NCBI GenBank assembly: GCA_905250025.1
Contig: CAJNOJ010000002.1
Span: 62,001-126,000 of the forward strand
Reading direction: 5' to 3'
Length of the DNA: 64,000 nt
DNA from: Adineta ricciae
Taxonomy: Eukaryota; Rotifera; Eurotatoria; Adinetida; Adinetidae
Shown: positions 1-64,000 of the stretch, one piece after another
Layout of the letters: every line of letters begins with the position of its first letter
Position numbering within the stretch: the first letter of the stretch is position 1
Made by a program: the position numbers and the translations under genes
The notes under the pieces: model-generated
Database searches by the model: none
What the model saw: the letters and a program-made list of their open reading frames with translations, nothing else
What the model was told of the DNA's origin: nothing

Positions 1-817
1 TGAAACGCACTCGAAATCGAGTACTTGTTCTTGGCCAAATGAGGTACCCGTCTTTTCAGGTCATATAATTCTCCTCGACTCATTCATCTATTTCTAGCTA
101 TCGACATGCAATTGGCTTTGCCACTGTAACATTGATCTCAGGTGTCACTCTGCTTACACTAGGATGTAATACATTAACTGGTCTTCTTGGATTATCAAAC
201 TTTTTACTCTATACGTCTGTTTATACACCAATGAAACGAAAACATATTATCAATACATGGTTAGGATCTATAGTTGGAGCAATACCACCCGTGATGGGTT
301 GGACGGCATGTACCGGTTCGATTGATTCAGGTTTGTGTAGTATACAATCTCGTTCTTCAAGAGAACTACATCTAACTTGTTTCTAGGTGCACTTCTACTC
401 GCTTTTCTGCTCTATGCCTGGCAATTTCCTCATTTCAATTCTTTAAGTTGGAATATCCGACGTGAATACGATCGTGCAGGTTATAAAATGATGTGTGTCT
501 CTCACGAACGATTATGTCTAGCCACATCTCTTCGTTATTCAGTTATGATCCTTCTTTCATGTTCATTAATTGCACCAGCGATCGACATGACGACTTGGTT
601 ATTCGCTTTAGATACATTACCTGTGAATGGTTATTTGATCTATCTTTCCTATAAATTCTATCGTCAACGCGATGCGCAATCATCGAGAAAACTTTTTCGT
701 TACAGTCTGATACATTTACCATTATTGTTCACACTTATGGTTATTCATCGGCAAGTCAAGTCCCAAACTCATCCAAGTTCATCGTCGAGAAATGAATTAA
801 TACCTGTACCAATGTGA
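1..817 (+). CDS. COX10: COX10, protoheme IX farnesyltransferase (3' part)
   Basis: Mitochondrial inner-membrane enzyme that farnesylates protoheme to make heme O for cytochrome c oxidase. The 5' end lies outside the window. Exons are 1-43, 98-330 and 387-817, with introns of 54 and 56 nt; phases 2 and 1 close at the TGA at 815-817. The first exon carries MKRTRNRVL, the family's second polar loop (MKRT then a GQ-S motif). Exon 2 gives [13 protein letters not shown] and YTPMKR, then IGAIPP-like GAIPPVMGW. Exon 3 gives [13 protein letters not shown], all UbiA-family COX10 hallmarks. Hydrophobic helices alternate with these loops as in the family. The C-terminal tail after the last helix is short and polar. 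The frame is clean and nothing suggests a pseudogene. Confidence 0.93.
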
Positions 818-1243
818 TTGAGTCTTTCGCGTATATGATCATTTGCTTCGTGTTTGTTTTCTTTTCCTTGTACTGTTATTCACAGACGTTCTCGTTCAAA
901 TGCTTAGGCTCTAATTGTGTGTATGATGAATGGAATTTCACTTTTCTTTTAGCTTGTAGGAGAAAGATTTGTACGTGTTAACGGTATAGTTGTTTCTTCC
1001 TATAGACATTAAATTTGGTCCCGAAAGTTGCGGTGATGAACAGAATTCGATTGATTATGCACAAAAGAAGCTGAATAACGTGACCGACCTTCGAAAAGAA
1101 CAACTCGAAACGATGTAATTGTCGGTTTCCCCTTCGACGATGATATCATCGTGTAGAATTTATTTTAAAAGATTTATTTAACTAGAACAATAAATTCAAC
1201 ATCTACGAAAAGAATCGAAATAGTTCAAATACTTCCTTTTGAT
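818..1243. other. COX10 / FAD synthase intergenic space (convergent ends)
   Basis: This is where the two convergent genes end, so it should hold both 3' UTRs. AT-rich A/T runs around 1155-1200 (aataaa-like text) suit polyadenylation on either strand. Apart from the doubtful exon pair at 953-1118, I see nothing else. Confidence 0.5.
953..1118 (+). CDS. possible 3' exons of an unresolved small gene
   Basis: The space between COX10 and the FAD synthase gene holds a coding-looking stretch. An acceptor (ttttcttttag) at 952 opens 953-983, reading LVGERFVRVN. Then comes a 22-nt GT..AG segment (984-1005), then 1006-1118 reading on in phase to a TAA at 1116-1118, with YAQKKLNNVTDLRKEQ inside. Residue use is like a soluble helical protein. 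I do not recognise the family and cannot find the 5' exons or a start codon. A 22-nt intron would be exceptionally short, so chance is possible. It could also be COX10 3' UTR. Confidence 0.25.
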
Positions 1244-1933
1244 TTATTGTTCTCGTCCATGTCGTTCACTGATCTCATCATCTAATAAATACGCTGGTCT
1301 ATATTCAACTAAACCTGTAGCACTATTATGATATCGCAAATTCGCATTCGGACTGGTTCTTTCCTTATCACCTAAGGATGTAAAACCTTGATCATACATT
1401 GAACAATATGACACTTGATAGGTCCTTAAAAATGTCCAAATATCATTATAAGAATAGTTCAGTATCGGATTGCATCTCATATATTCTGGCCAAGTTGGAT
1501 CGGTTGGTGAGAAATCTTTTAAATTCGCTGAATGTGGATCGGTTAACCGTGATCCCATGATAACACACTGTATATCTGGATGAGACGATTTCAATTGAAA
1601 CAGAGCGTCTTTAATCCAACCATTGATTTGAATCAGATCGATCTCATATCGTTGTACACATTCATCGATAAATTGCAAAACGCTATCGAATTGTGGTTTA
1701 TTATGTATAAATAACGCACGCAACGTTGGTTTTTTACTTAAATGTGCGTATTTTTCTCGTAAGACTAAGGAATATTGATGAAGAACAACCGTGCAATCTT
1801 TGCCGCCATTGAAAGCAACAACGATTTGATCTGGTGTGTATTTCGTTAAGCATTGTTCAAGCACATTGAACGAATGGCGAATTTTCACAGCTAAATGTTC
1901 GTCGGTGATTGATTGCAGGTAGTCAACTGTCAT
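1244..1933 (-). CDS. FLAD1: FAD synthase (FMN adenylyltransferase), FAD1/FLAD1 C-domain type
   Basis: Transfers AMP from ATP to FMN to make FAD. One uninterrupted 229-residue frame from ATG at 1933 to a stop at 1244. The PAPS-reductase-like PP-loop reads VAFNGGKDCTVVLH near residue 41. Later come IMGSRLTDPHS, the WPEYMRCNPIL substrate segment, and the FTSLGDKERTSPN segment; these order as in eukaryotic FAD synthases. The C-terminus (RPAYLLDDEISERHG) resembles animal FLAD1. Human FLAD1 isoform 1 has an extra N-terminal molybdopterin-binding-like domain; here only the synthase domain is visible, as in yeast FAD1 and short FLAD1 isoforms. A candidate acceptor (ttcttgtag) lies just upstream of the ATG, so a 5'UTR intron or more N-terminal exons are possible. 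Confidence 0.9.
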   Translation of the reverse strand: MTVDYLQSITDEHLAVKIRHSFNVLEQCLTKYTPDQIVVAFNGGKDCTVVLHQYSLVLREKYAHLSKKPTLRALFIHNKPQFDSVLQFIDECVQRYEIDLIQINGWIKDALFQLKSSHPDIQCVIMGSRLTDPHSANLKDFSPTDPTWPEYMRCNPILNYSYNDIWTFLRTYQVSYCSMYDQGFTSLGDKERTSPNANLRYHNSATGLVEYRPAYLLDDEISERHGREQ

Positions 1934-2624
1934 AATGGCTACTACAAGAAAATAGAAAGTTAATAGGTTGGAATTCTCAAAACTTTTTTTTATTGTTTGT
2001 TGCGTTTCTTTTCAAGTTTTTGACAGATGAACGAAGAAAAAGATGACAAAAGACAGACAAAATCATTCTTGTTTGTTGTTTTTCTTGTCTTTTTTTTGAT
2101 TTGATGGTAAGAGGGAAAAAAGTCGAGTGATAAAAAAATACGCACACACACACACCGATACATGCCTTTCTTTGAGAATAACAACACGAAGCATAAGGGA
2201 ACAAGATAGATAAATACTATATAGACACATAATACATTTTGAAAAGGATGGAATGGTATATGTGTGTATACGATCGAAGAAAACTCACTGGTCTAGTTTA
2301 AGAATAGAAACAAAATGACATTGGAGAGGAGAAGATAGGATAGAGAAGAAATCACCGAGGTTCCAGAATGAGAAAGATATAACAGTGATAGAAACGTATT
2401 TCTGTTTCATTTCGTAGACAAATAGATAAATAAATGAAATTTGCGACTTTTCCTATGCACTGCCTGATTCTTTTTCACCTACCATTCAAGATGATTTAGA
2501 AAGAAGCACACGAAAAGAAAAGAAATACATGCTGAAACGAAAAGAAAAATATATAGAAACATATGTTGGTTTGTTCATTTGAATAATCTAATTTGAGTAG
2601 AAAAAAAGAAACGTGTTTGTTTAT
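1934..2624. other. space upstream of FAD synthase and downstream of PP2A B55
   Basis: Low-complexity purine/pyrimidine tracts (A-rich and G/A-rich runs, a short CA repeat near 2143-2155). It should contain the FAD synthase promoter and the PPP2R2 3' UTR. The short reading frames here are compositionally biased and have no splice support. No gene seen. Confidence 0.6.
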
Positions 2625-5224
2625 CTAAGATGACAACGTTGAAGACGAATCCTTGGCTACATATGTAAAAAGATTGTGCGCAGTAGCAATTGCTATAATA
2701 TTATCTGTAGGATGGTAAGCACAATGAAGAATTTTCTTCGGATACTCTAAACTATCCGGATTGATTTCATCTCGACGAGTTCGACGAGCAGATGGCAGAA
2801 CTTTTTTCGCTTTTAACAATTGTCGTGGTCGAATGGCTTGTTCACGCGAAGCTTCGAATATTGCATCTTTTCGTGTTGAACGTGAGGTGACTTTGAACAA
2901 GTTGTGATAAGAACCCGTAAGTAGATGACTAAACAACGTCTCCGATAAATTTTTACGCGAAGATAGCTACTGACAAACTTACTCATCATGCGGCGACCAA
3001 CAGCATTCGAATTTATCAAAAATGCAATCATTCTCGTACAAAACACACAGTTTTGTTCGTAAGTATTCGTGAATCGGATAGGTCTCGACTGGTTTATTAT
3101 CCATCTGTAAATCCCAGATTTTCAGATTAAGGAAATCTCTTGTGAGCATATATCTGCCTGAATGACTGAATTTGATGTCGCTTATAGACGAAATAATTTC
3201 CGAGAAGAAACTTCGTGTCGTCGGATCTTCAGGTTCTTCGAAAACTAAACAAACACAGTCGAACGGTTCTGAATTTGACCACTTTACCTTTGCAATGTCG
3301 ATCACAAAGTGCGGACTGCCGCATGTCACAAAGACGAATAATACCTCTTGAACTACTGTATACAAATATATTACATTCACGTGGATGAAATTCGGCACCA
3401 GTTATCACTTCAGTAAGATCTTCCATGTTGGGTGGTTTGATATCCACAATATCTAAAGAGATGGGCCCATTAAGATGTTTCTCTCTCTCTCTCTCTCTGC
3501 TTTGTCGAGTTCTATTCGGTGTGAAAAAAATGGAGTTCTTCTCGGGGGATTATAACAAGCAGAGCGATTATGTTGATTCATAACTTCTCGTGAGGCAAAT
3601 GGATAATACAGGTCTTCTTTGCGGAACCGGAAAGACGAATCGATTCCAGTTCGACGAAGCAAAAGGAATCTCAAGAAGACGCGATCTTACCCAAAACTTT
3701 TGACATGAAATTACAACGGTTTTCTTCTATTCAATAAATTATCATGTTTCACCTACAACTCTCCGAGGGTTCATACTCAATAAACGAATATTGTTGAATC
3801 AGCGGTAGTCTCAAGTTTACTTTTCTTAGAGTTTCACCGCACTCTCTCTCTCTCATAAAAAATAAAGTTCTTTTCATAAATCAAATGTCATTTTGATTCT
3901 AATTAATGATTCTCATGTCAAATAACGCACAAATGCTACCATTCATTATTATACAGACAATTTCACGTATTTCCACAAGAAGAAAAAACACATCATTTTT
4001 ATAATTATACTCGGCATAGAAGAAACACAACCGTTCAATTATCTCATCCATGACTGTAGTTGCGCACTTTCGGCCTCAAGTAAATCAACATAATCTCATG
4101 TTCGAGCTTGTCTCGTAGTTGATGCAGTACAACATATAATTGGCCATCAGTGTCAGTACTCAATTGAGTAGAATCTTTTTTTCTTGTGGAAATCTTCGAC
4201 GAAAGATTAGATGATTATGTTCAAATGGAACGTCATTTGAAATGAAAATACTCTCAACAGGATGTTCGAAATAATTAGATGTAATAACATCTACTTATTA
4301 GAGATTATTCTGACAAAAGTCAAGGTTAGAGTAGCGAGAAATACGTACTAAAACTTTGATCGGTTACTTCGGTATGCCAGAGATTAATGCGCAAATCATC
4401 TGCAGAGAGAAACGTTTCTTGGTCACTGTTTAGTGATATTGAATTAATGTGATATGTATGAGCATTGCCAAAGACACGCTTCGGGGCTGCTTCAACCATT
4501 AATTCCATGGGTTTGATTACTGGTATACGTAGATTTACGATGTGATTTGTTGAACGAACGGTACCATTGTCATCGCGTAAATTATAACCTTCGGCACGTT
4601 TGGTTTTCTCGGAAATTTTCCATAATTTGACAGTTTTATCTAGAATGAAACCATGCCGTGTATGGCATTCATGAAAATATTGATCGACATACCATTTGTT
4701 GACAGAAGAAAATGTGCGGCATTTTTTCTTTTCAACCAGCGTATTTGATTGATTTTCTCTTCAATTTCCAAACTTTTTAGATAATCGAATTCGGGCTCAT
4801 GTGAGTGAAATGTTATGTAAACATTGTATTCATTACGACGCGGCGATGTTTTCGTCTGAAATCAAGTATTTTCCCCTGCGAATAGGATCGATTTGACACC
4901 AAATTCCTACTTGTTGTTCACGTTGAAATACCACTATTCGCCCGCCTTTATCTCCCACGGCGAGGAGATTCCCATCATCGTTGAATTCAATCGTCGAGAT
5001 TAAATCCGCTAGAAGATTCGTATGACAAGTTCAACAAACACTATCCGACTGAAATACACGAACATTTACCTTCTTGAACTTCATCATCAACCGGTCCTTT
5101 GACTTGTGATGGATACCACTCTAGTAAATCATCGCCACTGCCGGCATCTAAGAAAAGAAAGAAAAGAAAAGCGTTTTCTCTCTCTGCGTTTTAATTGATG
5201 CAATTAAAATAACAAACTCTGCAT
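2625..5224 (-). CDS. PPP2R2: PP2A regulatory subunit B55 (PR55)
   Basis: Seven-blade WD40 substrate-recruiting subunit of protein phosphatase 2A. Minus-strand exons: 5218-5224 (start, tentative), 5070-5147, 4911-5008, 4693-4855, 4349-4639, 3288-3452, 2983-3244, 2625-2928. All phases close, giving about 455 residues against a usual ~450. Signature segments in order: [143 protein letters not shown] and [12 protein letters not shown]. The seven-base first exon (MQ plus one base) is only a guess; the rest is secure. Six of the seven introns are 43-70 nt, but the one at 3453-4348 is 896 nt. The gene is divergent from RPLP2. Confidence 0.95.
3481..3498. repeat. (CT)9 microsatellite in PPP2R2 intron
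   Basis: Perfect CT dinucleotide run inside the unusually long PPP2R2 intron. Another CT tract lies at about 3841-3856 in the same intron. No coding role. Confidence 0.9.
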
Positions 5225-5701
5225 GTCGACATCAGGTGGATAATCCAGCTTGAAAGATTATTAAGAATTACGAAAAGAAAAGATTGTTGTCGTTTGACGA
5301 AGGAAATTTTCAGAGTAAGACGACTTTTAATTGATGTTTGATATAATAAACCATGAAAATAAGTTGATAGAAATCAAAGTGACATCAAAAAGGATAGGAA
5401 AAGAAGAGAAGAAATAAAAGTAAACAAATTTGTCGTGTTCTTCTTATTTCTTCGCATGCTATTGGCAAAAACCATTCGCCAATCGAGTGAATGTTTATTT
5501 TTTCGAATATTTCCAATGCAATCATGCAATAGCACATATCCTCTTTCGTCGAGGTTCGATAAATACTTCTGTTGGTTTATTATTAGTTAGTTGTGTTGTA
5601 TCACTTTCGAAATTTTCACATGAAAATTGCTCAGCTAAATCTCTTTTGTTGTCTTTTTTAGAAGTTTCTTTTCGAACTAGTCTATTTCCGATTTCATCAA
5701 G
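5225..5701. other. shared upstream region of PPP2R2 (-) and RPLP2 (+)
   Basis: Divergent promoter region. Just before the RPLP2 start is a pyrimidine-rich stretch with ttttttag ending near 5661, which could be a 5'UTR splice acceptor. Pyrimidine-rich starts are usual for ribosomal protein genes. The 99-codon frame crossing this region is a shadow. Confidence 0.5.
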
Positions 5702-6117
5702 ATGCGTTACGCTGCTGCCTACGTTTTAGCTGTACTTGGTGGTAATGCCACTCCAGATGCTGCAACAATTGCAAAAATCCTCGGCAGTGTCGGTATCGAC
5801 TGTGATAAAACCAAAGCACAAAAAGTAGTCGATGCATGCAAAGGAAAAGATCTTGAACAAATCATCGCCGAAGGTACAAAGAAACTTACAAGTTTACCAG
5901 CCGGTGGTGCTGCTGCACCCGCCGCTGCCGCTGCAGCTCCAGCTGCTGGAGGTGATGCTAAGAAAGGTGGTGCTAAAGAAGAACCAAAGAAAGAAGAAAA
6001 GAAGAAAGAAGAATCGGATGAGGAAGGAGATGATATGGTTTGTATTCTTTTAACTAAAGAGCAACAATTTGTGAGACTTGTTTGTGTTTATTCTAGGGCT
6101 TTGGTTTATTTGATTAA
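5702..6117 (+). CDS. RPLP2: 60S acidic ribosomal protein P2
   Basis: Stalk protein of the large ribosomal subunit, which recruits translation GTPases. Exons 5702-6037 and 6097-6117 give 118 residues, close to the usual ~113-115. The N-terminal dimerisation domain begins MRYAAAYVLAVLGG. An Ala/Gly hinge follows, then a Lys/Glu-rich charged run. The 59-nt intron splits the conserved tail: exon 1 ends EGDDM and exon 2 supplies GFGLFD, the hallmark P-protein C-terminus that binds elongation factors. The longer open frame through the intron is read-through, not protein. Confidence 0.97.
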
Positions 6118-6850
6118 AATAAATAAAAAACAAAGTAAATCATCGGTTAATTTCCATCAAACAAATTCACATCATCATCATTCGTACACGTTACGTTTGC
6201 TTTTGTTAATGTGTGTGTTTTGTATTGATCTGTTATAAAAAAAAGAAAAGAAATTATTATCGAAAAAAAAACAACAGAAATATAAATGCCATTATTACAA
6301 AATTCTGATTATAATTTAACTAAAATTCAAGGATGTCGATTTTTTCGAGTGAAAATGGACTTTTCATATGATAAATACGTAGAGGATCTCTAAATGAATC
6401 TGATTGGTTGATTATATTCATTCGTAGTAACTAAGCAGACAAATAGACATACAGCGAGAAAAAGCAACAGGAAGGAAGACGTAGCTGCAAGAACGAGCGA
6501 GGCACGAAGGAAAGCAGGTGACTTTTCTGTTGCCGTCATCATTGGTCTAAATGACACTCCAGAAAACAAAATCTGTTGATTATTTTTAGATATTTATTTC
6601 TAAATCCCTAGAAAAAGAACACGACACATATTTTTTCCTTCCACAATTTTCAATTTCGATGAGCAATTGTTTTCATCAGTGTCAATGTTCACATCGGAAC
6701 AATAACAACCAATACCTTTGCAATTGTAAGCAAATAAATACTTTAGAAGATCTTTTTTTTTATTTGAGTATATATTTATATACCCGACTAATATGTTTAC
6801 TTATTTACCTACAATCTTACTGTTGTTGTTGTTGTTTTTTGTCCTATTAG
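6118..6850 (+). other. RPLP2 3' region and ZRANB1 5' region
   Basis: A GTAAGC donor at 6726 pairs with the acceptor (cctattag) ending at 6850, directly before the ZRANB1 ATG, so a 5'UTR exon ending at 6725 is likely. The ATG at 6659 would go out of frame across that splice and hit a stop, so it is not the start. No other gene seen. Confidence 0.45.
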
Positions 6851-9589
6851 ATGAATAATCCAGCCGATGATGATGATGACGATTCGTCCATCGATGATTT
6901 TGAACATCGAAATGAAAATTCCGAGACGAATTCGGCAAATCCAACGGCAACAACGACTATTATTGAAGATAAATGGGCTTGCTCCATATGTACATATTTA
7001 AACTTTGCTGTAGCACAAAAATGTACCATGTGTCGACAACCGAAACTAACAACAGTGAACGCTGCTTCAGCCGATATCTATCAATTAAGTGCATCTTCAG
7101 AATCGAATACCCAACAAGAACAAGCTCAACAACAACAACAACAAATACCAGCGACTTATATCGATTCAGTTGAAAAATGGCCATGTGATCAATGTACATT
7201 TCTTAATTATCCACGAGCAGTGCGCTGTACTCAATGTGGTTCATATCGTATAATTGGTACAGCACGTGTATCGCCTGTTCAACCATCGATCGATGCGAAT
7301 GTCAATGAACGAATTTCCCCACCAGCGTCCACAGCTGATTCACGTCGTATTGCCCAACGTTTAAGAAAATGGACTTGTAATCGATGCACAACTGATAGTA
7401 AGCACTTTACTTTTCATTTGTATCGATCAATATTTGCAATTATAACTCGAATCCAATAGAATAGATAATCTAGTAGTATGAAAAATGTCCTTGTCAGTAA
7501 AAACACGTCGAACTCGTAAAGATCAAGGTCATATAAACAACAATGGATTTCTTTTTTTTCTTTTTCTGTACTTGTTCTCTTCGTTTCGACGTCTTTTCAT
7601 TTCCATTAGATTATCCTGCAACCAAAAGATGTATATCATGCGGAAACTCACGTCATCATAGTACCAACAGTTCGAATCCAATCATCCCAACACCAATATG
7701 TTCATCGTCATCATCATCATCGACGTGTTCATCAATCTTAATCGGTACTGACGAAGAACAGCGTATGAATGCTATCAACAAATCGATGGAAAATATTAAT
7801 GTCGAAAGAGTATCGAATAAAGAAAGCAAAACCAATCGTCTCAGTAGTGAAAAACGTTTCATATCGAATCCAAAGAAGTCTTCATCGACGCCATCTGACC
7901 GATTATGGTTGAAAGCTTGTCAAACACTATTGGATCATGGTTCATTAACGATCGTTTTCGAATATTTACTCTGCGGCGGTGATCCAACCCGACAAATCAC
8001 AATTGAGGATAGTCAATTTCTTACTTGTTCATATTTATCCTCGATCGATCTCGTCGGACGAACGTTGAAGAATTTAGCAAATATAACTGGACAAATTGAA
8101 CAATTCTGTAAATTTGAAAGTGCATTTCAACAATTGATGAGACAACAAAAGAAACAGCCACATACACGACGTGTACCAGCAAATATTTGTACTCGAATAA
8201 ATGGAATGATTCAACATTTTTTTCACAGTCATTTGAAACTAAAGAAGATCACTGATTTTCATTCGTACTTTTTAACAGAATGGTTTACAGCTGTGTTACC
8301 AGCAGGTAAACGAATTTCGATGGAACAAATCGATGTCGAACACATTTATATTTAGAAATTCGTGACTTCTCTCATCGAACCCAACAGCAAATATTCGATG
8401 ATATTCTTGATCAACAAGTCCAACAAGGTAGAGATCTCTCGCAAATAGACATCTCGGAGTGAATTTCATCTTTGTATAGAGCTTGAAATTGATAATCGAA
8501 TCATCAACTGGAATAGTGAAGTCACCACTCGGTTTCATTCTCGTTTATATGCATTGTGGAATCGAAAGAATGGCGATTGTTTATTAGATAGTGTTCTGCA
8601 GGTTTGCCTAGGAGTATGGGATACAGAGAATACGCTACGCCGAGCAATGGCTGAGTGTTTACAACATGGCTCAAATAAGTAGGACGGTTGATAATGAAAA
8701 CGAATGTTTGAAATAGGCTTCTCTTAGATTTTTCGAACGATGGAGTGAATACGAACGATTGGTAGCTGAAAAACAGCAATACCGGCAAGATGAACATCAA
8801 TTAAAAAGTGACTGGAATGATGTATTAACATTCGCAAATCAACCTGGTGAAAGTTTGGGACATGCACATATATTTGCACTATCACATATCCTCCGTCGAC
8901 CGATCATTGTTTATGGTGTGACGAATGTCAAATCCTACCGAGGAGAATATTTCATTGGTCTTGCTCGTTTTCAAGGTGTTTACTTACCATTACTTTGGGA
9001 AACGAATTTCTGTTCAAAATCACCTATATGTCTCGGTTTTACTCGTAATCATTTCTCCGCGCTTGTACCTATGCAAGAACGCATCAATATCTCATCATCA
9101 TCATCATCCCGTTCGTCGTCACCATTGATTCTCAATCACGAAAACGATGTTCAACAACGTCCACCGCCTTCTTCATCTTCGTTAATAACTCAACCACAAA
9201 ACGAGAATAATGACCAACAAATTTTCTATCATCCATTGATGGATTGCGATGGAAATCTTCTACCTGTACACTTTCTCACAGCATCTGAAGTATGTCATCT
9301 TTTCTATTTTCATCGAAACATTTAACAATCACTCATCCTTTTAGATCGGACATGAACAAGCAATCCTTCATCAATGGCTTGACTGCGGTTTCACAAGTAA
9401 TGGTCTATTAGTAGCTAAACAAAAAGTTGGTAAGTCGGAAACGATCTTTTGCTGTGCTTCTTTGTATCATCGATTGTAAATTATGTTTCAGGGAAACGTC
9501 CTCAGGTGTGTCAACAGTCACTCGATGCCTGGCTTCAACTTTATTCGTCGAACAGTGGTACTCGTCGAATGGATTCCTCATCGAGATAG
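6851..9589 (+). CDS. ZRANB1: TRABID, OTU deubiquitinase with three NZF zinc fingers
   Basis: Cysteine protease that trims K29/K33/K63 ubiquitin chains; the vertebrate protein acts in Wnt signalling. Exons: 6851-7397, 7610-8305, 8356-8427, 8480-8678, 8728-9289, 9345-9429, 9492-9589; phases close at 752 residues (human 708). Three NZF fingers lie in the first ~190 residues: WACSICTYLNFA..CTMC, WPCDQCTFLNYPRAVRCTQC, and WTCNRCT..YPATKRCISC, the last split by an intron. The ankyrin-like AnkUBD region follows (LLDHGSLTIVFEYLLCGGD). The OTU core has the catalytic Cys in GDCLLDSVLQ (~residue 472), HILRRPIIVYGV, RFQGVYLPLLWE and the catalytic His in RNHFSALV. A Ser/Gln/Pro-rich insert sits after the His. 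The family assignment is secure. Confidence 0.96.
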
Positions 9590-10658
9590 ATTTGATTATA
9601 ACTGTACAATTTTTCTCTCTCTTCGTTTTCTTTTTCAACCACTCTAGCCACAAAATATTTAGTCTGATGATTGATTCTCTCTCTCTCTCTCGCTCTCTTT
9701 TACACAGGGTGCTACTTGTCGATTAAAGCTTCTCGGTTTTTTTCTTTCTCTCTTTTTTGTTTTTGTCACCTCGATTTGCTTGCATTCCATCGAGTTTATC
9801 ATCTGCATCAGTCCCCACCAAGCTAAACGAAATAGGCGAAAAGTAACGCGGTAAACCCAAGCATAGTTCCCTCTCGTAACAGTATCTATCTATGAAAAAC
9901 ACGAATATTTCTCTCTCTCTTTCCCCTTTCTTCCGTGTGTGTGTGTTTTTCTTTGGCTTAATTTGTCTCCTTTTGCTGTTCCTCATGACTGGTGAAGATA
10001 AAAATAAATTTTCTTTTTTCTTTTTTCGCTCTATCATACACATATTAATATAACAAAATCGAAGAGTTTTCGTATCATTCACATACGCTGTTGTATCGAA
10101 GATTCCTAAACACAAACAGAACAATAGTGCATTACCATTTATACACGACAGATTGTGTGAAATATCAATAATTAAATGTTCACATGTCACAAGGATTAGA
10201 TCAGAAATGAATGAGTAAGAAACATTCATTAGTCCTCGTGAAATATTCATCGAACTTGACGAGATGATGCGTACCTGGATCGTGAGAAAAATTAAGCAGC
10301 GTCTGCAGATATATCAACAATTACTGGACGATCAATTACTACTCATATTCGGATATAATTATTCATTGTAGTTAAACATTCTATTTCTTTACACTCGAGG
10401 ACATTTCTTTTTTTTTTTATAAGAAACGATTCTATTCGAGTCAATTTACTCCCATCTAGAAAGTACTATTACGACAGTATTGTGCTTCTCACTTCAGTGT
10501 CGTTACATATGCGCGACTCTTAGATAAGGACCGTTTGCGAAACCTTTTCACAAAATTAAAATTCTTCTCATTTCTCCTATTAAAATAACACAAGAAACTA
10601 AAAATATTCTTACCGATGAAACACTTTGAATTGTGTCTGAATCATTACATCTATCGGA
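9590..10658. other. intergenic, CT microsatellites
   Basis: ZRANB1 3' flank. It contains CT runs near 9675-9700 and 9910-9920 and long T tracts. A 175-codon minus frame across it is Lys/Arg/Phe-biased low complexity with no splice pattern. I see no gene. Confidence 0.55.
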
Positions 10659-10949
10659 TTAAATTGTCGTTTTAAACATCTGAGAATCAGCATCATTTGA
10701 TTGTAATGCACGTCGGTACCGGTTTTTCCTGTATTGATAAAGTCGAACAAGATTATTCAGACATAATGACACGAACATCCAACAAAAAAGAATGAAGAAA
10801 AACGGCGCAGAGCCAACAATCATTCCGAAAAGCCATCGCTGTAATTTCACTTGTCGATTGCTGACTATATTTTCATAACTGGCATTAATTCTTGTCGCTG
10901 TTCCCCATGAAGATCTCGTTGGCATCGAAGACGAAGAAAATTTACCCAT
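10659..10949 (-). CDS. small single-TM protein, unknown
   Basis: A 96-residue frame from ATG at 10949 (the context MGKFSSSS looks better than the upstream in-frame ATGs, which add a UTR-like stretch). A Ser/Thr-rich N-terminus is followed by KLQRWLFGMIV and one long hydrophobic segment (about residues 40-65) with a Cys/Trp pair. A basic juxtamembrane run (YQYRKNRYRR) then implies a cytosolic C-terminus. No intron. I do not recognise the family; it could be a small integral membrane protein. Confidence 0.5.
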   Translation of the reverse strand: MGKFSSSSMPTRSSWGTATRINASYENIVSNRQVKLQRWLFGMIVGSAPFFFILFCWMFVSLCLNNLVRLYQYRKNRYRRALQSNDADSQMFKTTI

Positions 10950-12450
10950 GATAGTGTATATACAGAAAAGTTTTCCTTCTTTCATATATCTATTCTTTCT
11001 TACTTCATTCATTTATTTTTTATGCAAGAAAGCGAGTAGCGCAGAGAGAGAGAGGGAAGGAGAGGAAAAGCACGTCAGTCATCTATCATTACTCCTATGA
11101 CATACTCACTTTTAGAAACTATATACCACACAAAAAAAGGAAAACGATGAGGAAACAGGAGGAACAGCGAGCAAAGAAGAGAAAAATATAAATCAACGAA
11201 CAGAATTCTCTCGATCTCATGATTAAGATAGCACGGAGATATTACTCAATCTGTCTTAAGAATTTTAATGTTAAATAAGACAATACAAAGACGTCCTACT
11301 GTGACTTTTTCACATTTCGAAAACTGGGGTGTTAGTGATAACTATTGTAGGTTGGGGACATAAAGTTGTTGTTAAAATGGGGAAGATGATTCTTTTCTTA
11401 GGAAGAAGAGGAAAAGGTCGACTGTTTGTTTTCCATTTAATTAAGATGAGTTTTGTGATAAAAAGATTTTATCGGTAAAAGAATGTCTTAATGTGAATGT
11501 TTGATTATTTATTTTCATGCTGATTTGTGTTGTATGAAAATCACGAGGCATTGTGAATTCGAAATGCATTGAATATCAATAGAATTCAAAGGAGAAAACA
11601 TCTATTTTCTCATACAGAAAGGAAGAACAGTTTCGTTCGTGACATTAGTTCTGCGATACGATGTCTCGCCAAGGGCGGATCAAGACATTCCTCGTCACAT
11701 TATTTCTCAGTTCCCGCCGACAACTCAATAGATAATTCTTCATATTCTTGCATCATCATTCATACAAGTCTATTAGCATGCGCCGATCAAAATCAGCACG
11801 AGCAAATTTTCAACCCAACAAAATCTTTTTCTTTCGAAATCGATAACCACATAATGTTACCTGCATATCGATAAAATACGGAGATACCTATACATGCTGC
11901 AGCGTATAATTTTTCTTGTTCTTCACGACACGTATGAAATGGTCTACAGGAGAAATGGTGGGATGCAGAGAAAGAAAAACATACGCAGCATACATTTTTC
12001 CACATGGTGCAATGTTGACTTTGTGTCTGTATCTTTTACAATGAGGTTTTGATTACTTTTTTTCTGTCTAGCAAAAATACGATTGCAATAGTCTTATCTC
12101 GACGTTTCGCGGACAAGTCCAGTCTGACGAAATTAGAAGTTTCTCTCTTCCAAAAATAAGACTTTTTTTTAGGTGGAAAATTCCAATACAAACTGATGGA
12201 TAATCGGAACTTTCCCCATTCACGTGTTCTATATAAGCGACCGTTTCTTCCTCTTTTTACGTTTGATTATTTTTTACGCATCTAGGATACTGTAAGCAAA
12301 TAGCTCACATCGATATTGTACATCACTGCGCAGACATTTTCATGAAACATTTGTGATTCTTTGCAATTCTGAGCATCACTTCTAAACAACTTTTAAACAA
12401 TTGACGAAAATTTCACATTTAACATATTGTTAAACATTATAGAACTAAGA
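10950..12450. other. intergenic upstream of the MAPK pair
   Basis: 1.5 kb of AT-rich sequence with no convincing coding exon. Frames of ~100 and 70 codons near 11.6-12.0 kb overlap each other on opposite strands and look random. A good TATA-type promoter lies near the right end. Confidence 0.5.
12221..12237 (+). promoter_or_regulatory. E-box plus TATA box of MAPK gene 1
   Basis: CACGTG (12221-12226) stands just before TATATAAG (12230-12237), about 215 bp upstream of the ATG at 12451, leaving room for a 5' UTR. The placement is inferred from sequence only. Confidence 0.5.
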
Positions 12451-14577
12451 ATGGCAGCTGCCAATTCTGATCAAACTCAATGGCACACATTTACCTGTGG
12501 CGAAGAAGAGTACACAGTGCCTATTCGATATAAAGATCCGAAAAAAATCGGATACGGTGCTTTCGGCGCTGTAGCGTAAGTACTAATATCCTCTTTGATT
12601 TTTCTATGAATACGTTCTTTGTCTAGTCAGATGACAGATACGGTATGAAAAATTACCGTTAATATCGCGGAATAAATATTACGGTATAATGAATTAGGTC
12701 ACCGGCAAAATTGTTGCTATCAAAAAGTTAATTCAACCATTTCGAGGCACAGAATATGCAAAACGAGCTTATCGCGAACTCAAATTACTCATGCATCTAG
12801 ACCATCCTGGTATGCATGTACGTAAATAAATGCTGACTTTCTTCTAATACTTTTTCCATGGATGTGTATTACTTGTAAATATACGTAGATCGTACGATTA
12901 TTGAACGTTTTCACACCTAATAATAACTTGCGCGAATTTGAAACTTTGTATGTTTGTTTATAAGGAAGTTTATCACCTATTGAGAACACTGATTGTTTAG
13001 TTATTTGGTGATGAAATATGCCGGTGTTGATTTGAATCGTATTATTAAAAGACATGCATTCACTGAAGAACATATCAAACAAATCATTTATTCGATACTT
13101 CGTGCTTTGAAAGTAGGAGTTTTCTATGAAAATTATAGTCTTCCATACAATACGAACGGTTTCGTTGCTCTTCAATTTCAGTTCGCACATTCAGCTGAAA
13201 TCCTTCACCGCGTAGGAATTTCTTTTTGAAAAATAGGTAGGAAATTATGATACGCTTTCAATATTTTAAATAGGACTTGAAACCATCAAATATTGGAATT
13301 GATGAAGATTCGAATCTCACGGTGAGTAGAAGGAGTATACACCTACTTTCGATCGCTTTCAACGATATTGACACTTTCCTCGGTTTATTCAATTGATTCT
13401 GATACATTTCAAGATTTCTCATAAAAAATTATTAAAATTACAAAACTAATGTTTTCGATCGCGCATGAAAACAAAAATATGAATAGTGTTTGTTTTTGAT
13501 AGATTCTCGATTTTGGCTTAGGACGTGTTGCAGCCGACGGGGATAAAACCGGTTATGTTCAAACAAGGTATACGATTCATCATTTATAAGAAATATAATA
13601 TTGACTTCGTTAGATGGTGGCGTGCACCGGATATATATACGAACTGGCAGAGATATGATGATAAATTGGATATGTGGTCTGTTGGTTGTATAATGGGCGA
13701 ATTGATTTTACGTAAACCAATTTTTCCTGGAAAAGATCATACCGATCATTTGAAGAAGATATTTGAAATTATCGGTACACCTGATAGGTCAACACTAGAT
13801 GAAATTTGCACACCAGGTTCGTAAGCGATGTGCAGATCAATTTTAGGTTTTAAAGGTTCTGAGAGGAATAATCTTGGATTGGGAATATTCAAGAGGAGTT
13901 CATAAGATCAAGAGAATATCGGTTGATAATAGTTCCTAAATTTATCGATATAGTATCACAGTTTGAATAACTACACAATATTCTCATTGCTGTGAAACAG
14001 ATTCTTTAGATGTGGTAGAATTTATCTCAAAAATGCCGCGACAAGTCGGACAAAATTTCAATGAACTGTTTGGTTACAAATATGCTGCAGGAAATCCTCA
14101 ACCAACATCCGGAATTTCACCAGTAGGTGTCGATCTTCTCCGACATCTTCTAACGTTTAATCATTTTGATCGGCCAACTGCTGAAGAAGCACTAGGTAAG
14201 TTAGTTTTCCGGACTGCAGTTCAATTGATGTGAACAATTCTGTAAAAATGTTTTTGTCTATGTAGCTCATCCATTTCTGACTGGCTTTCATAATCCTGAG
14301 GATGAACCGACTCTAGACTCATTGGTTGACGAACATCAAAATGCATGTTACAATGTGGAAAAGTGGAAAAGTAAATGTAACATACTCTATTCGTCTATGA
14401 GCGATCGTTATCGCAATTTAGTAGAATGAGTGTGGTGATTTTAGTTATCGATTGTTTAATACATTTAATGTCTTTTTAGGTATAATCTGGGAACTAATTC
14501 AACGGTTTGAGGAACCCGTAGTAGACGCTGACGATGATAACGACGATATGGATACCGATTCACAAAACATACCATAG
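12451..14577 (+). CDS. p38-type MAP kinase (active copy)
   Basis: Stress-activated Ser/Thr kinase of the p38/MAPK14 group, 391 residues in 12 exons: 12451-12575, 12627-12642, 12698-12817, 12889-12947, 13001-13112, 13182-13211, 13274-13321, 13503-13567, 13614-13816, 14001-14195, 14266-14370, 14480-14577. Catalytic motifs are intact: Gly loop GYGAFGAV, VAIKKL with the ATP-binding Lys, HRDLKPSN (split by an intron after HR), LDFGLGR, and the TGY activation motif. P+1 loop is RWWRAPD rather than the usual RWYRAPE. WSVGCIMGEL, FPGKDHTDHL and the C-terminal NPEDEP (common-docking acidic patch) fit p38. Exon 2 is a 16-nt microexon. The C-terminus ends in an Asp-rich tail. A related gene follows directly. 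Confidence 0.94.
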
Positions 14578-15158
14578 ATTACAAGATAACTAAGAAAAAA
14601 GACTGTCGTTTGTGATGTTTTTTTTGTATTTCCACCGATCTATTGTGTATTGACTACATCAATATATGATCGTCGCTGTTTGTCTTTCGTTGTATCACGA
14701 AGCTTCTGGTTAAATAGTAGTTTCGAAATGTCGCCTCTTTCTGCATGTGAACTTTTGCGTATATGCATGAAATATTTAAGAAAATATTCTATCAACGGTC
14801 GCACGCATAAAATATAATTAGATTTCAAAGAGCGAATTGATATGAAACATAAAAAGAGGGTTAAACGATTGATCCCACTTTTCTACTGAGTTGCAGACGA
14901 AATATCAATTTCTATATACTTAAAAAAATATCATAAAAAGATGAATCACTATAAAGCATATCATCCACGTTTAACTCGTCATGATTGCTTTCATTTATCG
15001 CTACTATCGATCATTATATGTCTCTCTCTCTCATCTAGTCTTAACCAATAGGTGAGATTCATCATTTGGTTATATTTTATGTTTGTATACAGTCGTTCTC
15101 ACATAAACTCAATTACATTCGATAGGATTTCTTTTTATCATTGAGAATAGATATCAAT
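14578..15158. other. spacer between the two MAPK genes
   Basis: 581 bp, AT-rich, with a CT run near 15022. It should hold the 3' UTR of copy 1 and the promoter of copy 2. No TATA box as clear as that of copy 1. Confidence 0.5.
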
Positions 15159-17003
15159 ATGGCTGCAGTGATCGAAAATCAAGAACAGTGGTATACGACA
15201 ATTTCTAACAACGAGACATTTACATTACCCATACGATATCAACATGCACATGTTACCGGAGAAGGAGCATTTAGTTTTGTTCTGTAAGTTCAAATGTACT
15301 TTCTTCTTCCTTTTTGATCGTCTTTGTACTTTAGTCAAGCGATAGATTCAGTACGAATGATAATGTCTAGGATTAGTAATGACTATTAATGTACTCTCAT
15401 TTAGAAAACAGGTAAATACGTAGCTATTAAAAAGGTGAGAGAACCTTTCCGAGATGCAATGCACGCAAAACGAACGTACCGTGAATTAAAACTTCTCTTG
15501 GATTTCAACTATCCGGATACACAAGTATGCACGCTCAACTATCATCTTACTTGCGAATAGCCATTTTTGATCATTGTAGGTAGTGCAATTATACAATGTC
15601 TTCACACCAGAACGAGATGTGAATAATTTTCAGACTTTGTATGATTTCCGAAAGGAAATTTTATTAGACGATGTATCATTCTGTGTGAATACCTTGTAGG
15701 TACTTTGTTCTGAATTACATTGATTATGACCTACACGAAGCTATTCAGTGTACGACATTTACTGAAGAACATATCAAATTAGTGATATATCAGTTACTTC
15801 GTGGTTTAAAAGTATTTTCGCTTGTCATCACTAGTGATTCGCAGTATATTAGGTGTTTTACTTTTGTTTTAGCTCATTCATTCAGCGGGGATTGTTCACT
15901 ATGTAATTATACTATAGAAAAATGAAAATATTGATTGACCGATGGTTTTTTTCGTTTCAAATAGGGTCTGACACCGCAAAACGTTAGGATAGACAAGTGT
16001 GGAAATGTCTCAGTAAGTGTTACAGTCGGTAAAGTATGCAGAAAAATCATCAATCAACATCGTCCCTCTTAATATTGTTAAGATGCACTTTCATACTCTG
16101 TCACTTATATTTAGATTACAACCGATTTTGTCGCTAATTTTCCATCCAATGATAACAGCGCTTGCAATATCCCCTCTAGGTATATTAAGAAAACCGATTT
16201 GGACTTGTCGTATTAAACACAGTCTCTCTGATTAGATCTTGGGATGCACCAGAGATACTTGCTAATCCAGCACAATGTAGTAGCAAAGTAGACGTATGGT
16301 CTGTTGGTGCCATCATGGCTGAATTGATCTTACATCAACCACTTTTCCGTGGAGAAGATCATATGGATTATCTAAAACAAATCATTGACGTTCTTGGTAC
16401 TCCTGATCCAACAAAGATAGACGAAATATGCATACCAGGTTGGTAGATAACATCCAAGCTAGACTTATGAAAATACTTTTACAGGCGCAGCGTCGTACAT
16501 CAAACAAATTCCAGTTCATCCACCACAAGATTTGAATAAACTATTCGGTTTCAAATACGCTGCAGGAAATCCGCAACCAATATCCGGTGTTTCACCGATG
16601 GGTATTGATCTTCTCAAATGTCTTTTAACTTTTGATCATCGTGACCGTCCGACTGCCGCTCAATCACTCGGTTAGCGAACTTTCAATACTGAGATTCAGT
16701 TGATGTTGTTAACCTGTCGCAAATTTTGTTTTTTTCTGCATAGCTCATCCATTTCTGGCCGACTATCATGATCCTATGGATGAACCGACTTTGAATTCAA
16801 TAGTTGATCAACACCAAGACGCAGAGTACAGCGTAGAGGAATGGAAAAGTAAGTGCATGGAACGATTCCGACTGATTCATTAAAGGCTAGTTAATAGTTT
16901 AAATCTGAATGAAATATGCCCTTGAATTTCAGAAATCATCTGGCAATTAATTCAAGATTTTGTTATACCATCTTGGGCTAACGAAAGCATTCACGATGAT
17001 TGA
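15159..17003 (+). CDS. MAPK paralogue, predicted pseudokinase
   Basis: Tandem paralogue of the preceding p38-like gene, 379 residues. Exons: 15159-15283, 15335-15350, 15405-15524, 15580-15638, 15700-15811, 15873-15902, 15965-16012, 16115-16179, 16236-16438, 16485-16670, 16744-16848, 16933-17003. Ten of 12 exon lengths equal those of copy 1, including the 16-nt microexon, and all phases close. The N-lobe Lys is kept (VAIKKV). The catalytic loop reads HYG then LTPQN instead of HRDLKPSN, so the base Asp is lost. DFG has become DFV, and the activation segment lacks TGY (FPSNDNSACN instead). The C-lobe is well kept: WSVGAIMAEL, FRGEDHMDYL, DPMDEP. An intact frame with selective loss of catalytic residues points to a pseudokinase rather than a decaying gene. 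Confidence 0.88.
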
Positions 17004-18213
17004 GACAAATATGTAAAGTCATAGATAATTTTCAAAAACAATAAACAACACCACGGCATTGTATTCGTCTTCCTCGGCGTATTCCTGAACTTCTGTTCGT
17101 AAATAACAAGAACTCGCTAATATGAAGAAAAAAAATACAAATAAAACTAATATAAAAATATTTTTCCGATGAGATTTCTATCTAAATGAATTGAAAGGTT
17201 CACAATTTGCATAAGTGACAAAGATTGTATCTCTTGTTGAATATCACCGTACATATTGTCAAGTTCTCGCTGAAACATCTATATCCATGATCGGTTCATC
17301 GTTGTAACAAAAAAATCATTATTCTGTCATACAGAGGGTTATATTAATATTCAAATAAAATGCATCCAGCTAGTCTCCAGATGCGAATGTATATATTCAG
17401 TCAAACAATACGACAGTAGAATAAAAGAAATAAATCATCAAGGCTGAACGAATCAAACATGAACCTAAGACAGCAAGTTCAAACTAGAAATGTACTCTCA
17501 TAATAATAAACAACCCGAATTCGACGAAGGGGACGGTTCTCCACATGATATTCGATACAAAAAAAGTAGATCGCTGAGATTATTCCTTGCAACACAAGTT
17601 GTTTTCTCAACAATGTACTCTTCTAATCTAATTATACGATCAAACCAAAGGCGTCAAACATCCTTGAGAGAAATTCGTCTAACGATCTTTCAACAATGAT
17701 TCTCATGTTCTTATGTCTTATTTATGAATCATAAGATAATATTGTTCAACTTCAGTTCTTTCTTTAAGATCTTGATTGATTTGTGCTGAAAGGAGCAAGC
17801 GTCTTTGATAAGTCAGTTGCTTCCAATGATCGAAATTCTGGTGAGTGTCAAACAAAGATAAGATAAACTAACTAACCATTTTCATATTCTCTCATACATA
17901 GATAATTTCTCACGAAAGAAACCCACGCAGTCTTGATGAGTCGGTACTCTTTCATCTACTTCTCAAAGTCTCAATTATACAACATCTTTAAAGTTGCATG
18001 AAATTCCTAATATTTAATTCCAGTCAATGATTTGTTACGGTAAGGATGTTTTCTTTTTGTTGAAGAATCTTTATTATGATCGTGATTAGATATATACAAT
18101 GATTTAGACCAAAGTTGAGCTCATCAAAAAAGAAATCATGTTAATGTTCATTCTCTTTTCAGTTCAATCAGGATGTTGACATTCCATTTCTGTTCTTTGT
18201 ACTTTCGTGTTTC
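17004..18213. other. intergenic, no gene seen
   Basis: 1.2 kb of AT-rich sequence after the MAPK paralogue. The only frame of note (17490-17699) has no splice or family support. Confidence 0.5.
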
Positions 18214-18575
18214 TTAAAACAATTGACGATAGGGTGGAGGTGTAATCTAAAGAAGAAAAAAAAACAAACAAATGATTCGATTAGTTTTTTTTTGTATAGA
18301 TAAGTTTATAGTCTTACTTCATCTTCTCGAATATTAAGTCGCCGAACAAGATCTAGTAGTGTTGATGTGTCAAGTAAGACATTACTGAATCGATGTTCAT
18401 ATTCGACAGGATTAACATGAGGAACAAATGTTTTTGTGTAGTGTCGTTCGACTACGACTTTCGGTTGGTCATAGACGATGATAACTGTCGGAGGTCTATG
18501 ATATCCTTCTTGTGTGCGTTGAGGATTCGGCTTCGAATTGTTCATTGTCACAACCATTACGAAGGAAAGTTTCAA
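18214..18575 (-). CDS. small orphan protein, two exons
   Basis: Exons 18318-18575 and 18214-18246, joined by a 71-nt intron with a GTAAGA donor and a pyrimidine-rich acceptor; phase 0 and 96 residues. Start at 18575 (or the ATG at 18545). Near the middle VIIVYDQPKVVVERHY is a beta-rich stretch. Then NPVEYEHRFSNVLLDTSTLL and NIREDE lead to a Pro-rich tail, ITPPPYRQLF, supplied by the second exon. No signal peptide is clear, although the first residues are hydrophobic. Function unknown. A TATA box lies about 50 bp upstream, which supports a real gene. Confidence 0.55.
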
Positions 18576-19057
18576 TTCGTTTTGTAAAGAGCACTGAAAG
18601 GAGCGTCCTAAACTTTGCCCGTGTTTATATACGAAACAAGTCGAGCCATCAAATAACTATTGAGAGAAATCAGTGAGATATCACGTCTATTTATCAACTG
18701 ATAAAAAGTCATTTCTGTTAATGTTTTCTTTTGAATTGCTGTACTATTATGAATCATATTTGATGTTATCTACACTTTTCTCTTGCATATGCTCGGTTGA
18801 TTGATGATGGTTAGCATTTGTCATATGACAAACAACATCAAGCACATTGCTAGTTGACTTTTTCTCCATCTTTATTAGTCAATACGAATAAACATTGTAA
18901 TGAGAAGAAAAGAAGAAAAAAAAAAACAAGACAAAAACGAACATTGTTAGCGGAAAAATGAAAAAAAGCAAATGAAAAGCAATATATGAACGAAAAGAAA
19001 AAAAAAAGAAAAGTTTAGAGACAAAACAAGACGAGAAAATCTCGACGGAAAAACGAA
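18576..19057. other. upstream of orphan gene / TOP1 3' flank
   Basis: Contains the orphan gene's TATA box and the A-rich 3' flank of TOP1 (A/G runs 18900-19010). No gene seen. Confidence 0.5.
18624..18631 (-). promoter_or_regulatory. TATA box (TATATAAA) of the small orphan gene
   Basis: TATATAAA on the minus strand, 49-56 bp before the ATG at 18575, which predicts a very short 5' UTR. Confidence 0.5.
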
Positions 19058-22000
19058 TTACGCATCTTCTGAGTTTTGTTCATCATCATCAACATCGTCT
19101 TCATCATCACCCTCACCATTATTGTTACTCTCATCGATGTTACGCAAAACAATTTCACCTTTGTAGTTATGAAAATGATAGTCAGCAGTTGCCATATCAA
19201 TCGCCCAACGAAATTTATCACGTTGAGTTTTGGAATAGACTTTCTCGATCGGAACACTCCATTTCTTACACCTAAAAAGTCAATGAGTGTCATGTGAGCA
19301 GTAGTTGAATGACTCTTTACCATGCAACACTGATTCGCGGATCGAGATAGTTTAATTTGGACGTGCCCAATGCGATTTCTGCGTTTTCTCTGCGATCTAA
19401 TTCTTGAACTTCTAACTTCTTGAGCGCTTCGTCTGCACGTTGCAATTTCTTTTCGGCGGCTTCAACCTTCTTTTGCGATGCTTGGCTTTTCGAATTTTTA
19501 TGCTCAGCTTTCGCTCGTTTTAACTCGCCTTTCAGTTCATTAACTTCGCTTTTCTTTGCATCGATCTAAATACATTCATCAGGAAAAATCTTCATCAAGA
19601 TTCGCATTGACTTACCTTCGTCTTTAAAGCACTCATGCTTTTCTCGAATGTTTTCGGTATGGAACGTTGGTGATTACACAACAATGCAACTTGCCGATTA
19701 GCACGATTGTAAGCGAGGACTTTTTCGGCGACATTAGCTTTGCGATCTGTGAGAAGATCAAGTTGTTCTTGAAGAGTTTTCGATGCATTGTATGTTCGAA
19801 ACACTTTTGCAGTAAGACCATCCATTAATTCGCTCAGATATTGATTTAAACTTGCCGTCTAAAATTCCAAATTAAAATCAAAAGGGAATTCATCAATTTT
19901 GTCGCGTCTTACTGTAAGACGATCGAATAATTCATCTTCGTGTTCTTTGTTTTCAATGAATAGTTTCAAATTTTTATATACACGTGGCTCAACGGCAACT
20001 CTATTATTGTATCTAAAGATCAAATAGAATTGGTCAATAGATAAAGTTTATGAAAGATCCGCTATAGTGTACCTTATACTATCTTTGCCAAGAAAGTCAA
20101 ATTCGACAACGTTGTCGCCGAGTCTTTCATCTCGATCATGTAATCGGATGTGTTCGACACGTAATGAGCAGCAACCGACGGTGTCTGCTTCGTCTTCATC
20201 TTTTTCGTTACCAGCACGAAGTGCGAGCTTCAAGAGAAAGAAAATATGTTTGTTTGAAAAGTGTACGATAAGCATTGAATTACCTTGTCGATAAAGTAAA
20301 GTGCAACAGCTCGTTGACGTATTTTCATCTCTTTACTTTTCCAATCCATTTGATAATTTTCACGTATTTTATCAATGATTCGATGAAGTTTTCGTGCTTT
20401 CTCATACTTTTGCCAATCCCGTTCGCCCTGAAGGTAAAGAAAGTTAAACATAGCAATTGCACAGAAACAAACAACAAACCTTAACACGAGATGATGCACT
20501 TAACATAATGTACTTATGATTTCCTCGAATGTTCTCTGTCCACATAACAAGCCAAGTAACTTTGTTATCATGTCGAACTTCTTTCCATTTGTGTCCTTCC
20601 GGTGGTTTTGGTATTGTTGCTGTTCGACCAATATTGATAATAACGTCTTCCGGTCGAATACGTTTTTTCAAACATCCCATTTTTGGATGTTCACCGCGGC
20701 CACGAAAGAGACCAGGAGGTTCAATTTTGTAATTTCCTACAGGTTGTCGATGTCCGTCCCATAGACAAAAGCCGTATTCTTTGCGGATCCGTTCATTTTC
20801 CTCTTTGATTTGTTTCTTTTCTTCTTTACTCATGTTTTTGCGTAATTCGGTTTGTTCCTTGAAATAATTTGCTACTTGAGTAAAATCGCATTTACGAATA
20901 TCTTTGATAACTTCACGTTCTGCCGACGTCATTGATTCCCGCCAGTCATTCATGAAATTTTCATTGAAAATCGATTTCGAAGTATAATCGTGATCGAGCA
21001 TACGAGCATAGAATGTCATTATTTCTTCGGCTGCTGGTTTCAATTTAACCTCAGCACCTAGAACATAACGAAGGTTTCAAATACCGCGCGTCAACCCAAG
21101 ACAGAAACGTACCATTGTAGAAAAACTTCACACGAGATGGCAATGGTTCGTATGGAGGAGGAAATAATGGTCCCTTGTGTTCGAGAGTTGTCCACTTGCG
21201 ACCATCGGTGTATTGTTCATCTTCCCACCTGGAAAATAAAGGAATGAAAGTGAGAAAAATGAGAAAATATAAGGATATGTACCATCGCCAAACATCTTCT
21301 TCTTCTTTTTTAGTTCGTTTCCCAGTAGTTGTTCCTTTCGTCGGTGAAGAATTGACAATCGGCTTCGATTCTTTTTTCGGTGTGACTTTTTCTTGTTTAA
21401 CAGTCGCTGTCGACTTCTTTGTGGACGCGGATGACGGAGATTTAGACGTAGAAGGTTTTTCATTTTTGACAGCAGTCGGTGTTGTAGAAGTAACCGCTTT
21501 TTTTGCTATATGACTTTTTGCTTTTTTCGACTAGAAACATTCAGATTAGCTGGAAAAAGCGAGTTTGTAAGACTTCCTTACCAATGGAGCATCGTCATCA
21601 TCAGAATCGATAGTTGTACTTTTACGTTTCGGCGGTGATGGTTCGGTTTTTGGCTCTTTTTTAATGACAATAGTTGTTTCCTTCTTAACAATGGGCGTCG
21701 TCGATTCCTTTTTGATCGTAGGAGTTGTCGCTTCTTTTTTAACAGCTGGACTTGCTGTTGTAGATGTTGGTTCTTTTTTCACAATAGATGTTTGAAGAGT
21801 GTCGGTTTTAGTCGGTGTTAATGCAGGTTTTGGTTCACTGTTGGTCATCGATGGACCGTTTGACGCTGTTGTTGTTGTTAATGTTGCTGCTTTCTTCGCC
21901 TAAGCAAAGAAAAAATAAAGAAAATATGTAGATATTGGTCGTTTTTCCGACACAGACAAAATCTTTCAGTAGAATTGGAACTAAATATTCGAAGAGTGTG

Positions 22001-22321
22001 ATTTGAATAGACATTTTTGAAGAAAAAAAAAACTAGGCGCAATGAAAGAAAAATTCTTTTTCTCCAACTCACCAATGATTGATTGTCATTGTCTGATTCA
22101 TCACTATCAGATAAAATACGAGTTTTGCGTTTTATTGGTGAACTCTGCATGGGCGGTCTTTTATTAACCACCGGCGATGATTTCGAACTATTTCCGTTCG
22201 ACGCAGCTTTTGTGTTATTATTCGACTCCTTTTTCATCGTTGACGATGGTGAACTTTTTGTGCTGTTTGCATTGGTAGATAGAACAGATTGTGGTAATTT
22301 TGGATTGGCAACACTCATCAT
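19058..22321 (-). CDS. TOP1: DNA topoisomerase I (type IB)
   Basis: Nuclear enzyme that relaxes supercoils through a 3'-phosphotyrosyl nick. Minus-strand exons: 22073-22321, 21582-21899, 21283-21530, 21113-21228, 20480-21057, 20284-20427, 20073-20227, 19913-20012, 19616-19858, 19321-19565, 19058-19271; phases close at 869 residues. The N-terminal ~260 residues are a Ser/Lys/Thr-rich disordered domain with repeated KKE motifs. The core follows: [63 protein letters not shown]-type text and [13 protein letters not shown] Lys/Glu-rich linker coiled coil precedes the C-domain. The catalytic Tyr is in [10 protein letters not shown], codon 19347-19349; the catalytic His lies in LLCNHQR. An acidic tail after the domain extends beyond the human C-terminus. 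Confidence 0.97.
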
Positions 22322-24585
22322 GAAGAATGTTTGTTTAAATGTGAAAATAAGTTAAAATCAATTACAGAAAACAGAATGTCAATTATTCGGATTCGGCACA
22401 CGATGAACAAACGAACGAACGGTTTGTTTGTGTGTTTATATATGGGACTTTATTTTTTTTGTGAGACTCGACAATTTATTCGATGAAAACATGAGTCACC
22501 GAAATACTATGCGTTGTGGTGATGCAATAATGGGATTGTTTTTTAAAAATAATTTCACTTTTCAAATGAAATTAACATTCTTTTCGAATTCGTGAAGAAT
22601 TTTTACCTTTTCAAGATTTGTTAGAGAACAAACAAGAATAGATGTCACTACACAATGATTGATACCGTTGTTGCAATCTCGAGAGAGACAAGGAATGAAT
22701 AAATCACAAGGAAATTTTCATTTTTTATACCCAATGAATCTCTGTTTCATTATATATTGATGTAAAATGTCGTTTCCTTTGTTCAGTGGCAAACTAAACG
22801 TATTTTTAGCTTATTAGTTCAAAACAATTGATCACAATTTGTTGCACCTACACATATGAATGAATGATCTCTAATGAAAACAATTTCTTGGAAGTGTTTG
22901 AGGGTGTATAAGGACATCAGTTGATCGGAAAACTTTTTTGTAACATGATGATTGGATTTGTCGTGTGATTCCATAAGGACCGTATTGACGTTTGCCATCA
23001 TTTTCCCCTTCGCGACATTTTTCAGTCACGAAAAGATTAACGAGGAGAGAAAAATAACAAGAAAACTACTGATTTTTCTTATAATAACTCGTATTTCAAT
23101 GATCTGAAAAACAGCATCACCAATGATCATACACACACGAAAGAATCCATGAGAAAAGAAAACAGATTAACACGTGCTGGAAGAAAAACTTGAAATCTAA
23201 GTACCAACTCGGTTTGTTTCCAAATGAGGCATTAAGAAAGTATCTTGAAATTCTATTTATAAAAGATATATACACGTCAAGAGACTACTTTAATAACGAA
23301 TCTTTAATACAGGATATAACAACTACCGGGTTTTGTGCGTCAATATAAGATTTCATTTCATTATCAGTTACCAATTAGACACAATCTACCGACTTTTTTT
23401 TCCTTATACGCCTATTGTGTAATAAGAAGAGAGTAAAAGTTTCTTCTTAATACGCGTCACATTCCAGGATGTTATTGAGCAGAAAAATCGTCGACGAAAC
23501 GATGATTCAGAGGAATATACGTGTGAAAATTATCAGCCGATGTGCGTTTGCACTAAAAACATGGTGCATTTAAATGGATTATTTTATCAACCGATATCAA
23601 TCTGTATGATGAATACCGAAAAGAAAAGATCTAATCATACAGGTTTTCATTAGTTATTCATGACAGTTTCGATGCGAAAGACATATTCCCGTATGGATAA
23701 TGTGCGAGCGGTTGTTTCTACCATTGGATGATGTGCCTAGTTTTTTTGTTTGTATGCTGTAAAGATATATGTAAGAAGGAAGAGAAGAGAGCAGAGAAAA
23801 ATAATGATGATGGTGATAAAGAAAAAAAAAGAAAGAAAGGTAGAAGAGAATTCCCTACGAAAACCATTTTTTTCTTCGTTCTTATCTCTTCTGACAACAG
23901 CTGGAAAATACGCTTCTAATTGAACTATATCGTTATGTTCATTTATACGTTAGTGAAAGACAATGGAAAGGGCAATTCTTTTGGTCGATGGCCAATTCCT
24001 CGGCCTTCTATCTCTTTATTATGCCTTTTCTTTTTCTCGTTAGCTGTTCCATCATGTCTGTCATTATCTCCTACTCAAATACTTCGTAGTTGCCATTGAA
24101 TAAACCTATCATTATCACTGCGTTCTCTTAGATAGTAGTTTTCGTCCGAAAAGAAACGTCGCAAGTCTGAGAAGAAGATTTTCTCATTCTCATTCTCTCT
24201 CTCTCTCTTGTTTTCTATTAGTAATCAGATATACATTTTTTTCTTAATTGATCTGTCTTCTTAAATTATTAAAGGTAATATTGATAAGAATGTTAATGAT
24301 TAAAAGCAACTGTCTACCTGAATGTATATATGTAATATCGAGTAGTTTTTCTCATTTCACTTCGTCCGCAAGTTTGTTCTATGAAGGAAATGTGTAGAAA
24401 TGTCTATCCCCTTGGTGTATTTTTATCTTATCATATAATGAAGTTAATTTACTACTCTTAAAGAGTTTTTTTCTTTATTACTATTTGTTTCCTTTTTTAC
24501 TTTCAAGATAGACATTCTGCTTGCTTTTGAAACCTTCAAATAATGTAATCAGTCGAAAGAAGACGAACGCAAGACATTTACAAGC
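22322..24585. other. 2.3-kb intergenic region between TOP1 and the GPCR
   Basis: Divergent upstream region of TOP1 (-) and the receptor (+). AT-rich with a purine-rich stretch around 23780-23840 and CT runs near 24195. No coding exon recognised. Long distances like this often hold regulatory sequence for tightly controlled receptors, but nothing specific can be read here. Confidence 0.5.
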
Positions 24586-26485
24586 ATGGACATGACATCG
24601 AATGTAACTATTGATGATTTAGTTATTGATAATATGGCATTGTATGAAACATTTCGTAAATCATTCTCACGCGATCCATTTGATCATTATGTCAATGGCG
24701 TTTTTGGTCTATTCATTTGTTTATTAGGCACACTAAGTAATGCATTAAGTTTCTCTATTCTTGCTCGACGTACCATGCGTCTTTCGACTTATGTCTATTT
24801 GGCCGGTCTTTGCTTAAGTGACTTTACAGCTTGTCTGTTTCTCATACCTGGCTACATTTTGGATGCGTATCCGGTCGAGGTACCTGATTTTGAATTGCCA
24901 AGAACGTACACTTATACGAAAATTCTCGTCATCGCAGGTACGACATCGAATCTACGAGATTATCGTTATTATCTGATTTTTTTTCTGAATGATTTTAGGT
25001 GCAATTAGCACGACGGCTCGTGCTCTTAGCGTCTGGCTTTGTGTCGCATTTACAATTGATCGATGGATTAGTATGTACATGAATATTAGACAATTTGTAT
25101 TCTACTCTTTCGTCTTTTTTTCCTGCTAATTTAGTGATTTGTCGTCCATTCGTTGGTCCACTTTACTGCACGATGAAAAATGCTCGACGTGTTACAGTCA
25201 TTCTTTACATAATTGCCATCTTCTATGCCACGCCACTATTCTATGAATACAAACCACATGAAGAAACAGCCTTATCGGAAATTCTTGCTAATCAGAACAA
25301 AAAGTTCTATCGGTATATTTTAAGTGATGTGGGACAAAATTCAATCTTTCGTTGGACTTATGTAATTATTAATGCTCTTGCTGTTTATATCATTCCAATA
25401 ACGATTATTGTCATACTTAATCGAAAACTACTTATTGCGATACGTTTATTGGAGCGACGTTCAGCTGAATACAATGCGCCGTTGCCAACAAAACAAGGTA
25501 AATTGTAAATGATTGATTACAATCTCTCTCATTTTTCTTTGTACGTACTAATGGAATTATTTCAAGGTCAGATGTTCAAGACAGATGAGGAATAGTTATT
25601 TGTTTTTGTTGCTTTAGCAGAAGAAGTTTGAAAGATTATTTCCTATGATAGATGATGCATTCAACTTGAATAATCATATCCTGAAGGAGTAGAAGAGAAT
25701 GTCGTTGATCAATCGAATAAATCTTTTGAAGTTTTCTTTTCTATTATCAAACAGATTTGCAAAACAAAACACCGAAATATCATGTGAATCTATTTTTAGG
25801 TGTAACAATCATGTTATTAGCAACGACAATAACCTTACTAGTATTTCGTTCGCCATGTGCTATTCTTTCTGTTATGTGGTTGATCCGGGCAAAGATGTTC
25901 GTTAATGAAAAGCCACCATTTCCTCTACGAAAATTTCATTCCATTGCCAATCTTTGTGCAACACTCAGTGCCGCCACAACATTCATTATGTTTATCGTCT
26001 ATGGGACAAAATTTCGTTCGGAATTTACTCGAACCTATTGTTGTATGTTCAATAAAGTCGCCCTACCAACCCGAACAAGCCACATAAGAGATGATCAACA
26101 ACAATTAAAACAACTAATATCAAATCATAGTCAAGGTTCTGATAAGAATACTGCCAAAGCCAAATCTTATCTAACTGTCGATGAGAATTCAAACGGTAAA
26201 ACTTATACAAATACGTCAAAACGTCATAGCAGTGGTGGTACGTCAACAGCGAAAACATCAATAACATCGCTATCGCCAATGAGACGCTTCAGGCGACAAC
26301 GATTATCCTATGATCACGAACACGACTTAGCGCTGAGTTTAAATGCAAACACGCGCTATGATAATCAACAGCATGAATTGACAATACGGGAAGAGGAGCG
26401 TGTTGGAGAGCAGATTAACACGAAACCGGTGTCATTAACTGAATCATACTTTGGCTGGTTTAAAAATCTCTTCGGTCGACGTTGA
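24586..26485 (+). CDS. rhodopsin-class GPCR, FMRFamide-receptor-like
   Basis: Seven-TM peptide-type receptor, 505 residues, exons 24586-24937, 24999-25070, 25135-25497, 25755-26485 with phase-1 introns. TM1 contains GTLSNALSFSI (the GN motif as SNA). TM2 shows LCLSDFTACLFLIP, with the conserved Asp. TM3 ends in DRW then ICRP (D/ERY variant). TM5 is YIIPITIIVILNRKLLIAIR and TM6 FRSPCAILSVMWL, the form seen in FMRFamide and related invertebrate peptide receptors. TM7 has LSAATTFIMFIVYGTKFR in place of a textbook NPxxY. A long Ser/Thr-rich cytosolic tail of ~150 residues may be a phosphorylation platform. The ligand is unknown. Confidence 0.85.
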
Positions 26486-28291
26486 GAATAATGATACAGT
26501 CGATTTTTCTTGTTTGTCTTCACTGTAAACATATATATCAAATATTCCCTTCTCCAATGTTGTTTTTTGTTGGCTATTTGCTCAAAAATAGCAAATATAG
26601 ACTTGTATGTATCTCGGTAGATGCTCATTTTGCTTGATGGAAAAGCCAAGATTCTCTTGTTTGTGACTATAAAAATCGGATAATCAGTTTTTGAAACGAC
26701 TAGAGCCGCTGACATATGACCCCGCATGCTTGCCTTCTGTTTTAATAGCTCTTGTAATTTGTAATAAGCCGATAGAATCTGTTCATCAACAGACTTCCAA
26801 TGGTAAAGTAAAAAGACCTTGTGGTAAATCAAAGAGAATCTTTTCTAATAAGATTTCTTAGTTGTTTATGGATCAAAACATCAGTCATGAATGAAATTTT
26901 CATTATATGACAAAGGAGAGATAAGCCGTGACGTCAATGTCATCGAGTATCTGTGACGACGAATGATGTCAACATTAATAAAACAGCATTACAGATAGGT
27001 TAATTGTTCCTGATGTGAGATGTGATCGTCAGCTGCAGAATCGTTTTATGAAGTGGAATGATGTTAACAACGATAGTTTAGGCGTTTTATTGACCAAAGG
27101 ATTCTGAGAGAAGATGAAACATGTGTTGTTCGAGAGTGACAAACGAGTGTTTCTGAAAATTAAGACGCAATCTGATCTTTGAAATATTCTTAATGAGAAT
27201 CAAGTTTGAAATTCTAGTCTTTTGAAAAGATTGTTGAGAAAGAACAGATTTTTATAAAAAAAAGAATTGTTACCCGCTCTTTCTTATTATAGTATACTCT
27301 GTAATCCAAGAAGGGACACTTACATTATAGTGATAAATTGGCAGTTTACATACGTACAGAATGTTATATTTTGCTTAATGTTGAGTTCATGTCATTGCTC
27401 TGTTCTGTTTATGGATAAACAATTCCTCGAGATGACATATGCGTTTCAACAATCCACACATACAGATAAATGAGTGGTATCAATTGTTATCGACTAAACA
27501 ATGTGGAAATTTCAGATCGGAGACGAGCTATTCTCGTTGACCTGAATTTCAATCGAACAGATTATTAATACATGTCTTTAATGATACACTTCCTTGACAT
27601 CTGTTTAGAAATCCATGTATGAATACAAATGAAAGCAAGCGAGACTATCATCGAAGAAGGTAGTTGTCAAAGAGAACATTTGGAATGAAGATAGTTGAGA
27701 AATGTTTGGTGGTAGTCTGAGATTTCATCGTTGAGAATTACAAATGAAATTTCTTCGAAACGTAAGGTTTGCTTTTTCCTATATGAGAGAGAATTGATGT
27801 TAAAGAGGGATTAACTAGTTCGAAAGAAAGATTTTATATGCACGACACGTTTTTCTTTGTCGATACTCACGATTTTCAGTTTATAGTGTATAATCTCGAA
27901 TTGATCGAAGATTTACTCGATGTCGATTGTACTCAATGGCAAAGTCTTATCTTGCGTGTGTTTCATAATATGATTACTCACAAGTAGGCATGCCCAATAA
28001 AATCCGTCGTTTGAAAAAACATGTTTTTGTCTTTTCATAATTAAGTTTGAAAATGTTTTCACGACGCTGAAGCCATGTGTTGGCTGTTAAGTGTTGTGTT
28101 TCTGTTCGAAATAAAAGAGATGAAAACATAGACTTACGACAAATCTCACCTTGCCAAGAGAAAAAATAGAAGAAGTAAAGCGAATGAATGACACAGCGAA
28201 TGTAATCTTAATAAACGACCGATTATTTACTTTATTCAGTCGTACAAATAAAATCAGAAGAATTTGTTGGGGGCAACAATTCGTCTAGAAG
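26486..28291. other. intergenic, no gene seen
   Basis: 1.8 kb. A 155-codon minus frame (26365-26832) overlaps the receptor's last exon antisense and shows no splice sites or family features. Elsewhere only short random frames. Confidence 0.5.
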
Positions 28292-29141
28292 ATGCCACCC
28301 AAAAAACGAGGATTTTTTAGTCGAGGAAGTAAACAACCTAGTCAACCAAAGAACATGATACTCGTGGATGACGATGACCCAACACCAGTCAATTGGCCAG
28401 CAAATACACCGATGGTGCCGACCGGCGCGGGTAAGTTTTAAAAATCAATGATTCTATGAAATAACTATGAAATCTCCTGATTGAATGATCCTAGTTGATA
28501 TTGATGAGTCCGTACAACTTCCAACACACACAGTTCAGCCGAATACCGACCAAAACCATGGACAAGTACATTTGCCACCGATCTCTCAACATCAGTATAA
28601 CACGAATCACGTGCACGATCATTATCATCCTGATAATTCTTCGCGCCTTTCAGCAAAGCATCAGCATTCTCATCATCATCATCATCATCATTCCGGACGT
28701 GCATCATTACCCCTATTGAATCATGACCATAACCCAGATCACGGTCATCATCACCATGAGCACCAACCGGTCGAACATCATCAGCACCATGAGCACGAAC
28801 CAGTCCAACATCATCATGAACATGAGCATCACCGCCATCATAACAATCATCAACAACAACATCACCATCATGAACACGGCCATACTCATCGAACCCTCGA
28901 AACATTCGATCCTCGTTGGTGGTATCTGAATACGTCGGTTCATGCGCCGAAATCCTGGCGAGCGCCTGAGTATCATTATGTATCACCGAAATGGTATGAA
29001 TCACCACGTCGATATTATAAAATTTTAAAACAACCGGAAGATTACACTTTACCGCCACGATTGCATATCGACTGTCGATGTTTAGTGTGCAGACCACCGA
29101 GAGAAAAAACTCGTGGTATCAAATGGGTTCTCAACCAATGA
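28292..29141 (+). CDS. histidine-rich protein, unknown function
   Basis: Exons 28292-28430 and 28495-29141 (64-nt intron, phase 1), 261 residues. The N-terminus is basic (MPPKKRGFFSRG) and then acidic. The centre, about residues 85-190, is dominated by His with Gln, Glu and Asn, arranged as short HH/HEH/HQHH runs encoded mostly by CAT triplets. The C-terminal ~70 residues are different: Trp/Tyr/Arg/Pro-rich (FDPRWWYLN, SPKWYESPRRYYK) with a CRCLVC cysteine cluster, which looks like a small folded module. No signal peptide or TM. Metal binding by the His and Cys clusters is a reasonable inference only. I do not recognise a family. Confidence 0.65.
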
Positions 29142-29511
29142 ATTGTACCATATCATCAGACAATTAACGAAGAATCAAAGAACTTTTTCTTTCTTTATCA
29201 GTCATCAAGTCGTTGTATTTACACCAGTAATTACTTTCTTTTCATGAGGAAAAATCATACAACAACTGATAATGGTTTATATTATTGAAATAGCAATTTA
29301 CAAACATCATAGCTTTAGATTTTCTCTCTAATGAATATTTATTTCGGCGAACTGCTGAAAGGTAAAAGTACCTACCAGCCATATTGACAAGCGATTTTTT
29401 CTTGATAATGCGACATGCCTAATGCCAATCAGCTAAAGGTTGAACGGTCATCATTAATTAGCAGAGACACGGCGCGAAAAACTACCTAACATCCATCTCC
29501 AATCCTTTTGC
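29142..29511. other. short intergenic space
   Basis: 370 bp between two genes on the same strand; AT-rich, nothing specific seen. Confidence 0.5.
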
Positions 29512-29940
29512 ATGCAGTCTTCTTCTTCTTCTTCAATATTGTCATTGTCTCTTTCTGAAACACCAAGTAAACCATGTCTATCACCGATATCACCATTACA
29601 ACCAATATATCCTATGGATTCGATGATTAATATCGTTGATGAAATCGATAACGGAGGTATTTTTCTATTTGAAACTGAACGACAACTTATCTATACGGAT
29701 AAATACTCATGTGCGATACATAGTGTATGCATTTTTGGTTGTTGGATATGTACGATTCCATCGGCGATCATCAGCATCTTTGCGTTAATAGCAGCGAAGA
29801 AAAATCAAATGACTCGAGCGAAAGTTTTATTTAACATCGCTTTTATTTTCTCATTTTTTGGATTAATTTTATTTGTTGTCCAAGTTGGTTATCTAGCATG
29901 GCTCCTACGTTATCTTCTACACAGGTTTTTCACACTATAA
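29512..29940 (+). CDS. two-TM protein, possibly CD225/dispanin-like
   Basis: A 142-residue single-exon frame. The N-terminus has a Ser run encoded by TCT/TTC triplets, then a Pro/Ser-rich segment; an alternative start is the ATG at 29614. Two hydrophobic segments follow: one Cys-rich with CTIPSAIISIFALIAAKK, the second IAFIFSFFGLILFVV. They are joined by a short basic loop, KKNQMTRAK. A Pro-rich tail, first TM with Cys near a Pro, and a basic loop before TM2 is the architecture of CD225/IFITM-type dispanins, but sequence identity is too low for certainty. The last codons run over a weak donor-like site, so the exact C-terminus is uncertain. Confidence 0.5.
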   Translation: MQSSSSSSILSLSLSETPSKPCLSPISPLQPIYPMDSMINIVDEIDNGGIFLFETERQLIYTDKYSCAIHSVCIFGCWICTIPSAIISIFALIAAKKNQMTRAKVLFNIAFIFSFFGLILFVVQVGYLAWLLRYLLHRFFTL

Positions 29941-30317
29941 GCTATAAATAGGAGTGTTTGAAACTAAATACTTTCGTAAAGTACGGCTTGCGATAGGAAT
30001 ATGCAAATATGCAGAATTGCAAGTCATGTGCTGGTTTTGTACGAGAGATAATACCGCCTGAATTAAATAAATATTCATGGGACCACGCCATATTCTTTGC
30101 AAAAAGACGGTGTGTACCATTGAGATACGTGGGAATCGTAGCAGATGATAGTGCGCGAACTGGAGTTTGTTTTCGATCGATTGGATATATAAACGAGGAC
30201 CTGAAAATCATCACTTCAGTTATCATTCAACTTGTTTTTCGAGTGGAGTCGGTGGGTACTTTCATCTTGAACTGGATTGATAGTGAATGATTCGTTGATT
30301 CTTGTTGTTTAGCAGGA
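29941..30317. other. promoter and 5' UTR region of the secreted repeat protein
   Basis: Contains TATATAAA and probably the transcript start. Open frames on both strands here (94 and 93 codons) overlap each other antisense and are not supported. Confidence 0.5.
30186..30193 (+). promoter_or_regulatory. TATA box (TATATAAA) of the secreted repeat gene
   Basis: TATATAAA lies ~130 bp before the ATG at 30318. A tcacttcag stretch ~25-30 bp downstream would suit an initiator. Confidence 0.55.
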
Positions 30318-31548
30318 ATGCAACAACAAACAATTATCGTATTACTTCTCGGCTTGGCAGTATCTACATATGGCCTTGACCTTTCCCATGCTAAACGTTC
30401 AGCTGCTCTTGAGCCACGCGTAGCTAACTTTATTGGCGATTTGTACACTCAAGTAATCTTCCCACCACTCAAAGATATTGTTACAAGTACATCTGACTGC
30501 CGATGAAGGCGTTCTGACACCTTAGCGATCCTCCTTTGTTCGTTTCAGAATTGGCAGCTTTAGTTGCTGAAATTGTAGCTCGCGTTTCCCAAATCGGCGT
30601 CCTCTCTGCTGATGGCCGACGAGTTCATCCATCAGATGAGCAACTCCGTGGTTTCTTCAGTGGTTTGTGGAACGAAGCTCTTAAACCACCTCTTGAAAAC
30701 ACCATTCAAAGTTTGTCATCAATTCAGCAACGTTGAAGCCATTGAATGATTTGAAATCTGATCTGTTTAGATATCGCTCTTTTGGCTGCTCAAGTTTTGG
30801 CCGGTATTGGTTCAAATGGTATCAACCTCGGTATCGGTAAACGTGATTTGACAGAAGAAGAAATGCGCGGTTTCTTCAGTGGTTTATGGAACGAAGCTCT
30901 TAAACCACCTCTTGAAAACACCCTCCAAAGTTTGTCACCAATTCAGCAACGTTGAAACCATTGAATAATTTGAAATCTAATCTGTTTAGATGTCGCTCTT
31001 TTGGCTGCTCAAGTTTTGGCCGGTATTGGTTCAAATGGTATCAACCTCGGTATCGGTAAACGGGACTTGACAGAAGAAGAAATGCGCGGTTTCCTCGACT
31101 CCTTGGGCCAAGCCGTCAATGATGTCTACGCAAACGTTCTCCAAAAACCAATCGAAAACGCTCTTTCCAGTAATTAAAAAGCTTTCTTTCGTTCATATGA
31201 TTTAAAAATCGTTTGTTAGATGGTGCACTTATGTTAGCTCAAGTTCTCGCTGGACTCGGTACTAATGGTATCAGTTTATCTGGTCTCCTCGGCAAACGTG
31301 ATGTCGACTTTAGCGGTCGCGAAGATGAATTACGTGGTATCTTTAGCTCAGTCACCGGTGCTGTTGTCAATGGTTTAGCCGGTGTCTGGAACAACATTTT
31401 CCAAGCTCCACTTGAAACCTTTGTTCAAAGTGAGTTATTCTACGTATAACTTTTCCCGTTCATCGTATTCGTCATTTTCTTAGATGGTGCTCTTACTGCT
31501 GCCGGATGGCTCGCCAATTTAGCTACTGAAGGTGTCAATCTTGGCTAA
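30318..31548 (+). CDS. secreted protein built of repeated phase-1 exons
   Basis: Exons 30318-30486, 30549-30710, 30771-30929, 30990-31169, 31220-31429, 31484-31548; 314 residues. Every intron interrupts after the first base of a codon, so all internal exons are symmetrical 1-1 and can be duplicated freely. Exon 1 encodes a signal peptide (MQQQTIIVLLLGLAVSTYG) and a dibasic KR. Each later exon begins with a version of ALLAAQVLAGIGSNG, followed in three exons by GKRD and then an acidic/amphipathic stretch with LRGFF or MRGFF. The last exon stops after NLG, just before the place where the others have GKR. No Cys. Abundant Ala/Leu/Gly suggests amphipathic helices. I do not recognise the family; a secreted structural, defence or prepropeptide role are all possible. 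Confidence 0.8.
30650..31087 (+). repeat. 219-bp tandem duplication spanning exon-intron-exon
   Basis: Two copies, 30650-30868 and 30869-31087, nearly identical. Each unit holds the tail of one exon, a full 60-nt intron and the head of the next exon. The two introns (30711-30770 and 30930-30989) differ at about four positions, so the duplication is recent and includes noncoding sequence. The unit minus its intron is 159 nt (53 codons), which preserves the frame. Confidence 0.88.
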
Positions 31549-32965
31549 CTTTTCACAGAATAGTTTCGGCCGTTGTTGAATAAGATCTAAATAAAAAGTT
31601 ATCTGTTGATACAGAGTCAAGGAGAGAAATGTTCGAGTCTTCGAAATACACTAAAAAATCTCTTAGATCAATTAATTCATTTCTTCTTAAATAGATTGGC
31701 AAACAGAATTCGAAATGATGTAAAGAAAGTCGACTGTCAATATATTATTGTGAACCGAGCAGCTCAAGATGCTCATATTTTAACGATAGAACAACAGTCT
31801 TTCTAAGACAACGCAATAAGTGATGGGATTATTTCAGAAGCATGTGTCACAATCAATAAACAAAGAAATCTATTATTTCTCTACAGTATATCCATAAGTT
31901 GACTCATCCGTCGATCTACGTCATTGATCCATTAGAATAATAAATAAATATCTCAATTTATTACAATCATAAAGTGATCTCGATATTGAAATTATCATTT
32001 CCAAAGAACTGTTTGTTAGGGTCGACATATTTCTCGCGTGAGCTTAATCAAGATAATATTTCCTCAAACAGACGTCATTCGATAGTTTAATTAAAATTTG
32101 CTTATATAAATAATTTAGACAGGAGACTCATGTAAATATATTTGTTGCTGATTGTCAACATTCTTCGGTGTAAAACTTATCAAAAAGAAATGTATTCACT
32201 TGTCACAGTCTACATTGATTAATCAATTGGGAAAACAATCCATTGTTTTCCATATTTGCCTTTCGATGTTGTTCTCTCCAAGTCTGCGTCATAATTACCT
32301 TCGAAATAACGTTTCCCGTTCATATCCTGTGGTGTAATTAGAATTTTTTCTCAGCATAACATGCTATCAAAAAAGTAGATGAAGGGTATGGAGCGAATCA
32401 AATGGGGATCAAATGACAATCTAGATGAAGTCAATAGTCATGATTTTTCTTTCCACTAAATATATGTATATATAAATATCCTAAAAGTCAAGCGGATGAG
32501 CGCGTCGTATGACAATAATTTAAATCGAGGCGCGGTTGAATGCTCTGATTACATTCCACCTAGTTACCGTTCACTTCAAGTAAAAGATCAAGGAAAACGT
32601 TTATAGGAACGCGATGGTTACGTCTCTGGTTGATATTTCAAAGAGGAAGTCTGGAGAGCGAGGTCTCGGTGATATCTGTAATGCATCGAGTCAAGCTTGA
32701 AAAGCAAGTTTTTCCTTTTTCATACAGTTTAAACTGGAAAGAAATATGAGACACATTTGGGAATGGTTTGATCGTCCTTTATTTATGACTTCGAATGACA
32801 TCTGTTTGCCGAACAGCCAAAAAGTAACCGGAATTAAAAAGCAAAAAATGAATGAGAATGAGAGAATTAAAGAGGTAGAGAAAAATAAACTGAATATGAG
32901 TGATAAAGAATATACACCGTAATTCGCGACTACTGGGTAAATCTGATGTTGTGAAGTGACTCGTT
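31549..32965. other. intergenic, no gene seen
   Basis: A ctaaataaaa motif near 31587-31596 is the likely poly(A) signal of the repeat gene. The rest, 1.4 kb, is AT-rich with only short unsupported frames. Confidence 0.5.
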
Positions 32966-33316
32966 TTAGACCGCTTGACGACGTTTTCGTCTGCCCATCA
33001 ATAACATACGATTGCGAACACAATCAGCATATTCTTGACCACGACCGCTGGCTGGTATTTTGTTGCAGGGCTTTAGAATTTGTTCGAAATCAGCGGCTTT
33101 CTTTAAAAGAAAATGCTCATTTTCGCTTGATCCATCATCTTGGGAGAGAGAATGGTGAGGCTGTTGGCCACGATGACGTGTCTCTTCGAACCGGTCGATG
33201 CCGTTAAAATTGTCAACCATACCTTCTTCTACTTGATGATTCGATGTAGCCAAAGCCACTAGTGGAACAGCCACAGCAATGCATATACAAAATAAGAATG
33301 AAATTTGGATGCTCAT
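32966..33316 (-). CDS. secreted precursor, candidate amidated neuropeptide
   Basis: A 116-residue single-exon frame from ATG at 33316. The first ~24 residues form a clear signal peptide (SFLFCICIAVAVPLVALA). An acidic, His/Gln-rich spacer follows, then LLKK (dibasic). Next comes a ~34-residue segment with two Cys 16 residues apart (PCNKIPASGRGQEYADC) and ending RNRMLLM, directly followed by GRRKRR. Gly before a polybasic site is the standard signal for cleavage and C-terminal amidation, and RRKR also fits furin. The predicted product is a disulfide-bridged, amidated peptide. I do not recognise the peptide family. A plain secreted protein remains possible. Confidence 0.6.
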   Translation of the reverse strand: MSIQISFLFCICIAVAVPLVALATSNHQVEEGMVDNFNGIDRFEETRHRGQQPHHSLSQDDGSSENEHFLLKKAADFEQILKPCNKIPASGRGQEYADCVRNRMLLMGRRKRRQAV

Positions 33317-34340
33317 TGTTAGTTTAAGAAATTGCTGCGTAATTCTTATCTAGAAGACTGAATGACAAAGCACACGAGTGGATCAAAAGTTCTTAAGAGT
33401 TCGAGAAAAAAAAAGAATGGACTTTCTCTCGATCATCGTATATCACATCTTTCGTGTTTCTTTCTTCTATCAATTATTGAAGAAAAAACTTGATCAGAGA
33501 CTATGAGAGAACCTAGGAAAGCAATTGTCATATGTCGATGGCGTTTGATAATCTGAGAGAGTGTGACATTTCTTCTTCGCGTCTCGAACATCTCGATGAC
33601 TTCCCGTCATAAGACGAGAAGAAACTAATAAGCACATCGAACGCGAATCAAGTGAGACCAAAGAGAAAAGGCACAAGTGGTGTTGCAAACCAGAGAAAGA
33701 AAACAGCGAGAAAAAAAATAAGAAGAAATTTAGTTATCAGTTCTCAGTGGAATACTTCATCTCGACAAAAGAAATAAGAAATGAACAAAAGAAAGGTAAC
33801 AACACTAGTATTGAGGGCAACTATGTGTGTGTATGTATATATATATATATGCCAAGAGAGACTGATCAGAGAAACAAAGAAGAAAAGTCATAGATCATCT
33901 TTGATTAGGAGACCTATTCTTCAAAAAACAGGAAGGAGAAATTCATCCGGAACCCTTTCTGTATTTTCAGTCAATGATAAACTCTCTTTTTTTCCTCTTT
34001 CGACAAAATCATATATCTCCTGTCTTACTACGATGAAGAAGAAAATGTTAACAGATGGCAAACAGGAAAACCTAGTATTAAGATCGGCGTATTCATCAAG
34101 AATACGAATGGTTGGCCATCGGCATTAAGAAAAAGAAAAATGAGTAATGTTAATAATTATCATGAAACGTTTCGATTAAAAAGAAAGTTTGCAACTAGGA
34201 GAATATTCAATGAGTTCAAAAAGTGAATTTTGCATGTTTGCTGTTCCAGATATGCGTCAATTAACATAGAGGAAATGAATTCCACATCATGAAATCTATT
34301 CAGACATGTTCGACACAAATTAGCAAAGCATGATTTCAGT
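33317..34340. other. intergenic, no gene seen
   Basis: 1.0 kb; a TA/GT repeat near 33820-33850 and A-rich runs. The 115-codon plus frame at 33781-34128 is Lys/Arg/Ser-biased and lacks family features. Confidence 0.5.
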
Positions 34341-35201
34341 CTAATATTGGTGAATTTCATTTAGTTGTTTAAATAGATTTTCGATCTGCGGAAGTCGCTC
34401 AGGTTCTTCATTAAGAGAAAAATAGAAATAGTTTTCTTGACTTCGAGAGTACGATGTCAATGTTTCAGTTATCAGACCACATTGCGATTTGTGTTCACTG
34501 CATGTCCACATAACAATCGTTTGATAGTCAGACATGTTACTCGTTGGACTTAGTTTCCAAGTACGATCGAAACAAAATTCATTCGGTGTTTGAGAAGATA
34601 TAGACGCTAATCGATTCGATAGATACGTCGGAGTTTCGTTAACAACAAATTCTGATGCGCCGAGCACTGTTGGAACTTTGATATGAGAATCTTGCTTTTG
34701 TCGAAGACGATCAATAGTTTCTAACGCGATAAGACCCGATGCTGTGTGATGGCCATGCGATTGACTGCTTGGTAACATAATGAGCATTATATCATAACCT
34801 TCGTTTCCATTTCCAGTTCGAATTGTTTGTTCGAGTCTTTGAATGATCTCTCCTTTATTCCATTGATCAGCAAAAACAACGTCAACATCTCGGTCATACT
34901 TTAAGTCAAGTTGATCATAGAAAAAGATCTTCCGAATACCTAGGATTCTTCCACTACCAAGTAGTTCTTGTTTTCGTATACGTGGCAAGTGTTGTCTTCC
35001 AATAGTTTCTCTAGATAATTGTAAATGACCGTATAGATACTCTGCTGGAGCAGAATGTCGATATCCACCCTCGCCATTCGTCACACACACGAGGTCAACA
35101 TTAGCTCCAATTTTATGTGTTAATGCATGAAGAAAACCAGCAAACATCGTTTCATCGTCCGGATGTGCGATGACGACGAGTACAGCAAGTGTCGAACTCA
35201 T
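34341..35201 (-). CDS. LmbE/PIG-L family deacetylase, bacterial type
   Basis: Zinc-dependent N-acetylglucosamine de-N-acetylase fold, 286 residues in one exon. AHPDDETMF near residue 12 is the metal/catalytic motif (His and two Asp). CVTNGEGGYRHSAPAE and LPRIRKQELLGSGRILGI follow, and SHGHHTASGLIALE supplies the second metal site. These segments match soluble bacterial PIG-L/LmbE enzymes more than eukaryotic GPI-pathway PIGL, which has an N-terminal TM anchor and a different HTNH motif. No signal peptide or TM is seen, so it is probably cytosolic. The substrate is unknown. No introns, in a region where neighbours have one every 100-300 bp. Horizontal origin is inferred. Confidence 0.85.
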   Translation of the reverse strand: MSSTLAVLVVIAHPDDETMFAGFLHALTHKIGANVDLVCVTNGEGGYRHSAPAEYLYGHLQLSRETIGRQHLPRIRKQELLGSGRILGIRKIFFYDQLDLKYDRDVDVVFADQWNKGEIIQRLEQTIRTGNGNEGYDIMLIMLPSSQSHGHHTASGLIALETIDRLRQKQDSHIKVPTVLGASEFVVNETPTYLSNRLASISSQTPNEFCFDRTWKLSPTSNMSDYQTIVMWTCSEHKSQCGLITETLTSYSRSQENYFYFSLNEEPERLPQIENLFKQLNEIHQY

Positions 35202-35352
35202 TCTACCCTCAACTCCATGATGGCTCTTTTGTATTTAGCTTATATTTATTTAGAAAATAAACACAAAGATTAGATTAAAAAAACTATATCATGTATTCTT
35301 TCAGCCTTTCTGGTTGTATGAGAACGTCAGATAAAGGAGTCAAAAAACACAT

Positions 35353-38300
35353 TTATTGTGCACTTTGCATAATTGAATGTTCGATAGCCTTGTTTAGTGC
35401 GTCACGCGCACATTCATAAACAAATCGATACTGTTGCTGTGTTTGTATAACGTTTGAGCGTTGCCGACGGCATTCTTTCGCCATGGTATAAATATCTAAT
35501 GTCCTGCCACGTATCATTTTTATCAAAAGTAAACTCACTAATAAGGCGCAGCCAGTTCGTCCTACACCTGTATTGCAATGAATTAATAATGGCGTTTCAT
35601 TGGTTTGATATGAATGTGCTAAATGAATCAAATTGAGAAATGGTTCCGTATCGTTTGGAGCATTTTCATCTGACGCCCATCCATTGTATGTTAGAAACAT
35701 GACGTAATGATCTTGCTTGTGACTAGATTGATCGGTAGCATGAACGAGAAACTCTTTCACGTCTAAACCACCGTCCAACTGACGTTGTTTCGTTAATGTC
35801 ACAGATAAACTAAAACAATAGTTTTGGAATACTTAACCCTCAGGATTTTCTTTGCCTTTGTTACTTACAATTGTGAAAGTGTCATTGTTGTTTTGACTGT
35901 TGTTGGCCAATAGACCGGACATTTCATTTTCTTTAAATCTTGCTCGTTGAATATGCCTATCATACATCGGATACGTTGATCAGCAATCATTTGCCAGAAA
36001 TCGTCTACAAGCGCCAAGAGGTCATGAAATTTCGAGCAAGAAAATACTTACTGACACTATCTGGCACTGGAGGGGGACAAATGATGTATTTCATTGATTT
36101 CTCTCCGATGGGAATCACTATATGGCTTGCATTGATATAGTCGGGCTGTGTAGAGAGAATAACACGATTAAAATCGTAAGGAACGATATTCTGGAAACGA
36201 TTCAACGATTGATTTTTCGGTTGAGTAGCTATAGAACTGAATTCTGCTGGTTCGTGTTCATTGAGAGTTTTTAATGCCTAAACATTTACGAAAGAGCATC
36301 GATGGATTTCATTGATTCGATGAAGAAATGAATAGTTTACTCGGAATTCTTCTAAGTACTCTTGCGAGTCAATTTTCATATCAATCTCACGGCATTCGTC
36401 CATTAATGTCGCTGTTTCCATTGTTATCGCCGGTGTGCTTATCTTGTTGACTAACTGTGCAGTTAAATTTTCGATTTTTTCAGCTACACCAGCATTGAGT
36501 ACTAAAGTTTCTTTTTCCGTCCCTCGCTAAAGAAAACAATTGTCGTTACATATACTTCAGAAGTCAGTTTAGTCGAAGTATTTACTTGATAATATTCGAT
36601 GCGCTTCGAAAGATCGTTAGATTGCGATGCTAAAGACAAAGAATTGAAATCATAGATGATGGAAATTATTTCGAATTACTCGAGATTGGTTTTAGAGGTG
36701 CTCGTGGTGCATTCAACTCGAGAACTGGCGGCGAAGGTGCGACTGGTGAACGAGGAGACATCGGTGGCGTTTTGATATCACTTGTGTCTTCGTCAAGATC
36801 GGTATTGGAAGCCGGAGAGGGTTTCTTTTTGTCTGGACTGGTCGTATTTTGATTCGTAGAAATATCAAGATTCGATGGTGGCGTTGGCCTACTCTTTTTT
36901 TTCTCGAAAAGAGCTTTTATTGTCGAATTAGTAGGCGCTGGCGACGATGCAGACGGGGATTCTATAGCATCGGGTGATATAACAGGTTTCGACGTTTGTG
37001 TCTTTTCAGTATTCGACAAGGGTAATAGTTTGGGTTTTTCCCGTGGAATTAACATGTCTATAATTGATGAAGTTGGGGGTACTGGCTTGGTAGTTGCAGA
37101 AGTGGATGGAACAGTATCTTTAGGTTTCTAGAGTATGTTAACTATGATCAGTGTATACTCAGGTATCAAATTAACTTACAGTAGAAATATCTTTTTCCGT
37201 AACAAGATTTGCTTTGTTCGTTGTAGAAGGATCGGTTACCGGCCTAAAAACAGTATACTATCAAGTCCTTTTATGAGCAAATTCACAATCTACCTTGCGA
37301 TAAGTAGAGTAACACCTTTCTTTGTAGTTGCTTTCAATCCTTCTACAACTTCTCGATAAGTCATCTGATCGGTATTTCGATCGTTGATACACAATAAACG
37401 ATCATCGATCTGTAAGCGTCCATCCTTTGCTGCGATACCATTTGGTTGAAGTGCACATATGAATATTCCACCACGTATTTGCTGAGGATCAATTTGACTA
37501 AGACCAATACCGTACGTTCCTTGAGAAGCTTTTGGTAATACAATTTGTATTTTTTCATATTGCTAAAAGTGTTCCGATGCTTCCCATTCGTGAAGAATAC
37601 GCGTGTCCAATCTTACCACTGGTTCATTGAATATTTCCGGTTTTGTGGTCTTAGCTGGTAGAACAGGTGATGGTGGAGCCGAATTGCTCATATTTGATTG
37701 GTCCTACAAATAGATACAATGATTATGTATATTTCAATGATCATGAGAAAATTCAGAAATAAACACAAAACATAATCTTAATATTAGGATGGAGTTAGTA
37801 TATGTTTAAAGAGATCTACAAGAATGTATTAGTTGTAGAAGAAGAAGCAGCAGAAAGTGGTTTTCATATATAATTTAGTTGTTGTTGTGTTTTTAATCGT
37901 ATGACATGCAGTTGTTCAGGAGAAGGATATAGAGAGTGAAAAGCGCCACTCTCTAACTCACGCCAACACTAGTTGATGTATACGATGTATTGTGTATCGT
38001 TCGGCTTCTTTCTTTTGCATGAACAATTTCATCAATACGTGGCCGATAAAGAATGAAATCTACTGGGCCAGTAGGCGAATAGCGAAGACGTGCCACAAGA
38101 TCGCGATGACTGATTGTTTGGCAATCGTAATTATCTATGAACAGAATGCGATCCCAATGCTTTAAGCCAGCAGAAAGAGCAGGTTCACGTAGAACGGATC
38201 GAATGTGTGGATATCCAATGGATGTTGAACCTGCCGACAAGGTAAAACCGAATCCACTATCGGTTTCTTTGTCCATCCTTACTGTGAACACCTAATAGAT

Positions 38301-41300
38301 GCGTTGGGAACAAAGCATTTTCATTATTGCAAAATAGTTACAATTATTATAGAAAAGAAACAGAGCAAATCATCGGAATCTATCGGTTTCTTTCTAATAA
38401 ACAATCAAATACTGAAATCCTTTTCTCTCTTCGAAATAAGGAGTTTTTCAGTATTGAATGTTATGAGCCCACTTTATCACACGTGTTTAACACTAATCGA
38501 AATCAATCATTACCTCTCCACGTTTGACTTTTGATGAACCATGACGTCTGGTGGCAGGTGATTTAGGTGGTAAGTCGCGAACAACATCACTAGAAACTCG
38601 GCGTTGTTCGCTATTGATTGTTTCGGTCGTTCCTGTTCGACTTGGTTTACTCGAACCATTTGTTCGATTATCCTAGTGTATCAAAAGAATGTTGAACATC
38701 TGTTTTCTTAATGATCAGATCCTACCAAATAGACTTGATATTCTTGTGGATCTGGTCGACAAACAACGAGCTTAACATTTCGTGTAGAGTCAGCTAAAAC
38801 AGATGGTACATCCTATGAAAAAGTCATAAATTCGTCTATTTTTGTCTCCAGCAAAAAGATTGACATACGCGAACGTTGCGATTATGCATAATAACGTCAT
38901 TAATTGATAGAATGACGTCACCAATTTTCAATCGACCAGACAAAGCTGCTGGCTGATCTGGATAGATGTCGATGATTTCAATTGGTTTGTTCTCTGCTGA
39001 TCCACCTGATAAACTGAGGCCTAAACCATTCTGCCCACGATTCAAAAGCACTTCAAATGTATTTTCTAGAACGAAAAGTTCAACTGACGTGAAGCGTTCG
39101 TTTTTCTTCACAAATTTCATACCAGGCCGAGCAAAAGAATAGATATTCGTGATTGATGATGAACGTGTTCGACTTGGCAAGATAAGACGTTGAACCAGCA
39201 AATGACATTTGGGTTTTGTTGCTCGACGAAAGATTTCTACAGCTTCGGCATGTGTCACTCGCGACAATGGGACACCATTGACTTCTAGAATCTTATCGCC
39301 TAAATACAAAAGTCCATCTTCGATAAGCTATTCGAATGCACATTTGTACTATACCTTCTATTAAGAGTTTGGATTTTGCAGCAGCACCACCTGGTGTAAT
39401 ACTCTTGACATAGATTCCATGATCTTCAATTTCTGAGTCTAAACCACCCTACAAGACCAACGAACAAAGATCATCATCTGAATGTCATGAAATTTCCAGA
39501 GAATATTCATACCACGACTAGAAAACCCAAACTAGTCTGACCAGTCTTATCAATAGTGACAGGAAATACAGCACTTTTGATGTCATGCGCACTTTGAAGA
39601 TCGGATGCTTGTGATATGATACTCTCATTGGATAGGACGCGCTTTCCTGGTAGCGTATTCGAAAAGTTACCATTGGACCACGTTGCCTATAATACCAAAT
39701 CGAAAAATTGGAGATTATCTATTGAAGAAAGGAATAATCTCACTGATAAAGCACTTGGTGAATTATTATTCTGCTTCTCATGTTGAAATAATGATTCGGC
39801 ATCCACGCTCATTGGTCGTCGTGGTCTCTCGTGTTTAGCCTGTGATGGAATGGAATAACGACATAATTTTAATCGACATGGATCTGGTAATAAACTGAGA
39901 ACATCAGCAACTTCTTGTACAGTCATATTATGAATTAGTTTCCCATTGTAAGATAGAAGTCGATCACCTATAAATGAAAGTATCTTTCATGTTTTCCAAG
40001 ACGAAATCGTTACTCGTACCTGTTTGAATCTTTCCTGATCGAGCAGCGCTTCCATCCAGCGGATAGATGGATTTAATAAATATTCCTATCATTGCATCAC
40101 CCATGAGTGACATTCCCAGGCTATTATTATTGTCTTTATATAGTTCGACTTCATAGATCATTGTTGACGATGCAACACCATCGGAATTCCTAGGAAATGT
40201 TTTTTTTTAAGATGAATTCCTTGATTTTAAGAGCAAAATCATACTTTCCAATTATGCCCAAATTTTCTTGTGATTGCGTTCGACTTTGCTCCGTCTAAAT
40301 TCCATGTATAAAATACAAACAATTCTCAAAATAGAAATACCAATGATGATCACATACGTTATAATCAATACTGTCCACATCGGAACTATTGCGAACAAAT
40401 TCAACTAGAACAACCCTATGGTTTACTAACTTGATCTGATCGTTTCTACACTCACCATCATTGATCGGTTCGTTCAGCAAACTATATCGACTATTGTGAC
40501 GAAGGAGAAGAGATTTCGTAAATGTGTATGTATCGTAACATAGTTCAAACAGATATTTTCCTCTGAAACAAAGCCTAGTTTGTCGGAAAACGGAGCAAAA
40601 AAGGAAACTTGATACTTTTTACTATTATTTGTAAGATATTTAATTTTTCCTTCATTGATATGTCGTTTCAATATGATTGCAAATGTCTTCTTGTCATAAC
40701 CAATGCGTTCGATCTGATCCCAGTTATACGTGATTTTCGCTTGCCGTTGTTGCATTCTCAGTTGCCACACTGATACATCACGTAAACGTATACCGACAAG
40801 ATATACATCATCCTGTTTCGTATCTTTATACAACTTGTACATATGATAACCATAATCGTCTACGTAAAAGTCAGATATTTTGTTTTCGTTGTAAGAACTT
40901 CGTCTCTTCTACCTAATTTCATCACATTTTCGACGAACATTCGCTCAGCTTGTACATCATTTAATTCTGCATAGAATCGTTGCCGTTCCAGGATTTCTTG
41001 CCGTAAATTACGAGTACCGTACTAGCAAAAACATATTTTCTCAAATGACTCGTGATCAACAAACAGACTTCTTACTTCGTTAATCAGATCATTCGACGCG
41101 TAATGCTCAATAATAAACTCATCTTTATACTGTTCATCATCCCCACCATCTCCATACTCGGCTTGAAACGCCAATGAAGTGAATGAAAGTTTCTGTTCTT
41201 TACTTATTTGAAATGTATCAGCGAGAACCATTTGTCGAAATTGTAAGTAGAACAAGTGTTGGGTTAGAAAATGTCTGCAAAGAACAATTTTCTCATGAAA

Positions 41301-43601
41301 GATCTTTTCTCTTCTGCGAAAGAAATCAAACCTAAGTACGGAAATATCATCGACAAAGTATTTGATTTTTAACTGCATAACAAATTTCGCTTGGCCACTT
41401 TTCCATTTTGGATCGTTGACTAACTTGGAGATTTTCAAATCCATTGCAGGAAAACAATATTCACCGTCTGAGTATTCAACATTATAAACAAGAAAACAAA
41501 TATGAAAATCGTTATACCTAGAAGAATTGTCAGAGCAAATAGATCGTGTTCAATTAGATCGATGTACGACACGATGGTTTCATGAATAATTCGTACAGTA
41601 GCATCAGATTTGCAGTAAACTTGAACACGATTATTGTTAGGAAGAAGGACTATAACTTGGCAGATGCATTCCGTTGGATTCTGCATGAAAAATAGGGAGA
41701 GATTGTTGTGAAACAATGTATTTTACTTACTCGATTAGGAACAGTTATTTTTTCAATTTTGCTATCAGGATTTAGCACAAATTCAGGACCAAGTTGTTTC
41801 TGTAACAATAAAACAAGAACCGGTTCATTCTTTAGAAATCGCCAATAAACATATTTAAAAGCCAGCTCTCCACGAACAAAAGAAAAGTAATGAAAAGAAT
41901 TTCTCTCCTCAACTTGCACCATCCATTGAGTCGACACATTCAAGCGTGTCTTATGATTCATGTCTATTATATAAGCAGCTGTTTTATGAATCAAGATTTT
42001 GACAACTACTTGACCTCTATTCTATGTCAACAGTATCTCTGGAAATGATTATCATATGGAAGCAAAAGATAAACGTGAGCTTTTAACAAAATGATAAATT
42101 CTTTCACCTTGGTGAATCTATTTTCTTAGTTTACCATAAAAGATAAAGGTGACTGCAAAGAAATTCATTGATACTAATTAAAAAAATTGTTTTAGAAGTC
42201 CTATTCACCCGAAAGAGCGATCGTCGTCGTCGTTTCCGGTAGATTGTACTATTCAATGACGCATTCAGATCGAGTAATGATGCTCGGCTTGATTTATTCG
42301 TTCTAGAAGTAAAACAAAAGACGAAACTCGTTTGCTTTTTATACAACTATTCATATACAATGCTCCTTGACTTAAGTCAGGCATGCTGTTGGATGATTTT
42401 CGTTGGATAAGAGGTGGTTTTTCTGGTTCGACAAATACCGTAGCTAAAAATGAAAACATAAGTTTTATTTTTCTCGTGAAAATTCAATGCCCATACGAAG
42501 TTTTCGTTTCGCTCGAAGACGTTCTCTGATTTGCAATAACTTCACTGTATCTTCTGTCGATAAATCGGCGGGTAGGTTAAGTTGAGCTCTCAATTGTTCT
42601 AATTTTCTTTTTTTATTCAACAGCCGTTTGCCCATTGTGATAAATTCTGGATCATTTTCGAAAACATGGAACAAATCTTCAATCGCCGAGCGAGATGATA
42701 ATAGGACATGGTTATTGATCGTCATAGTTGCTGATTGAGAAGGCACTTGTGGTAAATATCGTCGCGAATTCATTGAACTGTTATCGTCGTGTTGATCAAT
42801 AGCACGGTCGAGTAAACGCAAAACGTGCTCGTCGGTGAGTTCCTAGTCGAAAGAAAAGTAGAAGACAATATTCAGTGACAGATGTGCAATCGAAGGTCAT
42901 CTGTTGATGATTGAAAAAATGAAAGAGTAGAAGAACTCAATGGTGTACACATATAAGATTAGGCAAATAAATCGCCTTTTTTTCATATATATATAATTAT
43001 AAACTTCATTCTGTATGTGTGCGAGACATTTCAATCGAGGCAGAGACGACGAATATTTTCAAGAAATAATGAGACTGTAGGCAAGAAGAGATGCAACAGC
43101 TGGACATGACTAATATTGATTTTCATAGATACCAATAAGCAAAGAAGTATGATGAGTAGCAAGAGTAGCGGAAGAAATGTACGTAGAGATGCACATATGT
43201 ACTTCGAAGTTCACATTTGATGAAAGGAAAAGAAGAACAAATACTACACGAGCTTTTTTCTTTACATTTCAACGCAACATGTATATGTACATTTATGCTG
43301 AAGCCTTGATTTACGTTCAACAAAGGATTTGTTTATTTTTTATGATGTCATTCGTCGAGTAGATATATTGTAGATCATCTTCGAATGTTTTGTGATTAAT
43401 CAAACAAGAAGAATAGGAAAGATGAGAATCAAAAATGTTAATCCCGATTGAATTTGAACAAGATATAAAAGACAAGAGGTTCACAGAGATTCATACCATA
43501 AATAACTCGTTATCAGCACTACCATAACTGGAACATATACTGCGACCATAGCTGCTCACACTGGTATTTCGAGAATGCTTTCGCATGCTCCTCTGAGACA
43601 T
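35353..43601 (-). CDS. PTPN13: PTPN13-like FERM / five-PDZ / tyrosine phosphatase
   Basis: Scaffold phosphatase at the cell cortex. Minus-strand exons: 43497-43601, 42497-42842, 42359-42443, 42209-42302, 41731-41799, 41518-41680, 41332-41467, 41076-41274, 40913-41021, 40616-40859, 40456-40562, 40358-40404, 40245-40294, 40020-40189, 39744-39967, 39513-39686, 39355-39448, 38869-39299, 38726-38812, 38514-38672, 37962-38291, 37617-37703, 37294-37562, 37180-37243, 36680-37127, 36586-36629, 36341-36526, 36052-36277, 35869-36004, 35353-35809. All 30 phases close: 1779 residues. FERM ~240-540 (LVEHDLF-like LIEHDLFALT; ALQAEYGD-like AFQAEYGD; KYLFELCYDTYTF). PDZ domains start at ~590, 750, 885, 1032 and 1171. 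PTP ~1510-1770 with HCNTGVGRTG (Cys ~1706). The WPD loop is altered (WASDENAP). No N-terminal KIND domain is seen, unlike vertebrate PTPN13. Confidence 0.92.
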
Positions 43602-46294
43602 TTGCAAAGAAAATCGAAGTCTGAAATACGTAGGAGATTTAAAATCAATCTTGAAACCTGTTGATTCAAATTTAACACGAAGATATATGTTTATTTAAAT
43701 TTCTTTCTCTTAACTTTCATCTTTTCAAAGGTATCTTCATATTCCGGTAAGAGTCGTAACTCGTCGTTTGCTTCTCTCCTCGAATGCGATTGGTTGAACG
43801 CTCCATAAGGTTCAACGTTACCATGTAACGAACCCTTTTCAAGTACAGATCAACAAGTGTATTGTTTTGAAAGTAAACAAAACGAAACATTGATATCACA
43901 TTGTGATACATTTAGATGAGAGAAATAATATAGCATTTTAAATAATCATGCGCGCCACCTTTCGAGTGCTCAGTGGTTTAGCACAATTTATTCAGCTTTT
44001 TTTTGCAATATAACTTGGGATAAGCAAGCCTTGCCTTCAAAAAACAGAACGCTGCTCGTTTATATGTTAGTAAATATTTAAAATATTAAAATAAAGCAGA
44101 GAAAAAGATTCTTATCAAAATGGCAATAACTTGTACGAATATATTTACAACCCTTATGTTAATTTTATACTTTGACGTCAAAGATAACCGACACTGTTGT
44201 ACTTGAAACATATGATTACACTTCTTTCTCTCTTAGTGCTATGCATCTTTCAATGAAATACTATTCGAACAACTATGAATACAGAAAGAATATTTTCACT
44301 GCAGAAAAAGCGCTTTTTTCTTGTTTGGTAAAGCATGATATTTTTAATAAATGACTGTTCCGCTAGATTATTCAGCAATTGTCCCCGTTTCTTGACGAAG
44401 GCGTTAGAACGGAAAAGAATATCCTTCGCTCGATACTCCGGCAAAAATATCATACAGAATGAAAAAAAAAACAGAACACTCAGTCGGCAAATAACAGCAA
44501 ATGTTGGCCACTACACTCTATACAACATACTTCAGTAAAGAATGGAAAAGAATTTCGTTCTTAAGATTCTTCCTATCTTGGTGTCATAAAGATTACAATT
44601 GTTCGATGTTTATCGCATTTACTCTAGAATTTTCTAATTCTAGTAGATATAAATTTTTCCCATTTTTAACGTGCTGCGTCCCATGATTACTAATAGAGAA
44701 AAGGAATATTAACGTATGTGCTGGAAGAGTCCATGGTGTAGGTGCAAGAATAGCGAAGGAGCAAAATGTTTTTTCTTTCTACGCCAGTTTGGAAGAAAAA
44801 CGTGCTTTTTCTCAGCATATTTATTCATCTGATGCACTTTTACCCAGTGCAAATATATATTTCTCCTTTCTATAGTAACATTGCTTGGTTTTTACCCAGT
44901 CTGAAAGATTATATAGCCATGGATATATATATATATAAGATCGCAGCTTTCATGATCGTGTTTTCAGATTATTCAGTGAAGTAATGCTTGATGGTGAACA
45001 CAAATATTCAAGAATGGAAAAACTAGAAGAATACATGAAACAATTGATAAAGGCTTTTCAACAAAATGCACAAGAAAAAGAGTAAGTAAAATGTTTTAGG
45101 ATTCGTGGCGGTGATTTAGGGTTTTTTCCGTATGCATCATTCAGTGAGTGTCGAGGATATGTAATTGCACAACAATTCGAGAGAGTTTCTTTAAAAGATG
45201 AATAAGACTTCCTTTTCAATTAATTCGGAGAAAAGAACAATATTGCAGCTTACATGATGATTCTCAGCGGGGGAAATTTCATAAGCTGCTAATTAAACTT
45301 GCGCAGTTGCCAGAATTTCGAAATAGTCGTACGTTACGTCATGATGATTGTCTTTTATAGGAACAAAAATGCAGACAGTTGGTGAATAGAAATTTATTCT
45401 AAAAAAACGCATTAAATTAAATTAATGAGGCATAAATAAAAGGAGCTTCGCCGTATTTATATGGTGTACAATAATACGGTGCAAAAAATGCTAGTCACAA
45501 GTATTCTAGTGGTGATTATGAACTAAATGAAAGATATGTTCAGATGGAATATTTGTCAAATGTCTGTGAAAGTTATGAATGCTTACTTGATCAGTCTCAG
45601 CACATTCAAAGGAATTTGCATTTAATAAGAATTCCACAAAACGGTGGAAGACTACAAGAGATGCTATTTGGTCATTCAGATGGAAAAAGAATGTGCCAAA
45701 TGATTCAAGCCGGACATTTCATGTGCTTGCTCTGTGGAAGGATCAAAATGAGAACAAGTTTTGCAAAATAGTTGGGATTTGAAATCAGGAATTGAAGGAA
45801 TTCAGGGAATACCAGTCTTTATAGATTTATCTATGGGCCAGTATCTTTGAATGAATTTCTCCAGTCTTCGATTCAGTCTAACTAGTACAAGGCTTACTGT
45901 CATTGACGAGCTTCCACGGTTGAATTGGGATGAATGTCTATCTTGAGCATAACATAGTACTCTCAAGATTCAGGCGAAAGGAAGATTTTTGCAGAAATAT
46001 ACTTCGGTTCCAGTATATGTTACCAAACTTGCTTTCAAAAGAAGCAATCAGAGGCCGGCTTAAAACGTAGTTTTACCTCGTCTCAAATAACAATGCGTAC
46101 CTGAGGAACTTCAGCACACAAAACTGAATGTCCTTTGTGGCACAACAGTCAATTTGTTCAACACAATTTGATCTGGTGCAAGAATGACTGGTGTAAGTTT
46201 TATGATCAGAAAGGGTAGATCAATATTATCACAACGTTGAAAACATGCCAACAGGTAGCCAGCAAACGGACGACAAGAGATTAAGTACGGGTCG

Positions 46295-46535
46295 TTAACC
46301 CTTTCATTCCGGGTGATACCTATATGTGTGCAAACATTTCTATTAAAAGTTTGGGTTTTCGCAGAAAAAGTCTGGAGTTCAAAGGCTAAATGTTGGCGTG
46401 AAAGATAGATCTCGTCAACCTCTATCAAATGGGGTGTCTTTTTATCCTTTGACTTCCAGCTTTTTTAACGAAAACTTGGATTTTTATAAGAGATGGTCGG
46501 ACGTATATGTACGTTCCCCGGTGTCAAAGGGTTAA
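46295..46535. mobile_element. piggyBac-type miniature element (MITE)
   Basis: A 241-bp unit bounded on both sides by TTAA (46295-46298 and 46532-46535), the piggyBac target-site duplication. Inside each TTAA the ends are inverted copies: left CCCTTTCATTCCGGG, right (reverse complement) CCCTTTGACACCGGG, 12 of 15 matching, followed by a further ATATG/ATATA similarity. The interior is non-coding, so it would depend on a transposase elsewhere. The family name rests on TTAA plus the CCC ends only. Confidence 0.6.
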
Positions 46536-46585
46536 ATCATAACGGCCCGGATCGAATAGCTCATGTGATCAAGGTTGCTGTTGCT

Positions 46586-46643
46586 GAAGGGCCTCATCCG
46601 CTGCGGAGCCGGATGGGTCTCATCTCTGTGGATGAGGCCCTTC
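46586..46643. repeat. perfect 14-bp inverted repeat (hairpin)
   Basis: GAAGGGCCTCATCC at 46586-46599 and its exact reverse complement at 46630-46643, separated by 30 bp. It is more GC-rich than its surroundings and lies 50 bp from the miniature element. It may be a fragment of another foldback element or form an RNA hairpin. Confidence 0.75.
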
Positions 46644-47019
46644 TTTGTTTTACCAAAAGAAGATTGAATTTTACAGCAAACCATGCGGAAAACAACATTA
46701 TCAGCAGTTTACCGGTAAATGAGAAGCTACATCAACCCACCGTCTTTGCTAATTGCACCATTGGTACGCGATCATCAGTTTATAAAGAGATAATTGTTCA
46801 CTGAGGTTAGAATGATGTAATCATAACAGAGAATTTACTTAAGTAATATTTTATGTCAGGGATACGATATTGTTATTGTTTTTTTGTGTATAGCTTTTTG
46901 TACATAATATAGTAGAAGAAATATGAAATAATGGAAACAGTCGCGTCTTTGGAAAGAAAGCCAACAAAAAAATATATGTAAAAACAGAGAAAAAGTTGGT
47001 AACTTAGCGGATTATGCAC

Positions 47020-47506
47020 TCATAAATATGGTTTTATTAAAATGAAAAGAAAGAGAAACATTATAGTAATAGATAAGTGAATATGAGAACTTCCGTTACA
47101 AAAGTCTGTATTGCAACAATATATTTCAGCGTCGGCAGCTGCTGCTTGAGTTGGACAAAAGAATACTGTACCTTTGGATACTAAACGACGCCCATCGGCC
47201 ATCTTCATGATTGTTTTCTATGTACATGAAAAAAAAGCTCGTAATTGAACATTCTATTTTATGTGTAAAACAAGAAATCATTACTTACTGTACATTTAGC
47301 AAGGAAATTTGTATTATTCGCTAATGTTACATACGGATAGGTTTCTATAAATGGTTCTGGACAATCTGTACATTGAAAACATGTAATTGAATCAGCTGTA
47401 GGAGCGTCTAAACAGAAACAAATTGATGATCGATGATTAATATAATCATTCGAAAGTTTTTACAAATGAAGATTAGGATTCCAATGAGAAATGGATGAAT
47501 CTGCAT
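47020..47506 (-). CDS. Ly6/uPAR three-finger protein, probably GPI-anchored (copy A)
   Basis: Exons 47464-47506, 47289-47407 and 47020-47217; 119 residues. Signal peptide MQIHPFLIGILIFI, then ITCFQCTDCPEPF, the first finger. The C-terminal CCNTDFCN matches the Ly6 ending CC-x-x-D-x-CN. After it comes a hydrophobic C-terminal tail (IHLSITIMFLFLFILI), as expected for GPI attachment. Introns are phase 1 after the signal peptide and phase 0 mid-domain. The partner is unknown. A divergent homologue lies 614 bp away on the other strand with the same exon plan. Confidence 0.82.
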
Positions 47507-48120
47507 AGTAAAGATCGATCCTGTTCAATTCCACCGAATGATGAATAAATGACAATCGAATCGAACTTTCTTCATCATCCCTCCGCCATATTGAACAAAC
47601 ATCTATTGAACTCTTCTATCATTCTATTGACTAAAGAAGGTGTATAGCTATTGATCTCTATCAATTCATTTTCATAATGTAACGTTAATTGAACAATTCT
47701 ACTCTTATTTCATCTCATATTACATAAAACAAATCGACATAGTCCTACTTCAATATTTCTTCGAATTTCAAACATTCGACCGTATATTATTCATCATATT
47801 GACATGATCAGACAAGTTTACATAGCTGACTCATATATTATTCGAGAGATTCATAGTCTTACTAGATTGTTAGGTGTTAAGCATAGTTGTTCTGCAAGAC
47901 ATAATTTCTGTTGTGACCTTCTTTCAGTTTGCTGCTGTTATTTGTCATGTAAAATTATCAATTACCAGAGTTAATAGAAATTACAATCTCAAACACGAAA
48001 ATAAAATAGCAAATCATCGTCTATCAACACGTTGTGTAGAGTCCAACCTTCAAATATCAATAGTAATCATTCAGCAAGACATACTAAAACATTTCATTTT
48101 CGATTACGACTGCGTCAAAT
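47507..48120. other. bidirectional upstream region of the Ly6 pair
   Basis: 614 bp separating the two start codons; AT-rich, no exon seen. It would have to hold both promoters. Confidence 0.5.
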
Positions 48121-48601
48121 ATGGTCAAGTGTAGATACGTGCTTTTCTTTTACCTTTTTATCGTGACAAGCAGTGAGTAGTTTGAAATTTGAACGCTCTT
48201 GCTCGAATCTGAGCCATTCACATCGTTTGTAGAGTTTCGAACCAGTGAAAGTTTATTACAATGTTATCTTTGTGCTGATTGTGGTGATCCGTTTAGTGCA
48301 GCATATCCGTACACAAGTGTTGTAACAAATCAAAATTACGGTGCAGCTTGTATTGTAAGTCAAACTTCGATTCATCATTTGGCCTCATATATTTCGCTTT
48401 TCTTTTGTCCAGAAAACAGTTTTAACTGTGCCTAATGGAAAGTTAGTCAGTCGGGGTACAACATTCAGCTGCACACAAGCATCCACAAGTGATATTAAAG
48501 TATATTGTTGTCAATCGGACCTCTGTAATACGTCAAACTCATTGAAACATCTAACATCTCTTTTATTGATTTCATTGATTATGTATTTGATTTGCTTTTG
48601 A
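48121..48601 (+). CDS. Ly6/uPAR three-finger protein, probably GPI-anchored (copy B)
   Basis: Exons 48121-48172, 48233-48354 and 48413-48601; 120 residues. Signal peptide RYVLFFYLFIVTS, then LLQCYLCADCGDPF, paralleling copy A. The C-terminal YCCQSDLCN is the Ly6 signature, and the hydrophobic tail LTSLLLISLIMYLIC suits GPI anchoring. Intron positions and phases (1, then 0) equal those of copy A, showing an inverted duplication that has diverged strongly in sequence. Confidence 0.82.
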
Positions 48602-48989
48602 ATTGAATACGAAGAGTAAAGGAATCTTTTACATGCTGAAATATCTCGACTAGATCAAATGCTTGTTAAAGGATTGTCAGACAATAAGCATACCGTCATA
48701 GATGATATTATCTTTCAAATGAGCCTATCGATTATTTATTTCCCAGTGGAAATCGGGACATGTCTTCGATGAAGTGAAGAGATCGATGTACTCAATAGAA
48801 AAGGACACCTATAGTCTTCAACGATTTCTATTTCGTGAGGCGCTGTCAGTCGTAATGATCAAGTGATAATTCTGTTTGTTGCAATCGATCGATTTATTTT
48901 CAAACTACAGTTAAAATACAAACATGAAACTGGCTTTCTCAATCTATTTCATACATATATTCATCGATTTATGTACAGAAACTTGATTT
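48602..48989. other. intergenic between two convergent genes
   Basis: 388 bp holding the two 3' UTRs. Nothing else seen. Confidence 0.5.
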
Positions 48990-49542
48990 TTAATCAATAG
49001 ATTCTGACGGGATAGATCGAATACGACGACAACGTCGCTGTTGACTTTTCGTGGAATTGGAAACGATGTCATAGAACGGTTGTTCATACTTGGCACGTAA
49101 ACGCCGTTCGAAACGAAGGAAACTTTGCCGTTGACGTTGTAATTCCTGTTTTAACTGTCGAAAATTCAATCGTTTGTTTTTGATCGACAATGGATAACGT
49201 CGTTTTTGCCGCCGGTAATGGCATTTATCTTTAGATAATCTCGCTTCAATCTGTACTTGAATCTGCGCGTCAACTAATTTCCGTGCTTCATGTTCAAGCC
49301 GCTTACTTTCCTCTTGTAAATGTGCCGTTGTTACTATCAATTCAAACAATTCATCATCTAGAAAAAATATCGTCGAGCGAAGTGAATCTTTTGTGCAGAA
49401 TGACATATACATACGAAGTTGTTCAAGTATTTGACTGACTTGTTCAGTGGCTGTATTATCAACTTGAACGTCGTCGATCTAATTACAATAAAGATCATCA
49501 GAAGAGCCGAAAAGTTCGACTTACTTTCCGTTCTCGACACAT
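48990..49542 (-). CDS. coiled-coil basic protein, unknown
   Basis: Exons 49525-49542 (tentative start MCRERK), 49415-49478 and 48990-49357; phases close at 149 residues. The sequence is helical throughout: heptad-like ILEQLHDELFELI, then ESKRLEHEARKLVDAQ. After this comes a strongly Arg/Lys/Gln-rich region (RQLKQELQRQRQSFLRFERRLRAKY), ending in RRCRRIRS. A coiled-coil scaffold or a nucleic-acid-binding protein would fit. I recognise no family. The six-codon first exon is the weakest part of the model. Confidence 0.6.
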
Positions 49543-50605
49543 ACGGACAGAAAATATGGTGAAATTAGAAATAATCTAAATAGAAGATCGTTGTTTTGTT
49601 TTACTAAAAGATTTCCCATGAATGGCTATCACCGTCCTCTGCGTTTCCTTTAGTTTTATTTTATTGCTCTCGTGTTCATCACCACCGTCATTCACTTAGA
49701 GGAGTATCGATATGTCGAATACAACACACACATGTGAAGAGAAAGAAAGAAAAAAGGAAGAAGAACACATGCAGGAAACGATGAAGGAAATGAATCTGGC
49801 GAATATAAACGACTGTTTTAATCTTGCATTTCTAGAGAGTGAGAGAAAAACGAACAAGAACTGCTCGACTATCTAAGTAGAAAAGGTACATCAAGTTTTT
49901 TAAATAACAAATAGGTTGGTTGCGAGAACAAATGAAGACGAATCTGATTGAGTTACTTCAATTTCTCAAACAACGAAACTGTTGTCAATTCTGATATGAA
50001 AGACAACAACATGTATGTAGCGATCGAAATGTTTGGAAACGATTCAGCCATGGAAATATGGTCAAAGTCGATGATGAAGAAGATGTCTTCGGACGATTTT
50101 CCAGTTCACCTTGTTGACATAAACATAATGCTAAGATGCGAACATAAGATGCAACATGATCATCGGATATTAAATAATCAATGCCATTTGACAACATGAA
50201 ATCCGCCATAGAAGAATCATCTAGTTAAATATTAAAAACGATTTATCAAATGTTAAGTCAAGACCGTTAAGTATCAATTCGAAGAATCATATAGGAGAAG
50301 AAGAGTTTCGATATTTATATTTTGAATATCAGCAAAGATTGATCTGCCTAACCAGCCTGTTCGCGATGTACTCAAAGTATAAACGATATTACGTAGGAAA
50401 TGATCAGATTACTTATGAAGATTAGTATTTATTATTCATATTCTCAAGGATCACCGACGTCCCACGTGAGAATATGTTTGCAGCTTAATCCAAGCATGAG
50501 AAAGAAAACAGCACGTATGCCTATCTGATATCTTCTGTGACCAATATGTAGATCATCGAATGAATTCCTCTTTTCGTATTAGCTAAAGACAAATAAGATG
50601 ACATC
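49543..50605. other. intergenic, no gene seen
   Basis: 1.06 kb. The 83- and 74-codon frames at 49948-50209 are antisense to each other and unsupported. A TSC2 3' UTR should occupy the right end. Confidence 0.5.
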
Positions 50606-53600
50606 TTAAAACATACGTGATGCAGAGGAATGATTTCGTCTGATAAGTCGAATACGCGTATAATTCGAATTGATTTGTGGACAAACTTCGATCATATATC
50701 GACATACTCCAGTCTGAATCAATTCAAAATCGTCAAATGTCTCCTAGAGCAAACCGACAAAACTTACCTTTAATGTTTTCATATCGAATGGATGTTCACT
50801 TTCATTGTATACAATAATGACACAATCATTTCCAATTAATTTCTTTTTAAATTCATGATCAGCTCGCGTATTCGGCATTAATGTGGACGTGTGAAACAGG
50901 ACTAGAATAGACTAAAACGTTCCAGTTCCATTCTTCGTTTCGAATAAGTTTACCTTGATAGACTGGATTTTGCCAGACATAAGCATACTGACCGCAATTA
51001 TCTGAGTTGTTCACGTCTAATAATGGACGATAGAAATTGTCTTGTTCCAGACTTCTGATCGATTTTAATGTAGCAATTGATGACATGAATTGTTTATATC
51101 GTTGCGATGTTTGAATATTTGACAAAATGTTTGATTCCGTTATTTTCTAAAAGGTAGACAATCGATGTAAAGAACTGAAATTAAGCGAAGTTTTACTTGT
51201 TCGGAATGAATGTAAATAACACCGATCTTCGCAACGCGGACTGGTTTAATGTTGTCTATTGGTTCGATGTATTTATGAGCATCCTATACGGAATCATAAC
51301 GAGTAGACAAAGATGTGAATTTGGTTCCGAGATAGATCTTACGGATGGAACGCGATGAACTGTTCGAGGATAGTAACAGTCATTGTGACGATTCAACAAA
51401 TTTTCTTCATCTTTTCGACTGAAATATAGTTCAATTTACAAAGATTTCCTAATATTTTTCTTCCCAAATGCTCACTCGACATTGCCAACAACTGACTGCA
51501 GCTCATTTTTCAAAGCGATTTCATTTAGTGAGTAACTTATGTGTTCTTCTGCGCAATAATTGGGTATATCCTTCATTGATATGGATTTATCAGTACTTGT
51601 ATCGCTTAATTTGATAGCTAAAACATTGAGATTTGAAAGCATCAAAAGAGAATTCGCGGCTTACCTTCAAACCAATGCAGTTTTTCGTGTTTTTGATGTA
51701 ATAAGCCAGCTGAAGCTGATAGATTGATAGCTAGAAATGTTTTCGTACTTGTGAACGAACGAACAGTAACTGCAATCCATAAGTTCCTTTCATTAAACAC
51801 CGATCGATTCGTATCCAATTCTACTCAACAATGAAAAGAGTAATCTTCATCACGAAAAGTCTCTCAACAAACCTAAAGATCGAATATGTAAATCATCCTG
51901 ACATTTGGTCAACAAATGTATTTCTTTATTCCTTCGTGAACGTTGCTTATTGCCATCTGTATATCGTCGAAAACGGTTTTTCCCTGTATCATCCGCTTCA
52001 TGAGTGACTTTCAGCAGAACGTCCTTCGCTGTATTCAATTGATTGAAATCAAACGATTGAATTTGATACAAAATCTTCTCGTCAGCCAACCAGCTATTGT
52101 TCAAATGATGACGACGTACTTCACGTGGTAATAAAACTAAAACTGAACTCGGCAGACAACATTCCCAGAGATGTTCATTGATATAGTTGGTTGTGATACG
52201 AAGCAATTCGTCGTTTAACTTTTTCAATGGATTATTATCTTCCACGTTACTTGATGAGGACGATAAGATCGATGCGGTGTCTAAGACAGTCATTTTTCGT
52301 CTTACTGGATCATTTGCATGACTATCGTCATTTAGTGATGATAACGAGCCAGAGCGATGTAAACGCGATGGACGTTCGAGAGAACTTTGTTCACAATTAC
52401 GTGCCGATGATGTGGTTGGCAGAGACTAGAAAAAGAAGAGATCGAAATTCGTTCGATCAAAGGAAACCTTACTCGAAGAATGAAATAACCGAATAAATGT
52501 CGTTCAGAATTTTCTAATTGCTTAAAATAGAAACACAATAATGTATGAGCCAGGATTAGATTATGTGCGGTTTGAGAGAGATGTTGATTGATGATATTGA
52601 TGAGACTTTGAAATACATAACCTGTTAACGAAATGTTATGAAACGTTCCGAATAAAAGATCTAAAATGGAATTTTTGACAGTGTTTGACTTTGTCATTTA
52701 CGATATTTTCGGTTCTTACGCATTAAAAACTCGAGTATCGTTTGGGTGATATGCATATCGTAATTAGATGTTTTAGTTAATTGAAAAATAATTCGTGGAA
52801 GATAGTTTTGAATTTCGTACGAAAGATTCGCTAATGAGAGAGTAAATGCTTGAATGGCCATGACGATAAATGAAGATTTCGATGAATCCATTGCTTCGAG
52901 AAAGCAATTGATGAGTGAATCGAGATGAGATATTTGAGTTCTGTAACTAGTACAGACGAGAAGACATTTCAACGATGGTGATAGCTGAGTTTTGCTCAAT
53001 AGATCGTCGTGAAACTGAAAGAAAAATATGATTTCAAATCGAATTCGGTTGCCTTATCGTACTTTGTCGATTAGAAATGAAATCAATTGTTCAATATTAA
53101 TTCCACTTAGTTTCATCATTGATTGTTCTTTCAGAAATGCGCAGACGTATTCCAAAATGATATTCATCACATCGGGTGATTCCTTCACGACGAAAAATAC
53201 AAAACTTCGAGGAAATTTGTTCGAAATTCATCTTACCATGCTCAACCAATCGATCATATATGTTAAATATCCCGCAACATCAAGCAAGTTCTCATTTTCA
53301 ATTGCTTTATGCTCCGTATCCAATCTAAAAAGTTCAAAATCATCGATTTATTCGATTCATTCGGAAATTTTACCGATAAACTCCATAGACGATGAGATTT
53401 GTTTTAAATGAAATCATTCCAATCGCCAAATCCGATGAGCGTAGCCGCATATTCAACAACAACTGCCAGATGAGAAGGCGAATTTTCGTTTGAGCAAACG
53501 AAACGATTTTCGCATAATTCGACGAGCATTGCTGTAGAAAGAAATCCAATATAAACGAACAATGGTTGACCGATGTTAGACGTGAATAGGAAAGATTATT

Positions 53601-56600
53601 TTCAAAAAGCAGATACATTTGTTCAAGAATAATTTCAATCAGTGGCCGATGAATCGATTGAATCGACGAGATATGAGCACAATCTTGTTCGTAGACCTAC
53701 ACACGAAATCGAAAGCAATTTTTTTTTCAACAAGGAAATGTGTTACTGTTTTAATGATCTTGTAACAATGATTGGCGATTGTGGAATCGATTGAATGATC
53801 GGAGAGAAAGTGTTCGAAGATAGATTTCACGGCATTCTGTTTCATCAATGCGTGTTTGGATAGAAATTCGTCTTCTGTCAACGCATTCAAGTCAATATGA
53901 ATCAAATTTTCTAGCGCATCCAGAATTATCTGTCCGATCGTGGTGACCTAAATGAAAGCAGATTCACGTTTGACTTCGTTTTGATAAAAGAAGAGCATAT
54001 CTTACTTGATCGGTCATTTTAAACCATAGATATTTCTCGAATACGGTTGTTAACGCATCGATTCGCGTGGTCACTGCCTCATTTGCATTTCTAGACAAAA
54101 CCAACGGATTAATTAATGAAATTCCGTGAAAATCTTACAAAATAATGTATTCGATGACTTCTTTCAATGCTGATGACCATTCCGAATTATTTGGTCGAAT
54201 CAAACATAACAACTTTGCATAGGATTGTTTGAACATTTGTTCACGAAGTGGAGTTTTCTAAATCAACAGAGACTCAAATGGTTGTACTTCAATTCTAAAA
54301 CTGCAATCTGTCGTTTACTCAAGTGTACTACCAGACTGTTTCGGTAGATCTCAAAATTGAAATGAAGAAAAGAAGTCTTACCTGTATTAAAGTCAAACGT
54401 TTGATATCGAATAAATCCGTGACCATTGTATGTGGTAAACAGCACAATTGATTTGCTAAATTCGCAAGAATCATCAAACACTCTTCATACATCGCAACTG
54501 TTGTCGGACTCCTTTTATCAATCTGTGAGAAATACATTGTGAGAAATGTCAATGCAAAAATGATTGCTTACGACTAAATATTGATGACAAATCTTCATGA
54601 TTTCGTGCATCATCTTCCAAACATTCATATTGAACAAATTCAAGGCACACATCGGCGTTTTCACATTCAATTTCGTTAAAAATTGTTGAAAGTTAATCAA
54701 GATTATATTTACGTTCTGACGTTTAACATAAACTTGATGGAGAACAGTCAACCAACATAATGGTAATTGCTGAATTGTATTCTGAAAGCATTTCTGATGA
54801 ATGATGTCCGTGTTCGATAGTTGAACGTGATGTTGATCAATCGAACGGTACTGACGAATGTCGATCAGTGTTTGAGTTAACACAAATAAAAGAGTTGACA
54901 ATGGATCAATATCGTCATTCATCGGTGTTTCTAATCTAAAATTAACATTGAACAAAGACGACCGACCGGAAATTTCAATGGGTTTTACCTTTCAACAATT
55001 ATACCACATAGGATAGATATGACGGACATACCGTAACTCGGATTTTTTGGCAAGCGGGTGGTGATTAACTAAATTTGAGAGTGAATGTTGGAAAAGAAAG
55101 GTTGTTTGGCAGTGAACCTACTTGTAATAATTCAGTATTTAATGTTGCAGAAAACGTGTATTTATCATGTAAATCTACGATATTTTGAATAAGATAGTGT
55201 AATAGTGTTGTGTTTAATGTATGATAATCAATCAGCCAACACAAAATCTCAAGACATTTCTAAAATACTCGATTAGTTAAAAAAGATTTTTCTTTCGAGG
55301 AACTTTACAGTAATTGATTGTTGGTATAGATTACGATTGAGATTAGATGCATCGTCCTCATCATGATTTAAATACTCGAAAATATGTTCCACAATGACAG
55401 ATATTTCATCGTAACGCAAATGGCAGAGATTTGTGAAGAGTTCTCTCAAAATCTGATTTGCATGATTGTTTCGACTCATTGGACTAGTTAGAACTGCATT
55501 AATCAATTTAGTTAGAATACGAACTAAATCAGCAAGAGAATGAAGACGATCTCTCGACAAAGGTTCGTCCTACCTCGTAAACGATCATCGATATAATCCA
55601 TACGTCGTCCATTTTCAGTCAACGAGTAGAAACATTCAAGCCTAAAGAGAAATTCTCAGAAATTCGTCGAATTTCTTCGTTATTTACCATAACCCGGCGT
55701 CATTTTCATTCTCGATTCTGTACCGAATCAGAAAATCGAATGAAAGCCAGAGATTAAAAAATCGCCGCTGTAGTTGCTGAAATAAACAAAATCAGTTCGA
55801 TTGGTATTCACATTTTTTCTTTAGAAATTCCGATCTGATCACTTACAACGGCATTCTTTACACTTCTATTGCAATTTTCCTCAAATATTCGAATACAATG
55901 ACAAGTGTCGAATCAATCAATCAGAAAAATTGCTTTTTTGTGTCAGTTATCTATCATTTCTATATATAACTCTTCGCTTATTTCGAATATTTCACCGAGT
56001 CTAATAGAATGTGTTTAATTAGACTTGTTTATTAGCGTCAATAGGGATGTTCTCAAAATAAATTTTTGTGCAAGCCAGGTAGATAATTGATAAAATAAAC
56101 GAGAAATCGGCGATAAACGTCGACGATTCTCGTTTTTTCTCTTTCTCCAAAGCTCATCGACGAAAATTAAATGACTCTTCACTCGTAATATACACTTATC
56201 AAGGTTAATAATTCAATTGAGTGCTTAATCGTTATTATACAACCGGGTATGAATGAGTCGAGTCGAAAAACACAAATTTACGAAACGATCTTTGTATTTC
56301 AGTTAACAAATGTTGAATTCAAGCTGTCAAAAGAGAAAATCCCGTTCCTTAGAATGTATTTCTCGTAATTCATTATTGAAAAATGCAAAATATCATCAAT
56401 CATACCATCTTTCATTAATGAATTTCGAACAGCAATGTCATTTTAATGATGTTTTGGAAAATCGAACTAATGAACAACAAAAACATGACAGTCACGCTGG
56501 TAATGAGCAAAAACAACAACAAATTTGTCCACGTCGTCGATCAATCATCAAAACATCTGATATATCGCGAAGTATATCGAAAAAATCAGTGACCTTTGCA

Positions 56601-57625
56601 TCACTTACATCGGTATTTGATTTACCAGAAAATGAATACGAAATAGATCATTCAGTAAAACAATTTTCACTACATAAACTTCACTTCTAACACTTTTCTT
56701 TTCAGCCGTGTCACCACAAAACCATCATCGGAAAAGATTTCGTTATTATCATTCGAAATCGACACCATATCAATGACGATGCAGTTACGGTTAGTAACGA
56801 TTTTCATCAACGAACTAATTCTTGAGAATGTTCAAAACATTCTAGACAGATTCCGATGAAAATATCGAATCTCATTCAATGTATTCAAGAAAAGATTCTC
56901 CGACTCGATCACCTCAACTACATGCTGTCACAACCTCTCATCGTTCGCGAAAAAGTCTTCTCCGCCACTTAATCCATCATCGTCATCACGAGAAGAAGCA
57001 TCACTATGAAATCGAATCGATCAATCGATCAATTTCAACACCTAATATGCGCTTTGCCTCCACATCCTCAAATCATCCTGCGCATCGATTAAAAACGCTC
57101 AGCACATGGTGGAAATCATCGGCAATAAGTCGTTTTCTAAAATCGTTCGGTCAACAATCAGATACGACATATCAACGAAAACATGCGCATCGTTCACGTA
57201 AATTTCAAAGACTATCTAATCATCTACTCTAAATTTGACAATATACTTACATCGATTTTGATTAATTCTACTATGCATTTCAATGCCAACAAACGAGTTT
57301 CTGTATTTATTGACCCTTGTTGTTCTTCATTGGTTAATAAACCTGTAACACATAACCAAATGCTTCCGAGTGTGATCTACAAACGAAATTTATATCGATC
57401 CTGTATATGTTTGTTTCTTACCAGATCGATATCCGATTGTATTAAACAGTCCAGCAGATGTTTCAATGCTTCGATTCGTTCAGGATTTTGACCATTCGTA
57501 ATCGTGTTGATATACTAAATTCAAAATTGAAATTTTTCATCCGAAAAAGTCGACTTGTGCTGTACCTGAGATGGATTATAAACAACTACAAAAGCCGATG
57601 CTGGTACTGATGGCCCGAGTGCCAT
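50606..57625 (-). CDS. TSC2: tuberin, Rheb GTPase-activating protein of the TSC complex
   Basis: Brake on mTORC1. Minus-strand exons: 57566-57625, 57422-57514, 57251-57376, 55847-55879 (weak acceptor), 55688-55776, 55604-55641, 55309-55550, 55122-55259, 54989-55068, 54572-54935, 54382-54522, 54139-54257, 54006-54090, 53732-53947, 53374-53696, 53237-53324, 53063-53182, 52702-53014, 52473-52660, 51873-52425, 51665-51820, 51476-51617, 51343-51418, 51197-51283, 50954-51146, 50768-50901, 50606-50743. Phases close: ~1444 residues (human ~1800). A long alpha-helical repeat region is followed by a short Ser-rich part, shorter than in humans. The C-terminal RapGAP domain shows ILSNIQTSQRYKQF, GQYAYVWQNP, LFHTSTLMP and KKLIGNDCVIIVYNES, where the GND Asn is the catalytic thumb. 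The last intron would be only 24 nt. The 57250-55880 intron contains another gene on the opposite strand. Confidence 0.9.
56310..57232 (+). CDS. basic Ser/Arg/His-rich protein nested in a TSC2 intron
   Basis: Exons 56310-56612, 56706-56789 and 56846-57232, both introns phase 0; 257 residues. A 5'UTR acceptor (gtatttcag) sits just before the ATG. The first half is polar with RRRSIIKTSDISRSISKKSVTFASL; this RSxS/SVTF text could be kinase or PP1-docking sites (KSVTFA resembles an RVxF motif). The second half is rich in Ser, Arg and His (SRKSLLRHLIHHRHHEKKHH) with a short KTLSTWWKSS segment. No TM or signal peptide. Family unknown. The model is supported by clean splices in one frame. Confidence 0.62.
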
Positions 57626-58023
57626 GTTAGAATAGTGTTTTCTCTTGTTAAATTAGATTCGTTCGAATGAAAATCCCACTAACATATATTCTAGATAGCA
57701 ACAGAAATCAAATATAATGATCTATTCGAGATATTTGAAGTGAATATTTAACGCTGCATCAACTAAAAAGAGGGCAAATGGGTAAGACGAGAGAATACGA
57801 CAATCGCTTGCCCTTTCTGCACCACAAAAGTATACGCGAGAAGAAGAAAATCAGCTGCTGTCTGTCAAATGCATCCATTGAATACCGAGAAAGAAAAACT
57901 CGTTATAGAGGTCAGCATCGAAAAATTCTCGTTTCGATTGGACATCTCTCGATCTATCGAACAACACCTAACCTAAATGCAATCGAACTGAATCGGAAAA
58001 CAACAAATTCAATTTCTCTCAAA
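57626..58023. other. upstream of TSC2 (-) and MED4 (+)
   Basis: Divergent promoter region plus the likely MED4 5' UTR. An in-frame extension from 57778 reads basic and low in conservation, so I treat it as UTR. Confidence 0.5.
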
Positions 58024-58791
58024 ATGACTGAAATTGTCGAGAATCCCAATTTGAGTACACGTCGAAAATTAGATTTACTTTTACAAGAAATGGACACCAT
58101 CTGTCGTGAAATCATTTCTCAATTATACAATCCCTCGTTCACAACTTCCAATCTCAATGCTCAAACGCTCATCGATATGTTCATTGAACGGCAGAATTAT
58201 CTAACACAACAAATTCAGATTGTTCGGCAACAACAGGAGCTCGAACGACAATTACAGATCAAACGTGATGAGATTCTCAAATGTGATCGCGCACTACGCT
58301 GCTTACAGACATATCTCTTACAAGCAGTTCAAGTTCTTTCGTCAGCAGTTTACCAAGCCCGTGAAAAATTAGCGAATATTCGTCGGGCGAAAACATTCCC
58401 TTCAGAAACAATCATTCGTTATGCTCATCAATTAGCGTCATGTTATTCAACTGTTGCACCAGATAATTGGCAGCAAGGCGATCTACGGCGACCCTATCCA
58501 ACAAATATCGATATGAGACGTGGTCTGCTCGGTCGGATCAGTGAACAAATCTTACAACGACAACAACAACAACAATTCACCACATCAAATTCAATGGTCA
58601 CATCAGCGACAGTAGTCGATTCATCTGCGCCACAAAATATATCGTCTTCTTATACACCTGTGACGACAGCTGTACGGCCAGTTAAACATGATACGACGTC
58701 GTTTGCATTGGATATTTTCTCGTCAACGAATGAAGATACGAATCATTCAAATTTCTCATCGAGCGATACAGATTCGTACGATGATTTGTGA
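58024..58791 (+). CDS. MED4: Mediator subunit MED4
   Basis: Middle-module subunit of the Mediator coactivator, 255 residues in one exon (human 270). Start chosen at 58024 (MTEIVENPN) because the helical core begins there. A coiled-coil region spans ~40-110. The family core follows: LSSAVYQAREKLANI, SETIIRYAHQLA, then NWQQGDLRRPYPTNIDMRRG and LLG, the MED4 hallmark. The C-terminus is Ser/Asp-rich (SSSDTDSYDDL), as in other MED4 proteins. The absence of introns is unusual for this window but not unheard of in the family. Confidence 0.9.
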   Translation: MTEIVENPNLSTRRKLDLLLQEMDTICREIISQLYNPSFTTSNLNAQTLIDMFIERQNYLTQQIQIVRQQQELERQLQIKRDEILKCDRALRCLQTYLLQAVQVLSSAVYQAREKLANIRRAKTFPSETIIRYAHQLASCYSTVAPDNWQQGDLRRPYPTNIDMRRGLLGRISEQILQRQQQQQFTTSNSMVTSATVVDSSAPQNISSSYTPVTTAVRPVKHDTTSFALDIFSSTNEDTNHSNFSSSDTDSYDDL

Positions 58792-59242
58792 TGTCTAGTT
58801 CATTATCTTAACTGTATATTATACTTGTTTCGATCAAATACGCTCGAAGGAAAAAAGAAACTTTCTGTGCAAATTCTAAGTCAATAAATAAACGGGTGGA
58901 ATACGGTTTATCTTTGCAACGACCTTTCTGTCATTAAAATCATTTCGAGTTTACATTGAGATTAGATATAACCACAGCGGTTATTTGTTTTCTTGGTGCA
59001 AAAGATTCATGTCTAAAAAGTAACCAAAACGAGGGTTGTTTTGATATGACGTCATTTCTTTTCTCTTCTTTCTTTTCACTATATCATTATTATATAGCAG
59101 ATTTCGCTGATGTATTTAGTAAGAAACACGACTAGGTACTTTTCTCAGTTCACTAAAAATCCAACGAAGCAGCACTCGAATGTACGACAAGAATTTTCTT
59201 TGTAACGGAATATTCGATTTTTTCATATTTCAGATTACTTCC
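58792..59242. other. MED4 3' flank and AKR 5' region
   Basis: aataaataaa near 58885 is a likely MED4 poly(A) signal. A tatttcag acceptor ending at 59232 just before the AKR start suggests a 5'UTR intron. No other gene. Confidence 0.5.
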
Positions 59243-60352
59243 ATGGCAAGTATGATTCCACATAACGACAAAACATTAACATTAGACTCGCGAGTGACGT
59301 TTCATGATAACAATTCTATGCCACGATTCGGTAATGATCGTATTGAAAATGCTTTACAGTATTTATTCATTACGTCGATTTAGGTCTTGGAACATGGAGA
59401 AGCGAACCTGGTAAAGTTCAGAATATTGTGAGAGAAGCCATCCTCAATCATGGGTATCGTTTGTTTGATGGTGCTTGGATTTATCAAAATGAACATGAAG
59501 TTGGAAATGGCATTCATGAAGCTCTAGAACAAAGTCAAGGAGCAGTCAAACGCGAAGATCTTTTCATTACAACGAAACTATGGAATCAAGTAAATTCGAT
59601 GAGCTCTAGTTGATTTATCACAAATAAAGCTTTCTTTTCTTTAGCACCATGAACCTCAAGATGTTGAATGGGCAGTGCGTGACAGTTTGAAAAAACTTCG
59701 TTTAGATTACATTGACCTTTATCTTATTCATTGGCCGGTTGCATTCAAGAACATTCCCGATAATGTCTGGTCGCAAAAAGACGGTGAGAAAACACGACTC
59801 TATGCTGAGAATGTGACACTTGCTGATACATGGAAAGCGATGGAGAAACTAGTTGATGCTCAATTAGTCCGATCGATTGGTGTTTCGAATTTTAATCAAT
59901 CTCAAATCGATGAAATTCTTCAGATCGCTCGTATTCGACCAGTTGTCAATCAAATCGAACTGCATCCGTATTTCAACCAAGCTGAAATGCGTGAATATTG
60001 CGCCAAGAACGATATTGTTGTCACAAGTTACTCCCCATTATCAAACTTAAAACGAGAGAACGAACGAGAGGAAGATGCATCGGCTTTGTACAATCCAGTT
60101 ATTCAAGAGATCGCCAAAGAAAAACATAAAACGCCGGCACAAATTATTATCCGTTGGCATCTTCAGCACGGTCTTGTTGTTATACCGAAAACTGTGACAC
60201 CGGAGAGATTAGCTGAGAATGCTCATATCTATGATTTTGCATTGTCTGATACTGACATGCGTCGAATTAATCAACTGGGTGAAACACATCGTCGACGTTT
60301 TGTTAATCCACCGTTTCTTCCACCTGGTGATAAACCAGTCTTCGATAATTGA
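59243..60352 (+). CDS. aldo-keto reductase
   Basis: NADPH-dependent carbonyl reductase of the AKR superfamily, 333 residues, exons 59243-59330, 59384-59589, 59645-60352. The catalytic tetrad is complete: Asp in GYRLFDGAW, Tyr in IYQNE, Lys in LFITTKLW and His in LIHWPV. The (beta/alpha)8 signatures DYIDLYLIHWP, SIGVSNFNQSQI and VIPKTVTPERLAENA are clear. It most resembles AKR1-type aldose/aldehyde reductases with a generic substrate range. The C-terminal loop, which sets specificity, is short (FLPPGDKPVFDN). Confidence 0.93.
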
Positions 60353-60701
60353 TTATGAAATTTACCATCAGAAACTATCTTCGATATTCTCTTTTTTTTA
60401 AATATAAACATGCGCTGTATGAAAAAAGTAAAAGGTTTGAATCTTTTTGTAACTAGTCGACCGATGATTGGTACGAATCCGTGATTTGAACAAGTCATAG
60501 GTGGAATGGCGCAAAATGTCATGCTTGAGGCTCTATTTAGTTGCATTTCAATAGATCATTACAGACGTGAACTCGAACGCTAAATGGTGCTGTATTTTAA
60601 AAGAATAATTGAAAAGTCTTGGGAACATTTTGTCAAATCGATAAACATAATTGATATGTATAAAGAAAATAACTAGAGAAACTTGAAGTTTGAAAAACTT
60701 A
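60353..60701. other. AKR 3' flank
   Basis: 349 bp between convergent genes; 3' UTR material only. Confidence 0.5.
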
Positions 60702-61083
60702 TTACAGACGGAAGACATGATCATAGTGCGTTGAGCATTGCGAAAGTACTGTAAGAGTACCATCTTCATATTGCATCGGATGTCTTTCGTGAGAATTATT
60801 GTTTTCCTTTTGGTTCAATTCGGGATCCATACGAACTGATTCGTATAACTCACGGCCATCAGGTCTTAAGGACCATTTGGACGATTCATCTGGTATAGAG
60901 GATAAGGGCGGATAGATAATTTTTGCTGTTTGCCGAGCGCGATATCGTTTCTATAAAGAAATAATCAAGATGTTCCATTGATGTGATCAAATTTACCTCT
61001 GCCGACATCGATGAGCTGTCACTACACTTCTCATTTGCATTCATTTTGGTCAAAAATCTCTCCCCTATGTCTTGCTCTTCCAT
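60702..61083 (-). CDS. small orphan protein, two exons
   Basis: Exons 60997-61083 and 60702-60950, 46-nt intron, phase 0; 111 residues. Acidic/polar N-terminus (MEEQDIGERFLTKMN), then a basic junction KRYRARQTAK, then IIYPPLSSIPDESSKW and RPDGRELYESVRM. No TM, signal peptide or Cys cluster. Clean donor and acceptor and a continuous frame are the support. No family recognised. Confidence 0.55.
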
Positions 61084-61680
61084 GTATATCAGTTATCATC
61101 AGCACGGTTATAAATAATGAATTTTCTTCTATGAAACATCAAATATTTATTTTCAACAACCCGTCCTGTATATGTCATTAGGAAAGGGAGAAAAGCGGAT
61201 GAGTCATAAATTGATGGGTAAAGGAGTCTAGAACAGATGGAAATGAATGGTTCTGTTTGTCAACGAAGTAATTATATATTGATGAGAAAAACATTTCGAT
61301 TGGTGTTTCGAAATTTAAACAGTCGATAATTAATTCGCATGCGAAGACAAATTGCAATACAGATAATTCATAGTGCACTTTCTATATTGTTTTTTGTTGT
61401 CGCTGTGTAACAAGAATATTCAAAAATAGGCATATTCACCGAAAGACAACAGTTTCATAACGGAATAGCAGAGAACTATTTGTCTCTAGACGTCACAAGT
61501 GTTCAGTGTGAGAAGAAAGGAGCAAAAACAAGTATATGGTTTTGACTTACCAAAGAATTAGTTTTCGAGAAAAGAAAGAACAATGTAATGATAAGAAAAC
61601 ATAGATAAATACATAAATAGAGAGAAAGAGATCAATTTCAGGTGAAAAACTCAAATACGAACGATATGAATAGAAAACGT
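61084..61680. other. intergenic, no gene seen
   Basis: 597 bp upstream of the orphan gene and downstream of the RING gene. AT-rich, no exon seen. Confidence 0.5.
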
Positions 61681-63265
61681 TCATAAATTTGTTACGGACA
61701 TGCGCTGTCGGCAAATCGGACATATTCGAGTTATTAACAACCAGTTAGTCACACATTCTGGATGAAATAGATGTCCACATTGTAGTTTTTTCAATTGTTC
61801 ATTCGCTTCGAAATTTGATCGACATATGGCGCTGAAAAGAAAAATAACGAATATAATCAGACGTATGACTTCAGTCTTACCAGTCAGTTTGATTAAATTG
61901 ATCGGACTCCTGTCCGAATGAGATCGTAGGTAATGCATCAATATTTTCTTGTGATGCTGGTGGGTTCGTATTGATTGTCATTGGCGCTGCGGACAGCCAT
62001 CCCTTCAACATAATTTCAATCAAAATACTTTCAAGACCTATTCATCCTACTCGAAGCGATTCCAGCAATGGCACAGTGATCGATGCAGGTAAACAATAAC
62101 TTAAAATAACTCCGAAAAACACTCCTAAACAGCATAATACACAAATCAATGGAATGGCGATCAATGGCGATAGGATTCGAATCCATTCCCAAATCAACAG
62201 TACTCGATACAATTCCGGTGCATCTGCTCGACACGGTTGGCCTGATCGTGGTTGAAACAAAAATAAAGCTCCGACAGAAAAATAATAAATCACAGCAATG
62301 GCACCCAAATAGTTTACGATATATTGTACAGCGTAATAGCGAATGTAAATTTGTCGCCCACGGTTCAATCGCAGGCATAACTGACTAATAGTTAAATTTA
62401 CTATATGAATAATGGTGGTGCAACCGAAGAGAATTAAACCAACAAACGCATATGACTTCAACGGTGATCTCAGATACAGATCTTCGCTGTTATTGTATAT
62501 ACATGTTGATTGTTCGACGCCTTTCATGGCTGTTGTCACTGTTCCGATGTAGGTTAAATTGATAGCAAGGACGAAAACAAGGATAAAGCATTCGACAATG
62601 AATGAACGTCGAACTGGTAGTTCGGGTTTGGTCGGTGGAATGAGGATGAGTAGCCATGTACTCAAACAAACAATACCAAGACAAAAACGTATCGATTCAC
62701 AATCAGTAATCGCATTTGCTCCTGGCGAAAATGAGTATCCGGTTCCAACACATACAGGAATGAGTTTGAAAAACACGAAAAAGCCTCGTAAAGCCGAAGC
62801 ACTCCGCAATTGTGCAAGTTTTTCTTCTTCACTTAAGCTCGAATTTCTCGGAGTTACATTCCGAATGAAAAGAAGAAGAATAATTGTTAAATCAATAAAA
62901 TAAAATATTAATAAGCATATCGATGTTATAGCCAAACGATTTGACATTTGACAGGCATGTTTGCTTGTTGTTAAACCAATCAATAGAAGTGTAATGTCAA
63001 TAATACGATAGAATAAATGAAGTGAACTTCCAGATAATAACCGATCAACTTTGGTAAATGTGTTAATCCATGTTGAATCCTCAGTTTCTGGAAGTGATGG
63101 TGATGATAATTGTGTTGTGATAGGAATAGCAGATGAGGTACTAGTCGGGGTCACACGATTTTCACCAGCACGGTCCGCATTTGGGTGGTAAACAGTTGTG
63201 AAATGTGAGAGAATACGGTTGACGCCACCGCCTGACCCGCCACTATCGATGGGCGCTGTCGACAT
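61681..63265 (-). CDS. multi-TM RING-H2 ubiquitin ligase
   Basis: Exons 62051-63265, 61881-62002 and 61681-61831; phases 0 and 2 close at 495 residues. A Ser/Thr/Pro-rich cytosolic N-terminus of ~75 residues is followed by about nine hydrophobic segments from ~80 to 400 (for example LFYRIIDITLLLIGL, CLGIVCLSTWLLILI, PLICVLCCLGVFFGVIL). After a polar linker comes a C-terminal RING-H2: CAIC then QCGHLFHPEC and ICPIC, with the C3H2C3 spacing complete; intron 2 splits the first Cys codon. This domain order suggests a membrane-embedded E3 ligase, probably in the endomembrane system. It is not one of the well-known human families I can name with confidence. Confidence 0.82.
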
Positions 63266-64000
63266 TTGTTATACTTATTACAGATGATAATCGAACGAAG
63301 AATGCGAAATAGCTAATAAGAGAAAAAAGTGCGAAAAATGTAAATAAATAAATGGTAGATTCTATTTGATTTCACGCTCATGCGAGTATTTATTGGCCAA
63401 TTGATTATATGAAGAAGAAAGCACTAGATATTAATCGTTTGTTTTCATTTTGCCACGAAATACAATGCGAAAAAAAGCAAAACAGAGTGCTCACTATCTT
63501 CTAAATGGATAAATATAACTTCTTTTCTACGTATTACATCACTATTATTGTTTTATTTTGTACCCAACAATACGAAGAGTGAGGTGATTCACCGAAACTA
63601 TCTAGTCACACATCTTCTTAATTGTTTTTTTGTCTTAGAAGAATGTTAAACGTACTTCAATTTATATTGTTTGTGACTTGTGAAATAAAAAGGTGAAAAT
63701 GCGTTGCATTTTATATTGAAGTAACAGTTGAGGAAGAAAATAGAAAAAAAATATATCGGAACGGAAGCTGAGAAATGCAAATGCTAATAGGCGTTTGTAC
63801 TGTACCAATCACGTGAGTAGAAAAGAGGGCATTGGTGTCGTCATTTAATGTTTATTCAAACAAGATGAGCACGTGTAGTTCATTTTCATTCGATTTTGAT
63901 TCAGAAACTCGGATAAGTGCTACGATAGTTTGAGTATCATTATCAATGAAAAGCAAAGATATGTGAAAACATTTCGTTATTTATAGCGCTGTCTGTTCAA
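63266..64000. other. upstream of the RING gene, right edge
   Basis: 735 bp, AT-rich. It includes the RING gene's promoter. No coding exon recognised. Confidence 0.5.

Follow-up and report, generated by a model that had tools for sequence, protein, structure and literature searches.

Does a p38-type MAPK gene that has lost its catalytic residues, and that lies next to an intact relative, represent a dying gene or a protein maintained for another purpose? This question was raised by two neighboring genes of the bdelloid rotifer Adineta ricciae, designated here copies A and B, in a window of 64,000 nucleotides (C2:62001-126000, the whole stretch that was analyzed; positions without contig name refer to it). 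An earlier reading, made without any search, had described the second gene as a tandem MAPK copy turned pseudokinase with an intact gene structure. The searched genome comprised 130.46 Mb in 1033 contigs. The features considered are the following, A', B', P, P' and Q being further copies introduced below:

12451..14577, + strand: copy A, p38 MAPK of 388 aa in 12 exons; HRD, DFG and TGY kept
15159..17003, + strand: copy B, p38-type pseudokinase gene, 12 exons, 379 aa; GT-AG gene model
15335..15350, + strand: micro-exon 2 of copy B, 16 nt; also in A, A', B', P, P' and Q
15405..15524, + strand: exon 3 of copy B, with the kept beta3 Lys (VAIKK) and alphaC Glu (YREL)
15897..15967, + strand: HRD position of copy B, CAC TAT / GGT (H-Y-G), split by intron 6; the catalytic Asp is Gly, as in B'
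16121..16129, + strand: DFG position of copy B, ACC GAT TTT (T-D-F), in a gapless exon 8; codon coordinates from the gene model
16160..16168, + strand: TGY position of copy B, GCT TGC AAT (A-C-N); codon coordinates from the gene model
16744..16848, + strand: exon 11 of copy B, with the common-docking patch HDPMDEP

Copy A sits 0.6 kb upstream of copy B, and exon lengths were identical between them in 11 of 12 exons. Copy B extends from an ATG at 15159 to a TGA stop at 17001-17003; all of its 11 introns were GT-AG and its 379 codons contained no internal stop, in agreement with the open frame over 12 exons reported earlier. The 16-nt micro-exon completes the stretch VAQMTDT in A and VLQAIDS in B, located before the VAIKK strand. 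The Pfam Pkinase domain was detected in both proteins (E=7e-44 for B and E=9.6e-58 for A). Among the best 60 of 1570 matches, the top PDB sequence match of copy B was a MAPK14 (p38a) chain, which we take to be the human protein (E=1.1e-74; residues 11-374 of 379 aligned to chain residues 8-356). Identity with p38a amounted to 38 % over 349 aligned residues, and the C-lobe of B displayed 12 extra residues around FKYAAGNPQP, a place where other rotifer copies carry extra residues as well. Judged from its full-length best relatives and from an exon structure common with the TGY-bearing copies, copy B is by sequence a member of the p38 MAPK family. With its TGY motif absent, it would be p38 by descent and not a p38 MAPK by regulation.

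Residues were numbered according to p38a, the roles given to them being those we presume for that protein, and a pseudokinase was defined as a kinase domain with at least one of VAIK, HRD and DFG lost. In copy B, VAIK was kept and both HRD and DFG were lost within a recognizable Pkinase domain. The catalytic loop reads HYGLTPQN where HRDLKPSN is expected, so that the earlier HYG reading was confirmed and extended by the loss of the catalytic-loop Lys152, now Thr. Changes R149Y, D150G, K152T, D168T, G170F, T180A and Y182N were found in B as well as in its homologue B', as were R173N, R189D, W187S and G36S; D150G, K152T and D168T deprive both of the active-kinase residues, i.e. the HRD Asp, the catalytic-loop Lys and the DFG Asp. 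Three arginines of the phospho-lip were also missing from copy B, presumably the readers of the phosphorylated lip. Residues K53, E71, G31, G33, V38, N155, R67, R70 and R186 were kept in both homologues, together with A190-P191-E192, D205 and W207. Mis-splicing that would hide an HRD was considered and rejected: CAC TAT precedes the donor, GGT follows the acceptor, and B' displays the same HYG and the same exon lengths. The junctions of B and B' both give HYG; hence neither Arg nor Asp is encoded there.

The DFG position required a correction. It had been reported as DFV, which needs a shift of one residue and is how HMMER aligned it; exon 8, however, is 65 nt long in both A and B, so that without gaps the column is TDF in B and TNF in B'. 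B' has Asn in place of the shifted Asp of B, which was therefore not conserved between the homologues. The loss of a working DFG thus stood, as its sequence lacks one under either alignment. At the TGY column, reported as lost, ACN was found in B and AFN in B'.

The kept N-lobe Lys and DEP patch mentioned by the sequence-only reading were both recovered (K53 and MDEP), as was the alphaC Glu71. Compared with p38a, a protein of the same family, copy B therefore retains the beta3 Lys, the alphaC Glu and part of the common-docking (CD) patch, whereas catalytic loop, DFG and TGY are destroyed. Docking-site positions were those we presume from the p38a literature. In the CD patch, D313, D316 and E317 were kept and D315 was Met, as in Q and A'. 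In the docking groove, H126, I127 and I131 were kept or conservatively replaced, and I116 and Q120 were changed. The ED acids E160 and D161 read K-C in B and K-N in Q, a copy that keeps HRD, DFG and TGY; D315, E160, D161, I116 and Q120 differ from p38a in B and equally in Q. Since the ED acids and groove residue I116 are changed, docking by copy B may be abnormal.

With the B protein as query, searches of the genome listed 96 matches, and with A 118. Eight p38-like loci were modelled according to identity to A or B and to exon pattern, one of them (R) only in part. MAPK or kinase matches on e.g. C243, C177, C155, C81 and C126 were left unmodelled; some match A as strongly as R does, and the genome may contain a further p38 copy beyond these eight loci. 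Contig C5 (226.2-230.8k) holds collinear homologues of both genes, A' and B'. The frame of B' is open, its 11 introns are all GT-AG, and it displays the same HYGLTPQN loop and loss of TGY. In copy A' (L069:2233-4323), TAG occurs in frame four codons ahead of the stop used by A, so that the C-terminus of A' is slightly truncated. Another homologous pair is formed by P, ~415 kb away on C2 (493.3-495.3k, L070), and P' on C5 (704.7-706.6k, L071), in which most of the common-docking acids were lost (HLPTGEP). HRD, DFG and TGY were kept in A, A', P, P' and Q; of the CD acids kept in B, most are thus missing from P, which in turn has the three motifs that B lacks. Copies P and Q share the micro-exon with B and have nearly equal exon lengths. 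The intron between exons 5 and 6, present in A, B and P, is absent from Q (C32:474.3-476.6k, L072). Q was found once among the A/B search matches, and its homologous partner is maybe missing from or collapsed in the assembly. Locus R (C137:59000-62500, reverse strand, L073) is a p38 relative with HRN, no TGY and one GC donor. No match to exon 1, to exon 2 or to roughly the initial third of exon 3 was obtained within the examined C137 stretch; as judged by eye, the broken 5' end adjoins repeat-like sequence, and the rest of the frame is open as joined.

For A. ricciae, a GC content of 35.6 %, a homologue KS of 0.14 and an ohnologue KS of 1.27 are given in PMC5916493, which also describes homologous regions as largely collinear. 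GC content of the window ranged from 33 to 40 % per 2-kb bin. Values of dS (NG86) were 0.130 for A/A' (A' being cut at its early stop), 0.156 for B/B' and 0.158 for P/P', and reached 1.30 for A-Q, 1.45 for A-B and 1.83 for B-Q. We infer that C2 and C5 represent homologous haplotypes, with C32 as the ohnologous contig. ORFs flanking A and B on the left (2.6-6.2k and 10.7-11.0k) and on the right (18.3-21.5k and 24.5-26.5k) match C32 467.5-484.2k on both sides of Q and in the same order. Flanking genes being collinear around Q, the ohnologous locus has one p38 and the A/B locus two. In a tree rooted with p38a, Q fell outside the group formed by A/P and B, with a bootstrap of 80 % without R and 73 % with R. 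The position of R itself obtained a bootstrap of 53, so that R is at most a candidate sister of B in a pseudokinase clade.

Copy B would most simply be an old tandem duplicate made after tetraploidy, an order of events that relies on a modest bootstrap. A recent tandem duplication was rejected on the A-B dS of 1.2-1.45. The earlier description as a tandem copy thus fits synteny and tree, but the split is old, with a dS close to that of published A. ricciae ohnologues, and copy A is nearer the dispersed copy P (A-P dS 0.62) than its tandem neighbor. Third-position identity between A and B was 0.58-0.66 in exons 9-11 (16236-16848 vs 13614-14370) and 0.33-0.53 in exons 3-8. This likeness in exons 9-11 could stem from old gene conversion; in a test for A-B conversion, three of the nine sites differing in both pairs were shared within haplotypes and two across.

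The presence of two diverged homologues permitted an estimate of selection on copy B. Coding sequences of B and B' differed at 67 positions, distributed as 22, 10 and 35 over the first, second and third codon positions; 36 differences were synonymous and 31 nonsynonymous, compared with 31 and 56 for A/A' (Fisher p=0.033). The maximum likelihood omega of B/B' was 0.272 and omega=1 was rejected (LRT p=6e-7), while P/P' and A/A' gave 0.249 and 0.483. By these estimates, purifying selection on B is about as strong as on P, the dispersed copy with TGY. Constraint on copy A was weaker than on B (A/A' omega 0.48; A-tip omega 0.40, p=0.015). A codon model that used 370 of 391 codon columns on the tree of the seven copies other than R yielded an overall omega of 0.235, with 0.19 for the B stem (p=0.34) and 0.23 for the B tips (p=0.87); dS on the long branches was near saturation, which makes the B-stem estimate soft. 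Relaxed selection over the whole frame, by which the sequence-only reading would have recognized a dying gene, was not seen, as B/B' omega was low and neither stem nor tips were raised. Conservation of B is measured here on one homologous pair and a single stem branch in one species. Gene conversion between homologues could make B and B' look younger and would not create a low omega. An omega of 0.27 does not tell which function of B is retained.

Loss and constraint were unevenly distributed along the protein. Losses were counted at sites where paralogue Q equals p38a, with residues 146-192 taken as a segment. Sites lost in B (and B') were 20 of 30 inside this segment and 31 of 138 outside (Fisher p=6e-6). 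Corresponding figures were 5/30 and 34/138 for sites changed in A, and 3/30 and 44/137 for P. Outside 146-192, 15 changes were found in A only and 12 in B only (p=0.70); over all sites, 29 were restricted to B and 17 to A (p=0.10). As A and B changed alike outside the segment, the excess loss in B sits in its catalytic and activation segment.

The comparison of B with B' gave another picture. Residues 72-164, which span the end of alphaC, the hinge, alphaD, alphaE and the HYGLTPQN loop, displayed no nonsynonymous and 12 synonymous differences over 93 codons; such a gap had P=0.003 among 31 changes. In the alphaD-alphaE stretch, these numbers were zero and six. Regional pN/pS was 0.30 in the N-lobe, zero in alphaD-alphaE, 0.16 (five nonsynonymous differences) in catalytic loop plus activation segment and 0.39 (17 nonsynonymous differences) in the rest of the C-lobe, which is therefore not the most constrained part of B today. 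The activation loop was still changing from B to B' (D174N, S181F, C187F). The contrast between C-lobe and catalytic loop, which the earlier reading had suggested examining, came out otherwise than docking alone would predict, and the lower constraint on the C-lobe is, on these sequences, unexplained by docking alone. We read the long-term pattern, the reverse of the one between B and B', as the sign of a protein that lost its enzyme function and then came under constraint again, and not of general decay.

Maintenance of copy B as a non-catalytic protein is very probable on this sequence evidence, and two other outcomes were weighed against it. That B is an inactivated duplicate not yet hit by a stop or a frameshift would accord with its changing activation loop and with the truncated appearance of R, which suggests that p38 copies die in this genome. 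Such a fate is nevertheless highly improbable, given the rejection of omega=1 and the stem and tip values similar to the rest of the tree. Moreover, introns of B and B' differed by 10.4 % and by three indel events, when exons had no indel and all 22 splice dinucleotides were kept in both; at the intron rate, exons without indel had a probability of 0.005 and unchanged GT/AG sites one of 0.008. In neutral simulations, 0.2-1.9 % of runs preserved a frame without stop at 0.10-0.156 substitutions per site, and 4.0 % did so at 0.08. B and B' displayed neither the relaxed selection nor the frame lesions of pseudogenes, and the statistics of omega, splice sites, indels and stops led us to reject the dying gene. 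Persistence of an enzyme, using migrated residues or other chemistry as some predicted pseudokinases do, is slightly less remote but unlikely. The beta3 Lys, the alphaC Glu, two of three loop glycines and Asn155 make nucleotide binding conceivable, the catalytic-loop stretch is constrained between B and B', and Drosophila p38c, in which TGY is TDH and further activity residues are marked as changed, is described as active on ATF2 in vitro (PMC4177744). Against this, B lacks Asp150 as well as Lys152, the gapless column has Thr in place of Asp168, and B' carries Asn where the shifted Asp would be.

It remains to consider how a non-catalytic B would work. A role other than p38 docking, e.g. as a transcriptional cofactor, has an appreciable but minor probability. 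Yeast Mlp1 and Slt2 belong to a MAPK subfamily different from p38. Mlp1 is a MAPK-family pseudokinase accompanying an active MAPK (Slt2/Mpk1) and, as reported in PMC9106771, activates Swi4/Swi6 non-catalytically, i.e. by binding. A cofactor role would also accommodate the HYGLTPQN loop, whose amino acids are identical in B and B', a constancy not required by docking alone. Nothing in this analysis, however, suggests a transcription factor as partner, and Mlp1 acts in phosphorylated form (PMC9106771) when B lacks the TGY acceptor. The reading preferred here, in which we have moderate confidence, is that copy B is a functional, non-catalytic and unswitchable p38 paralogue acting by docking. An MKK could not switch it at TGY and B should not transfer phosphate; without switch and without expected phosphotransfer, it would bind constitutively, by means of the docking surface that it has retained. 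It might then compete for, or hold together, MKKs, phosphatases or substrates of the intact p38 copies (A, P and Q), and thereby tune the p38 stress response by dampening or assembling signalling. A decoy or scaffold role is putative, as are the partners named here.

Among the systems encountered in the sources cited here, Mlp1 is the closest functional parallel and p38c of Drosophila melanogaster the closest animal case found. Like B, p38c is a lineage-specific p38 duplicate with a long branch and without TGY (PMC9846432). It differs from B by its reported activity, and the losses of B comprise the HRD Asp, the catalytic-loop Lys, DFG and three arginines of the lip; p38c enters this comparison by its published description. 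Table 1 of PMC9846432 lists diverged p38 paralogues with a branch at least twice that of the conserved one in C. elegans (PMK-3), Helobdella, Amphimedon, Clonorchis and Macrostomum, which are likened to B by branch length and not by HRD or DFG motifs. The main text of that article contains none of the words rotifer, Adineta and Brachionus, and none of the titles and abstract openings listed in literature searches concerned a rotifer p38 pseudokinase.

With its two diverged homologous copies, a single bdelloid genome offered its own test of whether a suspect gene was dead. The outcome was a p38 devoid of catalytic residues, under a constraint comparable to that on an intact paralogue and stronger than that on the tandem neighbor A. 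As an animal p38 without HRD, DFG and TGY under clear purifying selection, it goes beyond the p38c case as printed in the sources cited. A bolder proposal, advanced only tentatively, is that selection fixed an animal p38 that had lost catalysis, activation loop and phospho-lip reader together; it would compete constitutively with the active stress kinases, independently of phosphorylation, and might set the p38 threshold of an anhydrobiotic rotifer. Copy B would allow asking directly what a p38 does without catalysis.
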